Positions 1 to 64,000 of a DNA stretch of 64,000 nt are shown piece after piece. The DNA is from Natrialba aegyptia DSM 13077 (GTDB lineage Archaea; Halobacteriota; Halobacteria; Halobacteriales; Natrialbaceae). The position numbers and the translations under genes were made by a program. Below the pieces are notes generated by a model. The model was given only the letters and a program-made list of their open reading frames with translations, searched no databases and was not told the origin of the DNA. The stretch lies in contig NZ_AOIP01000029.1 of NCBI RefSeq assembly GCF_000337535.1, forward strand, positions 35,912 to 99,911, given 5' to 3'. Every line of letters begins with the position of its first letter. The stretch's first letter is position 1.

Positions 1-932
1 ATCTTGGCGACGGGGAGGATGTCCTCGTAGCCGCCGTTCGTACAGGAACCGACGATGACCTGGGAGACGTCCTGGCCGGCGACTTCGCGGACCGGGACGA
101 CCTTGTCCGGCATCGACGGCTGGGCGATCAGCGGCTCGAGGTCAGAGAGGTCGACGACGATCTCGTCGTCGTACTCGGCGTCCTCGTCGGGCTGGATCTC
201 GGTGAACTCGTCGCCGCGACCGACGCGTTCGAGGTAGTCCTCGGTCTGGTGGTCGGTCGGGAAAATCGACGTGGTCGCGCCGAGTTCAGTGCCCATGTTG
301 GTGATCGTCATCCGCTCGGGTGCGGTGAGCGTCTCGACGCCGGGGCCGGTGTACTCGAGGATCTTGCCGACGCCGCCTTTCACGGAGAGGCGACGGAGCA
401 TCTCGAGGATGACGTCCTTTGCCGTGGCCCACTCGGGGAGTTCGCCCTCGAGACGGACGTTGACGATCTCGGGCATTTCGATGTAGTACGGTGCGCCACC
501 CATTGCGACGGTCACGTCGATACCGCCGGCACCGATGGCGAGTTCACCGAGGCCGCCGGGGGTCGGCGTGTGGCTGTCGGAGCCGAGTAGCGTCTTGCCG
601 GGTGCGGCGAAGTTTTCGCGGTGAACGTTGTGACAGATACCGTTGCCGGGGCGAGAGAAATAAGCGCCATATTTACCGGCTGCAGAACGCAGGAAACGGT
701 GGTCGTCAGTGTTCTTGAAGTCGAACTGGTAGGTCTGGTGGTCGCAGTACTGGGCTGCGATTTCGGTCTGGACCTCGTCCAGTCCCATCGCTTCGAACTG
801 GAGCCAGACCATCGTTCCGGTCGTGTCCTGAGTAAGTACCTGATCGATCTCGATACCGATTTCCTCGCCGGTCTCGAGATCGCCCTCGACGAGATGGTCG
901 TCGAGAATCTTTTCGGTGAGAGTCTGTCCCAT
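1..932 (-). CDS. acnA: Aconitate hydratase, N-terminal part (runs off the left edge)
   Basis: About 310 residues of aconitase, which interconverts citrate and isocitrate in the TCA cycle through a [4Fe-4S] cluster. The protein begins MGQTLTEKILDDHLVEGD and contains LLGSDSHTPTPGG, which carries the conserved aconitase/IPM-isomerase SDSHT motif. Near the window edge it reaches IVGSCTNGGYED, the SCTNG loop with a cluster cysteine. The remaining cluster cysteines and the swivel domain lie outside the window. The ATG at 932 fits a TATA-like element about 29 bases upstream, giving a leaderless or nearly leaderless transcript. It is divergent from the dUTPase-like gene. 3-isopropylmalate dehydratase is the alternative, but the N-terminus looks like the archaeal aconitase type. 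Confidence 0.93.
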   Translation of the reverse strand, partial: MGQTLTEKILDDHLVEGDLETGEEIGIEIDQVLTQDTTGTMVWLQFEAMGLDEVQTEIAAQYCDHQTYQFDFKNTDDHRFLRSAAGKYGAYFSRPGNGICHNVHRENFAAPGKTLLGSDSHTPTPGGLGELAIGAGGIDVTVAMGGAPYYIEMPEIVNVRLEGELPEWATAKDVILEMLRRLSVKGGVGKILEYTGPGVETLTAPERMTITNMGTELGATTSIFPTDHQTEDYLERVGRGDEFTEIQPDEDAEYDDEIVVDLSDLEPLIAQPSMPDKVVPVREVAGQDVSQVIVGSCTNGGYEDILPVAK

Positions 933-1240
933 AGCATCCGAATCTCGGCCGTCCGTCCTGATAAATCCAGCGTGTTTCCTTGAGGATCGACCGTGTTAGA
1001 TACGCCCATGCGCGCAGTTTTCGAGCAATTATTGCGCTACAACTACAGACGTAGACAGTGCTGCGCGGAGGAGGTTGGACCGGAATTAATTGTTCTCCGC
1101 GCACGGAACTCGTTCAGTTCCTGATCTCGTGTGAAACACAGTCTCGAACTGCATCACCGGTACTCTCGAACCGCGTCATCTGCCGGTCGACTCGAAAGGA
1201 CACGTTTTTCCCGATACCGCTATCTCTCGGCTATACGATC
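933..1240. other. Divergent intergenic region with aconitase promoter
   Basis: No gene is seen here. Read on the minus strand, the element GGATTTATC (complement of about 958-966) lies 26-30 bases before the aconitase ATG and is the likely TATA box. On the plus side, upstream of 1241, only a T-run (TTTTTC near 1205) is visible and no clear TATA box. Confidence 0.55.
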
Positions 1241-1723
1241 ATGTTTCGCTCCGGTACCTTCGTTGCGGATCACGTCTCGCCGACGACCCCCGAACAGGTC
1301 CAGCCCAACGGCGTCGATCTCACCCTCGACATAGTCTTCGACCAGCTCGAACCCGGCCGGATCGGCCGGGACGGCAAGCAAATCGGCGACCGAGCCGCCC
1401 GCCCGCTCGAAGAACTCGAGCAGAAAGCGCCCGACACGTACTATCTGCCCGAGGGCGCGTACGTCGCGCGCTACAACGAGCAAATCGCGATTCCGGACGG
1501 GCACATCGGGTTCGTCTATCCCCGCTCGTCGCTGATGCGAAACTCCTGCATGCTCAATACGGCGGTCTGGGACGCCGGCTACGAGGGTCGCGGCGAGGGG
1601 CTCTTGCAGGTCCACCACGACGTCGAGATCGAACGCGACGCGCGGATCGCCCAGCTCGTGTTCGCCGAGGCGAACCACGAGGAAACCTACGACGGCAGTT
1701 ACCAAGGCGAGAACGTCGACTGA
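1241..1723 (+). CDS. dUTPase / dCTP deaminase family protein
   Basis: A 160-residue trimeric dUTPase-fold enzyme expected to act on deoxyuridine or deoxycytidine triphosphates, limiting uracil in DNA. Visible motifs are PRSSLMRNS at residues 94-102 (phosphate-binding motif) and AVWDAGYEGRGEG at about 108-120. In the second motif Asp111 and Tyr114 sit where dUTPases have the uracil-binding Asp-Tyr pair. The third region is AQLVF at 137-141. The motif looks more like dUTPase than strict dCTP deaminase, but bifunctional archaeal members exist, so the exact reaction is open. The frame is open upstream; the ATG at 1241 is chosen because the protein then begins MFRSGTFVADHV, the normal start of the family. 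Confidence 0.85.
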   Translation: MFRSGTFVADHVSPTTPEQVQPNGVDLTLDIVFDQLEPGRIGRDGKQIGDRAARPLEELEQKAPDTYYLPEGAYVARYNEQIAIPDGHIGFVYPRSSLMRNSCMLNTAVWDAGYEGRGEGLLQVHHDVEIERDARIAQLVFAEANHEETYDGSYQGENVD

Positions 1724-1799
1724 AACAGTTGCTGACCACTGGACGGTCCACTTTTGGTGCCGTCCGTCGAACCGTCGGTATGGCCGGTGATCACACTCG

Positions 1800-2360
1800 A
1801 TGATGGCGACGACGCACGCGTTCGCCGGTCTCACTGTTGTCTCCCCTCTCGCATATCTCATGCCCGAGTTCTCTGTGCCGCTCGCACTCGGTGCGCTCGC
1901 CGGCGGTCTCGCACCCGACTTCGATCTGCCGCTCGCTCACCGCCGGACGTTTCACTTCCCGATCGTCGGACTCGTCGGGGTCGTTCTGGCGGTCGGGCTC
2001 GCGTTCTACGCACCGACAGCGGCGACGTTGACCATCGCTGCGTTCGTCGCCGCGGCTTGGCTCCACGCCGCCAGCGACGTTTTCGGCGGCGGACCGGAGA
2101 TGGACCCCTGGCGAAACCGTACCGAACGCGCCGTCTACGACCACGTCCGCGGTCGATGGTTCCGTCCGAAGCGATGGATCCGATACGACGGGGCACCGGA
2201 GGATGCCGTTCTCGCGTTCGTCCTCGCACTGCCGGCCCTCGTGGTCTTCGACGGCTGGATCAGGACCGTCGTGTTCGGCGGTCTCGGCGTCTCGGTAGCC
2301 TATGCGCTTCTCCGACGGCGATTGATCCGGTGGACCGCTGACTGGGAGTGGCTCGAGTAA
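1800..2360 (+). CDS. YdjM/DUF457-type membrane-bound metal-dependent hydrolase family protein
   Basis: A 186-residue membrane protein starting MMATTHAFAGL; the second Met (1803) may be the true start. The N-terminal THAF and the APDFD segment after the second membrane helix match the DUF457/YdjM family, in which His and Asp residues near the membrane are thought to bind metal. Another motif-like segment, AAWLHAASDVFGGG, lies between helices. Four to five membrane helices are visible, with a charged cytoplasmic stretch around residues 105-130. The substrate is unknown for the family. It lies 76 bases after the dUTPase-like gene on the same strand. Confidence 0.75.
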   Translation: MMATTHAFAGLTVVSPLAYLMPEFSVPLALGALAGGLAPDFDLPLAHRRTFHFPIVGLVGVVLAVGLAFYAPTAATLTIAAFVAAAWLHAASDVFGGGPEMDPWRNRTERAVYDHVRGRWFRPKRWIRYDGAPEDAVLAFVLALPALVVFDGWIRTVVFGGLGVSVAYALLRRRLIRWTADWEWLE

Positions 2361-2433
2361 GCTAGTGACAGTAGCAAGCAGCCGGCCCGCCGCAAGTCGG
2401 AACCCTGATACCTCCAGTCTCCGAGAGAGTACT

Positions 2434-2904
2434 ATGGTCGAGACGTTCGTTACGCAGACCCTCCATCTCGTCTTTGGGGCACTCTGGGCCGGCAGCGTCT
2501 TCTACGTCGCGTTCGTCGTGTTGCCGCTCGCTCGCGACGGCGAGTTCAATACGACGAAGCCGCTCGAGGCGATCGCCGGCAAGTTGACGACGATTTCGCG
2601 CGTCAGCGCGCTCGTCCTATTGCTGACGGGCGGCCATCTCGCACAGGCGCGGTACACGTCCGAGAGTCTGTTCGGCTCGACCAGGGGACACCTGGTGCTG
2701 CTGATGGTCGCGCTCTGGCTGTTGCTTGCCACCCTCGTCGAAATCGGCTCGAAACGACTCGAGAGCGGTCTCAACGGAAAGAAGCTTCGCGAACCCGCGG
2801 CCGATGCATTGGGACTGTATCGGGCGGCTGCGCTCGTCGGAATCGCGTTGCTCGTCGTCGGCGGGGCGATCACGACGAACCTGGCGGCAACCCTCTCTTT
2901 GTAG
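2434..2904 (+). CDS. CopD-like four-helix membrane protein
   Basis: A 156-residue integral membrane protein with four hydrophobic helices (about residues 5-30, 50-70, 82-103 and 128-150). The pattern HLVFGALWAGSVFYVAFVVLP near the N-terminus resembles CopD/DUF2269-type proteins, some of which are linked to copper uptake. No metal-binding cysteines are visible, so a copper role is not supported here. The ATG at 2434 is preferred to an upstream in-frame start at 2365 because a weak TATA-like CTGATA sits about 26 bases before it and the upstream extension is polar and repetitive. Confidence 0.6.
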   Translation: MVETFVTQTLHLVFGALWAGSVFYVAFVVLPLARDGEFNTTKPLEAIAGKLTTISRVSALVLLLTGGHLAQARYTSESLFGSTRGHLVLLMVALWLLLATLVEIGSKRLESGLNGKKLREPAADALGLYRAAALVGIALLVVGGAITTNLAATLSL

Positions 2905-2989
2905 GTTTGCGAACTCGTCGGCTCGGGAACCGATCGTGGAACTACCATTCTTGCGAAAGATACTTAGTCGGTTACTGTAAGATACTCCC

Positions 2990-3487
2990 ATGCTCAGGGG
3001 GACTGGGAACAGAACTGGAAACGGGGGCACAAAGGCGAACACAACCGTCGCGAGGAGTGGTGCCAAAGGAATCGCACTCTCGCTGCTCGCCGTCGGCACG
3101 GCAGCCCTCGCCGGCTACGTGCTCAGTTCGAACCGCTCGAAGAACTCGACGGCTCGCTCGAAGGCCAATCTCGGCGCTCGAATCATCGACCCGGACGAGG
3201 TTCCTGCTAATGCCACCATCGTCGACGCCTCGTCGCGCCAACTCGACGAAATCCCCGGCGCACGGCGGGCGATCAACCGTGCGATCCGACGCCGTGCACG
3301 CGAGGAGTGGGAACACGTCACACTGGAACGCGACGGTGCCTGGTCCGTCGTCGATACGATTCGCAGTTCGCTGCCGTACCACGAGGGAACGGAACACGAA
3401 TACAACGGCGTCTACGTCCACTACGACGATCGATTCATCGTCTTGGACGCCATTGGCTGGGCGCATCTTCAGGAGCCACTGCAGTAG
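2990..3487 (+). CDS. Conserved haloarchaeal protein of unknown function, one N-terminal membrane helix
   Basis: 165 residues. A Gly/Thr/Asn-rich head is followed by one hydrophobic helix (about residues 26-47), then a soluble domain with REEWEHVTLERDGAW and a C-terminal FIVLDAIGWAHLQEPLQ. I do not recognise the family. The layout suggests a membrane-anchored globular domain. A TATA-like TACTTA at 2961-2966 sits about 26 bases before the ATG, supporting this start and a leaderless transcript. It stands between the CopD-like gene and gnd on the same strand, with enough spacing to be its own unit. Confidence 0.6.
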   Translation: MLRGTGNRTGNGGTKANTTVARSGAKGIALSLLAVGTAALAGYVLSSNRSKNSTARSKANLGARIIDPDEVPANATIVDASSRQLDEIPGARRAINRAIRRRAREEWEHVTLERDGAWSVVDTIRSSLPYHEGTEHEYNGVYVHYDDRFIVLDAIGWAHLQEPLQ

Positions 3488-3680
3488 CAGTACGGTCTGG
3501 GAGGGAACCGACCAGTACGGCCTGAGTGGCCCTGACGCAATCGCGGGCGCGTAATTCTCGGCACGGTGTGAACTCCGGTTGTGAGTCTGCTGCCACGAGC
3601 GGACTCACTCACAGCACTCACGATCCTCCGAAGCCACGAAAACCACAACCCCTACTTCACTCCGTCGCGGACGGTCCGCT

Positions 3681-4580
3681 ATGCAACTGGGCGTCATCGG
3701 ACTCGGACGTATGGGACAGATCGTCGTCGAACGTGCCCTCGCGGCGGGCCACGACATCGTCGCCTTCGACCTCGATCCCGAAGCCGTCGCAACGGCCGCC
3801 GACGCCGGGGCCGAACCCGCCGATTCTATCTCGGATCTCACGGACCGCCTCGACACCGACAAACGCATCTGGCTCATGGTCCCCGCCGGCGAACCGGTCG
3901 ACGCAACGCTCGACGAACTCGACCCGCACCTCGACGAGACGGACATCGTCGTCGACGGCGGTAACTCCTACTTCGAAGACTCCGTCCGACGAGCCGACGC
4001 CTGCCCCGCCGCCTACCTCGACTGTGGCACCTCCGGCGGCCCCGCCGGCGCTGAACTCGGCTTCTCGCTCATGATCGGCGGCCCGACCTGGGCCTACGAC
4101 GAACTCGAACCCGTCTTCGACGCCGTCGCAACCGGTCCCGACGGCCACGGGCGCATGGGCCCCGCAGGCTCCGGCCACTACGTCAAGATGATCCACAACG
4201 GCGTCGAGTACGCGCTCATGCAAGCCTACGGCGAAGGCTTCGAACTCCTCCACGAGGGCCGGTACGACCTCGATCTCGAATCCGTCGCCTCCGTCTGGAA
4301 CAACGGTGCGGTGATCCGCTCGTGGCTCCTCGAACTTTGCGAGGAAGCGTTCCGCGAGGAAGGCACCGACCTCGGAACCGTCGCAGACCGCATCGAAGGC
4401 GGCTCCACCGGCACCTGGACCGTTCAGGAAGCCCTCGAACAGGAGGTCCCACTACCGCTCATCTATACCGCACTCTCCGAACGGTTCGGCTCACGCGCGG
4501 ACGACGGCCGCTTCTCGCGACGACTCGCCAACCGCCTCCGGTACGGCTTCGGCCGACACGAAGTCCCCCGGCGCGACTGA
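3681..4580 (+). CDS. gnd: 6-phosphogluconate dehydrogenase (decarboxylating)
   Basis: 299 residues, the short archaeal/YqeC-type form. It oxidatively decarboxylates 6-phosphogluconate to ribulose 5-phosphate in the oxidative pentose phosphate pathway. The dinucleotide fold starts GVIGLGRMG (residues 4-12), and the second strand ends in Asp30, which suggests NAD rather than NADP. Substrate residues are visible in VDGGNSYFEDS (91-101), CGTSGGPAGAELG (115-127) and HYVKMIHNGVEYA (166-178), which contains catalytic Lys169 and Asn173. The all-helical C-terminal domain follows and is compact compared with the 470-residue bacterial/eukaryotic form. Confidence 0.93.
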   Translation: MQLGVIGLGRMGQIVVERALAAGHDIVAFDLDPEAVATAADAGAEPADSISDLTDRLDTDKRIWLMVPAGEPVDATLDELDPHLDETDIVVDGGNSYFEDSVRRADACPAAYLDCGTSGGPAGAELGFSLMIGGPTWAYDELEPVFDAVATGPDGHGRMGPAGSGHYVKMIHNGVEYALMQAYGEGFELLHEGRYDLDLESVASVWNNGAVIRSWLLELCEEAFREEGTDLGTVADRIEGGSTGTWTVQEALEQEVPLPLIYTALSERFGSRADDGRFSRRLANRLRYGFGRHEVPRRD

Positions 4581-4944
4581 CTCCAGTAGCCGCTGCAAGT
4601 CACTGCACACCCGGCCGCACGACGGCTCTGCGATCGGCGTGTCACTCGTTGCAGTCGGTGCTACAGTCCGCACCGAGTTCAGCCACTGACTGGCGTGCCC
4701 CATCACTACTCGCTATTCAGAACCACCGTTCAAAATCACTCCGTAATAGCCGCTCCTGAGGTAATACGTGTCTTCTATCTTATCTGTACAGCATCAGTTC
4801 CTGTCGTGCGTGTTCGATTATCGGCGGTTTTAGCCGCTTATCTGGCGATATTCGGTCGGGTATTCTGAACAATCGTTCTCTCCTGACTCCGCCACCTGAA
4901 ATATTGGGTCACCTTCTTTATCACCGGCACCCACAGCATCAGTT
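4581..4944. other. Intergenic region ending in a HalOD1 promoter
   Basis: No gene is recognised in this 364-base stretch, which is markedly AT-richer than its surroundings between about 4720 and 4920. A TTTAT element at 4917-4921 is the likely TATA box for the gene starting at 4945. Confidence 0.5.
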
Positions 4945-5268
4945 ATGAACTCGCAGTGTGCACGTTCGATGGAAGTCACGGTGACGGATCAACGACCAAG
5001 CATGGCTATCGTCGACCTCATCGCTCGCGAATCCGGGACAGATCCGATTGAACTCGAGCCGCTTTATAACGTTATCGACCCAGATATGCTCGATTCGCTC
5101 TGTGAATCGAGTAGTGGATTTACGAGCCTCGAGTTCACCTATCACGGTCGGAACGTCACTGTACGAGCCGATTCTCAGCCCGAAGAGACGGTCGAGATTT
5201 CGCTGGCGGAGCCCGGGACGGTCGCCGAGGGGACGAGCGACGTTTTCAATACGGAATCCACGATTTAA
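4945..5268 (+). CDS. HalOD1 output-domain protein
   Basis: 107 residues consisting almost entirely of one halobacterial output domain 1. The hallmark segment is PIELEPLYNVIDPDMLDSL (about residues 35-53), followed by SGFTSLEFTYHGRNVTV. HalOD1 proteins are abundant stand-alone or receiver-linked proteins in haloarchaea and are thought to act in signalling; no molecular activity is established. A TTTAT element centred 26 bases upstream supports ATG 4945 and a leaderless transcript, even though the first ten residues are poorly conserved-looking. It is followed by tRNA-Arg on the same strand. Confidence 0.8.
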   Translation: MNSQCARSMEVTVTDQRPSMAIVDLIARESGTDPIELEPLYNVIDPDMLDSLCESSSGFTSLEFTYHGRNVTVRADSQPEETVEISLAEPGTVAEGTSDVFNTESTI

Positions 5269-5365
5269 TTCTGCAGCCGGTGTGACGGTCAGCCACGACC
5301 GGTGACAGCGATGGAAGAATCGAAAAGGGAATCGTTTTGGCGGCGGTTGCAGTAGGGCGGAGTGA

Positions 5366-5438
5366 GGGCGCGTAGCTCAGTGGACAGAGTTCTTGGTTCC
5401 GGACCAAGATGTCGGGGGTTCAAATCCCTCCGCGCCCG
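5366..5438 (+). tRNA. tRNA-Arg (anticodon CCG)
   Basis: A complete cloverleaf of 73 bases. The acceptor stem GGGCGCG (5366-5372) pairs with CGCGCCC (5431-5437), with discriminator G at 5438. The anticodon stem CTTGG/CCAAG encloses loop TTCCGGA, giving anticodon CCG at 5399-5401. The T-arm is GGGGG-TTCAAAT-CCCTC, with one G-T wobble. No intron is present, and CCA is not encoded. Confidence 0.96.
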
Positions 5439-5555
5439 TCGTTTTGCTGCGAACTCTCCTCGTGAGCGGTAGCGACGGCGGAGAGACGTGAACCGTGGTC
5501 GACCCGGCTTGCAGTCGCTCCAGTGAATCGGTAGATGCGGGCGCGTGTCCGCTCG

Positions 5556-6572
5556 TCATTTGATGGTGCGGGCGAGGAACTGTTCGATCGCTGCCGGGCC
5601 AGCCGGTAACGCGGTATCGAGAAGCGGCTCCGGCGTCTCGCCCTCGTCAACGTGAGTTGCGCTGTACACCGATTGGCTGGGTGTCGGCTCGGTCGTGAGG
5701 AGGTCCATCGCCACCCGTTCGGATTCGATGTCCTTGATGCGCTCTGCCCAGACGTGGTTGCGGTCGTGTAACTCGTAGAAGACGGCGTTCACACCTGCTT
5801 CGTCCAACGCATCGAAGAATCGCCGGCTGTGTTCGACGGCTACGACCTCGTCAGCTCGCCCGTGCATCAGGAGCGTCGGTGGACTGTCCGCGGAGACGTG
5901 GGTGATGGGGCTCGCCTGCTCGAACCGCTTCGGGCGGTCGGACGCGGGGCCGCCCAGTAGCAGCGAGGGAATGCCGGGTGCGTTGTCCGCCGCGAACGTG
6001 AAGTCGGTGAGACCGTACCAGCTGACGACTGCCTGTACAGCCCCCGAGGTGTCGGGTGCGACGGACTTCTTCAGTTCACCGTCGAACGCCGCTCCGAGAT
6101 CCATCACGTCCTCGACGACGCCCGCGAGCAGGGCCAGGTGGCCGCCCGCCGAGGACCCCCACGCCGCGATGCGCTCCGCGTCGTAGCCGTATTCCGCGGC
6201 ATTGGCTCGAAGCCACCGAATCGCGGCCTTTACGTCGACGAAGTGTGCGGGGAACGCTCCCCGGGGAGTCGGGTTGGTCGGGTCGTACATCCCCTGCATC
6301 TCCGGCCCGGCGTCGTCCGGCACCTCGGCCAGACGGTAACTCACGCTGGCGATTGCACAGCCCCACTCGGCCGCGTAGCGCGCCGGATCGGGGACGTTGT
6401 CGCGGGTTTCGGCGATCCACCCGCCCCCGTGGATGTAGACGACCAGCGGCGGACGCTCTTCGCCGGGGAGGTACAGGTCGAGTTCCATTTCGCCGGCCTC
6501 GCGGTCGGCGTAGGTGATGCCCTCGTGGACCGAGACGTTCGCGTCGGCCGCTTCGCCCGTCGGTTCGCTCAT
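5556..6572 (-). CDS. Alpha/beta hydrolase (BD-FAE/HSL-like esterase)
   Basis: 338 residues. The oxyanion-hole motif VVYIHGGGW lies near residue 45, the nucleophile elbow is AAWGSSAGGHLALLAG, the acid region is LLMHGRADEVVAVEHS and the catalytic His is in HDRNHVWAE. This is the pattern of the esterase/lipase families with an HGGGW motif. The substrate is probably a small ester; no signal peptide is visible, so it is likely cytoplasmic. ATG 6572 (MSEPTGEAAD) is chosen over longer in-frame extensions to 6926, which are arginine-rich and overlap the Nudix gene. The C-terminal stop lies about 120 bases from the convergent tRNA gene. Confidence 0.85.
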   Translation of the reverse strand: MSEPTGEAADANVSVHEGITYADREAGEMELDLYLPGEERPPLVVYIHGGGWIAETRDNVPDPARYAAEWGCAIASVSYRLAEVPDDAGPEMQGMYDPTNPTPRGAFPAHFVDVKAAIRWLRANAAEYGYDAERIAAWGSSAGGHLALLAGVVEDVMDLGAAFDGELKKSVAPDTSGAVQAVVSWYGLTDFTFAADNAPGIPSLLLGGPASDRPKRFEQASPITHVSADSPPTLLMHGRADEVVAVEHSRRFFDALDEAGVNAVFYELHDRNHVWAERIKDIESERVAMDLLTTEPTPSQSVYSATHVDEGETPEPLLDTALPAGPAAIEQFLARTIK

Positions 6573-6726
6573 ACGTAACGGACGTGGGGCGCGTGGCATA
6601 ACGGTACGTCTCCCGGAAACTCGTGTGTCCTGGCATCTCGTGTATCGCAGCCAGCCCTCCGACGAGCGCCCGTATGAGACGGTTCTAGTGGTAGGACCGA
6701 GTAAAGGAGATCCGGAAGCGACGAGT

Positions 6727-7206
6727 TCACTCCCGCTCAGCCGAATCGGTAGCCGTTCGAATAGCTTCGACGCCGAATCGAACGACGTTCGCCGGGAGTT
6801 CACTCGTCCGAAGTTCCGGTATCCGATACCATCGCCATGCATCCGCTCCGACTTCACCGGGTCCGGGACAGAGGTCGCGATCCGGGACCGTAGCGTAGTA
6901 GACGTGGTCGATATGCTGATGGCCAACGGTCCCGTCGTGGACGTTTATATCGTATAGCATCTGGTGGCGGGGCTGCGGGAGCACCCGACCGCCGGGGGTA
7001 TCGACTGATCGCGTGTCGTCGAGGAGCGTCGGATCGAGTCCGGTTTCCTCCCGAACTTCTCGAAGGCCGGCTTCGTGGGGGAGTTCGTCCCGGTCGACGT
7101 GGCCCGTCGGCGGGATCGTTTTTCCGACGTGCTCGTGTTCGTGCAGTGCTGTCGCCCCGTCGTTCACCACGTACACGGTGGCCGTGAAATGACGAGTTAT
7201 CTCCAT
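6727..7206 (-). CDS. Nudix hydrolase
   Basis: 159 residues with a perfect Nudix box: Gly35, Glu41, Arg49-Glu50, Glu53-Glu54 and Gly56 fit the GX5EX7REUXEEXGU signature that binds the catalytic divalent metal. A beta strand and substrate loop follow (residues 75-110). The histidine-rich stretch LHEHEHVGKTIPPTGH before the box is unusual, but members starting ITRHFTATVYVV with a later HKK/HEH-like segment are common in archaea. The substrate (nucleoside diphosphate derivative or NTP) cannot be told from sequence. It is encoded just upstream of the esterase on the same strand, 154 bases apart. Confidence 0.88.
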   Translation of the reverse strand: MEITRHFTATVYVVNDGATALHEHEHVGKTIPPTGHVDRDELPHEAGLREVREETGLDPTLLDDTRSVDTPGGRVLPQPRHQMLYDINVHDGTVGHQHIDHVYYATVPDRDLCPGPGEVGADAWRWYRIPELRTSELPANVVRFGVEAIRTATDSAERE

Positions 7207-7335
7207 GCTCTGAACAAGAAACTATTGTTACATGTGTTCTCCGTGTTTAGTACGGCTTCGCAACAGCTATGGATAGCATCAATTGTCGCTTCGGTGCCCG
7301 CTCGATCGTACGGACCGATCCGAGCGCACGAGCGC

Positions 7336-8583
7336 TCAAACGGGCTCGCGAAGCGCCCAGATATCTGCGGTCGGGTCGAGTCGGTGCGGTTCCGTCCCGT
7401 TCGCCGTGAGAATGCCGACGTGGTAGAGCATCGTCTTCAACTGGAACACCGTCGGCGAGTGGTAGATGTCGCCATCCTCGAGTTCAGCGCGCTGGAGGTC
7501 GCCCTCGGCGGTCAGCACCCGCCGGCGAACCGCCTCGTCGCCGCGAACGAACAACTCGACGGCGAACGTCGGGTGGAGTTCGTGGAGGTGGATCACGAGG
7601 TCGACCAGCGACGGCTCGGGAATCCAGTCGTCGTGCATCGTCTGGAGTTCGTTGACGAGCAGTTCCGTTGCGGGGTATTCGAAGAGAACGCGGCGGGCCA
7701 ACTGTCCCCAGGCCGGCGCGAGGTCGACGAACCGCTTTCGCGAGCGATACCAGTCGGAGAACGTCTCGAGCGCCGCCTCGACGGAGCCACAGTGGGCTTT
7801 CCCGAAGCGGATCACCTCCTCGCCGAGGGCGGTCAGCGCGACCCGTTCGCGGTCCTCGATCAGCCCGAGGAACGCGGCCCCGCGCCTGGCGTCTCGGACC
7901 GCTCCGACGACGTTGAACTCGGAGAGGAGGCTCGCGGTGTCGCCGTCGGCGTAGTGGGCGAGCGGGTAGCCGAGGTAGTTCTTCGGGTGGTTCAGCCCGA
8001 AGGAGTTCTCTGCGACGCCCTGGGCGCTGGCCTGAAATCGTAGCGCCGAGGCCTCGGTCGCAGTCCGGTTCCCGACGAGGCGCGGGGATTCGAGCACGTC
8101 GACCGCTCCCGTGGTGTCGACGCCGAGGACGCCGACGTTCAGCTCTCGCGCGAGCGTTCGATCGGTGTCCGTGATCGCCTCTACCGGGGCGGCGAGGTAC
8201 GCCGCGTTGGCCTCGTGGAGTCGGTCGTAGGCCTGGACGATGCCACGTTGGGTGTCGACGCCGCCGCTCGCGTACCCCTTGGCTTCGATGGCGAGCAGCG
8301 GCGGGTCGTCACCGAGGCGGTCGACGGCCAGCAGTTCCGGATCGAGTTCGCCGAGTTCGTGCACGCCGACGAGGTCAGGGAAGCCGCCGCCGATTTCGAC
8401 GTGGTTGAACGGGGCGAGTCGGTCGCGGACGGCGGGATCGATGGGCTGGCCGGGGAGCCACTCCTCGCGTGCGAACTGGGTGTCGGCCACGACGTAGGAC
8501 CGGTCGCTCGCCGCGGGGAAGAGCCGTTGCTTGGCGTGGGCGAGGACCTGCGGTTCCGAGAGCGGGCGAGCCGCGCTGCTCAT
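7336..8583 (-). CDS. PD-(D/E)XK nuclease-like protein of unknown function
   Basis: 415 residues. The N-terminal part contains an arrangement like the PD-(D/E)XK nuclease fold: GGFPDLVGV with Asp70, then LLAIEAKGY with Glu100 and Lys102, then QRGIVQAYD with Gln117 on the following helix. Residues 170-415 form an alpha-helical region rich in charged residues; HVEIGG precedes the nuclease motif. The core looks intact, so it may cleave or bind nucleic acid, but I recognise no named family. No methyltransferase, helicase or specificity subunit lies next to it, so a restriction system is not indicated. The start MSSAARPLSEPQ is the first ATG after the upstream spacer. Confidence 0.7.
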   Translation of the reverse strand: MSSAARPLSEPQVLAHAKQRLFPAASDRSYVVADTQFAREEWLPGQPIDPAVRDRLAPFNHVEIGGGFPDLVGVHELGELDPELLAVDRLGDDPPLLAIEAKGYASGGVDTQRGIVQAYDRLHEANAAYLAAPVEAITDTDRTLARELNVGVLGVDTTGAVDVLESPRLVGNRTATEASALRFQASAQGVAENSFGLNHPKNYLGYPLAHYADGDTASLLSEFNVVGAVRDARRGAAFLGLIEDRERVALTALGEEVIRFGKAHCGSVEAALETFSDWYRSRKRFVDLAPAWGQLARRVLFEYPATELLVNELQTMHDDWIPEPSLVDLVIHLHELHPTFAVELFVRGDEAVRRRVLTAEGDLQRAELEDGDIYHSPTVFQLKTMLYHVGILTANGTEPHRLDPTADIWALREPV

Positions 8584-8713
8584 GGGGCTGCATCGGAGGG
8601 GGCCACAAAGAGTGTTCTGGCGGTCCGCGTCGCGAGTCCCGCCGAGCGCTGTCGACCGCTACGATGGGGTGGTGCACTGTCACCGTCACACCGCGCTCGC
8701 CGACAGTTCGGAC

Positions 8714-8896
8714 TCACGCGAACGGCGAGACGGTGAGTTCGCGCCGGATTCCGGCGAGGATGGCGACGGTGCCACAGAGCGCAAGCGCCGCGCCGGCGAT
8801 CCAGGGCGGGGAGCCGACCGCGACGAGTTCGGCGAGCCAGAGGCCGGCGAGGAGACAGAGCCCGCCGGCGACGATGAGGGTGACGAACCGTTCCAT
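8714..8896 (-). CDS. Small two-helix membrane protein
   Basis: 60 residues with two clear membrane helices (about 4-25 and 31-50) and a short basic tail IRRELTVSPFA. No family is recognised. It is kept as a gene because hydrophobic helix composition with a positively charged end is unlikely in a random frame, and the surrounding frames are not otherwise coding. It stands alone between the nuclease-like gene and the DCC gene. Confidence 0.5.
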   Translation of the reverse strand: MERFVTLIVAGGLCLLAGLWLAELVAVGSPPWIAGAALALCGTVAILAGIRRELTVSPFA

Positions 8897-9053
8897 CGCT
8901 CTCTCGGGCCGGTATTCGCGGGTAAGGGGAATGGATGTTGGGGTCGACGCGAAGTGAACTCGACGGTTCGGTGCGTCGCCGGCGTGCCGGAGACGGCCGG
9001 CTTCGGACCGACGCCGCAGTAAACGTTAGTGGATACGGGACGTGTGTCCGGGT

Positions 9054-9431
9054 ATGGAGCGACCAACGCTCGTCTACGACGACGACTGCGGGTTCTGTAC
9101 CTGGTGGGCGGACCACCTCTCGGAACGGTCATCGATCCGGCTCGTCGGGTTCAGCGACCTGACGCCGGAACTGCGGGCCGAACTCCCCGAGAGCTACGAG
9201 GACTGCTCGCACCTGCTTACCGAAGAGGGCGTCTACTCATGTGGTGCCTCGATCGAGCAGGCTTTCCTTCGCTCCGATATCGACGGTCCGGCGCGCGAGT
9301 TCGTCCAGTTTCTCCGGCACTTCGAGGAGTACGATCGGCTGCGCGAACGCGGCTACCAGGTGGTGGCGAACAACCGCGACCTCTTCGGCAAAATCGTCTC
9401 GAAGACCCCGCCAGCGAGACGGGACTCCTGA
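9054..9431 (+). CDS. DCC family thiol-disulfide oxidoreductase (DUF393)
   Basis: 125 residues with the N-terminal DCC signature VYDDDCGFCTWW, with redox cysteines Cys12 and Cys15 in a thioredoxin-like CxxC. The later GASIEQAFLRS and FGKIVSKTPP segments also match the family. ATG 9054 is used instead of an in-frame ATG 12 bases earlier because family members start two to six residues before VYDDDC. It faces the lipase-maturation-factor homologue convergently. DCC and lipase-maturation-factor genes occur as neighbours or fusions in other prokaryotes, so a joint role in exported-protein folding or lipid enzyme maturation is a reasonable inference. Confidence 0.88.
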   Translation: MERPTLVYDDDCGFCTWWADHLSERSSIRLVGFSDLTPELRAELPESYEDCSHLLTEEGVYSCGASIEQAFLRSDIDGPAREFVQFLRHFEEYDRLRERGYQVVANNRDLFGKIVSKTPPARRDS

Positions 9432-9452
9432 CGCCGAGGGGAGCGACGCGTG

Positions 9453-9533
9453 ATACGGTCTGCTGTAACGATTTACCGGCGCAACCGCGCCCGCCCTGCG
9501 ATTTCGCCGGAAATGACTTACAGCAGTCCGTAT
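9453..9533. repeat. 81-bp palindromic dispersed repeat, copy A
   Basis: The ends are ATACGGTCTGCTGTAA and TTACAGCAGTCCGTAT, imperfect inverted copies of each other, and the interior can also fold. The same 81-base unit, with five differences, occurs at 22736-22816. This copy sits in the gap between two convergent genes. It has no coding capacity and no transposase, so it looks like a MITE-like or REP-like element. No target duplication is obvious. Confidence 0.85.
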
Positions 9534-9553
9534 GAGTCCGGTTCGGGACGCCG

Positions 9554-11023
9554 TTAGTCCGCCGACCAGCCGGGCGCTCGCCGTCGCACGTCGGTCAGCG
9601 AGACGGGGTGGACGTAGGAACTGACGCGCTCGCGGTGCCACCACCGGCCGGTTTCGGCGCGTTCCTCGGGCGTCGTGTACCGGTAGCGATACCGGACTGC
9701 ACGGACGTGGGCCGGCCGTTCGGAGCCGGCAAACGGGTCCTCGGCGAGTAGCGACAGCGTCTCCGCGTCGCCCTCGAGGAGTTTGCCCAGGAATCGCAGG
9801 AACCAGGGGTGGCGACGCGGCGTCGGGGCCATCGCGGCGAACCAGAGCTGCCAGTCCAGGCGCAGGTGGTACGGGGCGATCTGGGGCGGGCGGCGCTCGG
9901 GATCTGTCGGCTTCCCCTTGAACCGGTACTCGCGCCACACCGTGTCGTCGGTGATCTCCTCGTCGGTCGTCCCCTCGATGACGATTTCGTAGCGCGTCTG
10001 CGTGATGGAGCCGAACGCCCCGTAGGTGTTGACCAGGTGTAGCGGATCGAAGGCGGTGTTCATCGTCTGACTTTCCGAGAGCATGTTCTCGACGGGACGG
10101 ATGCTCATCGCGACCACGACGAGCGCGACGACGACGGCGAGCGCCTGGAGGTACAGCGGCGTCGCGGCAGCCGCCGGCGCGGAAAGCGGGAGGACGGCCG
10201 CGAGCACGCCGTCGCTGAACGTCGGAATCGCCAGGACGATCGTGATCGCGTTCAGCCAGGCGAAATTCCCGGTGGCCATCAGCCACCCCTGAAAGCCGAT
10301 CGTGGCGAGCCCGGCCAGCGCCGAGGCGGGCTGCGGTGCGAAGTAGAGAAACGGCACCGCGAGTTCGACGACGTGGTTACCGAACGTCTCCACGCGGTGA
10401 ACTCGTTTCGAGAGGTGGTGGGCGAACCAGCTGACGGGGTTTGGAATCGGTTGGGTCTCGTAGTGGGAGTCCATACAGGAGAGGTCCCGCCAGCAGTCGT
10501 CGCCGCGGAGTTTGATCAGCCCCGCGCCGAACATGTTTCGGAAGAGTACCCACTGGAGCAACAGGATGATGAGAAACGGCGGCGCGACGGAGCCGGCACC
10601 GAGGAAGATGGCGAGAAAGCCGGTTTCGAGCAGCATCGACTCCCAGCCGTAGCCGTAGAACGTCTGGCCGGCGTTGACGAAGGAGAGGTAGAGCAGCCAC
10701 ATTGCGGTCCACAGGGCCATCGACGCGGGCGTGGCGTAGCTATCGGGCACCCAGTAGGGCACGGCGAGCAGCGCCAGCGCAGCGAGGCCGACGCCGCTCC
10801 AGGCTGCGAAGCCGATCGCCCGATCGGTCGGGACGAAATAGAAGAGGCTCGGCCGTTCGCGGAACGACGCGCCCTCGGCGTACCACTCTATCGGCAGGAG
10901 GCCGTCCTCGCCGGCCAGCGGGCGGAACTGGAAAGCGGCCACGAGAAAGGCGAGCAGATACAACAGCGCGAGCCCCCGCTGGAACAGTAGCCGGACGAGC
11001 CAGAACTCCTCGCCGTGGAACAT
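9554..11023 (-). CDS. Lipase maturation factor family membrane protein
   Basis: 489 residues with about nine membrane helices. It has the LMF signature features: the N-terminal WLVRLLFQRGLALLYLLAF, the conserved MLLETGFLAIFLG, the FRNMFGAGLIKLRGDDCWRDL segment, and a C-terminal soluble region YRFKGKPTDPERRPPQ followed by RLDWQLWFAAM. In animals LMF1 acts in the ER to fold lipases; prokaryotic homologues are uncharacterised but share the topology. It is preceded on the other side by the convergent DCC oxidoreductase. The start at 11023 (MFHGEEFWLVRLL) places the first helix at the proper distance. Confidence 0.85.
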   Translation of the reverse strand: MFHGEEFWLVRLLFQRGLALLYLLAFLVAAFQFRPLAGEDGLLPIEWYAEGASFRERPSLFYFVPTDRAIGFAAWSGVGLAALALLAVPYWVPDSYATPASMALWTAMWLLYLSFVNAGQTFYGYGWESMLLETGFLAIFLGAGSVAPPFLIILLLQWVLFRNMFGAGLIKLRGDDCWRDLSCMDSHYETQPIPNPVSWFAHHLSKRVHRVETFGNHVVELAVPFLYFAPQPASALAGLATIGFQGWLMATGNFAWLNAITIVLAIPTFSDGVLAAVLPLSAPAAAATPLYLQALAVVVALVVVAMSIRPVENMLSESQTMNTAFDPLHLVNTYGAFGSITQTRYEIVIEGTTDEEITDDTVWREYRFKGKPTDPERRPPQIAPYHLRLDWQLWFAAMAPTPRRHPWFLRFLGKLLEGDAETLSLLAEDPFAGSERPAHVRAVRYRYRYTTPEERAETGRWWHRERVSSYVHPVSLTDVRRRAPGWSAD

Positions 11024-11164
11024 GTGGGGATCTGAATCCGCCGACGAGCAAAGAGGTGGCGGGGCGTCTCCGGGACCCGACGAAAATCGGAGTCGGACCC
11101 GACGCCGCTACCGACTCGCCGGACCGCCCCCGAGTTCATGGCGAGCGCTCGTGAACAGCCCGGT

Positions 11165-11692
11165 ATGGAGCACGTCTCGATCGACGATATCGATCCGCGC
11201 TCGACCGACTATCACTCGGATCGACGCGAACTCGCGGTCCCGCTCGGGACCGAGCACCTCGCGATTACGCGCTACGTTCTCGACCCCGGCGAACGATTCA
11301 GCGGGTCGGTGCACACGCATATGGATCAGGAGGAGGTCTTCGTCGTGCTCGCCGGCGAAGCGACGTTCGAGATCGAACGCGACCGCGCCGCCGACGCGGC
11401 AGTCGAGAGCGCGGCCGGCGACGAACACGAACTCGTCGTCGGTGAGTTCGAGGCCGTCCGGTTCGCCCCCGGCGAGTTCCAGTCCGGCCGGAACGACTCG
11501 GACGACCGCGTCGTCGCGCTCGCGCTCGGCGCGCCCCGGGACAGCGAGGACGTGCGGGTCACGCGCATTCCCGTACTCGAGGATCGGAACGTCACCTGTC
11601 CCGACTGCGACCGCGACCACCTGCGAATCGGCGACGACGACGAGGCCGAACTCGTCTGTCCCGCCTGCGGCGCGCCAGTTGAACTCGAGTAA
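11165..11692 (+). CDS. Cupin-domain protein with C-terminal zinc ribbon
   Basis: 175 residues. Cupin motif 1 is visible as GSVHTHMDQEEVFVVLAGEA (two His and a Glu for metal binding), and motif 2 is VRFAPGEFQSGRND, in which the usual His is missing. The C-terminus carries two CxxC pairs, VTCPDCDRDHL and LVCPACGAPVELE, a rubredoxin-like zinc ribbon. The enzyme activity or ligand is unknown. ATG 11165 gives a start at MEHVSIDDIDP; an upstream ATG at 11138 would add nine polar residues and overlap what is probably promoter sequence. It is divergent from the LMF homologue. Confidence 0.8.
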   Translation: MEHVSIDDIDPRSTDYHSDRRELAVPLGTEHLAITRYVLDPGERFSGSVHTHMDQEEVFVVLAGEATFEIERDRAADAAVESAAGDEHELVVGEFEAVRFAPGEFQSGRNDSDDRVVALALGAPRDSEDVRVTRIPVLEDRNVTCPDCDRDHLRIGDDDEAELVCPACGAPVELE

Positions 11693-11754
11693 TTGGCCAG
11701 TGCTGGCCGTTCGTCCGCATCTCGTGTCCGAGTCCACCGAGTTCGGAAGCCGTC

Positions 11755-14526
11755 CTACGCCGGAAGCAGCGACCGCGACGAGTTCAGCACGATCAGGCCG
11801 GCGGAAACGCCGACGGCAACGGCGGTAAACAGCGGATTCAGGAGGCCGGCCAGGGCGAGCGGAACGACGATGGCGTTGTAGCTGAGTGCGAGCGCCAGGT
11901 TCCGGACGACGCGGCGGCGGGCGGCGCGCGCGAGTGCGAACGCGCGCTCGACGCCGGTGAGGTCGTCGTCGACGATGGCGAGGTCGGCCGCGTCGGAGGC
12001 CAGCGCCGTGCCGCCGCCGAGCGAGAGCCCCAGATCCGCCGCGGCGAGCGCCGGGGCGTCGTTCGTTCCGTCGCCGACCATCGCGACGCGGTCGTCGGTC
12101 CGGAGCCGGCGAATGGCTTCGGTTTTGCCGTCCGGCGGGACGCCGGTGAAGACGTGGTCGACGCCCGGATGGCGGGCGAACGCGTCAGCGGAGCGGCCCT
12201 CGTCGCCGGTGAGCACGACGACCGAGACGCCGCTCTCGGAGAGGGCCGTGACGGTTTCTTCCCAGTCGTCCCGGGCTTCGTCACCCACGACGACGAGGCC
12301 CTCGGTGCGACCGTTCCGGCCGATCACGACCGGGAGATTCCCCGCCTCGCGTGCGTCGCTCGCTCGCTCCGCGAGTTCAGGATCGAGGTCCCAGTCGCGG
12401 TCACCGAACAGGTCGGGGTGGCCGACGAGGAGGCGGTCGCCGTCGACGACGCCCGAGACGCCGTTGCCGTGATCGGTGAACTCGCGGACGAACTCGTCGC
12501 CGGCGGAGTCGGTGGGATCGGGACGGTCGGTGGGGTCGGTGGACTCTCTCTCGTCTCGTGAACGCGTCGAATCGTCGACCGTGCCGCCGTCGGATGCCGA
12601 GTCGTCGACCGCGTTCGGGGCGTCCGGGGAACCCGAGGAACCGGGGCCTCCATTCGACGCAAACGCCGCCGTAATCGCCGCGGCGGCCGGGTGGGATGCG
12701 TGTCGTTCGAGTCGGCCGGCCGCTCGAAGCAGAGCCGGCGAGCCATCGGCCTCGAGTACCGTCATCTCGCCCGTCGTCAGCGTCCCGGTTTTATCGAAGA
12801 CGACGGTATCGATCTCTCGCAATCGCTCGAAGACGGTTTCGTCGAAGACGACGATACCGTGGTCCATGGCCTCGCGGATACTCGACGCGATCGAGTAGGG
12901 CGTTGCGAGGCCGAGCGCCCACGGACTCGCCACCATGATCGTCAGGAGCACGGCCAGTACCGTCGTTGTTGACGCGAGTCCGTTCCCGTGAAAGACGTTC
13001 CAGGCGCCCACGAGTGCCCCAGCGCCGAGCACGATCGGGAGGAAGATCGCCGCGAGTTCGTCGGCGCGCCGCTGGATGCCGTGGGCTGCGCTCTGGAGGT
13101 TCCAGACGGTTCGAGTGAGCCTGTCGATGCTGCTGTCGGTTCGGTCGCCGACGGCGACGATCGCGGCGTCGCCGGTGACGACGGAGCCGCCGACGACCGC
13201 GTCGCCGGGGGTTTTCGAGATCGGGAGCGACTCGCCGGTGACGACCGCTTCGTCGACCGTACACGAACTCGCGACGAGTTCGCCGTCGACGGGGATGCGT
13301 TCGCCGGCTCGGACGAGGACTCGGTCGCCGGCGGAGAGGTCGGTGACGGGGACGGTCCGGGTGTGCTGCGTCGATGTATCGGGGTCGGCGGCCGTCGTCG
13401 CAGCGGCGGTGGGGTCGGCGGGGTCGGAGCCGGTCTCCGAACCGGCGCTGTCGAACACGCGGGCCGTGTCGACCTGCGAGATCGTGAGTTCGGTGAGCCG
13501 GTCCATGGCCTGGCGCTTGACCGTCGCTTCGTAGAAGAGCGCGGCCATGACGATGGCGGCGACGATGATCGTCAGGTCGTAGTAGAGGTCGTTGCGACCG
13601 GAGACGAAGGCGATGGTGCCGTAGCAGAAGGCGCTCACGACGGTGAGCGACGCGAGCAGTTGGGTGCTCGGCTGGCGGTGTTTGAGGCTGACGTAGGCAC
13701 CCCGTAAGAGCGGCATGCCGGTGAGATAGAGGACGGCACCGGTGACGGTGAAAAACAGCGGCAAAAAGAGTAGGCCGCCGAATCCGGTAAACGCCTCGTC
13801 GTAGAGGGCGAGGACTCGCCAGTCGAAGACCGAGGCGAGGTACGTCGGATACAGGAGCGCGGCGTAGGGGATGAGCAGGAACGATCCGAAGACGATGCCG
13901 ATGACGTACCGAACTTCGAGCATATCGTCCGTCCGTCGCTTTCGCAGCCCGGACATCTCGCGCGAGCGTCGCGTGCCGCCGGTCTCGTCGTCGCTCGAGG
14001 CCTCTTCGCGGCGGTAGGCTGTGTAGCCGGTCGTCGTCAGTGCCGCCTCGAGTTCGGCGGCGGAGCTGCGGGCGGGGTCGTGATCGATGCGGATGGTTTC
14101 GGTGACGTAGCTCGCGGCGGCGTCGGTGACGCCGTCCTGGGATTTCGCGACCGATTCGAGGTAGCGTTCGCAGGTGGCGGCGTACATGCCGTCGACGCGG
14201 AGGAAGGTTCGGTCGGGTGCTGGGGCGTCGGCGGACGTGGCCGCGGAGTCGTCTGCGGTCTCGATGCTGGGCGTCGAGCCGGCGGCGGGCTGACCGGCTT
14301 CGTCGCCAGGGGTTGGCTCATCGAGCGTCTCGTCGATCTGCCGACAGCCGGTCGAACAGAAGGTGTTCGTGGCTGTGGCATTGCTGTGGGTCGGTTGCTC
14401 GTCACTGTCGCTCTCGGCGGGCGTCAGTGCCGTCCCGCAGAGTCGACAGCGGCTCGGTCCGGGGGTAGGGCTGGCCGTCGACCGTTCGGCATCGTCGTCC
14501 ACAACGGATCTCGCGCGGCGAGCCAA
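11755..14526 (-). CDS. Heavy-metal-type P1B ATPase with SPW in place of CPC
   Basis: 923 residues. The order is an N-terminal Cys-rich segment (CRLCGTAL then FCSTGCRQ), a degenerate HMA domain around residues 105-165 (GMYAATC, first Cys of CxxC lost), about eight membrane helices, actuator motif VTGESLPISK, membrane motif SPW at 534-536, phosphorylation site DKTGT with Asp578, a long Ser/Asp-rich insertion near 625-680, and GDGTNDAPAL near the C-terminus. P1B transporters use CPC, CPH, SPC or similar in the ion path. SPW lacks a cysteine, so the ion cannot be assigned to copper by motif. The ATPase core appears complete. It is followed downstream by the convergent cupin gene. Confidence 0.85.
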   Translation of the reverse strand: MARRARSVVDDDAERSTASPTPGPSRCRLCGTALTPAESDSDEQPTHSNATATNTFCSTGCRQIDETLDEPTPGDEAGQPAAGSTPSIETADDSAATSADAPAPDRTFLRVDGMYAATCERYLESVAKSQDGVTDAAASYVTETIRIDHDPARSSAAELEAALTTTGYTAYRREEASSDDETGGTRRSREMSGLRKRRTDDMLEVRYVIGIVFGSFLLIPYAALLYPTYLASVFDWRVLALYDEAFTGFGGLLFLPLFFTVTGAVLYLTGMPLLRGAYVSLKHRQPSTQLLASLTVVSAFCYGTIAFVSGRNDLYYDLTIIVAAIVMAALFYEATVKRQAMDRLTELTISQVDTARVFDSAGSETGSDPADPTAAATTAADPDTSTQHTRTVPVTDLSAGDRVLVRAGERIPVDGELVASSCTVDEAVVTGESLPISKTPGDAVVGGSVVTGDAAIVAVGDRTDSSIDRLTRTVWNLQSAAHGIQRRADELAAIFLPIVLGAGALVGAWNVFHGNGLASTTTVLAVLLTIMVASPWALGLATPYSIASSIREAMDHGIVVFDETVFERLREIDTVVFDKTGTLTTGEMTVLEADGSPALLRAAGRLERHASHPAAAAITAAFASNGGPGSSGSPDAPNAVDDSASDGGTVDDSTRSRDERESTDPTDRPDPTDSAGDEFVREFTDHGNGVSGVVDGDRLLVGHPDLFGDRDWDLDPELAERASDAREAGNLPVVIGRNGRTEGLVVVGDEARDDWEETVTALSESGVSVVVLTGDEGRSADAFARHPGVDHVFTGVPPDGKTEAIRRLRTDDRVAMVGDGTNDAPALAAADLGLSLGGGTALASDAADLAIVDDDLTGVERAFALARAARRRVVRNLALALSYNAIVVPLALAGLLNPLFTAVAVGVSAGLIVLNSSRSLLPA

Positions 14527-14600
14527 ATAACGGTGTCTCTCCGCTCTCGATCGACGCTCGCTCTCGGCGTCTGATCGACCCGGAACCGGCCGCGCGATCG

Positions 14601-16142
14601 CTACCGCGGATCGAACTCGGTCGCCGCGTTCGCGAGATCCCGAACGAACGGCCGCGGGTCGTCACGACTGAGATAATCACACCGGCGCTCGGTTGCCATC
14701 GACCGGCAGATGTCCCACAACGCCGTCCGGAACGGCGGTTTCTCGACCAGCGGCACGTCGGCCGTCAGGATCGAGTAGAGGTGTAACAATTCGCCGCGGA
14801 CGAGGTGGCCGCCGATCCCGACCTCGTAGTCGTGGTCGATCCGCTCGCGCTCGTCGCCCGCGAGCAGCCAGTAGTAGTAGGGAAAGTCGGCCCCCGTCTG
14901 GACCGAAAACGGCAGCGACGACCAGAACCGCGGGTTCACCTCCATCAGCTTGAACTCGCCCGTCTCCTCGTCGCGAAGGAACTCGACCATCGCGAGGCCG
15001 TGCCACTCGAGGTGATCGAGCAGGGCACGTCCCGCGCGTTCGAGTTCGGGAATCCAGACCGATTCGCGGTAGGAACTCGGGCCGCCGGCGTAGCTGTAGC
15101 CCCGGCGTTGGCGGTGCTGGAACGTGGCGACCGGCTCGCCGTGGTCGTAGAGGGCGAAGAAGCCGTACTCGTCCGTCGTCGGGACGTATTCCTGCCTGAT
15201 CGGCGTGTGTCCCATCTCGGTTCGGAGCGTTTCGAGGGAGGGTGCGTCGGCGGTCCCGCTGTTCGCGTTCGTGTTCGTGTTCGTATTCGTATTCGTACTC
15301 GTACTGGTGGTCGTATTGGTATTGGCGCTCGCGCTCGTCTCGGTCGTACTGGAACTGGTACTGGCCGTGCTCTCGGTAGCCGTGGACGACGCCGTAACGG
15401 TACTGCTCGTCGTCGAAACGCGCTCGCCGGTCGAGTCGACGGCCGTATCCGCGTTCGACGAACCGTCCTCGACGCTTTCGTTCACGTCGATAGCCGTCCG
15501 GGTCGTCCCGGTCGTACTCGTTGTCGCCGTCGCGCCGGCAGTCGCAGCCGCGGCCGCCACCGTGCCGGGTGCCGTCCCGTCGTTCTCCGTTTCCAGATAC
15601 CGCGTCGATGGCGGCGCGATACACGTCTCCGGGCCGTACCGGTCGAGATACTCGTCGCCCAGTACCGAGTACCGCGGCTTGACGATCCACTCGCCCGATT
15701 CCGGAAGCTCCGTACACAACACCGTCTCCGGCGCGCCGACATCCGCGTTCGCCGCCGCCTCGAAGAGTTCAACCCGGTCCTGCGCCCTGGCGAGCGTATC
15801 CATCTCGGGCCAGGGCGTTCCGATATGCTCGCTGAACTCGTCGCGGTACTTCGAGAGGACGTACACGTCGGGCTCTCTGACCGGAATTATCGTCCGCACG
15901 TCCGGCCGCATCGCAAGCGCCTGCAGCGCATCCCGATAGGCGAGCAGATCCTCGTAGGGAGACGGCACGACGACCGCCTCGTCGCAGTACCGCGATTTCG
16001 CGGCTGGCGTCCGCTCGTCGCTCGAGACGACGATCGTCCGAATCCCGCGCCGAGCGAGCGATCGAACACACGCAACTGAACTCGGCGCGGTAATCCCTGG
16101 TACGACGACCGACTGGCACTCACCCGGGGCGTTCGATCTCAT
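14601..16142 (-). CDS. ATP-grasp carboxylate-amine ligase with a low-complexity insertion
   Basis: 513 residues. The N-terminal pre-ATP-grasp domain runs to about residue 130 (VVVPGITAPSSVACVRSLAR), the ATP-grasp lysine region is EWIVKPRYSVLG, and the C-terminal catalytic half has GLAMVEFLRDEETGEFKLMEVNPRFWSSLP, with the metal ligands Glu and Asn in LMEVNPR. Between the halves, residues about 181-301 are a run of Ser, Thr, Asn and Ala encoded by degenerate hexanucleotide repeats. Without it the protein would be of usual family length (about 390-400). It joins a carboxylate to an amine using ATP; substrates are unknown. A TATA-like ATAACAT lies about 27 bases upstream of ATG 16142. Confidence 0.85.
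   Translation of the reverse strand: MRSNAPGECQSVVVPGITAPSSVACVRSLARRGIRTIVVSSDERTPAAKSRYCDEAVVVPSPYEDLLAYRDALQALAMRPDVRTIIPVREPDVYVLSKYRDEFSEHIGTPWPEMDTLARAQDRVELFEAAANADVGAPETVLCTELPESGEWIVKPRYSVLGDEYLDRYGPETCIAPPSTRYLETENDGTAPGTVAAAAATAGATATTSTTGTTRTAIDVNESVEDGSSNADTAVDSTGERVSTTSSTVTASSTATESTASTSSSTTETSASANTNTTTSTSTNTNTNTNTNANSGTADAPSLETLRTEMGHTPIRQEYVPTTDEYGFFALYDHGEPVATFQHRQRRGYSYAGGPSSYRESVWIPELERAGRALLDHLEWHGLAMVEFLRDEETGEFKLMEVNPRFWSSLPFSVQTGADFPYYYWLLAGDERERIDHDYEVGIGGHLVRGELLHLYSILTADVPLVEKPPFRTALWDICRSMATERRCDYLSRDDPRPFVRDLANAATEFDPR
15261..15344. repeat. Degenerate hexanucleotide microsatellite inside the ATP-grasp gene
   Basis: Successive units of the type GTTCGT, ATTCGT, ACTCGT, ATTGGT and GCTCGC run in phase for about 84 bases, encoding alternating Thr and Asn/Ser on the minus strand. 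Less regular Ser/Thr coding continues to about 15560. The in-phase, third-position-variable pattern suggests expansion by replication slippage followed by drift. Confidence 0.8.
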
Positions 16143-16333
16143 AGTGGGCCGTCGACCTCGGGTGGAAATGTTATGTCGTCGCTACGGTACTCGCAGGGAG
16201 TCGCCGCTCCCGTACGGAGACGCGAGGCGATACAGCGAGACCCACCGCTGAACCGGTACAGCGCCGTCAGCCACCGGGAGAAAGCAACCCGTACTCGGGC
16301 GTATGCCGGGCCTTCCATGATCTCGAGACCCGT

Positions 16334-17824
16334 TCAGTGCTGGCGCTCCACGATCGCGCCGTCGCTACCGACGGCGACCGCTCGCGGCGGCCCGACCGCA
16401 ACCGCCCGCAGCGAGTCGGCTATCCCAGTCGCAGAACTGAACTCGGTCGAGTTCAGTTGCCGTTCGAACACCGCTCCGTCGTCGGTGCAGGCGAGCAGTC
16501 GCTCGCCGCCGACTGCGAGGCCGGTCACTGCGGTATCCGTGACGCGCTCTGGGGTCCAGGTCGCGCCGTCGTATCGGTGGACGACGCCGTCGTCGGCGCT
16601 GACCAGTACCGGTACCGGCGACGGACTGGCAGGGGTAGCCGCGACGATGTCCGTGAACGTCCCCGCCGCATCGTCGAGGCCGATTCGGGAGAACGACGTG
16701 CCGCCGTCGGTCGTCTCGAAGACGCCGTTGTTGGTGTCACAGCAGTAGCCCATCGCGTCGTCGGCGAGGTCGACGCCGCTCAGACTGGAGCCGCTGCCGG
16801 GGGTGAGCGGCTCGTCCCACGCGAGTTCACCGGGCCCGCTCGTTGCGTTGTCCGTACCGGTCGGATCGCGTCGGTAGCGCCCGCAGAGCAGTTCCCCGGA
16901 GCCGTTGCTGAGCAGGATCGTCTCGGTTCCGGCGTCGCCGCCGACGGCGATGCCGAGCCAGTTGTCGGTGATTCCGGTCGGAGCCGTGTAGTCGGTGTGG
17001 CGGTCGGTGGCGGTATCGATCCGGGCGACGGTCCCGCTGTCGCCGGCGATCCAGACGGCATCGCCGTCGTCGGTTGCGGCGACGCCGGCAAGATCGTTGC
17101 CGGCGGCGGCGGGGCCGTCTTCGAGGACGGTGCGCCAGTCGCCGGCGTTCGAACTGGCAAGGACGACGCCACCGTCGCCGACGGCATAGCTGTGCCCGGC
17201 GTCAGTGATGGCTACGTCGGAGAGCGGTGCCTCGGTGGGTGCGTCGGCGGTGGTCCATTCGACGTCTCGATCCGGACGAGAACGGGGCACGTCCGCCGTC
17301 GATTGCTCTTCGTCCGGCGCTGTACCGGCGTCGACTGCCGGTTCGTGAGGTGTACTGTCGCTCGCAGTTTCATCGGTATCCGGAGCAGTCGCAGCATCAC
17401 TCACATTCTCGTTCACCGACGCTGACACAGCGGCCGGCTCGTCCTCCTGGCTCTGGGGCTGCTGATCGTCCATCGATTGCGCCACGGAACGGCTTGCGGA
17501 CTGATCAGCAGCACCCGGCCCCATTCCGAGTTCACCGCCCGTCCTGCGCCAGCGGGCGTAGAGGACGACGAGCGGGACGAGATAGGCGGCGAGTGCAAGC
17601 GCAGCGAACCAGCGGTTGACGACCGTCAGCGTTCCGAAGGCGGTCAACGCCGCAGCGGCGAGCGCGTGAACCCACGTCTTGGTGTAGGCACGAACGAAGT
17701 CGACGAATCCGTCGGCGTCGTGCTCCGACCCCGAGTGTGGCTCAGTAGCTGACATGTCGTTCGCCGTCTGCTGGTTCGATCGATCGGTGTTCGCGGCCGA
17801 CTCGCGCTCGATTTGCGGGGCCAC
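16334..17824 (-). CDS. Membrane-anchored beta-propeller protein (Ycf48/photosystem assembly-like repeats)
   Basis: 496 residues. Two membrane helices at about 50-90 are followed by a long acidic Ser/Ala/Asp/Thr linker (110-200), then a repeat domain to the C-terminus. The repeats have the form VGDGGVVLASSNAGDW, IAGDSGTVARID, GVFETTDGGTSF and CTDDGAVFERQ, which match Ycf48/BNR-like beta-propeller blades; about six or seven are visible. The role is unknown; a surface or assembly scaffold is an inference. The start may be ATG 17824, one base after the sulfatase-like stop, or ATG 17755 (MSATEPHSG). Either way it is probably cotranscribed with the sulfatase-fold gene. Confidence 0.75.
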   Translation of the reverse strand: MAPQIERESAANTDRSNQQTANDMSATEPHSGSEHDADGFVDFVRAYTKTWVHALAAAALTAFGTLTVVNRWFAALALAAYLVPLVVLYARWRRTGGELGMGPGAADQSASRSVAQSMDDQQPQSQEDEPAAVSASVNENVSDAATAPDTDETASDSTPHEPAVDAGTAPDEEQSTADVPRSRPDRDVEWTTADAPTEAPLSDVAITDAGHSYAVGDGGVVLASSNAGDWRTVLEDGPAAAGNDLAGVAATDDGDAVWIAGDSGTVARIDTATDRHTDYTAPTGITDNWLGIAVGGDAGTETILLSNGSGELLCGRYRRDPTGTDNATSGPGELAWDEPLTPGSGSSLSGVDLADDAMGYCCDTNNGVFETTDGGTSFSRIGLDDAAGTFTDIVAATPASPSPVPVLVSADDGVVHRYDGATWTPERVTDTAVTGLAVGGERLLACTDDGAVFERQLNSTEFSSATGIADSLRAVAVGPPRAVAVGSDGAIVERQH

Positions 17825-17825
17825 G

Positions 17826-19481
17826 CTACAGGTAGCCGAGATCCGCGAGTCGTTCCTTCGTTCCCTCTCGCATCGCCACCTCGCCTGTCGAAACCGACTC
17901 TCCGAGCGGCTCGAACTCGTCCTCGAGGCGCTGGCGGAGTCGCCGAACCGTCTCCGGTTCCGCGTCCGAAATGTCCGTCCGTTCGTGCGGATCGGTTTCG
18001 ACGTGGTGGAGCCGCTCGAAGCCGTCGTCGCCGCGGACGTACTTGTACTCGCTCGTCCGAATCGCCCGGAGCCGCCGGTCGAACTCGCGGACGCGGTCCG
18101 GAACGTCGTCGAACCGCGCTTCGAGCCGATCGATCGAGGGCTGCGGAGCGACGTACTCGGCGAAGACGGCGTCCCGCGAGTTCGGTGCCGCCGCGGGTGC
18201 CGTCGCGTCCGGTTTCGGCGTCCCGGTCGCGGCGGTCGTCGTTGCCGATGTCGCTCCGGCCGAGGGCGCGTCCGGCCTCGAGCCGGGATACAGCGAGTAG
18301 CCCGTCGCTTGCTCGCGCAGTTCGGGGTCGTCGACGCCGGCGGCTTCGAGCACCGTCAGCGGCACGTCGAGCAGTTGCACGAGTTCACTGCGGCGGTCGC
18401 CACCGACGAAGGGGCCACCGTGACAGACGAGCGGGACGTTGAGCAGGGTGTCGTAGAGGTTATACTGGTGACCGAAGAATCCGTGATCCCCGACGTGTTC
18501 GCCGTGGTCGCCGCAGACGACGACGAGCGTGTCCTCCCACTCGTCGTTCGTCTCGAGCGCCTCCCGAAGCCGGCCGACCTGCGCGTCGGCGTACGCCAGC
18601 GACGCGCGATACAGGCCGCGGAGCAGCGTGAACTCGCGGTCGGTGATCTCGTAGTCCTCGCAGTCGTAGGCGCGCGGGTCCTGTCGGATCGCGGTCGCCT
18701 CTTCGTAGGTCGCATCCGCGGGGAGAAATCGCTCCGCGAACTCGCGCGGCGGGTCGTACTCGACGTGGGGTTCGATGAAGTTACAGAACAGGAAGAACGG
18801 CCGGTCGTCGTCGCGGGTGGCGAGCCAGTTTTCGACCCAGTCCGCCGAGCGGGACGCCCCGTCGTCGCCCGCCGGCTGGAAGAGTTCACTGTAGAGGATG
18901 TTCGCCGCATTGACGACCGGGTTGCCGTCGAAGAGGCGGTTACGGGTCGCCCGAAGCTTCTCGTGGAGGTCCTCGCCGCGGACGACGGTCCCCATGTCGG
19001 TTTCTGACTGGATGTACTGCCAGCCCTTGCGCAGGTCGTCAAAGCCGCGGTCGAAGCCGAACTCTTCGGTGATCCACGTATTGTTCGAGACGCCGATCGT
19101 TTCGAAGCCGGCGTCGTCGAACGCCTCGGGGAGCGTCCGCAGGTCGGAATCGAGATACGTGTGGTCGCCGTGGGTGCCGTGCTCGGAGGCGTAGAGCCCG
19201 GTAAACATCGAGGCGTGGGAGGGAAGCGTCCACGGTGCCGTCGCGAACGCGTTCTCGAACGTCGTTCCCGTTTCGGCGAGCCGGTGCAGTTCCGGGGTCG
19301 TCCGATCGTGGGTGGCTGCGGCCCCGTTATTCTCGTCCCATTCGTTCTCATCGGTCTGGCCCCAGTCTCCGGCGACTCGCCGCGCCCGTGCCGTATCGAG
19401 AACGACGAGAACGACGTTCCGAACCGTAGAATGTGACTCCGATTCACCCGAATTCGACTCACGCTGGGTTTGCTCCGCCAT
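17826..19481 (-). CDS. Sulfatase-fold enzyme lacking the formylglycine cysteine
   Basis: 551 residues of the alkaline phosphatase/sulfatase superfamily. The metal site is started by VVLVVLDTARA (Asp29). The nucleophile segment reads WTLPSHASMFTG, so Thr85 replaces the cysteine that becomes formylglycine in true sulfatases and His89 replaces the usual Arg. The second metal site is VVVCGDHGEHVGDHGFFGH, followed by YNLYDTLLNVPLVCHGG, a typical sulfatase strand. An Ala/Thr-rich linker is inserted near residues 410-440. The Thr nucleophile points to phosphate or phosphoglycerol chemistry rather than sulfate hydrolysis, though family annotation is sulfatase. There is no signal peptide. It leads the unit with the propeller gene. 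Confidence 0.85.
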   Translation of the reverse strand: MAEQTQRESNSGESESHSTVRNVVLVVLDTARARRVAGDWGQTDENEWDENNGAAATHDRTTPELHRLAETGTTFENAFATAPWTLPSHASMFTGLYASEHGTHGDHTYLDSDLRTLPEAFDDAGFETIGVSNNTWITEEFGFDRGFDDLRKGWQYIQSETDMGTVVRGEDLHEKLRATRNRLFDGNPVVNAANILYSELFQPAGDDGASRSADWVENWLATRDDDRPFFLFCNFIEPHVEYDPPREFAERFLPADATYEEATAIRQDPRAYDCEDYEITDREFTLLRGLYRASLAYADAQVGRLREALETNDEWEDTLVVVCGDHGEHVGDHGFFGHQYNLYDTLLNVPLVCHGGPFVGGDRRSELVQLLDVPLTVLEAAGVDDPELREQATGYSLYPGSRPDAPSAGATSATTTAATGTPKPDATAPAAAPNSRDAVFAEYVAPQPSIDRLEARFDDVPDRVREFDRRLRAIRTSEYKYVRGDDGFERLHHVETDPHERTDISDAEPETVRRLRQRLEDEFEPLGESVSTGEVAMREGTKERLADLGYL

Positions 19482-20128
19482 GGATAGCGTATCTCCGCTT
19501 CACATGGGGAAGGTCACCAGCCCGGAACTTGCAGGTGTTTCACGATATCGTGATGGCCCGATGTGCACCTTCCCGGCCCGACCGTCTTGGGAGATTTCCC
19601 GCGTCTCGGCTGGTGTTATACGGGTCGTCAGAAGGGGAGAGTTTCTGTGGATTCGAGCTTCAGCCGTCAGGGGAAGGGTGGAACGCCGCGATCTATAAAC
19701 TATGATCTGTTTCCCTGACGCCATGGAACGATACACCGCGCGTATTCAGCACGAGACGGTCCATTCTGTATCGGCCGGTGTAACAGGTATCCCCACTCTG
19801 CGTTACTCATACTGCCGGACAAAAGTCAGTGAACACTCGATCGCGTCTCACGGATCGTCGCTTGTGGCGACGGCCGTTCGAGTGCGATCGACGTGTGAAT
19901 AGTTTTGTCCGGCAGTATCAATAGTTTCCACGTCGAATTTCGACTGCCAGTAGTAGCGTCGGGCCCCACCCAGACGAAGGTGCGGCGGGCGAGTGCGTAC
20001 GGGACGGCACGAACACGAAGACAACCGGGCAGGCCAGCGGGGCCGTCCGCCGGGCCTCGGGAGCAGGACTTGTCGGCGGTGAGTCGACCGTGTCGGTGGC
20101 TTCCCGTGCCGGTCCACTAAACTGCGAT
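19482..20128. other. Gene-poor region with a MITE-like element
   Basis: No convincing gene is seen in about 650 bases. Short open frames here lack domain, codon or start-context support. The stretch from 19809 to 19918 is an inverted-repeat element described separately. Base composition is lower in GC than the flanking genes, consistent with an accessory boundary between the sulfatase unit and the OsmC cluster. Confidence 0.55.
19809..19918. mobile_element. 110-bp MITE-like element with 16-bp terminal inverted repeats
   Basis: The left end ATACTGCCGGACAAAA and right end TTTTGTCCGGCAGTAT are perfect inverted repeats of 16 bases. A subterminal TCGATCGC occurs in both arms in inverted orientation, giving an imperfect palindrome through most of the 110 bases. 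There is no open frame or transposase, as expected for a non-autonomous miniature element mobilised in trans. The outermost AT is part of the repeat, so a target duplication cannot be fixed. Confidence 0.8.
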
Positions 20129-20332
20129 TTACGGCTCATTCTCGTTGATGTCTCCGCGCCTGCTGACCTTCGAATGGACGGCTCCGATCGTTCGGACGCC
20201 CCAGAAAATGGTGACGCCGATACCACCGAAGGCTAGCAGGGACACGAAGACCCGGAACAGGTACTCTACAAGGGTCACGCTATGGCCCGTATGCAGTACG
20301 ACGAACGCTGGTGAACCGATAAGCGAAAACAT
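20129..20332 (-). CDS. Small two-helix membrane protein, last gene of the OsmC cluster
   Basis: 67 residues with one long and one shorter hydrophobic segment (about 4-15 and 20-48) and a charged C-terminal tail (SKVSRRGDINENEP). No family is recognised. It begins 16 bases after the stop of the preceding membrane-protein gene, so it is likely cotranscribed and may form a complex with it. Confidence 0.6.
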   Translation of the reverse strand: MFSLIGSPAFVVLHTGHSVTLVEYLFRVFVSLLAFGGIGVTIFWGVRTIGAVHSKVSRRGDINENEP

Positions 20333-20348
20333 GGATCGGTCAGATCAG

Positions 20349-20846
20349 CTACGCGGTGTGAACTCCTCGGTACGACAACACAACCCCGACAATGAACACG
20401 ATCGTCGCGAGGTAGATCGGTCCGAGATGCGTCACCCAATCGTGGGAGAACGCATTTCCCGTCCAATGCATCGGTAACGCGAGCGCCAGGCCGACGACAG
20501 CTGTGACGATCGCAGTCGTCCACGCCCAGGTGAGTCGCTGGCGCACGCCGTACCACGAGAGGCCCGTGATGGCGATGCCCGTCGAGATTATGAACGCGGC
20601 AGTGGCGACGTGGAGGTGACTGATGTAGTACGCCACCGTCGGATCGAGTTCGGCGCTCGTCATCCCATCCAGCGTACTGACGCCGAGTTCGAAGCCATCC
20701 CCCACGAAATTCATCACGAGAAACACGACGCCGTAACCGACGAACGCGATTCCGGCGAGTGCCATCAACAGCGCTCCGTTCCGGAGTTGCGACTCAATTT
20801 GGACCTGTTCTTCCTGTTCGTCCGCGACCGGGTGATTCGTCGTCAT
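20349..20846 (-). CDS. Four-helix membrane protein of unknown function
   Basis: 165 residues. A polar N-terminus (MTTNHPVADEQEEQ) precedes four hydrophobic helices (about 25-47, 70-92, 100-122 and 140-160). A central loop contains HLHVATAAF, and the loop after helix 3 has MHWTGNAFSHDW, so several histidines face the membrane surface and could bind metal or haem; this is inference. ATG 20846 is chosen because it lies five bases after the methyltransferase stop. I do not recognise the family. Confidence 0.7.
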   Translation of the reverse strand: MTTNHPVADEQEEQVQIESQLRNGALLMALAGIAFVGYGVVFLVMNFVGDGFELGVSTLDGMTSAELDPTVAYYISHLHVATAAFIISTGIAITGLSWYGVRQRLTWAWTTAIVTAVVGLALALPMHWTGNAFSHDWVTHLGPIYLATIVFIVGVVLSYRGVHTA

Positions 20847-20851
20847 GGTGA

Positions 20852-21619
20852 TTATTTGGTCGCCCCGAGTGAGATGCTCTTGACGCCGTACTTCTGGCAC
20901 GCGTTCGCCGCCCGCTCCGAGACGAATTCGTACTGCGTGTTTTCTCGGACGTCTGTCACCGAGAAGCCAGCCGCTTCGATGGACGTCGTATACCGGTCGA
21001 TCTGCTCGGCCCCGCCGATGCAGGCCGCCCAGAGGTCTTCGTCGTTTTTGATGCTCTCCGGCAGTAGCTCCTCGCTGATGATATCGGAGATGGCAAGCCG
21101 ACCGCCGGGGGCGAGCACCCGATGGGCTTCCTCGAACACCTGCGGCTTGTCCGGTGAGAGGTTGATGACCCCGTTCGAGATGACGACATCGAAGGTCCCA
21201 TCGTCGAAGGGAACGTCCTCGATGTAGCCGTGCTCGAACGAGACGTGCTCCATTCCCGCATCGTCGCGCAACGTGCGAGCCTTCTCGAGTTGCTGGTCCG
21301 TCATGTCTAAGCCGGTCACGCTTCCGGCGTTCCCCGTGTGAAGCGCTGCGACGAACGCGTCCGTGCCCGATCCACTGCCGAGATCGAGGACGTCGTCTCC
21401 GTCCTCGATAGCAGCGAGATCGAAGTAGTACCCAACGCCGGCGAACGATTCCATCGCCGCCACGGGAATTTGATCGAGGTGCGCCGGCGGATACCCGAGA
21501 CGTTCCGCCAGCTCTCGCCCCATCTCGAAGTGATACTCTTCGTCGGAGTCCTCCGCGACATCCTCGTAGACTGATTTCACCGCTTGTTCCAGTTTATCGA
21601 CATCGAGTGAGTTTGCCAT
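20852..21619 (-). CDS. ArsM-like SAM-dependent methyltransferase
   Basis: 255 residues. The SAM site is VLDLGSGSGTDAF (about 75-87), and the acidic loop is GLDMT. The segment DVVISNGVINLSPDKPQVF followed by LAPGGRLAISDI is characteristic of the arsenite methyltransferase branch. ArsM enzymes have cysteines that bind arsenite, including in GCGNP-like and SNCVINLSPDK segments; here the corresponding positions read FAGVGYYF and SNGVINLSPDK. Only the AACIGGA cysteine is kept, with another in ANACQKYGV. The true substrate is therefore doubtful. It sits in a cluster with OsmC and DUF1059 proteins. Confidence 0.8.
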   Translation of the reverse strand: MANSLDVDKLEQAVKSVYEDVAEDSDEEYHFEMGRELAERLGYPPAHLDQIPVAAMESFAGVGYYFDLAAIEDGDDVLDLGSGSGTDAFVAALHTGNAGSVTGLDMTDQQLEKARTLRDDAGMEHVSFEHGYIEDVPFDDGTFDVVISNGVINLSPDKPQVFEEAHRVLAPGGRLAISDIISEELLPESIKNDEDLWAACIGGAEQIDRYTTSIEAAGFSVTDVRENTQYEFVSERAANACQKYGVKSISLGATK

Positions 21620-21630
21620 TTGTCCCCACC

Positions 21631-22236
21631 TCAGTCGTCGGCACCCACCTCAGCAGGCGTATTCACCGTGAGGTTGACGTCCTGTTCGAGCGAGACGAGC
21701 GTGTAGACTGGCGCCCGCCGAGCCCACTCGTCGACCTCATCCTTGTCGAGGTCGGGGCTCTCGATCTCGATCTCGGCGATCAAGTTTTCGAACACCGTGT
21801 CGGCGTTCCCGAGATCCTCCACACTGAAGAGGACGCCGGGGTCAAAGTCGGTGCGAACGCGCGTCTCGAGGTGATCGATGTCGACGCCGGTTGCGACGGC
21901 GTTGATGGTAATGCCGACGTTGATGCACGAGGCAAGCGCGGAGAGCGCAACCTCGATCGGCTCCATTCGATCCGTCGCCCCGGCCCAGCCGCCGGCCTCT
22001 AGCACTTCCTTCCACCCGCCGTACGGGATCGTGTACGCGCGGGTGTCGCGCTCGATCGTCTCGCCGCCGAGATCGTACGAGTCTATCGTCGCCAGACTGT
22101 GGGCACAGGTCCCCTCGTAGGTCGACCGGGCGCGTAGCCCGAGCCGGACTTCCTCGGGATTCTCGGCGGCGTGTTCCGCGAACGCAGCGAACTCCTCGGT
22201 GTCGACCCCGTGGGTGACCTCTCGTTCGGATGTCAT
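21631..22236 (-). CDS. OsmC family protein
   Basis: 201 residues. The OsmC/Ohr core is visible as PIEVALSALASCINVGITINA, with a peroxidatic-type cysteine in LASC, preceded by the YGGWKEVLEAGGW segment and followed by LETRVRTDFDPGV. OsmC proteins reduce organic hydroperoxides or handle reactive thiol compounds. An additional cysteine occurs in YEGTCAHSLAT; whether it is the resolving one is uncertain. It begins three bases after the DUF1059 stop and ends 11 bases before the methyltransferase, so the genes form one transcription unit. Confidence 0.88.
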   Translation of the reverse strand: MTSEREVTHGVDTEEFAAFAEHAAENPEEVRLGLRARSTYEGTCAHSLATIDSYDLGGETIERDTRAYTIPYGGWKEVLEAGGWAGATDRMEPIEVALSALASCINVGITINAVATGVDIDHLETRVRTDFDPGVLFSVEDLGNADTVFENLIAEIEIESPDLDKDEVDEWARRAPVYTLVSLEQDVNLTVNTPAEVGADD

Positions 22237-22239
22237 GGA

Positions 22240-22413
22240 TCAGACCACCTGGAGGTGCTCCTCTCGGAGTTCGTCGTCCGAGTAGTCCCGTCCGTGGTCC
22301 TCCTGCATGTGGTTCTTGGCCAGTTCGACCGCTTCGAGTTCGTTCTCCGACTGGATGATAAAGCGGCAATCGCCGGCTTCCGATTCACAGTCGAGTTTGT
22401 ACGCGTCTACCAT
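22240..22413 (-). CDS. DUF1059 small protein
   Basis: 57 residues (MVDAYKLDCESEAGDCRF, then KNHMQEDHGRDYSDDELREEH). The pattern of two cysteines near the N-terminus, then a helix and HxxxDH residues, fits DUF1059, small proteins thought to bind metal. It is the first gene of the cluster. The start ATG at 22413 follows a palindromic sequence. It is only three bases from the OsmC start. Confidence 0.82.
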   Translation of the reverse strand: MVDAYKLDCESEAGDCRFIIQSENELEAVELAKNHMQEDHGRDYSDDELREEHLQVV

Positions 22414-22426
22414 TGTGTCTCAGTTG

Positions 22427-22458
22427 CCTTGCGGCATTCGTGGTAACGTGCCACAAGG
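22427..22458. promoter_or_regulatory. Candidate palindromic operator of the OsmC/ArsM-like cluster
   Basis: An inverted repeat CCTTGCGGCA (22427-22436) and TGCCACAAGG (22449-22458) with a 12-base spacer and one mismatch. It lies 14-45 bases upstream of the DUF1059 start codon, overlapping the expected position of TATA and BRE elements. Such placement is typical for a repressor binding site. A possible regulator, the FilR1-like protein, is encoded upstream. Confidence 0.65.
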
Positions 22459-22735
22459 TTAGATAGCTACCTCATGCCGTGTGCGCAGCAGGCAACAGCC
22501 CGTGTGGAGTCTGCGAGTTCCGCAGTCGTTGCCGATCGATCAGGTGCTGAAAAACCGCGTCGTCATTGCAAGCGAGGTGACCGGAAACACGGCGGGACCC
22601 GTCACAGCTACCTCTTGGTTCCGCTACGAACGGCTACCTACTGTCCTCCGGGGGCCCGATGGTCTCGCCTCTCATCCGGCTGGTGGGTCCCGTGGAGCAA
22701 GGGAAAAGAACACCAACCGGTCCGATCACCGCCTC

Positions 22736-22816
22736 ATACGGTCTGCTGTAACGATTTACCGGTGCAACCGCGCCCGTCCTGCGGTTGCGCCGGAAACGAC
22801 TTACAGCAGTCCGTAT
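22736..22816. repeat. 81-bp palindromic dispersed repeat, copy B
   Basis: It shares 76 of 81 bases with copy A at 9453-9533. Ends ATACGGTCTGCTGTAA and TTACAGCAGTCCGTAT are inverted, and the internal arms GGTGCAACCGC and GCGGTTGCGCC also pair, so the transcript could form a long hairpin. Its last base overlaps the TGA stop (22816-22818) of the FilR1-like gene on the minus strand. Confidence 0.85.
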
Positions 22817-23622
22817 CAAAGATCGTTTTCGAGAGGGAGTGTTGGCGTCTTTCGTCGGTGGGAAGCGAAGGTTGATTCCGCCCATTCGCGCGCGTCTGTC
22901 GCGTCGGTGTCGACAAGAACTCGAACCGTAACCCCCTCGGTGCCGTACCCAATTATTGCGATTCGGTCGTCGCATATACTGACCCCAAACGGCGGTAACC
23001 CATCGTGTAATCGGACATCGAGATTGCCGCTCTCTAATGCCTCCGAGAACAGATCCGGGCAGTCCGAGCGAATGTAATCGGCCACCCTCGGCGGGTTGAT
23101 GAGCTCTGTTTCCATCCCATCGATAACTCTCCGGCAGAGTTCGTTCTTACACGAATCGAGCATGGCAACGTCGAGGCCGGTAAACCGCAATCGATCCGTC
23201 TCCTCGATTAGCGAACAGAAACGGGTGATCGGCCGGGATGGGTCCTCGGGGTCAGCGACCGTTACGGTTGCATCCGAGCACATGTCGATGGTGAAACCGC
23301 TTTCTTCACCCGGAAGCAAGCGCCAAACGTTACGTAGCTTCTGTTCGGTTTCGACTCGGTCGATCACATCCGCCATCGCTGACGCAACGAAGGCACCCAG
23401 TTGTGTCACCGCGTACTGATATCCATCCCTGTAAACCCAATCGCGATCTTCGAACTCGCTGAGCGTCCGTCTGATCGTGGACTCCGAAACGCCGGTCATC
23501 TCCCAGAGTTCGGACCGGCTTCGAGGACGAACCGTGAGCGCGATAAGCGTTGGCGCACGGTGTTCGGATCGTGCAAGGTACGCTATATCGTCGATCGGCG
23601 TCTTCGTGCCACTTAACCCCAT
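22816..23622 (-). CDS. FilR1-like helix-turn-helix transcription regulator
   Basis: 268 residues. An N-terminal winged helix (about 10-85: APTLIALTVRPRSRSELWEMTGVSESTIRRTLSEFED, split here by description) is followed by a C-terminal domain resembling the FilR1 family, with ITRFCSLIEETDRLRF, RVIDGMETELINPPR and IAIIGYGTEGVTVRVL-type strands. It likely senses a small ligand and binds DNA. ATG 23622 (MGLSGTKTPIDDIAYL) is preferred to an arginine-rich upstream extension. The stop codon overlaps repeat copy B. Candidate targets are the adjacent OsmC cluster or itself. Confidence 0.82.
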   Translation of the reverse strand: MGLSGTKTPIDDIAYLARSEHRAPTLIALTVRPRSRSELWEMTGVSESTIRRTLSEFEDRDWVYRDGYQYAVTQLGAFVASAMADVIDRVETEQKLRNVWRLLPGEESGFTIDMCSDATVTVADPEDPSRPITRFCSLIEETDRLRFTGLDVAMLDSCKNELCRRVIDGMETELINPPRVADYIRSDCPDLFSEALESGNLDVRLHDGLPPFGVSICDDRIAIIGYGTEGVTVRVLVDTDATDAREWAESTFASHRRKTPTLPLENDL

Positions 23623-23688
23623 GGTACTAATACACACGAGGGGTTGAAAAGCCCTATTTTTGGCATCCATGCGAAAACCGTTACCGCC

Positions 23689-23805
23689 GTGCTGCCCGCC
23701 TGGTTCCCCGCCCTGACCGCCCTCATCGGCGTCTGGTTCCTCCTCAATGCCCGCAACTCGGCCGCCCCGACCACACGCCGTCCGCGACTGCGGACGAAGA
23801 CATGA
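23689..23805 (+). pseudogene. Possible C-terminal remnant of a membrane protein
   Basis: A GTG-started frame of 38 residues, with a hydrophobic stretch FPALTALIGVWFLLN followed by a basic tail ending RLRTKT. It ends in an ATGA overlap with a nine-residue frame (MSTTEGCSC). The hydrophobic piece looks like the last helix of a permease, but no upstream part is present. It may be a remnant left by rearrangement; a functional micropeptide is not excluded. Confidence 0.3.
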
Positions 23806-23818
23806 GCACAACCGAGGG

Positions 23819-24100
23819 ATGCTCGTGCTGAGCCACGCCCACCTCGTCGCCGAAGAACTGAAATCCGACCCCGAGCCGAAGACCGTCACCGAACTCGCCG
23901 ACGCGTGCGATCTCACCGACTCTCGAGTTCGCGAGGCGCTCGATGCGATGACCGACGACGGGACGGTCTATCGGGTGGACCGCGATTCAGCAGACGTCGA
24001 CCGATACGAACTCGACGAGTCCAAGATGGCCGGGATTGCGTTCGTCCGCTCGCATGGAAAACGCATCGTTCGGCGGTCGGAACGGCCGTTTCGGTGCTAA
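23819..24100 (+). CDS. Small winged-helix DNA-binding protein
   Basis: 93 residues. The segment VTELADACDLTDSRVREALDAMTDDGTVYRVD (about 22-53) is a winged helix-turn-helix with a recognition helix and beta wing. The remainder is polar with a basic end RIVRRSERPFRC. It resembles MarR/ArsR-like haloarchaeal regulators without a ligand domain. ATG 23819 begins MLVLSHAHLVAEELK; an upstream extension would be arginine-rich and unlikely. Its target is unknown. Confidence 0.6.
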   Translation: MLVLSHAHLVAEELKSDPEPKTVTELADACDLTDSRVREALDAMTDDGTVYRVDRDSADVDRYELDESKMAGIAFVRSHGKRIVRRSERPFRC

Positions 24101-24158
24101 CGAGACGCTATCGTGTCTCTTTGCTGTATTTTAACTACGAGCAACGCACTGATGGCGT

Positions 24159-24566
24159 ATGGAGACGGATCCTGAGCCCGCAAAACGCGTGGTCACCTTC
24201 GATCTGATGCTCGCCCTCTCGAATCTCGTTGTCTGTCTGCTGCTAGGTGGCGTGGTCGCGTTCGAGTTCGACTGGTGGCCCGTCGGCGTCGCCGCCGCCC
24301 TCGTCACGGGCGTGCTTAGCGCCGCCGCGGACCGAGGGCGGGCGGGACAGTGGCTGCTGAGCGCCGTCGGCATCCTGGCCATCGCCGTCCTCGTCTGGCT
24401 GACGATCACCGACGCGCTCGTACTCGAAGCCATCCCGTGGCTGCTCCTCGGTCTTGCGGCCGGAATCGCCGTCAACCGGCTCTATTTCGGCGTCGTTCGA
24501 CCGGTTCCAGCATTTCGACGCCGCGGATATACCGGTGACGCTGCCGTCGATGACCGGTCACAATAA
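24159..24566 (+). CDS. Four-helix membrane protein of unknown function
   Basis: 135 residues with four hydrophobic helices (about 15-37, 40-60, 68-88 and 92-110) and a charged C-terminal tail. No family is recognised. A TTTTAA element about 26 bases before ATG 24159 supports a leaderless transcript from this start. It is convergent with the nucleoside hydrolase. Confidence 0.65.
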   Translation: METDPEPAKRVVTFDLMLALSNLVVCLLLGGVVAFEFDWWPVGVAAALVTGVLSAAADRGRAGQWLLSAVGILAIAVLVWLTITDALVLEAIPWLLLGLAAGIAVNRLYFGVVRPVPAFRRRGYTGDAAVDDRSQ

Positions 24567-24645
24567 CACGGCAGCGCTGGCATACTCACGACCCGCCGAT
24601 AGCATTGCATTGCACTCGTTCTGTTCCAATCCACGAACCGGTTCT

Positions 24646-25599
24646 CTACTCGGCCGTCGGTGCGGGATGGAGGTACTGCTCGAGCGAGTTCACGACGAGG
24701 TCGCGAAAGCGGTCGTAGTCGGCGTCGGTCGCGACCGACCCGTTCGGCGGCGCGTCGGTGAGACCCTGTCCGTCACAGACCAGCGCGCCGCGGGCGAGGT
24801 CGCTGTCGGTGGCGACCTCGAGGTGGTAGGCGTTCGTCTCGAGCACGGCGGGGTCGGCGATGGCGGCGATAACGAGCGCGTCGTGGATGGCGGCCGATTC
24901 GATGCCGTATTTCGCTAACCGGTCCGCGTCGTAGTAGGTGAGCCACTCCCGGATCGAGCGGCCGATCGGGTCGTCCCGCGGGAGCGAGTCGAGCAGGTTC
25001 GGCGGGAGCGTGGCGGTTCTGGTCACGTCGAGGCCGACGATCGTCGGCGAGAGGTCTTGCACGACGCGGGCCGCGGCGTGGGGGTCGGTGTGGAAGTTGG
25101 CCTCGGAGAGCGGAGTCACGTTCCCCTGGCTGAACGCAGCGCCGCCCATGACGACGAGTTCGTCGAGCAGGTCGGGGAGGTCGGGTTCGAGCGCGAGCGC
25201 GAGGGCGACGTTCGTCAGCGGCGCGATTGCGGCGAGGGTGAGGTCGCCCGCATGCTCGCGCGCTTGCTCGACGATGAACTGCGCGGCGTGCGTGTCGATG
25301 GGGGCGGTCGCGGCCGTCGGTTCGGGCAGATCGCCGCGGATGCCGCCGGGGCCGTGAATATCCGTCGAGGTCCGGAGGTCGACGGTCAACGGACGCGTTG
25401 CGCCCTTCGCGACGGGGATGTCGGTTCGGTCGACGAGTTCGAGGATCGCGCGGGCGTTGGCCGTCGTGTCGTCGACGGCGGCGTTCCCGTGGGCGGTCGA
25501 GAGGCCGACGACATCGAGGTCGTCGCGAGCGAGCGCCGCCAGAATCGCGACGGCGTCGTCGCAGCCGGGGTCGGTATCGAGCAACACTGGTCGGGACAT
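24646..25599 (-). CDS. Nucleoside hydrolase (inosine/uridine-preferring family)
   Basis: 317 residues. The family signature DTDPGCDDAVAIL is at residues 8-20, whose aspartates bind the active-site calcium. Further motifs are LSTAHGNAAVDDTTANA, VMGGAAFSQGNVTPLSEANFHTDPHAA and the C-terminal IHDALVIAAI. It hydrolyses the N-glycosidic bond of ribonucleosides for salvage; whether it prefers purine or pyrimidine is not clear from sequence. A TTTAT element centred about 28 bases upstream of ATG 25599 indicates a leaderless transcript. Confidence 0.93.
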   Translation of the reverse strand: MSRPVLLDTDPGCDDAVAILAALARDDLDVVGLSTAHGNAAVDDTTANARAILELVDRTDIPVAKGATRPLTVDLRTSTDIHGPGGIRGDLPEPTAATAPIDTHAAQFIVEQAREHAGDLTLAAIAPLTNVALALALEPDLPDLLDELVVMGGAAFSQGNVTPLSEANFHTDPHAAARVVQDLSPTIVGLDVTRTATLPPNLLDSLPRDDPIGRSIREWLTYYDADRLAKYGIESAAIHDALVIAAIADPAVLETNAYHLEVATDSDLARGALVCDGQGLTDAPPNGSVATDADYDRFRDLVVNSLEQYLHPAPTAE

Positions 25600-25669
25600 A
25601 CTGGAGAGGTCGGCACCGGGAAGGGATAAAACGCCGGTCGCCCGCCGTCCGGAGACGAGTTCAGGATGT

Positions 25670-26983
25670 TCACTCGGTCACGCTTCCGTCGGCGAGGAGG
25701 GCGACCGCCTCTGGAATCCGGTCGAGCATCCCTCTCGCGAGGAGATATCGGGCGTACCCGTTCGCGAGTTCCCAGCGCCGTTCCTCGTCGGTGGTCGACG
25801 AACGGCGTTCGAGCCCCCGATCCCCGGCGGCGAGCAGGTCTCGGCTCTCCGAGAGGAACAGCCGTGCGAGCGGCTTCGGGTCGGTTTCGAGCCGGTTTTC
25901 GAGTCGGTCCAGCGCCTCCCGTTTGGCCTCGTCGATCGGGGTGGGATCGAGTTCGTCCGTTCCGTCGGTTTCGATGCGCTCGCGTTCGTCGCGCGCGGCT
26001 GCGAGCCGGAGCCAGGACAGCGCGAGCGTGACGGTACCGTGGACTTCGTATCCGTTCTCGACGTGTCTGTCGGCGGTACTGGTGGGCGATCGTCCGGCGG
26101 ACGAACGCGAGTACAGCGCCGAGTGAACGTCGCGTCGATCGTCGGCGAACTCGGCGGTGTCGAGGCGCGTCTCCCACTCCTGGTGGTCGTCCCGGAGGTC
26201 GCGAATCCGTTCGTTCAGTTCGGCACGGCTTTCGGCCAGCGAGTTACGAATGTCGGAGCCACCGGTATCTCGTTCGCGAAGCGCGTCGCGGTAGGCCTTC
26301 GCATCGCGAACGCGCAAGCGACTCCGCTGGACGTCGCCGTACACCCGCGCGACCCGTTCGGCACGGCTCGTTTTGCCGTGGGATTCGATATCCGTCTCTT
26401 GCCGGCGCGAGAGCCCCTGCTCAGCCTGCGATAGACTGTACTCGACGGACCGACCGTAGGCGAGGAACGTCTCGATATCGGCCGTCTCGTAGGTGAACTG
26501 CTCCGTGACCGCTGCCGTCTCTTCGAGCCCGTCCGCGACGCCCGCGGTCGGATCGGCGTCGAACTCGTCGAGGCGCGACCGCGCGTACGCCTCCGCGGTC
26601 GCCGCCTGGGAGAGGTGATACCCCGCCGACTCGACCGTACTGACGACCGGCGGCTCCGTCGGGAGCGCGTCGGCGAACTCGGCGGCGGTCTCGAGTTGCC
26701 GCCCGGTGATCGTAGTCCGTTCAGCGGGTGGTTCCATCCGGTCCCAGGCCGCGAGACCGGACGCGGCGTGATCGGCGATTTCGTCGGCGGTTTCCTCGAG
26801 AGACGCGGTCGTGGTTTCGACGGCCGGGGGAACGTCGGGGATCTCCCGCCGTCGAGTGCGACCGTACGCGGCTCGATCCGGAAGTACGCTGAAGACGGTC
26901 GAACAACCCGCCAGCGCGACCGTTCCGGCCGCCGCGGTTCCGGTGAGAAACGCTCTCCGAGAGGACGATGATGGGCGGCGCAT
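25670..26983 (-). CDS. Tat-exported lipoprotein of unknown function
   Basis: 437 residues. The N-terminus RRPSSSSRRAFLTGTAAAG followed by ALAGC (Cys27) is a twin-arginine signal with a lipobox, so it should be exported folded and lipid-anchored. The rest is predominantly helical with many Glu, Arg and Ala residues (for example SRAELNERIRDLRDDHQEW), suggesting helical bundles or coiled coil. No enzyme motif is visible. It is divergent from truA. Confidence 0.75.
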   Translation of the reverse strand: MRRPSSSSRRAFLTGTAAAGTVALAGCSTVFSVLPDRAAYGRTRRREIPDVPPAVETTTASLEETADEIADHAASGLAAWDRMEPPAERTTITGRQLETAAEFADALPTEPPVVSTVESAGYHLSQAATAEAYARSRLDEFDADPTAGVADGLEETAAVTEQFTYETADIETFLAYGRSVEYSLSQAEQGLSRRQETDIESHGKTSRAERVARVYGDVQRSRLRVRDAKAYRDALRERDTGGSDIRNSLAESRAELNERIRDLRDDHQEWETRLDTAEFADDRRDVHSALYSRSSAGRSPTSTADRHVENGYEVHGTVTLALSWLRLAAARDERERIETDGTDELDPTPIDEAKREALDRLENRLETDPKPLARLFLSESRDLLAAGDRGLERRSSTTDEERRWELANGYARYLLARGMLDRIPEAVALLADGSVTE

Positions 26984-27084
26984 ACGCGTTCAAAATTCAG
27001 GTTGGTTGAAATGTATTCCGGTCGCCGATCGCCTCGTAGTCGACGACGCTAACCCGCTCGAGCGGTTCACTCGACCTACCAGCG

Positions 27085-27948
27085 ATGCGCGCGTTTCGAC
27101 TCGCCTACGACGGCACCGCCTATCACGGCTTCCAGCGCCAGCCCGACGTGGCCACCGTCGAGGACGATCTCTTCGACGCGCTACGCTCGCTCTCCGTCCT
27201 CGCCTCCAAGGCCGACAAACCGGCGGGCTACGCCGCCGCCGGACGAACCGACGCGGGCGTTTCCGCGCTCGCCCAGACGGTCGCGTTCGACGCGCCCGAC
27301 TGGCTCACCCCGCGGGCGTTGAACAGCGATCTCCCCGCGGACATCCGCGCCTGGGCGGCCGCCGACGCCCCCGACGAGTTCCACGCGACCCACCACGCGC
27401 GCCGGCGCGAGTACACCTACCAGTTGCACGCACCGCCCGCGGACGACGCACCACGGCGGTCGGGCACCGCCGACAGCACCGGCGACCCCGACCGCGCCGT
27501 CGACGACGACCGATTCCAGCGCGCCTGCCACGCCCTCTCCGGCGATCACGACTTCCACAACCTCACGCCGGACGACCACAACACGGAGCGATCCCCGACG
27601 CTGACCGCAACGCGGGACGCCGAGTTCATCGTCATCACCGTCACCGCCGGCGGGTTCTCTCGCGAACTCGTTCGCCGACTCGTCTCGCTAGCATGGGCGG
27701 TCGGCACCGGCGACGCACCGCTCGAAAAGGTCGAGCGCGCGCTCGGCCCCGAGCCGTTGCCCGGGCACGAGGGCATCGCCCCGGCACCGCCGGAGCCACT
27801 CGTCCTGACTGACGTGCGCTATCCTGAACTCGAATTCGAGGTGGATTCGCAGGCGGCCGAGAGCGCGCGGGCGGTGTTCGAGACGAGACGGATCGAGCGA
27901 CACACCGGCTCGCGGGTGGCGCGAACCGTCGCGGACGGCCTCCAGTAA
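27085..27948 (+). CDS. truA: tRNA pseudouridine synthase A
   Basis: 287 residues. The catalytic motif GRTDAGV contains Asp56. Other family landmarks are RLAYDGTAYHGFQRQP at the N-terminus, RREYTYQLHAP in the middle and GGFSRELVRRLV near residue 190. It isomerises uridines 38-40 in the anticodon arm of tRNAs. An acidic low-complexity loop (about residues 118-140) is typical of halophile insertion. It lies 101 bases from the divergent lipoprotein gene. Confidence 0.94.
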   Translation: MRAFRLAYDGTAYHGFQRQPDVATVEDDLFDALRSLSVLASKADKPAGYAAAGRTDAGVSALAQTVAFDAPDWLTPRALNSDLPADIRAWAAADAPDEFHATHHARRREYTYQLHAPPADDAPRRSGTADSTGDPDRAVDDDRFQRACHALSGDHDFHNLTPDDHNTERSPTLTATRDAEFIVITVTAGGFSRELVRRLVSLAWAVGTGDAPLEKVERALGPEPLPGHEGIAPAPPEPLVLTDVRYPELEFEVDSQAAESARAVFETRRIERHTGSRVARTVADGLQ

Positions 27949-28046
27949 CCCGGAGGTATCACGCCGCGGTGGACGCGGGGCCGGCGAGGCCGCCGGGACC
28001 GCCGAGACGACGGACCCTTTTTATGCCGCGGTTCACACGTCGAATC

Positions 28047-28292
28047 ATGGAACTCTCTCCGGAGGAGTACGGTGCGTACTGGCGCGCGTCGATTCGCGTT
28101 GCGGCCGGGATCGTGATCGTCGTCCTCGGGTCGCAGGCCGTCGTCGCGCCGCTGCTTTCCTATCCGAACCCGCCAGCAATTGCACTCGGGGTCCTCCTGT
28201 TCGTCGCGATCGTCTTCGTCGGCTGTTTTCTCGCGATGTTAGGCGTTGCGCGCGCCGTCCGGACCGCCGTCGACGTCGAACTCCGCGGGTAA
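28047..28292 (+). CDS. Small two-helix membrane protein
   Basis: 81 residues (MELSPEEYGAYWRASIRVAA) with two hydrophobic helices at about 18-38 and 45-70. In-frame ATGs exist at 28023 and 28047. A TTTTTAT element at about 28017-28023 would place the transcription start near 28046, so ATG 28047 is preferred as a leaderless start. No family is recognised; similar haloarchaeal proteins are uncharacterised. Confidence 0.6.
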   Translation: MELSPEEYGAYWRASIRVAAGIVIVVLGSQAVVAPLLSYPNPPAIALGVLLFVAIVFVGCFLAMLGVARAVRTAVDVELRG

Positions 28293-28327
28293 CGATTCGT
28301 CCGTCGTCGGCGGTGACCGGTGGCCGC

Positions 28328-29740
28328 TCACTCCCACCCAGTCGGCCAGATCGAGGCCGCGCGCATCCCCGGTTCGTACGCCTGCGCCTCGAGGCGCTCG
28401 CGGAGTTCAGTCTCGTCGACCCGCGCGATTTCCGTCGCCGTCAACTCGCGCACCAGCAACGCCGTCAGGATGGCGTGTTCGCGCAGCGTTCGCGGGTCGA
28501 CCTTGTCGCGGGTGTCGGCCGCCGTGTGCCCCCAACCGCGGCCGCGCTCGCCGCCCGCGGGCGGTTCGCTGTGGAGTTGGAGCGCGGGCACGCCGTCTCG
28601 CAGGAACGGCCAATGGTCGCTGAACGGGTGCGGGTCCGGTTCGTGGACGATCGGCTGGCCGGCGTCGGTCGCGACCGCGTCCGCGAGGTCCTCGAGTTCA
28701 CCCGAGCCGTGCGAAAACGCCTGCAGGTCTCGGAACCGACCGGCACCGTCGACGTTGACCACGGCGCGGATCGACGCCGGTGCCGGATGCAGGTCGTCCG
28801 CGAGCGCTTCCGCGCCGAGAAGCCCGATCTCCTCGCAGCCGACGCCGGCGATTCGGACTCGACAGTCGAGTTCGTCCGCGATGGCGGCGAGCATCGCCGT
28901 TGCGCCGACGACGGTGGCGATACCGCAGCCGTTATCGAGTGCCCCTTCGCCGACGTCGTGAGCGTCGTAGTGGGCGAGGACGAGCACCGCCTCGTCGGTG
29001 GCGGGACCGAGGGTCCCGCGGACGTTCTGACTCGTGCCGGCGGTCGTCTCGGCGTCGACGCGAAGGCGAGCGTCCCGATTCCGACCCGCGTACTCGCCGA
29101 GCCAGTCGCCGGTCTCGGCGCTGACGCCGACCGCGGGAATCTCCGCTTCGCCGTCGAATCGGAGAGCTCCAGTCGGCGGCAGTTGTCCGGGGACGTGATT
29201 CGCGAAGACGAACCCCGCCGCCCCCGCCTCGACCGCGTGCCCGTACTTCTCCATCCGGTGGACGAACCGCTGCGAACCGGGCGTCGTCGTACTCGCGACC
29301 GCGATCGCGCCCTCCAAGTCCGCCGCCTCGATTTCGGCCGGCGTGCCGTAGCCGACGTCGACCAGCGGTCCCGCGAGTTCACCCGCCGGCGAGTACGGGA
29401 GCGCGACCGTCTCGAACGCTCGTTCGCCCGACGGCCCCTCGGTGTCGACCGCGAGCGACGAGGACCCCCGCTTCCAGTATCGCATCCCGAACTCGTCGAG
29501 TCGCACGTCCTCGAGTCCGGCGTCGGCGAGCGCGTCGCGGACGAACTCGGCGGCGCGGCGTTCGCCGGGCGAGCCGCCCGTTCGGTTCGGGAGTTCGGTC
29601 AGGTTCGTCAGCAGGTTCCAAGGGCGGTCGTCGGTCCAGGCGCGGCCGATCGCCCGTTCGATCGCTGCCGATTCGAGCAGGGTGGTCGGTTTCCGACCGG
29701 CCGGTCTCTCGTCGGGCGATTGCGGGTCGCGGTCGTCCAT
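28328..29740 (-). CDS. M28 family zinc aminopeptidase
   Basis: 470 residues. Metal ligands and catalytic residues are visible in LAHYDAHDVGEGALDNGCG (His and Asp), GCEEIGLLGAEAL (two Glu), VVNVDGAG (Asp) and WGHTAADTRDKVD (His). A PA-like insertion lies at about 90-210 before the catalytic core. It removes N-terminal residues from peptides. No signal peptide is visible, so an intracellular role is likely. ATG 29740 (MDDRDPQSPD) is preferred to one eight codons earlier. Divergent from pepF. Confidence 0.9.
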   Translation of the reverse strand: MDDRDPQSPDERPAGRKPTTLLESAAIERAIGRAWTDDRPWNLLTNLTELPNRTGGSPGERRAAEFVRDALADAGLEDVRLDEFGMRYWKRGSSSLAVDTEGPSGERAFETVALPYSPAGELAGPLVDVGYGTPAEIEAADLEGAIAVASTTTPGSQRFVHRMEKYGHAVEAGAAGFVFANHVPGQLPPTGALRFDGEAEIPAVGVSAETGDWLGEYAGRNRDARLRVDAETTAGTSQNVRGTLGPATDEAVLVLAHYDAHDVGEGALDNGCGIATVVGATAMLAAIADELDCRVRIAGVGCEEIGLLGAEALADDLHPAPASIRAVVNVDGAGRFRDLQAFSHGSGELEDLADAVATDAGQPIVHEPDPHPFSDHWPFLRDGVPALQLHSEPPAGGERGRGWGHTAADTRDKVDPRTLREHAILTALLVRELTATEIARVDETELRERLEAQAYEPGMRAASIWPTGWE

Positions 29741-29857
29741 ACCGGGACATTCACTCGAACGCACAAAAGCGCACGTGCGGCCGCAGGAACCGCCGAATCG
29801 GTGTCGTCAGATACGGGGTTCGATACCCTTTACCACCTTCGTTCCGAAACCGCGGCT

Positions 29858-31669
29858 ATGAGTTCCGTTCCAGAGCGGTCCGAGATCGACCAGGAGTACA
29901 CCTGGGACCTAGAGAGCGTGTACGCGAGCGACGACGAGTGGGAGGAAGCCTACGAGACGGTCGCCGAGCGCGTCGAGGAGTTACAGCACTACGAAGGGCA
30001 GACGACCGACGACGCCGAAACGCTGCTGTCCGTCCTCGAACTGCGCGATTCGGTCATGCGCGAAGTGTCGACGGTCGCGGCCTACGCCCGCATGCGCCGC
30101 GACGAAGATACGACCGACCAGCAGTACCAGGCGCTTGCAGCCCGCGCGCAGTCGCTTGCGGCCGACGCCCAGTCTGCGGCCTCCTTTATCGATCCCGAAC
30201 TCCAGGAGCTGACCCGCGAAGCGTTCGACGAGCTAGTCGAAGCGGAACCGAAGCTGGCGACCTACGACCACTACGTCGACGACGTGCTTCGGATGAAACC
30301 CCACACCCGCTCGGCGGAAGTTGAGGAACTGCTCGCGGATCTGAGCGAGGTCACCGGCGCGACCAGCGACGTGTACAACATGCTCTCGAACGCGGACATG
30401 ACCTTCCCGTCGGCCGAAGACGCTGAAGGCCACCAAGTCGAGATCACCCAGAGCAACTTCACGAACCTGCTCAAGCGACCCGACCGCGAGTTCCGCCGGC
30501 GCGTGTACGAGAACTACTTCGACGAGTGGCAGTCGATGCGAAACACCGTGGCCACGACCTACAAAAACAGCGTCAAGGCGGACGTCAAGACCGCGCGAGC
30601 GCGCAACTACGACACGGCGCGCGAGGCCGCACTCGACGGCCCCAACGTTCCCGTCGAGGTCTACGATACGCTCGTCGAGAGCGTCAACGACAACCTCGAC
30701 AAACTCCACCGCCACGCCGAACTCAAGCGCCGGGCCCTCGGCGTCGACGACCTCCAGATGTGGGACCTCTACATGCCGCTGACCGGCGACGAGGGGCCAA
30801 CTGTCGAGTACGATCAGGCCGCCGAGTACGTCGTCGACGCGCTCGAACCGCTCGGCGACCCGTACCAGTCCCGCGTCGACGAGGGACTGAACTCGCGCTG
30901 GGTCGACGTCTACGAAAACGAGGGCAAACAGTCGGGTGCCTACTCCAGCGGCACCTACGACACCCAGCCCTTCATCCTGATGAACTACCAGGACGACATC
31001 ACCTCGATGTACACGCTGGCCCACGAACTCGGCCACTCGATGCACTCCCAGCTCACGAAGGACGAACAGCCGTTCGTCTACTCGGGTTACGAAATCTTCG
31101 TCGCCGAGGTCGCAAGCACCGTCAACGAGGCCCTGCTCACGAACCACCTCCTCGAAACCGTCGAGGACCCCGAGTTCAGAACGCACGTCCTGAACGAGTT
31201 CTTAGAGCGCGTCCGCTCGACGCTCTACCGGCAGACCCTCTTCGCAGAGTTCGAACACGAGGCCCACCGGCTCGAGGAGGCGGGCGAACCGCTCACCCCG
31301 GATCGGCTGGACGAACTCTACGGCGGACTCAAAGGCGAGTACTACGAGCCCGCGGTCGTCGACGACCGCATCGCCCGCGAGTGGATGCGCATCCCGCACT
31401 TCTACCGCGCGTTCTACGTCTACCAGTACGCGACCGGCATCTCGGCCGCGCTGGCCATCGTCGACGGAATTCTTCCCGATGGAGCCGGCGGCGAACCGGA
31501 CCGCGACGCCGCCGCGTCCTACCGCGAGTTCCTCCGGCAGGGCTCGCGCGAGTATCCGCTCGACCTCCTGCGGGTCGCCGGCGTCGACATGAGCAGTGCC
31601 GACCCGATCGATCGCGCGCTCTCGACCTACGGCGACCGACTCGACGAACTCGAAGCGCTGCTCGAGTAA
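29858..31669 (+). CDS. pepF: Oligoendopeptidase F (M3B metallopeptidase)
   Basis: 603 residues, normal for PepF. The zinc site is HELGHSMHSQL (His-Glu-x-x-His) at about residue 387, with the third ligand Glu in EIFVAEVASTVNEALL. The N-terminal part is the helical PepF domain (SEIDQEYTWDLESVYAS). It degrades medium-length peptides in the cytoplasm, which fits downstream processing of proteasome products, and PAN is the next gene. The long upstream continuation of this frame is antisense to the M28 gene and is not part of the protein. A CTTTACC element is about 28 bases upstream of ATG 29858. Confidence 0.95.
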   Translation: MSSVPERSEIDQEYTWDLESVYASDDEWEEAYETVAERVEELQHYEGQTTDDAETLLSVLELRDSVMREVSTVAAYARMRRDEDTTDQQYQALAARAQSLAADAQSAASFIDPELQELTREAFDELVEAEPKLATYDHYVDDVLRMKPHTRSAEVEELLADLSEVTGATSDVYNMLSNADMTFPSAEDAEGHQVEITQSNFTNLLKRPDREFRRRVYENYFDEWQSMRNTVATTYKNSVKADVKTARARNYDTAREAALDGPNVPVEVYDTLVESVNDNLDKLHRHAELKRRALGVDDLQMWDLYMPLTGDEGPTVEYDQAAEYVVDALEPLGDPYQSRVDEGLNSRWVDVYENEGKQSGAYSSGTYDTQPFILMNYQDDITSMYTLAHELGHSMHSQLTKDEQPFVYSGYEIFVAEVASTVNEALLTNHLLETVEDPEFRTHVLNEFLERVRSTLYRQTLFAEFEHEAHRLEEAGEPLTPDRLDELYGGLKGEYYEPAVVDDRIAREWMRIPHFYRAFYVYQYATGISAALAIVDGILPDGAGGEPDRDAAASYREFLRQGSREYPLDLLRVAGVDMSSADPIDRALSTYGDRLDELEALLE

Positions 31670-31821
31670 CGGTCCGTCGTCGGCCATCCGAACCACAGGT
31701 TATCACGCTCGTGTAGCTCGTTCGGGTATTACCAAACCGTGAGTAGGCGGCCGCGGCGTTCGAAAACCGTCCGCGACCCAAAGGCACATTTATCGTCGGG
31801 GACTTATCCGTGCACGTCAAG

Positions 31822-33054
31822 ATGTCTCGAAGCCCGTCTCTCCCCGAACGACCTCACCGCGATATCGACCCCGATCTCCCCGACGACGAGCGGCTCGAGG
31901 CGCTTCGTGGCCACTACACGGAACTCGTTGATGTCAACGCACAACTCGAAGAGCAACTCGAAGACACCGACGAGCGCCGCGAGGACCTTCGCGAGCGCGT
32001 CGACCGCGTCGAACGCGAAAACGAGACGCTCAAGAGTTCGTCGCTGTACATCGCGAGCGTCGAGGACGTAGTCGGCGACGGCGAGGTCGTCGTCAAGCAA
32101 CACGGCAACAATCAGGAGGTGCTCACCGAGGTTTCCCCGCGCATCGCAGAGCGTGTCGAAGCCGGCGACCGCGTCGCCGTCAACGATTCCTTTTCCATCC
32201 AGTCGATCCTCGATACCGAGACCGACGCGCGCGCACAGGCGATGGAGATCACCGACCGCCCCGCCGTCAGCTACGAGGACATCGGCGGCATCGACGACCA
32301 GATTCGGGAGGTCCGGGAAGCCGTCGAACAGCCCCTGACCCAACCCGAACGCTTCGAGGAAGTCGGTATCGACCCGCCGAGCGGCGTCCTGCTCCACGGC
32401 CCGCCGGGCACCGGGAAGACCATGCTCGCCAAGGCCGTCGCCAACCAGACCGACGCCACCTTCATCAAGATGGCCGGCTCCGAACTCGTGCGCAAGTTCA
32501 TCGGTGAGGGCTCGCGGCTCGTCCGCGACCTCTTCGAACTCGCTCGCGAGCGCGAACCGGCAATCATCTTCATCGACGAAATCGACGCGGTCGCGACCAC
32601 GCGAACCGAATCCAAGACCTCCGGTGACGCGGAAGTCCAGCGAACCATGATGCAACTCCTCTCCGAGATGGACGGCTTCGAGGCCCGCGGGGAAATCCGC
32701 ATCATCGCCGCGACCAACCGCTTCGACATGCTCGACCGTGCGATCCTTCGTCCCGGTCGCTTCGACCGTCTGATCGAAGTGCCGGAACCGGACCGCGACG
32801 GCCGCGAGCAGATTCTCAAGATTCACACGCGCGGCATGAACGTCGCTGACGGGGTCGACTTCGCCGATCTGGCCGACGAGACCGGGGGCTACTCCGGTGC
32901 CGAAATCGAAAGCCTCGCCACCGAGGCCGGAATGTTTGCTATCCGACACGACCGCGACGAGGTCCACCACGAGGACTTCGTCGACGCCTTCGATAAGATC
33001 GAGACGGACGATTCGAGCGACGTTATCTCCTCTGCGGGCTACTTCTACCAGTAA
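31822..33054 (+). CDS. pan: Proteasome-activating nucleotidase (PAN)
   Basis: 410 residues. An N-terminal coiled coil (about 28-72), an OB domain (73-140), AAA+ Walker A GPPGTGKT at 193-200, Walker B IIFIDEID at 248-255 and arginine fingers in RPGRFDR follow in order. The C-terminus ends YFYQ, which is an HbYX-type tail (Phe-Tyr-Gln) that docks into and opens the 20S proteasome gate. A TTTAT element at 31789-31793 places transcription near 31817, favouring ATG 31822 over a GTG at 31810. Next to pepF and pdaD on the same strand. Confidence 0.97.
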   Translation: MSRSPSLPERPHRDIDPDLPDDERLEALRGHYTELVDVNAQLEEQLEDTDERREDLRERVDRVERENETLKSSSLYIASVEDVVGDGEVVVKQHGNNQEVLTEVSPRIAERVEAGDRVAVNDSFSIQSILDTETDARAQAMEITDRPAVSYEDIGGIDDQIREVREAVEQPLTQPERFEEVGIDPPSGVLLHGPPGTGKTMLAKAVANQTDATFIKMAGSELVRKFIGEGSRLVRDLFELAREREPAIIFIDEIDAVATTRTESKTSGDAEVQRTMMQLLSEMDGFEARGEIRIIAATNRFDMLDRAILRPGRFDRLIEVPEPDRDGREQILKIHTRGMNVADGVDFADLADETGGYSGAEIESLATEAGMFAIRHDRDEVHHEDFVDAFDKIETDDSSDVISSAGYFYQ

Positions 33055-33114
33055 CACCGGTATCGACGCTGGATCGCAAGTCCTTACGCCGCTCGTCGCT
33101 GATTCCACGGTAGC

Positions 33115-33594
33115 ATGAGTACGATTCGAATCGTTCAGGGCACCGGGGAAGCCCCGACAGCGATGGCCTCCTACGACGCCGCACTCGCGGCTGCCGGCGT
33201 CGAAAACTATAACCTCGTCTCCGTCTCCTCCGTGATTCCAGCCGACGTTGCCGTCGAAGACGTCGGAACCGCTCCGGAGCTCGGCCCCGCCGGAGAACGG
33301 CTCACAGTCGTCGAGGCCTGTGCGACGACCGCCGGACCCGGTCAGGTCAGCGCCGCACTCGCCTGGTCCCGTGCCGACGACTCCGGTCCCGGTCTGTTCT
33401 ACGAAGTCGCCGGCGAAACCGACCCGGAGGACGTCGAGCACCGCGTTCTCGAGGGGTTAGCCGCCGGCCAGGACCTCCGTGAGTGGTCGTTCGGCGAGCC
33501 ACGCGTCGCCGTCGAACACAGTCAGTCCGAGTCGGGCGTCTACACCACGTCGCTCGTCCTCGCCGTCTACGGCGAGAGTGAGCCGATCTGTTGA
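33115..33594 (+). CDS. pdaD: Pyruvoyl-dependent arginine decarboxylase
   Basis: 159 residues. The proenzyme cleaves itself within VSVSSVIP (residues 35-42); Ser39 should become the pyruvoyl group. Further conserved parts are GTGEAPTAMASYDAAL and TTAGPGQVSAALAWSR. It makes agmatine from arginine. In haloarchaea agmatine is needed to form agmatidine in tRNA-Ile, and it may feed polyamine synthesis. It follows PAN by 60 bases. Confidence 0.92.
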   Translation: MSTIRIVQGTGEAPTAMASYDAALAAAGVENYNLVSVSSVIPADVAVEDVGTAPELGPAGERLTVVEACATTAGPGQVSAALAWSRADDSGPGLFYEVAGETDPEDVEHRVLEGLAAGQDLREWSFGEPRVAVEHSQSESGVYTTSLVLAVYGESEPIC

Positions 33595-33636
33595 GAACCA
33601 CTCCCGTCGCTGCGACTCCCGACACTGTCGCCGGCG

Positions 33637-33685
33637 TTACTACTATCACTACCACTACCACTACCGTTCTCATTACCACTACTAC
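33637..33685. repeat. Short (CACTAC)-like simple repeat after pdaD
   Basis: About 49 bases of degenerate ACTACY units. It lies in the 222-base gap between pdaD and the next gene and is not part of a frame that looks coding. On the transcribed strand it would be a pyrimidine/adenine-rich tract without internal G. Confidence 0.7.
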
Positions 33686-33816
33686 GCCAGTCTCGCCGCC
33701 GGTAACAGTCCGTCTCACTATCGCATCACCATTACCCCACCACACCCACCACATCAAAGAGTGTCCGAAGGCGAACCCTTTTGACCCGCCGGCCCCTGAT
33801 AGCAGACAGGCTTCTC

Positions 33817-34209
33817 ATGAACGGAAATACGCCGTATGCAGGGCTTCCGGGGGAAACAGCTGCTGGTCAGCGCGCTGCGGCGGACATCCCCGACCTCTCG
33901 AGTTCACAAAAGCGGGTCCTTCACCGCGACGTCTCGCGGATCGCCGCCCGAACTCGCGAGTTCCTCCCGAACGAGTACGTCGTCGACGCCGATGTCTCGA
34001 CGGGTGCGACCGGCCCACAGGTAACGGTTGCCGTTCGGCCGCCTGTCGGTCACGCTGTCAGTGCTGGGTTTACGCCGGAGATGGAGGACATCTCCGAGGA
34101 GATTATCACGGCAGACGAGCGCGACGAGGTTGCCCGCGGGCTGGCTGCAAGCGCGGCACTGCAGGTGAAACGGGCGGTCAGCGATGCGGTGACGCCGACG
34201 GCGAAGTAA
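33817..34209 (+). CDS. Conserved haloarchaeal protein (DUF5811-like)
   Basis: 130 residues. The protein starts MNGNTPYAGLPGETAAGQ and contains VLHRDVSRIAARTREFLPNEYVVD and VTVAVRPPVGHAVSAGFTPE, then a helix ending in VKRAVSDAV. It matches what I know as DUF5811, a small haloarchaeal family of unknown function; that assignment is from memory. ATG 33817 is chosen. A TTG-started extension to 33781 lies in likely promoter sequence. Confidence 0.72.
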   Translation: MNGNTPYAGLPGETAAGQRAAADIPDLSSSQKRVLHRDVSRIAARTREFLPNEYVVDADVSTGATGPQVTVAVRPPVGHAVSAGFTPEMEDISEEIITADERDEVARGLAASAALQVKRAVSDAVTPTAK

Positions 34210-34239
34210 CGGTCTCCGAACTGGAATCTCCATTTCTTC

Positions 34240-34740
34240 TCAGTACAATAACTGTTCGAGTTGATGCTGTCGGCGCTCGAGGTCGATCGCCGGCTCCACC
34301 GACGGATCGCGCTGTAATCGATCCAGCACCAGCAAGGGGTCCGTTCCGGCGCGTTCGACATCCTTGAGAAGCGTCTCGATCGCCGATCGGTTCGTCGCCA
34401 GTGAACTCGCGAGTCCGATCGCGAGCGCGAGCGGAATCGCCTGCGATCGACGCGTGGGGAACGCCTCACTGACGGCGGCGAACTCGGGTTCGGCCCCGGT
34501 GTCAGTAGCGGCGTCGCCCGTATCAGTACCGTCAGCGGGACACTCGAGTCGCAGACAGTGCGTGCAGAACTCGGCCACGAGTTCAGTAGTGTCGTCGGTG
34601 CCAGTATCAGCATTAGCGTCAGTAGCGCCACCACCCGTCGACTGAGCCGTCGCAGAAGAGTCGGCTGACGAGCAAGCAAATCGGTAGTCAGCCGGAACCG
34701 CAAACGCGACAGTCGGCGAGCCACACACCGGACAGGCCAT
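34240..34740 (-). CDS. Zinc-ribbon haloarchaeal protein (DUF6276-like)
   Basis: 166 residues. CPVCG at residues 3-7 and a second pair FCTHCLRLEC near 58-67 probably bind zinc. A Thr/Asp/Ala-rich spacer separates them. The C-terminal half is helical (SQAIPLALAIGLASSLATNRSAIETLLKDVERAG). Function unknown. It starts six bases downstream of the stop of the ATP synthase subunit D gene, on the same strand, so it is probably cotranscribed with it. Confidence 0.72.
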   Translation of the reverse strand: MACPVCGSPTVAFAVPADYRFACSSADSSATAQSTGGGATDANADTGTDDTTELVAEFCTHCLRLECPADGTDTGDAATDTGAEPEFAAVSEAFPTRRSQAIPLALAIGLASSLATNRSAIETLLKDVERAGTDPLLVLDRLQRDPSVEPAIDLERRQHQLEQLLY

Positions 34741-34746
34741 GCCGAG

Positions 34747-35484
34747 TTAGTCGTCGTTCCCGGGAACGCCACCCGTCGCCGGCGGTTCCATATCCTCTTT
34801 CTCGACGCCCTCGGCTTCGGAGTCGTCGGATTCGTCCTCGTCCGCCGCTTCCTTTTCTTCCTGTTCTTTCTTCTCCTTGATCTTCTTCAGTCGGAAGGTT
34901 TCCTCGCGCTCTTGCTCTTCGAGTTTCTGTTCGATGTACTCCTGATTTTCGTAGAGGTCGGGGAGAACTTTGAACTCGAGTGCGTTGACGCGACGCTTGG
35001 TCGTCTCGATTTCCCGAAGCATCTTCTTCATCGCCGTCTCGACTTCCGCGGCGAGGATGATGCTCTCGAGTAAGTCTTCGTAGGCTTCGGCGGCCTCGTC
35101 GATGCGGGCCGACGTCCCCATGATCCCGTAGCCACGCTCGCTAAGGTCCTTCGAGACGCGCGAGGACTCGATCTGCGGGACGACGACGCCCATGATGTTC
35201 TTCGATTCGGTCGTGATCTCGGGGTGTTCCTGCAGTGCAGCAGCGGCACCGCGAACGGCAACGTCGCCGTCCATCGCCCGCGCCATGTTGATCTTTCGCT
35301 GGGCTTGCTCGTAGTCGTTGGCCAGATCCCCGCGGACGTCCTGGGCCTTGTCCAGGATGTCCATGAACTCCATGATCAGCCCGTCCCGTTTCTTCTCGAG
35401 TGTCCCGTGCCCGCGTTCGGAAAGCTCGATGCGATCCTCGATCGCCATCAAGTTCTTGCGGGTGGGCTTGACATCGTTGGCCAT
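34747..35484 (-). CDS. atpD: A-type ATP synthase subunit D
   Basis: 245 residues. Central-stalk subunit D of the archaeal A1Ao ATP synthase, a long coiled coil that rotates in the A3B3 head. The conserved N-terminus [19 protein letters not shown] and C-terminal helix [18 protein letters not shown] are clear. Residues 205-245 form an acidic Glu/Asp tail. It is separated from the main operon (38141-46364) by about 2.7 kb with unrelated genes, though on the same strand. The neighbouring zinc-ribbon gene follows it. Confidence 0.95.
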
Positions 35485-35590
35485 CTTGTGGCGAGATTGC
35501 GCCCCCAGTCGGATAACTGTTTACAGTTGGTTCGCTCGTCCGGACAGTAGCGCTCGCAAACGGTTCTGTTCTCCGGCCCGCCTATCCAAC

Positions 35591-35830
35591 TTATCCAAGA
35601 AAGAGGTCGGCCAGGTCGCTCGTCTTTCCACCTTTGTAGAGTTCAGCGTAGCCGCAGTTCGTACAGGAAACCACGCGAAAGCGACGGTTCTGAATGTCGA
35701 AGAACTTCGAGAACCCGGTTCCCGTTGTCGAGATATCGTCGACTTCGGTTTCCGTGTGGCCGCACTTGGGACAGCCGCTGTCAGTCTCGCTTCCGTCGCC
35801 GTGTTCGGGTCCGTCACTGGAATCGATCAT
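35591..35830 (-). CDS. Small zinc-ribbon nucleic-acid-binding type protein
   Basis: 79 residues. CPKCGHTE near residue 20 and VSCTNCGYAELYKG near residue 55 form a two-CxxC zinc ribbon. It matches the DUF2082-type zinc-ribbon proteins called nucleic-acid-binding in annotation. ATG 35830 (MIDSSDGPEHG) is used; upstream residues to 35857 are hydrophobic and unlike the family. Located upstream of atpD on the same strand, 106 bases away. Confidence 0.75.
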   Translation of the reverse strand: MIDSSDGPEHGDGSETDSGCPKCGHTETEVDDISTTGTGFSKFFDIQNRRFRVVSCTNCGYAELYKGGKTSDLADLFLG

Positions 35831-35900
35831 ACGACAGCCTACGAAGAGCGTCAGCAAATGTTTTGTGTTCTACGTGAGAACAGAGAATGGAAGAGTGCCC

Positions 35901-36188
35901 ATGGCTGTCACCATCATTATCGTCCTCTGTATCGGGTTCGCGTTCGTGGCCGGCATGTATCTCCTGGTCGAGAGCGAAACGTCGAATCCGACCGTCATGG
36001 ACCGAGATCAGGCCGAACAGGTAGCAAAGAAACAGGGCGGACTCGATCGGGAACACGAGACTGACACCGACCGTACGACGTGGGAGACCACTCGGAAGAG
36101 TGCTGCTACCGGCGGCGAGACAAAACAGGATTCCAAAAGGGAGCCGTCGGCCGAATCACAAACCGGCTGGGAATTCGACCGCGAGTAA
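35901..36188 (+). CDS. Small single-helix membrane protein
   Basis: 95 residues. One N-terminal helix (about 3-24), then a hydrophilic Glu/Thr/Asp-rich tail (KKQGGLDREHETDTDRTTWETT). The topology suggests a membrane-anchored disordered tail. No family is recognised. It overlaps nothing and faces the acyl-CoA ligase gene convergently. Confidence 0.55.
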   Translation: MAVTIIIVLCIGFAFVAGMYLLVESETSNPTVMDRDQAEQVAKKQGGLDREHETDTDRTTWETTRKSAATGGETKQDSKREPSAESQTGWEFDRE

Positions 36189-36214
36189 CATCCGGCCGCC
36201 GACACACTTGGTTG

Positions 36215-37897
36215 CTATCCCTGCCCGACCATCCCCTCTTCGTCCTCCCACTCCCGTTCGCGCAGTTCGTACTTCTGTACCTTCCCCGTCGCCGTCGTCG
36301 GCAACTGCGTGACGAACTCGACCCGCTGGACCGCCTTGTACCCCGCGAGATTCTCGCGGGTGAACTCGATCAGTTCGTCCGCCGATACGCCGGGATCGTT
36401 CACGTCCCCGCTGGAAGGCACGACGAAGGCCTTCGGCGTCTCACCCCACTGCTCGCTCGGCGACGGGATCACCGCAACGTCGGCAACCTGGGGATGGTCG
36501 AACAGCGTGTCCTCGAGTTCGATACTCGAAATGTTCTCGCCGCCGGAGATGATGATGTCTTTCTTGCGGTCCTGTATCGCGATCATGCCGCGTTCGTCGA
36601 CGGTTGCGAGATCGCCCGTGTGGAAGTACCCATCGAGGCGCTCGGAAAAGGCCTCCGCAGTCACCTCGGGCTTGTTCCAGTACTCCTCCATGACCTGATT
36701 CCCGCGGACGACGACCTCGCCGATAGTCGTTTTGTCGCGGGGGACGTCGTTGCCGTCTTCGTCGACGACGCGAACCTCGGTCCCGAGAAAGCCGAGTCCC
36801 TGGCGCTTTTTGATAGCAAACCGGTCGTCGCTATCGGCATCGAAGTGTCGCCGAGCATCCGAGGTCGTGATTAGCGGCCCGGTCTCGGTCGCACCGTAGA
36901 CGTGTTTCAGTTGCCAGCCGAACTCGTCTTCGACGGTACGGATGGTCGCCTCCGGCGGCGCGCTCCCGGCCGTTGCAATTCGCACGTCGCTCGCCCCGCT
37001 CGTTTCCGGGGGCGAGGACGCGTCCTCGTAATGGTCGATCAGCATGTTCAGCACCGTCGGTGCGCCACACAGGTAGGAAACGTCCTCCTCGCGGATCGTC
37101 TCGAGAATCCACTCGGCATCGACCCCGCGCGTACAGACGTGTTTTGCGCCCATTCCCGTTACGGCATAGATGTGGCCCCAGCCGTTGACGTGGAACATCG
37201 GCAGCGTCCAGAGGTACGTATCCTCGTCCGTGATGTCCTGATGGATCGAGATCAGGTACGCGTGGAGCGTCTCGGTGCGGTGGGTTCGACAGACCCCCTT
37301 CGGGTCGCCGGTCGTCCCCGAGGTGTAATTGATCGTGATGATGTCGTCCTCGTCCATCGTGGGGCGATCGTACTCGGCGGTTGCGTCCGCGAGTAGATCG
37401 TCGAACGACTCCCACACCTCGTCGGTTACGTCTGATCCGTTCGATCCGTCCGGCTCGGAGGCTCCGGTATCGCCAGCCTCTGCCCCGATGGCGTCGACGT
37501 CGTTCGTAATGAATGTCTCCGTTGGCACCTCCTCACGAATGGCCTCAACCTTGTCGGCGAACTCGTAGTCGGCGTAGATCACGTCCACACCGGCGTCTTC
37601 GAGAATGTACGCGTAGTCCTCGGGCGTCAACCGATAGTTGAGTGGCGTATGGACCGCTCCGAGTTGCATCGTCCCATAGGCCGCCTCGAGCTGGTAGTGC
37701 GTGTTCGGATCGAGCACTGCAACGCGATCACCCTTCTCGACGCCGCGGTCCTGGAGCATCGACGCGAACCGATCCGCGCGCGACCCGAGTTCAGCGTAGG
37801 TGAACCGTTCCCCCGTTGTCGCGACAACGGCCTCCTCGTCCCCGTAGTGACGCCGTGCCCGGTCGAGAAAATCCGTCACGAGCAGTGGTTTGTGCAT
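36215..37897 (-). CDS. Long-chain acyl-CoA synthetase (AMP-forming)
   Basis: 560 residues of the ANL superfamily. Visible are the P-loop TINYTSGTTGDPKGV, the motif TGDLATVDERGMIAI with the catalytic Asp, and the C-terminal lysine in PTTATGKVQKYELRE. It activates a fatty or other acid to acyl-CoA via an acyl-adenylate. Chain length is not defined by sequence. ATG 37897 (MHKPLLVTDFLDRARRHYG) follows a TATA-like element and an inverted repeat. Confidence 0.92.
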   Translation of the reverse strand: MHKPLLVTDFLDRARRHYGDEEAVVATTGERFTYAELGSRADRFASMLQDRGVEKGDRVAVLDPNTHYQLEAAYGTMQLGAVHTPLNYRLTPEDYAYILEDAGVDVIYADYEFADKVEAIREEVPTETFITNDVDAIGAEAGDTGASEPDGSNGSDVTDEVWESFDDLLADATAEYDRPTMDEDDIITINYTSGTTGDPKGVCRTHRTETLHAYLISIHQDITDEDTYLWTLPMFHVNGWGHIYAVTGMGAKHVCTRGVDAEWILETIREEDVSYLCGAPTVLNMLIDHYEDASSPPETSGASDVRIATAGSAPPEATIRTVEDEFGWQLKHVYGATETGPLITTSDARRHFDADSDDRFAIKKRQGLGFLGTEVRVVDEDGNDVPRDKTTIGEVVVRGNQVMEEYWNKPEVTAEAFSERLDGYFHTGDLATVDERGMIAIQDRKKDIIISGGENISSIELEDTLFDHPQVADVAVIPSPSEQWGETPKAFVVPSSGDVNDPGVSADELIEFTRENLAGYKAVQRVEFVTQLPTTATGKVQKYELREREWEDEEGMVGQG

Positions 37898-37903
37898 ACA
37901 CCT

Positions 37904-37940
37904 CAACCAGGATCAACAATGATTATGGTTGTTTTGGTTG
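37904..37940. promoter_or_regulatory. Inverted repeat spanning the acyl-CoA synthetase promoter
   Basis: CAACCA at 37904-37909 and TGGTTG at 37935-37940 flank further weaker pairs (AACAAT and ATGGTTGTT). The repeat spans 7-43 bases upstream of the start codon, and the ATAATC core at about 37921-37926 (minus strand) is placed as a TATA box. It may be an operator for a fatty-acid responsive regulator. Confidence 0.45.
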
Positions 37941-38140
37941 GGGCAGTACTGGGCCCATGGATCGGTGCCCGATAGTAGCTACTGCAAGTTAGTGCGTACC
38001 TGACCGTACAGCTGTCGTGCGAGTGTGTAAACAGTTTCGGGTGGTACGTCGCTGCCACTGTGGCTCGCGGACCGGCCTGCCATCGAGCCAGATACCAATA
38101 GCAACCCGAACGAATGAACGCAAACAGCGGCTGAAGGCGC

Positions 38141-39565
38141 TTAGGCCTCGACTTCGGCGGCTTCCTGCTCGTCTTCGCGGTAGTGCTCTTCGATGAGTTC
38201 TTCGTCGATCCGGTTGAGTTCCGTTTTCGGCAGGTCGGAGAGCAGATCCCAGCCGAGTTCGAGCGTCTCTTCGATGGATCGGTTGGTATCGTACCCCTGC
38301 TGGACGAACTCCGTCTCGAAGCGGTCGGCGAAGTCGAGGAACTTGTTGTCCCGCTCGGACAGCGCTTCGCGACCGACGATGTTCACGAGGTCGCGCAGGT
38401 CTTCACCTTCCGCGTAGGCGGCGTACATCTGGTCGGAGACGTCGCCGTGATCCTCACGGGTCAGGCCCTCACCGATCCCGTCGTCCATCAGTCGGGACAG
38501 CGACGGCAGGACGTTGACCGGTGGCTCGATACCCTGACTGTTCAGGTTCCGGTCCATCACGATCTGACCCTCCGTAATGTAGCCGGTCAGGTCCGGAATC
38601 GGGTGCGTGTCGTCGTCGCCGGGCATCGTCAGGATCGGAATCTGCGTGACCGATCCGTCCTTGCCCTCGATCCGACCCGCACGCTCGTAGAGCTGTGCCA
38701 GGTCGGTGTACATGTATCCGGGATAACCACGACGACCCGGAACCTCCTCGCGTGCGGCACCGATCTCGCGCAGCGCCTCGCAGTAGTTGGTCATGTCCGT
38801 CAGGATGACCAGCACGTGATAGTCCTTCTCGAAGGCGAGATACTCCGCCGTCGTCAGTGCGAGTCGCGGCGTGACCTGCCGTTCGACGGCCGGGTCGTCC
38901 GCGAGGTTCATGAAGACGACCGACCGCTCGAGTGCGCCCGTTCGCTCGAAGTCCTCCATGAACTCGTTTGCCTCTTCGGCGGTGATACCCATCGCACCGA
39001 AGATGACGGCGAACTCGGAGCCGTCCTCGTCGCCCTCTTCGTCACCGTCACTCTCCTCCGGCACGGTTGCCTGTCGCGCAATCTGCAGCGCGAGTTCGTT
39101 GTGCGGCAGCCCGGAACCGGAGAAGATCGGCAGTTTCTGTCCGCGAACCAACGTGTTCATGCCGTCGATGGCGGACACGCCGGTCTGGATGAACTCTTCT
39201 GGGTACTCCCGGGAGAAGGGATTGATCGCCTCGCCGACGATATCCTGGCGCTGGTCGGGAATGATCTCCGGCCCCCCGTCGATGGGGTTCCCGGACCCGT
39301 CTAGGACTCGCCCGAGCAGATCCTCGGTGACGGGCATCTTCATCGTCTCGCCCAGGAAGCGAACCGAGGCGTTGCGGTCGATGCCGCCAGTCCCCTCGAA
39401 CACCTGAATCGAGACGATTCCCTCACTCGATTCCAGTACCTGTCCGCGCAGGGTCTCTCCCTGTGGTGTCTCGATCTCGACGATCTCGTCGTATCCGACG
39501 GGCTCGTCGACCTCGGCGAACACCAGCGGACCGCTGATCTCCGTGATAGTCTGGTATTCTTTCAT
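38141..39565 (-). CDS. atpB: A-type ATP synthase subunit B
   Basis: 474 residues. The regulatory, non-catalytic nucleotide-binding subunit of the A3B3 head, paired with subunit A. Motifs include [18 protein letters not shown] in the degenerate P-loop position and [22 protein letters not shown] 39565 begins [16 protein letters not shown]; a longer frame extends into the A gene and is not real. It starts two bases after the subunit A stop, and is the last gene of the main operon. Confidence 0.96.
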
Positions 39566-39567
39566 CG

Positions 39568-41331
<1,764 letters not shown>

Positions 41332-41334
41332 AGT

Positions 41335-41703
41335 TTACTCACTGTCTGCGTTCGCCTGCGCTGACTCCTCGGTTTCGCCCTCGCTCTCGTCCATCAGGTC
41401 GATCCCGATCGCTCGCTTGATCTGCTCACGTAGCCCGCCACCACCGGTTCCGCTGCCGATCGTGACGACGACCGGTTCGACGCTCGTCTCGACGTTCTGA
41501 CGGACGTTGCGCGAGAGGAACTCGAGATCGTCATCGTGCATCACGACAATCCCGACCTCGTCGTCGTTGAGCACCGTCGTGGCGGCATCATCGAGTGCAG
41601 CGTCTTTCTCGTCGTCCGGGACGTTCTCGAATCGACGGACGCCTGCGAGTCGGAATCCGGTCGTAAACTCCGGACTGCCGACGACTGCGATTTCCTGACT
41701 CAT
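41335..41703 (-). CDS. atpF: A-type ATP synthase subunit F
   Basis: 122 residues. Central-stalk subunit with the CheY-like fold. N-terminal IAVVGSPEFTTGFRLAGVRR and VGIVVMHDDDLEFL are typical. The tail after residue 100 is acidic and Glu/Ser rich. Its start ATG overlaps the stop of subunit C by ATGA, indicating translational coupling. Confidence 0.94.
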   Translation of the reverse strand: MSQEIAVVGSPEFTTGFRLAGVRRFENVPDDEKDAALDDAATTVLNDDEVGIVVMHDDDLEFLSRNVRQNVETSVEPVVVTIGSGTGGGGLREQIKRAIGIDLMDESEGETEESAQANADSE

Positions 41704-42794
41704 AGAATCACCAGTTCCTCTTCGATCTCGCTCTCCGTCAGCCCGACCTCCCGACCCCGCGCGATCGCACGGATGTTCTCGACCTCGCGTTCCTTCGCGA
41801 GGATGTACGACAGCACGGCCGAAATCGAGACCGGGTAGATGCTCGAGAGCGTATCTGCGTACTCGAGCAACGCAGCGTCTAGTGCGTGCTCGAACTGGAT
41901 AAGGCTGTCAGCATCGCGCAATCGACCCAGCGCGCCCGACAACCGGTCGCCGTACCGCTTGTTCTCCGCGATATGGTCGACGAGTTCATCGTAGTCCGCG
42001 ACGAGCCGGTTCAAATCGGATTCATCGAACAGGACGCCGCCGTCGATGTAGTAGGCCGCCGGATCGAGATCCGCACCGCTGCGGGCGAGTCGCAACGCGT
42101 TCCGCGCGTTTCGGAAGTCGATTTCGGCCTGCAAGAACTCGACGTAGCGCCCCATCGGCCCCTCCTGGGGCAGCGTCTGGGGTTGGAGCTGTCCCGGCGA
42201 TTGTCCAACGTCCTCGAGTAAGTGCTCGTAGAACTCGCGATCTAACGCGTTCTCGAGTGCGACGAGGGTGTCGGTCTCCTCGAACTCCGCGTACGCTCCC
42301 GAAAGCGGCTCGTAGAAGAGCGTTCCCGACAGAATCTCGATCGCGTCCTCGATCGTATCGACTTCGAGAAGGCGGTCGAGCGTTCGGTCGTCGAGTTCAC
42401 CGGCACGGATGAGGTCCGTCTCGATCTCCTCGGAATCGGTGTCGGTGTAGATACCGCGGATGATCGTCTTGAGGTTCCAAACGTCGAATTTCCGGAGGTA
42501 CCGGGAGATGAGGTCGTACAGTCGCCCGTCCGACCACTCCAGCAGATCGTCGAAGTGCTTGGCGAGATTCTGGTTGAGGGCGTACTCGATCAGATCGACC
42601 CCCGAAAAACGCGTACCGAGTGCGTTGATCTCGCGTTCGTACTCCGTTTCCTCCATGAACCGCGCGATTTCGCTCGGCCCCATCCGGATCAGCTTCCGAT
42701 AGTCTTCGTCTGCGAACAGCGAGGCTCGGCGGGACCGAACGCGAGCGTTCACGTATTCCGGATTCGAGGCGCCTACACTCACGCGAACCACCAC
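41700..42794 (-). CDS. atpC: A-type ATP synthase subunit C
   Basis: 364 residues. Funnel subunit connecting the central stalk and the membrane ring. The conserved start region is VGASNPEYVNARVRSRRASLF, and the C-terminus RAIARGREVGLTESEIEEELVIL is clear. The start may be ATG 42794 or an in-frame GTG at 42782, which is closer to the usual family start. It ends in an ATGA overlap with atpF. Confidence 0.93.
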   Translation of the reverse strand: MVVRVSVGASNPEYVNARVRSRRASLFADEDYRKLIRMGPSEIARFMEETEYEREINALGTRFSGVDLIEYALNQNLAKHFDDLLEWSDGRLYDLISRYLRKFDVWNLKTIIRGIYTDTDSEEIETDLIRAGELDDRTLDRLLEVDTIEDAIEILSGTLFYEPLSGAYAEFEETDTLVALENALDREFYEHLLEDVGQSPGQLQPQTLPQEGPMGRYVEFLQAEIDFRNARNALRLARSGADLDPAAYYIDGGVLFDESDLNRLVADYDELVDHIAENKRYGDRLSGALGRLRDADSLIQFEHALDAALLEYADTLSSIYPVSISAVLSYILAKEREVENIRAIARGREVGLTESEIEEELVIL

Positions 42795-42852
42795 GTGTGG
42801 TGAGTGTTTGCAGGGAGTGGCTCACGAGCCATGCGAGTGGTAACGACCGTAC

Positions 42853-43434
42853 TCATTGATCGAAGAGTTGGGTGCTGATCTCCCGGAGGTTGTCTTCCCA
42901 GACGTCCTCGAGCACCGAGTCGAACGTGTTGTTGACTCGAACGCGGGACTGCTCGCTCTCGACGACGACGCCGCCGAGACAGTCGTACTCGCCGGCGAAC
43001 TCGTAGCCGTCGTAGTTCGCGAGGATCGACTCGATCAGTTCCCGGTCGTCGCTCCGACCGTAGACGCTGACATCGTCGTCCTCGTCGAACTCCGAACTCG
43101 CGGCGTCGAGGAGATCGCGGGTGAGTTCTTCGCGGGTGTCGCCCTCGAGGGACGCGAGTTCGGCTTCGACTTCCTCGCGGACGTTGCCGAGAACGTCACG
43201 GCGGGCCTCCAGGCGCTTTTGTTTCGCCTCCAGTTTCGCACTGGAGAGTCGCTGTTCGCGCAACTGCTCGATCTCTCGATCGGCTTCGGCCTCGGCCTCG
43301 GCAACGATCTCCTCGGCGTCGGCCTCGGCTGCCGATTCGATCTCCTCAGCGCGTGTCTCGCCAGTTTCACGGATATCCTCCGCACGCGCGTGAGCCTCTT
43401 CTCGAATGTCTTCGACAACTGTGTCCAAACTCAT
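42853..43434 (-). CDS. atpE: A-type ATP synthase subunit E
   Basis: 193 residues. Peripheral stalk subunit: a long N-terminal charged coiled coil (residues 5-100, Glu/Ala/Arg rich) and a globular C-terminal domain (LIESILANYDGYEFAGEYDC, FDSVLEDVWEDNLREI). With subunit H it forms the stator. It starts 20 bases after the K gene stop. Confidence 0.94.
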   Translation of the reverse strand: MSLDTVVEDIREEAHARAEDIRETGETRAEEIESAAEADAEEIVAEAEAEADREIEQLREQRLSSAKLEAKQKRLEARRDVLGNVREEVEAELASLEGDTREELTRDLLDAASSEFDEDDDVSVYGRSDDRELIESILANYDGYEFAGEYDCLGGVVVESEQSRVRVNNTFDSVLEDVWEDNLREISTQLFDQ

Positions 43435-43454
43435 TGGTGAGAGAAGGGGTGTGG

Positions 43455-43724
43455 TTACGCGCCGACGATGAAGACGACGACCAGCGCAAGGATCACGAGC
43501 GTCTCCGGCAGGACTGTCATAATCAGTCCCGGCACGAACAGGTCATCGTCTTCCGCGAGTGCGCCAACTGCAGCTGCACCGATCCCGCGCTCTGCGTATC
43601 CCGATGCGAGCGCGGCGAGACCGACCGCAAGCGCTGCGGCCCCGGCGTCGGTCAGGAACGGGCTTTCTTCGACGGTACCATTCTGCAGGACGATATTTGC
43701 GAAGTCTGCTGCGTTTTCAATCAT
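43455..43724 (-). CDS. atpK: A-type ATP synthase subunit K (membrane rotor ring)
   Basis: 89 residues. Two membrane helices; the ion-binding glutamate is Glu74 in TVLPETLVILALVVVF. The short N-terminal segment before the first helix (MIENAADFANIVLQNG) is typical for haloarchaea. A single-hairpin c-type subunit; ion is probably proton given the lack of obvious sodium ligands. Follows subunit I by two bases. Confidence 0.95.
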   Translation of the reverse strand: MIENAADFANIVLQNGTVEESPFLTDAGAAALAVGLAALASGYAERGIGAAAVGALAEDDDLFVPGLIMTVLPETLVILALVVVFIVGA

Positions 43725-43726
43725 TA

Positions 43727-46045
43727 TTAGTAGTGGTCCTCAGTGTCGTTTCGATCGTGTCCGAACGGTTCGTAGTTCGCTCCACCGCCTTCATAAAACT
43801 TGTTAAAGAACTCGACGTACTCGAGGCGTACAGCCTGTAAGCCGGCGCTTGTCACGCCAAGCGCTAGCACGACGAGGTGACCGACGACGAGAATGACGAG
43901 CCCGCCGACGAGCGCTGCGGTCCCCGAGTGCATGAGGCCGTTGAAGATGACCTCGGCACCGTCGCCGTAGTGTTCGGCGACGTAACTTGGCTCGTGGGTC
44001 CGCAGGAAGTGGAACGCGCCATCCGGGTCCCGGTACGCACCGAAGAACAGCAGGTTGACCACGAACGCCATACCGGCCTTCGCGAGCAACACTGCGCCCA
44101 TCCGGGTGTACGAGAACACGTTGACGATGACGTCGAGCGCCTCGACCGCCTCGACGGTGTCGGTGACGAGGAGCATACCGAAGCCGATCAGGAAGACGAG
44201 CAACGGTGCCGTAAGCAGGAAGTCGGTGATTCCCAGCGGAATCGTCACGAGTCCCCACTCGGGGAACCCGGTGAACCCGATCGGGAACGGGCCATCACTG
44301 GCGAACGTGTTGAACAGGAAGTCCGGTTTCGATCCCCTGCCCTGTGCCGAGAAGATCCAGATCCAGATGCCGTTAAGCATCAGGAGCCACGAGCCGCTGT
44401 GCATGACGGCGTCTTTGACGCCGTGGCTCATGTTCTCGTAGAAGTCCAGGATGTACCCGATGTTCAGGTGGACGATGCCGGCGATCACGCTCACGACCAT
44501 CCAGCCGAGCGCGAAGTCGGCGGCCGCCGGCTCGAGTCCCTTGTTCAGCGGGAGCAAGTCGACGTGCAGCGTGTCGTGCCAGAGCACCTCGCCGAGCACG
44601 TGTAACCCGAATATCTCGCCGTAGATGAACCCGAACAGGATCGTGAACAGCCCCGCCCAGATGGCGACGCCGCCGAGACTCGTAATTCCCTTGCTGTCGA
44701 ACTGGGTGGCCATGTACACACCGATGGCCACGTACAGGAGCCCGTATCCCACGTCCCCGATCATGAACCCGAAGAACGCCGGGAACGTCAGGAACAGGAA
44801 TATCGTCGGATCGAGTTCACTGTACTTCGGACGGTTGACCGCCTGAACCAGCACCTCGAACGGTTTGGCTGCAGAGGGATTGTCCTGGATCGTCGGAGGC
44901 TCATCGCCCATCGTAACCGCCGAGCCGCCGTCCGTGACGGCCGTCTGTTTCTCGCCGTCGGCGGCCTCGTCGTCGGCGGTGGCGTCTGCGTCAGCCTGCG
45001 CTGGCGCATCCGCGTCTCCCTCCGGGGTTCCTTTCTGGATCTCTTCCGTGTGCGAGTGTGCACCGTGACGGTCGTAGCTCGCACGCTCGAGTTCTTCGAT
45101 CTCGAGGCTATCACCGACGGCGTTCCGCAGTGCCGTGGTGAGCCGATCGAACTCGTCGGATGGCACCCAGCCTTCCGCGATGAACGCCCGGTTGCTGGTC
45201 GCAAACTGCAGCGGCGCTTCCGCGCGCTGGACCTCGATCGTCAGTTCCTCCTCGAGTTGAAGCAGGAACTGGCCGTCCTCGCGTTCGATGCGCTCGAGTT
45301 CATCGTCGATCTCGGTGAGACGCGACTCGAGGTCGGTTTTTCGCTCTTCGAGTTCGGCGACGTAACCCGACGGGCTCTGGTCGGTGTCTGGAACGTCGTA
45401 ACGAGTGAACTCGATACCGACGAGGGCATCGTCGATGACGTTGCCGTCGTCTTCGCTTCCGCTTTCGCTTTCGTCGACAGCCGCCTCGACGGCGTCGGTC
45501 GGTGCGGCGACGATCGCGATGACATCGCCGCTGGTGAACGTTTCGTAGGCGCGGATGTCCTCGGCGGCATCGAGTTCGGCTTCGATTTCGCCGGGTGAGC
45601 CCTCGCCAACGAGGATGTCAACCGTTTCGTATCCCGAGAGCAAGTCGAGATCGATTCCGAGTTCGGCGAAGGGAGATACGCGATCGATTCGGTCTTCGAC
45701 CTGGCGTAGTTCTTCGCGGATCTCGGTGCGCTGGTCGTCGAGTTCGTTGACTCGGGTGCGTACTTCCTCGAGTTGTTGTTCCCAGTTGTCCGCGAGCGTG
45801 CCCCGGGGAGCGGGGGTCTCCTCATCCGCGAGATCCAGCGTACTCTCGAGTGCTCGGACGGTGACGAGTTTTTCGGAGGCGTCGTCGGCACCCTCGATTG
45901 GGTTGCCGTTGTCGAAGCCTTCCCAGGACCCGTCGTAATCCGAGAGATGGACCAGATTCAGTTCGTGAATCGTCTCGATGACCGTGGGCATGACGCCCTT
46001 TGCACCGGTCACCGAGACCTTGCTCATCCGCTCAGGTCTGAGCAT
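43727..46045 (-). CDS. atpI: A-type ATP synthase subunit I
   Basis: 772 residues. The N-terminal half is a soluble coiled-coil arm to about residue 390 (with an Ala/Asp-rich insertion near 330-380); the C-terminal half has about eight helices forming the ion channel, including FPAFFGFMIGDVGYGLLYVAIG and FSYTRMGAVLLAKAGMAF. ATG 46045 (MLRPERMSKVSVTG) overlaps subunit H by 14 bases; ATG 46027 is the alternative. Haloarchaeal members usually begin MLRPE, so the longer form is kept. Confidence 0.95.
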   Translation of the reverse strand: MLRPERMSKVSVTGAKGVMPTVIETIHELNLVHLSDYDGSWEGFDNGNPIEGADDASEKLVTVRALESTLDLADEETPAPRGTLADNWEQQLEEVRTRVNELDDQRTEIREELRQVEDRIDRVSPFAELGIDLDLLSGYETVDILVGEGSPGEIEAELDAAEDIRAYETFTSGDVIAIVAAPTDAVEAAVDESESGSEDDGNVIDDALVGIEFTRYDVPDTDQSPSGYVAELEERKTDLESRLTEIDDELERIEREDGQFLLQLEEELTIEVQRAEAPLQFATSNRAFIAEGWVPSDEFDRLTTALRNAVGDSLEIEELERASYDRHGAHSHTEEIQKGTPEGDADAPAQADADATADDEAADGEKQTAVTDGGSAVTMGDEPPTIQDNPSAAKPFEVLVQAVNRPKYSELDPTIFLFLTFPAFFGFMIGDVGYGLLYVAIGVYMATQFDSKGITSLGGVAIWAGLFTILFGFIYGEIFGLHVLGEVLWHDTLHVDLLPLNKGLEPAAADFALGWMVVSVIAGIVHLNIGYILDFYENMSHGVKDAVMHSGSWLLMLNGIWIWIFSAQGRGSKPDFLFNTFASDGPFPIGFTGFPEWGLVTIPLGITDFLLTAPLLVFLIGFGMLLVTDTVEAVEALDVIVNVFSYTRMGAVLLAKAGMAFVVNLLFFGAYRDPDGAFHFLRTHEPSYVAEHYGDGAEVIFNGLMHSGTAALVGGLVILVVGHLVVLALGVTSAGLQAVRLEYVEFFNKFYEGGGANYEPFGHDRNDTEDHY

Positions 46046-46364
46046 GGACGTCCTCCTGGAACAGGGAGACGACGTGGTCTGTTACTTCGTCGACCCGGTC
46101 TTGGGCACGCTCGGCGAGCGCCTCGCGCTCCTGTTCGCCCTCTTCGAGGACGCGTTCACACTCCGCGTTGATCTCGTCGCGCGCCTCCTCCAGACGGCGT
46201 TCTTTGAGATCTTGCGCCTCTTGTTCCGCTTCCGTGCGAATCTCCTCGGCACGTTCCCGGGCCTCGGCAATTCGCTCGTCGCGGTCGTTTTCTGCCAATG
46301 CGACGATCTCGTCGGCCTCTTCCTCCGCCGACGTAATTCGTTCGAGAACCTGTGGCCTCGGCAT
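46032..46364 (-). CDS. ahaH: A-type ATP synthase subunit H
   Basis: 110 residues, entirely a Glu/Arg/Ala-rich coiled coil (for example ERAEEIRTEAEQEAQDL). The first gene of the operon, it forms the peripheral stalk with subunit E. The start MPRPQVLERITSAEEEAD fits the AhaH family. Confidence 0.9.
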   Translation of the reverse strand: MPRPQVLERITSAEEEADEIVALAENDRDERIAEARERAEEIRTEAEQEAQDLKERRLEEARDEINAECERVLEEGEQEREALAERAQDRVDEVTDHVVSLFQEDVHAQT

Positions 46365-46396
46365 ACTCTAAGCAAGGGAACGTTTGCGACAGCGCG

Positions 46397-46402
46397 TATA
46401 TG
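46397..46402 (-). promoter_or_regulatory. TATA box of the ATP synthase operon
   Basis: On the minus strand the sequence CCATATACG lies with its centre about 35 bases upstream of the AhaH ATG (46364), giving a transcription start around 46373 and a leader of roughly nine bases. No other strong promoter is seen before atpB, so a single long transcript is likely. Confidence 0.55.
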
Positions 46403-46549
46403 GTAGTTGCGAAAGCGTCTCGGATTCACTGGCCTCGAAATTCGATCGCTGTGTCGCGTGCGATCATCTCTACTACCAGCCGGTCCACCGGCCGGACGCC
46501 GCGGGCGGAACAGCAGACATATCCCGGTTGGACAAAAATCGAACTCTCA

Positions 46550-47173
46550 ATGGGAATCCTCGAGAACAAAGCCAGGGCACGGCTGTTCTATAAGTACCTC
46601 TCGACGGTCTACGATCAGGTGAACCCGTTCATCTGGAACGAGGAGATGCGTGAGGACGCGCTTTCCTTGCTCGAGTTCGACTCGGAGATGACGGTACTCG
46701 ACCTCGGCTGTGGAACCGGCTTCGCGACCGAAGGCCTCCTCGATCACGTCGAGGAAGTGTACGCGCTCGATCAAAGCAACCATCAGCTCGAGCAGGCTTA
46801 CGCAAAGTTCGGGAAACGCGCACCGCCGATCCATTTCCACCGTGGCGACGCCGAACGCCTCCCGTTCGCGAGCGACACGTTCGATGTCGTCTGGTCCTCC
46901 GGATCGATCGAGTACTGGCCGAATCCGATCCTCGCGCTCAGGGAAATTCGCCGCGTGCTCAAACCCGGCGGCCAGGTGCTCGTTGTCGGGCCAAACTATC
47001 CTGATAACGTACTGGCACAGCGACTGGCCGATTCGATCATGCTGTTTTACGACGAGTACGAGGCCGACCGGATGTTCAAACGAGCCGGCTTTGAAAACGT
47101 GAAACACGCGTTCCTCGGACCGTCGTACAATCCGGACGTTGCGATTACAACGATTGGACGCGCGCCGAAGTAA
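46550..47173 (+). CDS. SAM-dependent methyltransferase (quinone biosynthesis type)
   Basis: 207 residues. SAM site VLDLGCGTGFATEGLL (about 48-63) and DVVWSSGSIEYWPNPILALREIRRVLKPGGQVLVVGP match the UbiE/MPBQ-MSBQ methyltransferase type. The N-terminus MGILENKARARLFYKYLSTVYDQVNPFIW is also found in the archaeal MPBQ-like group. Haloarchaea make menaquinone and methyl-menaquinone, so a quinone-ring substrate is plausible but unproved. ATG 46550 is used; the upstream extension is basic and non-conserved. Divergent from the ATP synthase operon. Confidence 0.85.
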   Translation: MGILENKARARLFYKYLSTVYDQVNPFIWNEEMREDALSLLEFDSEMTVLDLGCGTGFATEGLLDHVEEVYALDQSNHQLEQAYAKFGKRAPPIHFHRGDAERLPFASDTFDVVWSSGSIEYWPNPILALREIRRVLKPGGQVLVVGPNYPDNVLAQRLADSIMLFYDEYEADRMFKRAGFENVKHAFLGPSYNPDVAITTIGRAPK

Positions 47174-47229
47174 CGCGTCCCGAGAAGTTGCTTGATACTC
47201 GAAACCACCTGCCTGCAGTCAGTCCGCTC

Positions 47230-47754
47230 TTACGTTGCCGTCGTTTCTACTTCCGTTAGCAGTTGGCCATCAAATCCGAGCGTGACGGTCACTGTGTCGC
47301 CACTATTCAGTGATGGCGTATTGTTCCCAGCGAGTGTAATGGTGGTTCGCTCACCGGTTTGCCACGTTGAATCCGCTTGAGCGTTGAACGGTCCGTCTGG
47401 CGTTCCACGAAATCCCTCCGCTCCGACGAACGGGATTGGTGGCTGTTTTTCGAGTTCAGTGTCGTCAATACGGACCGTCAGTGAGAGTTGGTCGACGGTG
47501 ACTGAATCGCCAGCGATGTGTTCGAGGGTGATCGTCGAATCGTCACCGTCGGCCTGGAGTTCGAATGCCGCAGTTGGCGCCGGCGTATCGATCGACCACG
47601 TCGCGATACCGGCGGTGACAACTGCAACAAGACAGATAGTAACAGCAAGGAGTAAGACGACCCCAATAACGGGGCTAATTGCACGGGTATCAGAACGGTC
47701 AGCGCGTGCATCATCCCTTACTGATGCTGCTGACACAGCGGGACCGATAGTCAC
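47230..47754 (-). CDS. Type IV pilin-like protein
   Basis: 174 residues. It has the archaeal type III signal RAISPVIGVVLLLAVTICLV: a basic segment, ISPVIG and a hydrophobic helix at residues 25-50, expected to be cut by a prepilin peptidase. The rest is beta-rich with many Thr residues (FELQADGDDSTITLEHI). The start is GTG at 47754, supported by an ATATAAAG element centred about 27-28 bases upstream. Likely part of a pilus or surface structure. Confidence 0.85.
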   Translation of the reverse strand: MTIGPAVSAASVRDDARADRSDTRAISPVIGVVLLLAVTICLVAVVTAGIATWSIDTPAPTAAFELQADGDDSTITLEHIAGDSVTVDQLSLTVRIDDTELEKQPPIPFVGAEGFRGTPDGPFNAQADSTWQTGERTTITLAGNNTPSLNSGDTVTVTLGFDGQLLTEVETTAT

Positions 47755-47778
47755 GTGCCAGACTGGATTCGGTCTCTG

Positions 47779-47786
47779 ATATAAAG
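47779..47786 (-). promoter_or_regulatory. TATA box of the pilin-like gene
   Basis: The motif TTTATAT on the minus strand is centred about 28 bases upstream of the GTG start at 47754, indicating a leaderless transcript that begins with GTG, separate from the upstream gene. Confidence 0.6.
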
Positions 47787-47830
47787 TATCGGATCAACGC
47801 TCCGTTGTCACGAACCGAGTCTCACCACAA

Positions 47831-49069
47831 CTACCACGGGATCCCCGTACTCACACGGCTCGATTCACCGTTGATGGCGAGATCATACGCTTCGGTGGGT
47901 GGCAGATATTCGAGTTGTCCGTTCTCATCGGTTTCACCGATCTCGACGCCGTCAATCATAATCGTTGCCTGTATTGGCTCACCCGTATCTACATCGGTGG
48001 CCGTTAATTCGACTGGACCATGCGCTGGCGTCTTGTTCAGCGTCACCTCGAAACTCGAGTTCCAGGACTTCGTCTTGGATTCTACTGTCGGCAAGGAGTC
48101 GGCTGAGACTACTTGTATCTCTTGGTAAATATCACCCGTCCCGCCATCAAGATACGTACTGAGTTCACCGTGTGGATGATCGAGAGAAAGCCAATAGAAA
48201 TTCTCTACGCTATTGTCCTGCGTATGAGAGCCCCGATGGCTGAGCGTCCAGGGGTAGAGCTCCTTGAGGCGCTCTTGTGCCTCATCTTGAGACTGGTACT
48301 GATTCTGTTCAGTCGTATCGCGGTTGTCGAAGCGTGCCGTCTCGATGAGATACGAATCACCGCTCAGTGTCGAAAGCCTATAGCCGTTCTGTGACGTCTG
48401 AATCCGGTATTCATACGTATTACCGGACCTAATTGATTGCGATGCATCGGCGATATTCGTCCGTATCGTTGATGTATAGAAATCGAGGGTCTTCTGGTCA
48501 GTACGTGGCTGTTGAGCGGGAAGTGAGTAATCTGATACCTGGTCGGCCCGGACCTTTAGGTCTGTGAGCAAGTCAGAAAGCGCAACTGCCTCGTGATAGG
48601 TCTCTAAATAAACCTGGATTAATTCTGTATCGCTTAAATCGCCGTCTGCATGGGCTCTGACAGCGGTGCGTTCGCGTTCGTCAAGAGCGTTGATTCGTTC
48701 CTGAGTGCGGTTGTATGCTGCTTGGATCATCGCTACTTGCTCGTCATTCGTTGCTTGGGCGAACTCTTGGTCGACGAGCGCATACTGTTCGTAGTCGACC
48801 TGCATTTGAATGCTACTGCTCGCGAGTGAGGTACCGAGGTCCGCTCCCGTTTCCGCGTGTGATCCTTGTATACCGCCCGATAGCGGAAGTTGGTTCGTCG
48901 TATTCTCGATCGCTACCGGCGTTTCTTGGGCCCCCTCTTGCAGACGGTAGTGCTGGTTCGCGCTACCGCCAGTACTTGCTTCCTGTTCGGGTGATGCTGC
49001 GACGACAGTCATCGCAGGCAGCGAACAGACGAGAAGCAACGCGAGGAGGGCAGGAGCCGCGTTGTTCAT
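47831..49069 (-). CDS. Secreted haloarchaeal protein (DUF7096-like)
   Basis: 412 residues. A Sec signal peptide (residues 1-25, LLALLLVCSLPAMTVVAA) is followed by a Gly/Ser-rich head, a helical domain (QAAYNRTQERINALDERERTAVRAH), a beta-rich domain and a C-terminal Ig-like or carboxypeptidase-regulatory-like segment (VELTATDVDTGEPIQATIMIDGVEIG). It resembles haloarchaeal proteins now called DUF7096; the name is from memory. TATAAAAA at 49093-49100 lies about 26 bases upstream of ATG 49069. Located upstream of the pilin-like gene on the same strand. Confidence 0.72.
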   Translation of the reverse strand: MNNAAPALLALLLVCSLPAMTVVAASPEQEASTGGSANQHYRLQEGAQETPVAIENTTNQLPLSGGIQGSHAETGADLGTSLASSSIQMQVDYEQYALVDQEFAQATNDEQVAMIQAAYNRTQERINALDERERTAVRAHADGDLSDTELIQVYLETYHEAVALSDLLTDLKVRADQVSDYSLPAQQPRTDQKTLDFYTSTIRTNIADASQSIRSGNTYEYRIQTSQNGYRLSTLSGDSYLIETARFDNRDTTEQNQYQSQDEAQERLKELYPWTLSHRGSHTQDNSVENFYWLSLDHPHGELSTYLDGGTGDIYQEIQVVSADSLPTVESKTKSWNSSFEVTLNKTPAHGPVELTATDVDTGEPIQATIMIDGVEIGETDENGQLEYLPPTEAYDLAINGESSRVSTGIPW

Positions 49070-49416
49070 TGTATGGGCTTATGAATTCATGATATAAAAA
49101 CGAGTCGCACTTGCGAAATCACCGGTTCCCAACACAATACAAAAATACCACTGGTCGGATGATCGAAGACGTTTGGTTCTCGTTGCCGGCGTGAAGCGGT
49201 GGGTTCCGCATTGGCAGTGGTGTCGAACGTTTCACCATTCATGCTACTTTAGACGGCTGATAGTACAGAAGGAGACGTTTTACGTGAGAATTCCATAGTA
49301 TGCAACCATCAGAATACAAACCGCTGTTGGATGAAGATACCGTTTGCAAGTCGTGATAACGCTTTAAGTGTCGATGGAAAGCGTTTTTTCCCCCGGGAAA
49401 CCACCAGTTGATAGAT
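49070..49416. other. Divergent intergenic region between two surface-protein genes
   Basis: About 350 AT-rich bases without a recognised gene. The minus-strand side holds the TATAAAAA element (49093-49100) for the secreted protein. The plus-strand side has a T-run (TTTTTTCCCCC at about 49384) before ATG 49417 and CTTTAAG about 55 bases before it. Confidence 0.5.
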
Positions 49417-50766
49417 ATGCGGTTGTCCACCGCCGGAACACTTGCCCTCATCGCCCTCCTTGCCACCACGTCATTCGGTTCGGTGGCTGCGGCGCCGTCA
49501 GCACGCGCCGGCACCCCTTCTGCTGGAATCGAGCAGCCACAGGCAACAGTTGAGCAGTCATCTACCGCATCTACGGCCGAAGCTGCCACGCTAGCCGATA
49601 GCTATGGAAACACCGAGAAACGTTACGCATACGCGAGCTATGGCGACCAACTCGACCAAATCATACGCATCAACGTCACCGATGACGGCGACACACACTG
49701 GGCCATAGAACACCGCGTCATCCTGGAAGATGAGGATGAAGTCGACGCCTTCACCGATTATGCAGCGGCGGTCACCGATGGTCAACGAGATGCAGACACC
49801 GACTTCCCGATCCAAGAGTTCCGTCAACAGGCGAGCGAAGCCAGTGACTCGACTAACCAAGACATGTCGATCACCGATGCAGGCTGGAACGAGTACGACG
49901 TGAAACCGTACGAGGATGCCATCGAGACAGACGATACAGACAGTACCGACTACGAGAGCGCTAAAATAGGTGTCATTTCCTACACCTTCACTTGGACGAA
50001 CTTTGCAACGATCGAGGGCGATCGCATCTACTTCGGCGAGGCGCTGCAGACGGATTCGAACGACTACGTAATCTCGACGCTCTCTAGCGGCCAGCGACTC
50101 GTCATCGAATCGCCGGACAACTACGGTCTCGATACACCAACGCAGCTCACTTGGAACGGCCCCCACGAGTTCAGTGAGAACGAACTCGAAATTGTCTTCC
50201 TCCGCGGTGCCCAGCCGAGTACCGGCATTTGGGGTCTGATTACCGATGGACCGGTGCTGGCGGTCATTGCATTGGTTGGTATTATCGCGATCATTGTCCT
50301 GGGTTGGGCGGTGGCGTCACGGAACGGAAAGACGTGGGACGAGGTTCGTTCGTCGCTCGAATCGATACTTTCGTTTGAACGGGATGGGGGTCCTGATGGC
50401 GAACAACCGGGTGTCACAGCCGATTCAAACGCTGTCCGGGGTGGCACTGAGAGCACCGAGCCCCCACGAGAACCGGCTGCAGATGCGCCGTCGGAAGGTC
50501 AGGGGGCGCAGTTCGAGTTCACCGAGCCGGTAAACGAGGATATTGATCCGGAGTTGCTGAGCGACGAAGAGCGGGTGCAACGGATGCTCACCAGGAACGG
50601 TGGGCGGATGAAGCAGGCTGCGATCGTTTCGGAGACGGGGTGGTCGAACGCCAAGGTTTCGCAGTTACTCTCACAGATGGATGAGGACGATCAGATCGAG
50701 AAGTTGCGGATCGGGCGCGAGAACCTGATTACGCTGCCGGAAGTGGACCCGACAGAGGTCGACTGA
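49417..50766 (+). CDS. Membrane-tethered helix-turn-helix protein with extracellular domain
   Basis: 449 residues. A signal peptide (1-25), an extracytoplasmic beta-rich domain (about 60-265; WAIEHRVILEDEDEV, VISYTFTWTNF), one membrane helix at 268-300 (VLAVIALVGIIAIIVLGW), a disordered linker, and a C-terminal winged helix at 384-444 (RVQRMLTRNGGRMKQAAI, VSETGWSNAKVSQLLSQM). It matches the haloarchaeal DUF7345/DUF7343 arrangement. It probably senses surface conditions and regulates genes directly. Divergent from the DUF7096-like gene. Confidence 0.8.
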   Translation: MRLSTAGTLALIALLATTSFGSVAAAPSARAGTPSAGIEQPQATVEQSSTASTAEAATLADSYGNTEKRYAYASYGDQLDQIIRINVTDDGDTHWAIEHRVILEDEDEVDAFTDYAAAVTDGQRDADTDFPIQEFRQQASEASDSTNQDMSITDAGWNEYDVKPYEDAIETDDTDSTDYESAKIGVISYTFTWTNFATIEGDRIYFGEALQTDSNDYVISTLSSGQRLVIESPDNYGLDTPTQLTWNGPHEFSENELEIVFLRGAQPSTGIWGLITDGPVLAVIALVGIIAIIVLGWAVASRNGKTWDEVRSSLESILSFERDGGPDGEQPGVTADSNAVRGGTESTEPPREPAADAPSEGQGAQFEFTEPVNEDIDPELLSDEERVQRMLTRNGGRMKQAAIVSETGWSNAKVSQLLSQMDEDDQIEKLRIGRENLITLPEVDPTEVD

Positions 50767-50798
50767 TCTGGATGAAATCGCTCTTCAGTTACGGCGGA

Positions 50799-51575
50799 TT
50801 ACTGTTCGTTCGACGCTGAGTCAGTTGTCGTCTCGGTCTCACCCTCTGTCTCGGTTTCCGTCTCCGGGTTGAACTGAATGCTCGTGCTAACGGCGTCGTA
50901 GATGTCGTCCCAGTCCTTGTCCTCGTCCATCAAGAAGACTTCGAGAGACAGGTCCCTATCGGCGAACTCCTCGATTCCGGCCGGTCGTACGTCGATGTGG
51001 TACGTGCCGTTGTCCTCCATTTGGACCTGACCGGTTCGTTCGATGAGTTTTCGCTCACCCGGCCCCTCGTTGATCTTGACGAAGAAGTACGGCTCGCCGA
51101 TCACGTCGCCGTGTTCCGGCGGGTCCACGTTCTCCATGCTGGTATTGGCGACGACTTCGAGGTTGAAGTTCGAGTAGCCCTCCCCGTCTGCTGCGGGTTC
51201 CGTGTCGACGAACTCGACGCTCTCGATACGATCCTCACTTTTGTCCTCCAGTGGACGGTTCGGCTCTTGAGGGGCCGACCAGTCCTCGGTGGCCGTTTCG
51301 TCTTCGCCGTCGTCGACTTCATTGCCGTCGTCGGCTGTATCACCACTATTGTTGCCCGTTTCGGACCCCGTATCCGCGGTCCCGTTCGAGTGAGTCGTGT
51401 CGGTGGTATTCTCGGTTCCGTTGTCACCTGTGCCCCCATCTGCATCTGCACCGTTCTCAGTGTCATCTGCCGTCGACTCGTTCGACGCGTCCGGCTGTGA
51501 CCCACCGAAGGCGCTACACCCTGAGAGGACCACGAGTAGTGCGACCGCAACGACGGCGAGTTTCCTGAACTGCAT
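50799..51575 (-). CDS. Secreted lipoprotein with acidic linker
   Basis: 258 residues. Signal peptide with lipobox VVLSGC (Cys20). Residues 25-110 are a low-complexity Asp/Asn/Thr/Glu linker; the folded part (about 120-245) contains SEDRIESVEFVDTEPAADGE, NTSMENVDPPEHGDVIGEPY and VFLMDEDKDWDDIYDAVSTS. No family is recognised. ATG 51575 is chosen because it starts the signal peptide. CTAATAATGG-like TATA sequence lies about 26 bases upstream. It faces the tethered HTH gene. Confidence 0.72.
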   Translation of the reverse strand: MQFRKLAVVAVALLVVLSGCSAFGGSQPDASNESTADDTENGADADGGTGDNGTENTTDTTHSNGTADTGSETGNNSGDTADDGNEVDDGEDETATEDWSAPQEPNRPLEDKSEDRIESVEFVDTEPAADGEGYSNFNLEVVANTSMENVDPPEHGDVIGEPYFFVKINEGPGERKLIERTGQVQMEDNGTYHIDVRPAGIEEFADRDLSLEVFLMDEDKDWDDIYDAVSTSIQFNPETETETEGETETTTDSASNEQ

Positions 51576-51847
51576 CGTAACCGATCGGTCACGCCGACGG
51601 CCCATTATTACGACGTGGATAAGCGACACTGGCTCGATTGCCGATTGTCGGAGTCGTTCCGACTCGAACCGGCCGATTCCGAAGTGTTGGCCGCTGTGGA
51701 ACGGTCGGTCCGTTGTCCGTTGGACCCGCTCTCAACCCCGGCCGACGGACTCACAGGGCTGCCGACGGACACCACTCTATGCCGGTCGCTACTGGTATTT
51801 CACACGCACAAAAGGGCAACAACAGTTTGCTGTCGTCTCGGTCGCTG

Positions 51848-52843
51848 TCAGGCCAGCGGCGTTCGTTCGACGACCTGTCCGTCGTAACTCGGATACTGCT
51901 CGACGATTTCACCGCCTTCCAGGTCTCCCTCCTCGATCATCTCCTCTAACAGCCACCAGGCGACCTCGACGTGCTCCGATTTGACGGTGTAGAACTCCTC
52001 CGGCACCCCGAGTTCAGCGAAGCGCTCCGGTTCGGCGTAGGTCTTGCCGTAGACCAGCGTCCCGTCGTCGGTCACGTCGTCGAACTCGCGGCGGACGTTT
52101 CGGGCCATGCGCTTGAGGCGGCGGCGGTGCTGGGCGGCGTCCTTGAACACCGAGGTACAGAAGTAGACGCGCTCGTGGTCGCCCATCACGTCGAGAATGT
52201 CCTCCCGGGAGCCGTCGACGGCACTCATGTGGCCCTCTTTGAGTTCGAAGCCCTGCTCTTGCATTCGGCGGTAGTTCCCCTGGGACATCTCGAACTCGTT
52301 GACGTTGCAAAAGTCGGCAGCACCCTCGTCGAGAAAGTCGAGGAACTCCGTTTCGGCGCGGATACCGGGAATTTCGAAGGCCGGGGTGAGGCCTTCGTCG
52401 CGAGCGATGTAGAGGATCTCTTCCCACTCGGTGCCGTGGAGGTCGCCCCACTGCTCGTACGGCGGGTGGAAGCGAATCTCGTCTAAGCCGGCCTCGGAGA
52501 GGCGGCGCATGTTCTCGCGGCCGCCGGGGATGCCCGTATAGAGGTGGGTGTGGTGTTCCTCGCCGAACTCGTCCGTGAGCAACTCGAGGTAGTGACAGGT
52601 GCGGTCGAGAGCCTCCTGGGGTTCTCCGCCCGTGATCGAGGTTCCGAGCGCGTCCATTCGGTGGGCTTGCTCGAGGACGTCTTCGTCCGACTCGACGAGT
52701 CGCTCGTTCGCGTAGACGTCGGTGACGTTCTTGCGGTTCTCGCCGAGCGGGCAGTAAAAGCAGTCGCGCTGGTCGCAGTAGCCGTAGACGAACAGCACCA
52801 TCTTGCCACCCTTCGCGCACTGCTCACAGCCCTTCGATATCAT
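51848..52843 (-). CDS. Radical SAM protein (COG2108-like)
   Basis: 331 residues. The cluster motif is GYCDQRDCFYCPLGE, with Cys23, Cys28 and Cys31 in a CX4CX2C spacing rather than the usual CX3CX2C. An additional N-terminal CxxC (Cys6, Cys9) precedes it. The following SITGGEPQEAL is the SAM-binding GGE motif. It is like the archaeal uncharacterised family related to pyruvate formate-lyase activase. Reaction unknown. Divergent from the DUF373 gene. Confidence 0.85.
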   Translation of the reverse strand: MISKGCEQCAKGGKMVLFVYGYCDQRDCFYCPLGENRKNVTDVYANERLVESDEDVLEQAHRMDALGTSITGGEPQEALDRTCHYLELLTDEFGEEHHTHLYTGIPGGRENMRRLSEAGLDEIRFHPPYEQWGDLHGTEWEEILYIARDEGLTPAFEIPGIRAETEFLDFLDEGAADFCNVNEFEMSQGNYRRMQEQGFELKEGHMSAVDGSREDILDVMGDHERVYFCTSVFKDAAQHRRRLKRMARNVRREFDDVTDDGTLVYGKTYAEPERFAELGVPEEFYTVKSEHVEVAWWLLEEMIEEGDLEGGEIVEQYPSYDGQVVERTPLA

Positions 52844-52981
52844 TCAGTATGTCGGGTTGTCGGGCCGCGTTCAAAAACTGCACGGATCGGATCGAGCGGT
52901 CTGATCGGGACAGCGTGGCGGTTCCTGTACCGCTCGGTCAGCCCAGAAAAGGCATATACCGCGCCGACAAACATCCGATCG

Positions 52982-54247
52982 ATGCTGCTGGTCCTGTGTG
53001 TCGACCTCGACGATGACCTCGGTCGCAAGACGGGTTTTTCGACGCCGGTTATCGGCCGCGAGCCCGTCGAAGAGGCAGCCGTCGCGCTCGCGACCGCAGA
53101 TCCGGAGGACTCGGATGTCAACGTCATCTTCCAGGGGTTGCACATCTACGACGACTTAGACGAGCGCGACGAGAGCGTCGAGGTCGCCGTCGTCACCGGG
53201 AACGATGAGGGCGATGTCAAGGCCAACCGGGAGGTCGGCGACGAGGTCGATACTGTGCTTGCAAGCCTCTCAACGGCGGAAGACGTCACCACGCTCGTCG
53301 TCACCGACGGTGCACAGGACGAATCCGTGATCCCGATCATCCGCTCGCGAGTGCCGATCGATGGCGTCCGTCGGGTCGTGGTCAGGCAAGCCCAGAACCT
53401 GGAGTCGATGTACTACACCATCAAGCAGGTGCTCGACGATCCCGAAACGCGGGGAACGGTGTTGATCCCGCTCGGAATCCTCCTCCTCATCTACCCGCTC
53501 GCACTGCTCGGGAGCGCGCTCGAGATGCCCGGATTGGTGCTTGGAACGACTTCGGCTCTCCTCGGTCTCTATCTCATCTCGCGCGGGTTGGGTCTCGGCG
53601 AGCGACTCGACGCGGCGGTCGAACGCGCTCGCCGCTCGCTGTACGCCGGTCGGACGACACTGCTCGCCTACGTCGTCGCCGCCGCGCTGTTCACCCTCGG
53701 TGGGATGAACGGACTGAACACCTTGGAACGAGTGCAGCGTGAGACCACTGGCCGCGTGAGCGCGCCGGTCATGGTCGCCGCGCTCGTCTACGGGTCGATC
53801 CAGTGGCTCGCAGCGGCCGGGATTACGACGAGTCTCGGCCAAATCACCGACGAGTACATCGCGGGGACCTTCGAGTGGCGCTACCTCAACGCACCGTTTT
53901 ACGTGCTCTCGATTGCGATCGTCCTCCACGCCGTGAGCGCCTTTTTCCTCGGCACCGTCACGATCACGTATCTCGCAACGGCGCTGACAGCCGGCACGCT
54001 CCTCGGCATCGGAAGCACCCTGCTCTTTGCAGTCGCGGAGTCGAAATTTGCCGACTCGAACGCGGGATCGGAGCGGGGAACCGAAACTGGTGCGGGCTCC
54101 CGGTCGGACTCGGATCTTGGGCCGGGTCCCGGGCCGGAGCCGAGTTCAAACGCAAACGCACACCTGAACGCAAGATCGGTGACGAATACGGAGTCGGAAG
54201 CTGAGGCGGAATCGGAGGAGCGACATGCGACGGACAACCCTCCCTAA
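52982..54247 (+). CDS. DUF373 family membrane protein
   Basis: 421 residues. N-terminal soluble domain (1-155: LCVDLDDDLGRKTGF and VVVTDGAQDESVIPIIRSR), then about six to seven membrane helices and a Ser/Asn/Glu-rich C-terminal tail. These features match DUF373, an archaeal family of unknown function. ATG 52982 follows a CATATACC element centred 26 bases upstream, indicating a leaderless transcript. The tail after residue 360 is low complexity. Confidence 0.85.
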   Translation: MLLVLCVDLDDDLGRKTGFSTPVIGREPVEEAAVALATADPEDSDVNVIFQGLHIYDDLDERDESVEVAVVTGNDEGDVKANREVGDEVDTVLASLSTAEDVTTLVVTDGAQDESVIPIIRSRVPIDGVRRVVVRQAQNLESMYYTIKQVLDDPETRGTVLIPLGILLLIYPLALLGSALEMPGLVLGTTSALLGLYLISRGLGLGERLDAAVERARRSLYAGRTTLLAYVVAAALFTLGGMNGLNTLERVQRETTGRVSAPVMVAALVYGSIQWLAAAGITTSLGQITDEYIAGTFEWRYLNAPFYVLSIAIVLHAVSAFFLGTVTITYLATALTAGTLLGIGSTLLFAVAESKFADSNAGSERGTETGAGSRSDSDLGPGPGPEPSSNANAHLNARSVTNTESEAEAESEERHATDNPP

Positions 54248-54360
54248 TCCTCGACGACCCTCGATCCCAATCGATAATCCACCGTCGTCACATCGGGTGC
54301 ACGTTGCGGTTGCATCCTATCCTCTCCCACCACCATCCCCACTCGCGTTCATATCGACCG

Positions 54361-55203
54361 CTATCGCTCCCGTTCGACGACGAACTCTGCCAACTGTTGC
54401 AGATACGCGCTGGCATCCGGATCGGCGGCCTCGACTCGATCCAGGGCGGCTAACGCTCGGTCGGCTTCCGATTGCGCACGGGCATTTGCCTCCTCGGGAG
54501 AGAGGTCGGTTACCTGGATGACCGACGGACGCTCCATGGCGGCATCGTGGCCGGTCGGCTTTCCTAACTCCTCGGCATCGGCAACCGCGTCCAGCACGTC
54601 GTCTCTGATCTGGAAGGCGACGCCGACTCGTTCGGCGTACTCGCCGAGCGCCTCGACCGTCTCCGGCTCCGAATCGGCGGCGATCGCCCCGAGTTCAGCC
54701 GCGGCTCGGAAGAGCGCGCCGGTCTTTCGTCTCGCGAGCGTCATGTACTCCGCTTCGGAGGCGGGCTGGGCGGAGAGTTCGGTCGCTTCGCCGACGCCGA
54801 GTTCGACCATAGCATCGGTGACGGCGCGCATCGCGTCGGGATCGGCGGCGAAGAGGTCGAAGGCCTCGCCGAGGAGGCCGTCGCTGGTGATGATCGCGGG
54901 GCCGTGGCCGAAGGCGGCCCAGGCGCTTTCGGTGCCGCGGCGCAGTTCCGAGCGATCGATGATGTCGTCGACGACGAGGGAGGCGGTGTGGACGAGTTCG
55001 ATGCCGACGCCGAACTCGACTGCGTCCTCGACGGTGCCGCCGACGGTCTCGCAGGCGAGAATGGTGACCATCGGCCGGACGCGTTTGCCTCCGGAGAGCG
55101 TGACGTGGCGCACTTCCTCGGAGAGCGCCTCGGGGTCGATACCCTCGACCACGTCGTGGAGACGTTCCTCGATTAGCGCCCGTCTGCGCTCCAGAAGTTC
55201 CAT
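54361..55203 (-). CDS. idsA: Polyprenyl diphosphate synthase (geranylgeranyl-type)
   Basis: 280 residues. The first Asp-rich motif DDIID is at 79-83 in LVVDDIIDRSELRRG, the second is IRDDVLD, and the GGKRVRP segment binds isopentenyl diphosphate. It elongates allylic isoprenoid diphosphates; in archaea the main product feeds archaeal ether lipids (C20 or C25). Product length cannot be decided from sequence. The protein is shorter than the 325-350 typical of IdsA, with the C-terminal region trimmed. Confidence 0.88.
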   Translation of the reverse strand: MELLERRRALIEERLHDVVEGIDPEALSEEVRHVTLSGGKRVRPMVTILACETVGGTVEDAVEFGVGIELVHTASLVVDDIIDRSELRRGTESAWAAFGHGPAIITSDGLLGEAFDLFAADPDAMRAVTDAMVELGVGEATELSAQPASEAEYMTLARRKTGALFRAAAELGAIAADSEPETVEALGEYAERVGVAFQIRDDVLDAVADAEELGKPTGHDAAMERPSVIQVTDLSPEEANARAQSEADRALAALDRVEAADPDASAYLQQLAEFVVERER

Positions 55204-55300
55204 TGGCAGCGTTTGGGAAGGTGGGAAAAAGTACGTGACGGTTCGGTCGACGGTTCGTGAGTGCGTGCCTTAGTTCGCCCCGTTCACGCAACTCGAGCCG

Positions 55301-57928
55301 TCAGTTGCTCCCATCGTCGACTTCGTCGTAGGTGAACGGATCGACGGGTTCGTCGTCCGCAGCCGTCTCGTCGTCTGTATCCGTCTCGGCATCAGCATCG
55401 TCGCTGGATCCGGCTTCGACGTCGTCCGAGTCGGAATCGGGTTCGGACGCGGACTCCGTCTCGGAGTTAGCTTCTGAGTCGGATTCTGAGTCAGGCTTCG
55501 TCCCGCTCGCCGCCTCGGTATCGGCCGTGTCGTCGCTCGTCGATTCGTCCAGTATCGTGCCCGAGTCACCGGTCGTCGCGAGTTCAGCCGACGCGTCGTC
55601 GGTACCGGCGTCGGTTTCGAGATCGGTCTCGTCGAACTCGAGCGTTGGCTCGTAGTCGCCGTCGACGAGTTCGCCGGGCGAGACGCCCGCCGACTCGACC
55701 GCGGAATCGGTGTCGAAGCGGTCGAGCATCTCGTTCAGGTGCGAGGCCTGGTTTGCGAGCGAGCCGGCGCTTTTCGTGACCTCCGAGAGGGCGGAGGTCT
55801 GTTCCTCAGCAGCGGCGGCGACGCGCTGGGATTCGGTCGCCGTCGATTCGGAGATGTCCGTCGCCGTCGAGACCATGGCGACGACCTCCTGGGTCGAGGC
55901 GGCTTGCTGTTCGGTCGTCGCGGAAATCTCCTGGACGCCGTCGTTGGTCTCCTGTGCGTAGTCGGCGATCTCGTCGAGCGCCTCCGCGGCGTTCTCGACC
56001 GCGTCGACGTGCGAGGAGATCTTGTCCGCCGTCTTCTCGACCTCCGTCGCCGTCCGTTCGGTGCGGTCGTTGATCCGCTCGAGACGCGTCTCGATGTCCT
56101 CGGCCGTCTCCTTCGTGTCGGCGGCCAGTTCCTTGACCTCGGCGGCGACGACGGCGAACCCTTCGCCTTTCTTGTCCCCGCTGCCGCTCCGGGACGCTTC
56201 GATGTTCGCGTTCAGCGCGAGCATGTTCGTCTCGCGGGCGACCTCCGTGATGAACTCGATCAGTTCATCGATCTGTTCCATCTCGGCGGTGAGGTCCTCG
56301 ATGGCCTCGACGGTCTCGGTCGATTCGGCTTCGATTTCGTGCATGCCTTCGATCGCCTCGCGGGCCGCTTCGCGACCGTATCGGCCTGTTTCGGCCGTCT
56401 GTTCGGCGATGTCGGCGACCTGGTTCGACGAGGCGGCGATCTGTTCGGTGGTCGCCGAGAGGCCGCTCATCTCGTCGGAGACCGCCTGCAGGTTCTTGTT
56501 CTGTCGGTCCGCGCCGTCGGAAATCTCCTGAATGGAGTGACTGACCTGCCCGGACGCGGAGCGAACCTCCTCGGCGCTCGCCGTGACTTCCTCGCTCGCC
56601 GCGGCCACCTCGTCCGCGAAGGACTTGACGTGTGCCGTCGTCTCCTCGAGTTCGTCGACCATTTCGTTGAACGCGACGGCGATGTCGGTCATCGCCTCGT
56701 TATCGCTTTCGGGATCGAGTCGCTGCGTGAGATCGCCCGCGGCGCACAGTTCCATCACGTCGCGGTACTCGTCGGCCTTCGATTCGAGGTGGTGGTTCAT
56801 CGCCTCGGTCTCGGCGCGTGCTTTCTCGGCGTCCGCGCGGGCGGATTCGGCCTCCTGAATCTGGTCTCGCAGCGACGTGCGCATGCTGTCGAAGCCGTCG
56901 TAGAGACGCCCGATCTCGTCGATGCGGGACGTTTCGAGGTCGACCTCGAGATCGCCGCCTTCCATCGCCGCCGCCCGGTCGCGAAGTTCGGTGAGCGGGA
57001 CGACGGTCTGTCGTCCGAGCACGACGCCGACGAGTCCGAGCGCAACCAGGCTCACGAGGACCATCACGATGACGTTCGTGCCGACGTCGCTCGCGACGCC
57101 GTAGGCCTGCTCCGTCGGAACGGTCGTGACCGCGACCCACTCGGTGTCCCCGACGGGGACGTACGCCTGAACGACGTCCTCGTCTTCGATCTGGCTCGAC
57201 CGACCGCCGAGAGCGCCTTCAATCGCGTCCTCGTCGGTCTGATTCGTGAACTCGCTCGAACCGGTCTGGAGCACGGCGTCACCGCGCTGGTCGACGATCG
57301 CCGTCGATCCGGCTGCCCCGTCCTGCTGAAGCTGGTCGACGCGGTACTCGAGCGTTCCGATAACGACCATCACGTGGTCGTCCCGCTCGGGGACCGGGCT
57401 CGCGAAGGCCATCACCTGATCGTTCAGGGCCGCGGATTCGTAGGCCTGCTCCGAGTTCCAGACGTCCTCGTCGAGCGTGAGTTCGTCTTCGAAGTCGGTC
57501 TCGGACCACGGGTCCTCGACGGCGTCGAGTTCGGTACCGCGAAGTTGGGCGTCCGTACTCGTGAGGACTTCACCCTCGCCCGTATCGACGTAGTGGATCG
57601 CCCGCACGTCGACGCCCATCCGCGCCTGTTCTTCGACGATCGCGCCCTGGATCGCCTGCACGTCGCCGTCCTGGACGGCCGGCGTTGCGGACGCGGTCCG
57701 CGTCTGAACGTTCATGTTTGCGACCCAGTCGCCGATCGCTTCGGCCTGTAATTCTGCGGTCGACTGGAGATGGTCGCTCGAATCGTCCCGCACCGTCTGG
57801 TCGATCTGGGCGTAGCTGACCGCGCCGATGGCACCGATCACGAGCACGACCGCCAGGATCGAAATTACGAACTTGAACAGGTAGCGTCGTCTGATGAACG
57901 ACGGCACCAGTTTCGAAAGCGTCGACAT
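55301..57928 (-). CDS. Methyl-accepting chemotaxis transducer with extracellular sensor
   Basis: 875 residues. First membrane helix at about 16-40, an extracytoplasmic Cache-like domain (45-280), second helix (about 285-308), HAMP (309-360) and a methyl-accepting signalling domain around residues 430-730, with the hairpin [20 protein letters not shown] near 565. The last 120 residues are an acidic Ser/Asp/Glu tail. It shares one base with the upstream lipoprotein stop (TGATG), so the two are translationally coupled. In Halobacterium the BasB/BasT and CosB/CosT pairs have this arrangement, so it likely relays binding of a solute to the flagellar motor. Confidence 0.93.
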
Positions 57929-59202
57929 CAGGCGCTCACCCGCTCGAGTTCCGTAATACCGCCATCTGCCTGTTCGTCGAACTCCCAGTACGAGAAGTTC
58001 GCCCCCATCACGTCGCCGTTCTCGTCGAACGTAACCGAACTCGAGGCGCCCTCGTAAGCGACGTTCTCACCCTGCGCTGCGCGTTCGAGTCCCTCGGCGA
58101 GCGACGCCGGCGTGATCGTCTCCCCCGGCGTATACGTCACGGACCGCATCGCGTTTCTGATCGCCGTCCCGTCGTTTTGCCCGGCGTAGGCGTTCGCGAG
58201 CAACAGGACCGCCGACGCGTCGTAGGAGTGGGCCGTAAAGAGCCCCGGTTCCTCGTCGTAGGCGTCGACGTACTGCTCGCTGAACTCGTCGTAGCCCGGT
58301 CCGCTTGCGAGCGGGGCCGTCCCGCGGATTCCGTCGAGCGAGTGCTCGGTGCGTTCGTGGAGCGTGCTCTCTTGCATCCCTTCGGTGACGAGGACGTCGA
58401 CATCGTCGCGCGCACCGCGGTCGGCCAGGTCGTCGAACAGCTGCGCCCCGGTATCGGGGTAGCCGATAACGACCAGGAGGTCGGGATCGTCCGCCAATGC
58501 GGTATCGAGCGCATCGTCATAGGAGTCTGCACCCTCCGTGACGGCCACTTTAGCAGTGACCGTGCCGTCCTGTTCGGATTCGAACGCCTGCGAGAACGAC
58601 TGTGTGAGCTGCCAGCCGTAGTCGTTGTCGACGTACAGGGACGCCGCGCTTTCGGCACCGAAGTCCGCGACGGCCTGTTCGGCGAGCGCGACTGCCTGCA
58701 ACGAGTCCGACAGCGCGGTGCGAAAGCTCAGTCCGGCGTCGTTCACCGAGGTGATCGTCGGCGAGGTCGCGCCGGCCGAGCAGTTGACGACCCGGTACGG
58801 AATCAGCACCTGTTGGGTCGCCTGCAGCGTCACGTCGGAGGCCAGCGGCCCGTTGACCATCGGGTAGCCCGCATTGACGAGGTCGTTCGCGCTCTGGACG
58901 CCCGCGCTGGGCGAGGTCTCCGTGTCACCGACCTGATAGTCAATCGATAGGTCTGTTTCGTCCTGGAATCGTTCGATCGGTAACAACGCAGCATCTCGAG
59001 TCGCTGCCCCGATCCCCTCGAGACCGCCGCTGAGCGGACTCAGTATCCCGAGTTTGAGCGTTCTGTCTGTACCACCGACACTGTCGTCGGCTTGTTCATC
59101 CGTGCCAAGCACGGGAACGTCAGAAAGGCATCCGGCAAGCCCGCCAAGTGATGCGGTACCGGCCCCCACCAAGAGTTCCCGGCGATTCGGTCGGAACGTC
59201 AT
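57928..59202 (-). CDS. Branched-chain amino-acid-type binding lipoprotein (BasB-like)
   Basis: 424 residues. A Tat-type signal ([13 protein letters not shown]) is followed by lipobox GLAGC (Cys25). The body is a type I periplasmic binding protein ([52 protein letters not shown]). It binds a solute, probably an amino acid or related molecule, and presents it to the chemoreceptor encoded immediately downstream. No ABC permease or ATPase genes are near. TTTATAA about 26 bases upstream of ATG 59202 supports a leaderless start. Confidence 0.92.
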
Positions 59203-59224
59203 ATCCGTGCTATCAGATTACTGG

Positions 59225-59231
59225 TTTATAA
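59225..59231 (-). promoter_or_regulatory. TATA box of the lipoprotein-chemoreceptor operon
   Basis: TTATAAA on the minus strand, centred 26 bases before the lipoprotein ATG at 59202. The flanking DNA up to 59290 is AT-rich with TATAAATATAT. Confidence 0.65.
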
Positions 59232-59446
59232 TTGTGCTGTACAGTCACCGAAAACTGTATAAATATATCTGACACTCTCTTCAAATGATTAATTATTGGT
59301 CGGTGTTAACTACACACGTGGCTGTTCGAGAGACGGAACCAGCGGTGCGGAACTGATATTCTATAGACTGTCTCCTGCAGAAATTCCCCTCTATAATCCT
59401 CGTTTATGACTACTAACCGCCACAAAGCCGCAGTGAGGAGAGTTCG

Positions 59447-60400
59447 TTACTGGAATTCCTCGGTCAGTGCCGGGACGACGTCGAAGAGGTCGTCGTGGAT
59501 CGCGTAGTCGGCGATGTCCATGATCGGCGCGTTGGGGTCCGTGTTGATCGCGACGATCGTATCGGAACCTTTCATGCCAGCGACGTGCTGGACCGCACCG
59601 GAAATACCGATCGCGATGTAGACATCGGGCGTGACGACTTTCCCGGACTGACCGACCTGCCGGTTCTTCGGCAGCCAGCCGTTGTCGACGATCGGGCGCG
59701 ACGAGGAGACCGTCGCGCCGAGTGCGTCCGCGAGATCGCGGATGATGTCGAGGTTCTCCTCTTCCTCGATCCCGCGGCCGACGGAGACGAGCACGTCCGC
59801 CTCGCTGATGTCGACGTCGCCGCCGCCGACTTCCTCGAAGCCGTTGACGGTGGAGCCGACCGCGTCCTCGTCGATATCGGCCTCGAACGCTTCGACGGAC
59901 GCATCGCCGGTTCCTTCCGCAGCGGGCCACTCTGCCTCGCGGATCGTGACGACGGCCTCGCCGTCGAGTTCGTTCGTCGTCTCGACCTTGCCGCCGTACA
60001 TCTCGCGGGTCGCAGTCAGCGTCTCGCCGCTGGTCTCGAGGTCGACCGTGTCGGTGACGACCGGTAGTCCGAGTCGGTTTGCGACGGCGGGCGCGTAGTC
60101 GAGGCCGTTGACGCTGTTGGGCGTGAGAACGTACTGCGGTGCGAGTTCGTCGTAGAGTTGCGTGATCGCCTGCGTGTAGACGTCGTGGTTGAACTCCTCG
60201 CCGTGGGAAACGGTGTGGATTGCGTCGACGCCCTCGCGGTTTACCTTCTCGGCGAACTCGTCGACGGTGCCGCTGATGACGGCCAGATGGAGGTCGCCGC
60301 CGGTCTCGTCGGCGAGTTCGCGCCCGGCGGTAATGAGTTCGTAGCTGGAGTCGCGCAGTTCGCCGCGGCGGTGGTCAGCGACTGCGAGGACGTCCGTCAT
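59447..60400 (-). CDS. etfA: Electron transfer flavoprotein alpha subunit
   Basis: 317 residues. FixB/EtfA. The family signature [19 protein letters not shown] and the FAD-binding end [18 protein letters not shown] are visible. It accepts electrons from acyl-CoA dehydrogenases and passes them toward the quinone pool. It overlaps the beta subunit gene by four bases (ATGA). Confidence 0.95.
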
Positions 60401-61188
60401 GGGGCCACCCCCTTGTCGCGGAGCAGTTCACCTAACTCCGCGGCGGTCTCGTCGGCGCTGCCCTCCCAGACGGTGACGTCGCTCTCGCTCTCGGGTTCGT
60501 ACATGTCGGTGAGCTCGAGGGCGGACTCGACGGCGCTCTCGTCGACGCCGAGATCGGCGAGCGTCTGCACGTCGAGTTCCTTGCGCTGAGCCTGGCGAAT
60601 ACCGCGCAGACTCGCGTAGCGTGGTTCGTTGATCCCCGTCTGAATCGTCAAGACGGCGGGCAGTTCGATTTCGGTAAGTTCCTCGACACCCCCCTCGAGT
60701 TCTCGTCGGACCGAGGCGACGTCGCCGTCGAACTCGTGTTCGAGGTGGTTGACGACAGCGCCCCACTCGTAGCCGATGTCCGCGGCGAGGGAGACGCCCG
60801 TCGCGCCGAAGCTGTCGTCGCCGGCCTGGACGCCGGTTAGCACGAGATCCGGGTCCTCCTCTTCGACGACGGCGCGCAGGATTTCGGTCTTGGCGTCGAC
60901 ATCGAGCAGGTCGATACCGTCGAGGGAATCGTCCCAGACGCGAACCGCGCGATCCGCGCCCTTGGCGAGCGCCTGGCGGATGGTCTGTTCGCAGTCTTCG
61001 GGGCCGATGGTTACCGTCACGACTTCGTCGGCGACGCCAGCTTCCTGGAGCTGGACGGCCTCTTCGACGGCGTAATCGTCCCACTCGTTGAGGTCGGCAC
61101 CGAGGTACTGGTCTGCAATCTCCGTTCCCTCGATTTCGAACTCGTCTTCGACGGTCGCAACTTCCTTGACCGTAACGAGGATCTTCAT
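60397..61188 (-). CDS. etfB: Electron transfer flavoprotein beta subunit
   Basis: 263 residues. FixA/EtfB. The N-terminal MKILVTVKEVATVEDEFEIEG and AIKKGADRAVRVWD-like segment (ALAKGADRAVRVWD) plus the LTGVQAGDDSFGATGVSLA loop identify it. It binds the AMP/FAD cofactor with EtfA. TTTACG near 61214-61219 serves as a TATA-like element. First gene of the two-gene operon. Confidence 0.95.
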   Translation of the reverse strand: MKILVTVKEVATVEDEFEIEGTEIADQYLGADLNEWDDYAVEEAVQLQEAGVADEVVTVTIGPEDCEQTIRQALAKGADRAVRVWDDSLDGIDLLDVDAKTEILRAVVEEEDPDLVLTGVQAGDDSFGATGVSLAADIGYEWGAVVNHLEHEFDGDVASVRRELEGGVEELTEIELPAVLTIQTGINEPRYASLRGIRQAQRKELDVQTLADLGVDESAVESALELTDMYEPESESDVTVWEGSADETAAELGELLRDKGVAP

Positions 61189-61422
61189 CGTTTATCACTC
61201 GCACGTCACCCCCGTAAACGTTTTCGAAACGCACAGTATTGGAGTCGGCGTTCACTTGACACGTCGATCCTGGGCTGTCCCGTCCGCGTTCGTGGTCGAG
61301 GGGCGAATCCGCGCGACCGCCATCGGCCAGCGGACACACGAGCGACGAGGATCGGCGGCTCGACGGCCACCGCGCGCACACAAGACGGAAACGGTTTAAC
61401 GCCGCCACCGGTAGTACACCGT

Positions 61423-61935
61423 ATGGCAGACTGTCCACTGGCCGACGACTGTCCGAGTTTCTCCGAACGGATCTCGGGAATGGGCTGTCAACACTACGGC
61501 GACCGTGGCGGTAAAGAGTGGTGTAACCACTACAGCCAGCCGATCGAGGACCTGAAGACACAGCCGGTCAAAGCCGGCGAGGAAGTCGTCATCGACGTCG
61601 TCGACATGCACGAAAGCGGTGCCGGCGTCGGGCGAACCGAGGACGGGTTCATCGTCATGGTCGACGGCGTGCTCCCGGAAGCACGCGCTCGCGTGGAGAT
61701 TACGCGGGTACACAGCAACCACGCCCGCGCAGAGGAGTTGGAACTGCTCCCGATGGACGGTGAACTCGACGAGTCGGATGGAGACGAGCCCGACACCGAC
61801 GAACCGACTGCAGACGCGGATTCGGACGACACCGCGGACGAGAACGGTGACGGCGATACTGAGACTGACACTGACACCGATAGCGGCCAGACCCGTGAAC
61901 GCCTCGGCAGTCGCGAGAACTTCTGGGGCTCCTGA
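61423..61935 (+). CDS. TRAM-domain protein with N-terminal Cys cluster
   Basis: 170 residues. N-terminal cysteine/histidine region (CPLADDCPSF, GMGCQHYGD, WCNHYSQP) is followed by a TRAM domain (about 48-110: VVIDVVDMHESGAGVGRTED, GFIVMVDGVLPEARARVEI) and a long Asp/Thr/Glu tail with DT repeats. TRAM domains bind RNA; small TRAM proteins act as RNA chaperones in archaea. GTTTAACG lies about 26 bases upstream of ATG 61423. Confidence 0.9.
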   Translation: MADCPLADDCPSFSERISGMGCQHYGDRGGKEWCNHYSQPIEDLKTQPVKAGEEVVIDVVDMHESGAGVGRTEDGFIVMVDGVLPEARARVEITRVHSNHARAEELELLPMDGELDESDGDEPDTDEPTADADSDDTADENGDGDTETDTDTDSGQTRERLGSRENFWGS

Positions 61936-62272
61936 TCGGCCTATCGAGTCCGGGACCACGCGTCTCGAGTGGACAGTCGACCGTCGGACACCGGACACCA
62001 GACACCAGACACCGATTCCCCATCATCGTCGACGGCCATCCGGACCATCCGCGCACAACCCACAATTGGACAGTCATGCGGTCGGTGAACTCGATTCTGC
62101 GATCCGTTGGCGACCGGTTCGTTCCCGAGAGCGTCAGTCTGAGGGAGCGACCGGGAGAGCTTTGATCCCGCCTCCGTTTAGTTCGAATACGCCATATGAG
62201 CACGCGAGTTCAGGACGAGCGGAGCCGTCCCGCCGGTAGTGGTGTCTGTGCACGGAGGCGATCACGATATCC
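61936..62272. other. Intergenic region with a heptamer tandem repeat and a short upstream frame
   Basis: 337 bases without a recognised gene. It contains four tandem copies of RGACACC at 61986-62013. A 26-codon frame starting ATG 62196 (MSTRVQDERSRPAG) ends in a TGA that overlaps the tfx ATG (ATGA at 62273-62276); whether it is translated is unknown. GTTTAG near 62177 may be a TATA element. Confidence 0.5.
61986..62013. repeat. Four tandem heptamers RGACACC
   Basis: GGACACC twice, then AGACACC twice, with no interruptions. The function is unknown and the array is outside coding sequence. Confidence 0.75.
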
Positions 62273-62737
62273 ATGATCGACGAGGTCGACGAGTTGCTCG
62301 CGGAGATCGGTTTCGAGGCCGAGACGAGCGTGCTGACCGATCGGCAGGCCCAGGTGCTCGCGTTGCGCGAGCGGGGGACTTCCCAGGCCGATATTGCGGC
62401 CGCACTCGGGACCTCGCGGGCGAACGTCTCTTCGATCGAGGCGAGCGCCCGCGAGAACGTCGAAAAGGCCCGCGAGACGGTCGCATTTGCGGAGGCGCTT
62501 CGCGCGCCGGTACGCGTTCGCGTTCCGGCCGGTACCGACCTGTACGATGTCCCGAACCGAGTCTACGACGCCTGCGACGACGCCGGCGTCAAAGTCGATC
62601 ACACCGCACCGGATCTGATGAAGGTCGTCAGTGACGCGGCGGGGCCGGCAGTCACCGGACGACAGATTTCGACGCCGCTGATCATCGGTGTGACCTCGGA
62701 GGGGATGGTTCGCGTTCGCCACCAGGACGGCGAGTAA
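62273..62737 (+). CDS. tfx: Tfx family DNA-binding protein
   Basis: 154 residues. The N-terminal HTH reads LTDRQAQVLALRERGTSQADIAAALGTSRANVSSIEASARENV (about 22-64, cited in parts LTDRQAQVLALRERG and DIAAALGTSRANVSSIE). The C-terminal domain (VRVPAGTDLYDVPNRVYDAC) completes the Tfx architecture known from methanogens, where Tfx binds downstream of the formylmethanofuran dehydrogenase promoter. The haloarchaeal target is unknown. An overlapping upstream frame may couple translation. Confidence 0.9.
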   Translation: MIDEVDELLAEIGFEAETSVLTDRQAQVLALRERGTSQADIAAALGTSRANVSSIEASARENVEKARETVAFAEALRAPVRVRVPAGTDLYDVPNRVYDACDDAGVKVDHTAPDLMKVVSDAAGPAVTGRQISTPLIIGVTSEGMVRVRHQDGE

Positions 62738-62872
62738 GTGCCGCGACGAGCGGGGCCAAACGGCGGGGATGAGACCGAACGGCAGACATGAGGCCGAACG
62801 GCGAGAACGGAAACGCGAGATTCGACGCCGGCAGCCCCCGATCAATTTGGTTCTCCGCGTCGTCGCTTGGCT

Positions 62873-63706
62873 ATGGACCTCGATTTGGCCGATGACACGG
62901 CACTGGTCACTGCCGCCAGCGATCTCGGCTTCGCGAGCGCCCGGTCACTGGTCGGGGAAGGCGCGAACGTCACCATCTGTGGCCCAGACGCGGATCGTCT
63001 TGCGGAAGCACGCGATGAACTCGACGCCACCGGGGACGGCGACATCCTCGCACTCGACGCCGACCTCACGGACCCCGACGCGATCTCGCGACTCGTGAGT
63101 CGGACCGCCGACGAGTTCGGTTCGCTGGACCACCTCGTCACCGATGCCGGCTGGCCGCCGCGGACGACGTTTCTCGAAACGGACGAACAGGACTGGTACC
63201 GAGCCTACGACCTGCTCGTGATGAGCGTCGTCTGGACGGTCGAGGCGGCGCATACGCACCTGCTCGATGGGGCGAACGGTTCGATCACCTGTCTCACCGC
63301 ACACACCGTTCGCGAGGTCGGCGATGGACTGGTACTGTCGAACTCGGTCCGACGGGCCGTTATCGGCCTCGTGAAGACGCTCGCCCGCGAGTTCGCGCCG
63401 GAGATCCGTGCGAACGCGGTTCTGCCGGGGCGGTTCGAAACGTCTGGTGAGGGCGTCCCCGGTGGTGCCGTCAGCGGCGGGGGTGATGCCGAGGGTGAGG
63501 TCGAGGTCGACGCCGGCACTGATACCGATACCGACACCGACACCGACATTGAGGAAGACACCACTGCACTCGACCACGACGTACCGATGGAGCGACTCGG
63601 CGACCCGACTGAACTCGGCGACGTGGTCGCGTTCCTCGCGAGTTCGCGCGCGAGTTTCGTTACCGGGGCTGCCGTGCCGGTCGACGGGGGATTATTACGC
63701 AGCTAG
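62873..63706 (+). CDS. SDR-family protein with degenerate catalytic and cofactor motifs
   Basis: 277 residues, with the SDR scaffold (ADLTDPDAISRLVSRTADEFG, LKTLAREFAPEIRANAVLPG-like VKTLAREFAPEIRANAVLPG, FVTGAAVPVDGG). The usual YxxxK catalytic motif is replaced by VLSNSVRRAV and the TGxxxGxG loop is VTAASDLGFASA. An Asp/Thr repeat insertion (residues about 205-240) follows the NAVLPG strand. Such SDR relatives, sometimes called BKR-like, may be inactive or use another mechanism. ATG 62873 is preferred to a TTG two codons upstream. Confidence 0.82.
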   Translation: MDLDLADDTALVTAASDLGFASARSLVGEGANVTICGPDADRLAEARDELDATGDGDILALDADLTDPDAISRLVSRTADEFGSLDHLVTDAGWPPRTTFLETDEQDWYRAYDLLVMSVVWTVEAAHTHLLDGANGSITCLTAHTVREVGDGLVLSNSVRRAVIGLVKTLAREFAPEIRANAVLPGRFETSGEGVPGGAVSGGGDAEGEVEVDAGTDTDTDTDTDIEEDTTALDHDVPMERLGDPTELGDVVAFLASSRASFVTGAAVPVDGGLLRS

Positions 63707-63769
63707 TAGTTGTTCGGTTGAGCGTCACGGATCGTAACGTACTCGGTCGCCCTCCGGGGATTGTGGCGT

Positions 63770-64000
63770 GTGTCAGAGTCCGTACCCGCGCCCGCTTTCG
63801 CGTCTGTGTATCGGCCGGTCCAGTTCGCAGGCTACGTCGCGCTTTTGCTGACACCCGCCGCGTTGCTCGTCAGCGCCGTCGCCGGTCTTCCTGCTCTCTC
63901 CGCGGGAAGCCTCGGCGTGCAGGTGGGGATCGTGCTCACCCTCACCGGAACCGTTACGGCCGCCGCGGAACGCGACCGCGTCATCGACGAGTTCGCTCTC
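63770..64000 (+). CDS. Start of a membrane protein, cut by the window end
   Basis: 77 codons in an open frame from GTG 63770 to the window edge. The protein reads VSESVPAPAFASVYRPVQ, then has two hydrophobic segments (ALLLTPAALLVSAVAGL and GIVLTLTGTVTAAAE). It looks like the first part of an integral membrane protein; identity cannot be given from this fragment. Start is uncertain. Confidence 0.5.
   Translation, partial: MSESVPAPAFASVYRPVQFAGYVALLLTPAALLVSAVAGLPALSAGSLGVQVGIVLTLTGTVTAAAERDRVIDEFAL

Follow-up and report, generated by a model that had tools for sequence, protein, structure and literature searches.

Five small genes on the minus strand of a 64-kb stretch of Natrialba aegyptia DSM 13077 DNA (the window, by which the whole stretch analysed is meant) form a genuine and conserved cluster, as judged from comparative sequence analysis, and on balance probably represent, in its most compact form, a regulon by which haloarchaea respond to stress or detoxify a compound, one that is switched by its own regulator and combines methylation with thiol redox chemistry. 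The gene set to which they belong appears as a previously undescribed haloarchaeal regulon with one shared promoter element. The novelty lies in this uncharacterized regulon around an ArsM-derived family, the ArsM, OsmC, DUF1059 and FilR1 families themselves being known; in the open-access literature, no paper was found naming OsmC together with DUF1059, nor any naming HVO_A0261. The features concerned, in the order of transcription, are:

About 22816 to 23670, minus strand: transcriptional regulator with an HVO_A0261_N winged helix and a FilR1_middle domain (Pfam); start codon uncertain.
22505 to 22549, minus strand: three direct repeats with 18-bp spacing, CAGCACCTG (22549-22541), CAACGACTG (22531-22523) and CAGACTCCA (22513-22505).
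22442 to 22533, minus strand: promoter element as modelled, with CA-N5-TG repeats, a BRE/TATA-like box and CGT(A) close to where transcription is predicted to start.
22464 to 22469, minus strand: TAGCTA box, a non-canonical TATA-like promoter core.
22427 to 22458, minus strand: inverted repeat CCTTGTGGCA-N12-TGCCGCAAGG (22458-22427), 9/10 arm pairs.
22240 to 22413, minus strand: DUF1059 protein, 57 aa (PF06348, 2.1e-5).
21631 to 22236, minus strand: OsmC-family protein, 201 aa (PF02566, 2e-8).
20852 to 21619, minus strand: ArsM-like SAM methyltransferase (MT), 255 aa, assigned by profile and fold comparison.
20349 to 20846, minus strand: four-TM membrane protein of no known family, 165 aa with the ATG at 20846 as start.
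20129 to 20332, minus strand: small membrane protein of 67 aa, encoded next after four-TM and kept at this place in 13 loci.

The initial annotation had described five short-spaced genes at this site, and gene calls and Pfam domains agree with it: the intergenic gaps measure 3-16 nt, and Pfam assigns DUF1059, OsmC and methyltransferase domains within the cluster together with HVO_A0261_N and FilR1_middle in the upstream regulator. Its suggestion that these genes constitute a functional module was borne out by a search for MT homologues in 392 Halobacteriales genomes, from which about 80 loci were retrieved (83 MT loci enter the counts). Members of the close MT family mostly have 62% identity or above, with a clear gap to a second group that falls mostly in the range of 40-49%. 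Among named organisms, N. taiwanensis (98% identity in MT) and N. asiatica (96%) are nearest. Far from being confined to the window, the order regulator-DUF1059-OsmC-MT-four-TM recurs in approximately 15 loci of several genera, including Natrialba, Haloarcula, Halorubrum, Halobiforma and Haladaptatus, while regulator-OsmC-MT is found in about 45 of the 83 MT loci and close regulator homologues in 70. At five loci from which the usual OsmC is missing (L070, L074, L083, L085 and L110), a CMD/AhpD-family protein is encoded near MT, and a Tat-type cupin lies downstream of MT in L073, L074, L091, L098 and L107. Within a phylum-wide sample, the MT family (>440 bits) was limited to the Halobacteriales, all other matches scoring about 220 bits or less. 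Halorubrum sp. CBA1125 (L041) carries a second MT paralogue, 69% identical to the window MT, just upstream of the regulator; about 2.9 kb separate it from the main MT, which lies downstream. Downstream of the window cluster (16334-19481, minus strand) are a sulfatase-family gene and a gene for a YCF48-like beta-propeller protein; close homologues of these occur at the same place only in Natrialba loci, and hence the two genes lie outside the module.

Alignment of the upstream regions revealed a common element in which CA-N5-TG recurs every 18 bp, followed by CAC.A.(A/T)TAGCTA(C) and, about 23 nt further on, by CGTA. The spacing of CGTA from the box is that expected for a transcription start, which in the window is predicted to fall at about 22445. 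With a leave-one-out position weight matrix (PWM), the element was detected in 73 of the 83 MT loci; the best scores on the reverse strand, serving as a control, were usually about 7 or less, with three higher values, the two strongest of which proved to be further sites before regulon-type genes. The window element scores 31.9, and the next best site anywhere in the 64 kb scores -7.8. Autocorrelation over 136 distinct sites gave a peak at 18 bp (0.36 vs. approximately 0.26). A 14-bp inverted repeat within the element, perfect in some loci (L103), was rejected as a general feature: over all sites its arms matched at 6.75 of 14 positions compared to 6.13 for dealt-out arms, and because this is just slightly above that control, the 18-bp direct repeat is taken to be the general feature.

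The initial annotation had instead proposed a palindrome, the inverted repeat at 22427-22458, as the operator. The repeat itself is present in the promoter region, spanning the putative transcription start together with the 5' UTR, with the conserved element directly upstream, and a 9/10 inverted repeat over a start site would suit an operator of the adjacent regulator. Such a role is nevertheless highly improbable, and the candidate was rejected. The arms (10 nt, with a 12-nt spacer) pair at 9/10 positions in the window and N. asiatica, are degraded to 7/10 in N. taiwanensis, and do no better than background (5-7/10) in the 13 other loci that begin with DUF1059, such that conservation is limited to Natrialba; moreover, inverted repeats of at least 9/10 occur in 31 of 83 upstream regions, indicating that this quality is frequent by chance. 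Overlapping the right arm is a possible small hairpin with a GNRA loop (TGCC-GCAA-GGCA; 22425-22436, minus strand) in the predicted 5' UTR. GNRA-loop hairpins whose stems measure 4 bp or more were found in 23 of 82 UTRs compared to 1.06 expected from shuffling. Their covariation did not exceed that of shuffled controls, and a conserved 5' UTR hairpin was consequently dropped as a candidate; the purine-rich ribosome-binding region may account for much of the recurrence.

The distribution of the element extends well beyond the MT loci. A sequence-only model of it (R1), trained on the MT loci alone and run genome-wide, gave matches in 113 of the 392 Halobacteriales genomes at E ≤ 1e-3. Sixty regions around further sites were retrieved, chosen among the stronger matches (weaker sites may precede other genes), and in 59 of these, L246 being the exception, the downstream gene belonged to one of eight families: DUF1059 (in both a 57-aa and a 70-85-aa form), four-TM, BBE-type FAD oxidase, OsmC, cupin, Zn-ribbon (a 60-aa protein of the Brz type), Rv2258c-like methyltransferase and AhpD. 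This target set was not built into R1, since the model had been trained in MT loci only. DUF1059, four-TM and OsmC genes were also found in separate transcription units, each with its own copy of the element, and the presence of a shared element upstream of independent units exceeds chance, as a regulon demands. Of the genes recognized behind the element in the regions examined, none encodes a catalase, a superoxide dismutase or a thioredoxin.

A link between the cluster and the adjacent ligand-domain regulator, also proposed earlier, gained support both from adjacency and from the co-occurrence of regulator and element among genomes. The regulator, in which the HVO_A0261_N and FilR1_middle domains are both present, belongs to a clade that was found in 111 of the 392 genomes (E ≤ 1e-55). 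Clade and element are both present in 103 genomes and both absent from 271, with ten genomes having the element only and eight the regulator only (Fisher p ~4e-72, a value inflated by the shared ancestry of the genomes). An element site lies 0-400 nt past the regulator stop codon in 58 of 67 MT loci. Of 64 further element sites, 26 immediately follow a regulator gene as well; the remaining sites would be controlled in trans. One regulator clade is probably common to the whole gene set, and adjacency and co-occurrence suggest, but do not establish, that it binds the element. Given that the repeats are upstream of a non-canonical TATA-like box, the regulator appears more likely to be an activator than a repressor. 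FilR1_middle is the former DUF1724, and the regulators that carry it include the Msr regulators of methyltransferase genes in Methanosarcina, to which the haloarchaeal regulators may be linked. Msr regulators likewise combine an HTH with FilR1_middle and are encoded directly upstream of methyltransferase operons; the haloarchaeal clade differs in having an 18-bp-repeat element of its own and targets outside methanogenesis. As a possible lead, MsrC has recently been discussed in the context of thiol/disulfide sensing (2024; PMC11619418). In several genomes, the regulator gene contains one in-frame stop (L054 of N. asiatica, L055, and genomes G355, G243, G074 and G194), which suggests decay of the regulator or sequencing error with retention of the operon.

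With regard to the individual products, the OsmC-family protein has the fold of its family (PF02566) and retains only the first of the two conserved catalytic cysteines of OsmC/Ohr peroxidases. C104 is present in all 45 ungapped alignment rows and is the sole conserved Cys; the position of the second is replaced, by APVY in the window protein and Ala/Ser-Pro-Val among homologues. Its nearest solved chain, 2OPL, is a hypothetical protein that likewise has an SPVY-type replacement. The DUF1059 protein scores 25.1 bits against a Pfam gathering threshold of 21.1, and its C9, C16, H35 and H40, conserved among 30 homologues, form a C2H2 set that is a candidate metal site. The four-TM protein has five conserved His residues (H77, H79, H127, H135 and H140), and searches of Pfam, of PDB sequences and of folds gave no family, no match and no significant match, respectively. 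The initial annotation envisaged a dedicated membrane partner within the module; this is plausible, but the four-TM gene is not tied to MT alone. As it also occurs in regulon transcription units devoid of MT, the protein is better regarded as a partner of the regulon than of MT only. An anti-phage defence system was considered for the cluster and rejected, its components giving only generic domain matches in PADLOC, namely to a methyltransferase domain (mad2) and, weakly, to a Csa3 HTH.

MT had been placed in the arsenite-methyltransferase branch with the loss of most arsenite-binding cysteines, and on both counts cysteine pattern, profile and fold agree. MT (METHYLTRANSFERASE) has the SAM-binding class I methyltransferase domain of this branch, and its closest solved proteins are ArsM enzymes both by sequence (E ~1e-39) and by predicted fold (AlphaFold model with pLDDT 90; best PDB matches by Foldseek), no other family aligning better. 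With the ArsM/AS3MT enzymes (CmArsM, 4FR0; CrArsM, 5EVJ; PRK11873) it shares, apart from fold and SAM domain, an NLS-x-x-K motif and the equivalent of CmArsM C224. It differs from them in being shorter, in the family-wide replacement of C72 by Val (V62) and C174 by Gly (G150), in the lack of C44-type N-terminal cysteines, and in a PRK11873 score (226.6 bits) below the NCBIfam cut-off of 263. The C224 equivalent, C200, is present in 81 of 83 MT sequences and H30 is near-invariant; an invariant C241 (83/83) and a C-terminal Y-x-F...C-x-x-Y-G-V-x-S motif are specific to the MT family. The published criterion for ArsM is the possession of at least three of the four cysteines equivalent to CmArsM 44, 72, 174 and 224 (PMC5552862), and since the MT family keeps one of them (C200), it is best described as ArsM-like but not ArsM. 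Moreover, with most arsenic-binding residues lost, the substrate of MT is probably some compound other than arsenite. A partial parallel is provided by the fusion selenoproteins ArsM-AhpD (NF041537) and ArsM-DUF2284 (NF041536), where an ArsM-like domain is joined to a thiol-redox AhpD domain, reminiscent of the MT loci with AhpD; in the latter, MT and AhpD are separate genes, and MT scores far under the cut-offs of both fusion families.

The view that MT nonetheless methylates arsenite, as a divergent member of that enzyme family, and that the genes form an arsenic resistance operon would accord with ArsM being its closest family and with the window's genome having no second close ArsM-like protein. 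Against it stand the replaced cysteines and the profile score, and haloarchaea are known from these genomes to encode canonical ArsM separately: the group at 40-49% identity consists mostly of such enzymes, recognizable by the motifs CC, GCGNP, SNCV and C-x-(A/G)-GA, one of which is encoded by N. taiwanensis in addition to MT. No recurrent ars-type gene was found among the conserved neighbours of MT loci, and this view is considered very unlikely. The proposal that we favour is that a FilR1/HVO_A0261-type regulator, encoded just upstream, would bind the repeats with 18-bp spacing, which adjoin a weak BRE/TATA-like promoter, and, when bound, would more likely activate small gene sets. These would comprise DUF1059, OsmC or AhpD, the ArsM-derived SAM methyltransferase and the His-rich four-TM protein and, at other loci, the BBE-type FAD oxidase, cupin, Zn-ribbon and second methyltransferase. 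The methyl acceptor of MT may be a compound other than arsenite, either soft (sulfur, selenium or metalloid) or derived from an electrophile; C200 and possibly C241 would take part, and OsmC or AhpD would provide thiol redox chemistry. Conservation of the genes, the shared element with its target families, its co-occurrence with the regulator and the loss of the arsenite cysteines are established by sequence comparison, whereas binding of the element by the regulator, activation and a role in detoxification are interpretation. Of the earlier notion of a detoxification or volatile-methylation module, the conserved module and the methyltransferase of the ArsM branch without the arsenite site stand, and detoxification or volatile methylation as its function is plausible. 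A more specific version is advanced only tentatively, namely that a haloarchaea-specific ArsM descendant exchanged the trio of arsenite-binding cysteines for the C200/C241 pair and, alongside a single-Cys OsmC, a C2H2-type DUF1059 and a membrane protein rich in His, serves a dedicated pathway under control of the regulator that detoxifies a compound for which no methylation-based detoxification is known in archaea.

Two further readings retain the regulon and assign it another purpose. In an oxidative or electrophile stress regulon, OsmC, AhpD and the FAD oxidase would be the main actors, and MT, instead of detoxifying a metalloid, would repair or cap a metabolite or thiol that has been damaged. 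OsmC and AhpD are indeed thiol-redox families that substitute for one another beside MT, and when haloarchaea are exposed to perchlorate, an OsmC, perhaps other than that of the window, is reported to be induced along with further peroxiredoxins (PMC12175516). The missing second cysteine of the window OsmC subfamily and the lack of recognizable catalase, superoxide dismutase and thioredoxin genes behind the element weigh against this reading, which we hold to be rather unlikely. Alternatively, the regulon may degrade or modify a specific organic compound, such as an aromatic or a signal molecule, that the ligand domain of the regulator senses, with the methyltransferases and BBE oxidase as pathway enzymes. 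The occurrence of the FAD oxidase, cupin, CMD-family protein and Rv2258c-like methyltransferase behind the element is in keeping with this, and the fit of the oxidase, cupin and second methyltransferase to organic-compound metabolism counts against detoxification. Conversely, the regulon genes occur dispersed in short, separate units of variable content, an arrangement that argues for a stress response over a biosynthetic cluster, and DUF1059, Zn-ribbon and four-TM proteins look metal- or redox-related, not catabolic; an organic-compound pathway is thus rather improbable, and a regulator-switched stress or detoxification regulon continues to be preferred.

By means of one promoter element and one regulator clade, orphan families frequent in haloarchaea become connected: DUF1059, single-Cys OsmC, the ArsM-like methyltransferase, the His-rich four-TM protein, the BBE oxidase and the small Zn-ribbon protein. 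Hypothetical genes without apparent connection are thereby turned into a testable regulon, the inducer and substrate of which can be found. An annotation as ArsM-like in haloarchaea can, in addition, mislead surveys of arsenic genes.

The genome of the window contains two more good element sites. One precedes a gene for the long form of DUF1059, beside the only close paralogue of the regulator (54%), while the other (G000:C31:154005-154094; L188) precedes a decayed-looking cupin gene followed by an intact gene for the 60-aa Zn-ribbon protein. The same combination of decayed-looking cupin and intact Zn-ribbon genes is found behind the element in N. taiwanensis (L220), and intact pairs of the two occur in other genomes (L199, L235 and L244). 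In L105 (G232:C43), two close copies of the element on opposite strands lie about 4.5 kb downstream of MT, one of them before a Zn-ribbon-like ORF. A weaker element-like site (20.8) is present on the minus strand in L111, about 1.9 kb upstream of MT, where it precedes a gene for a Cys-rich protein that presumably resembles DUF1326.
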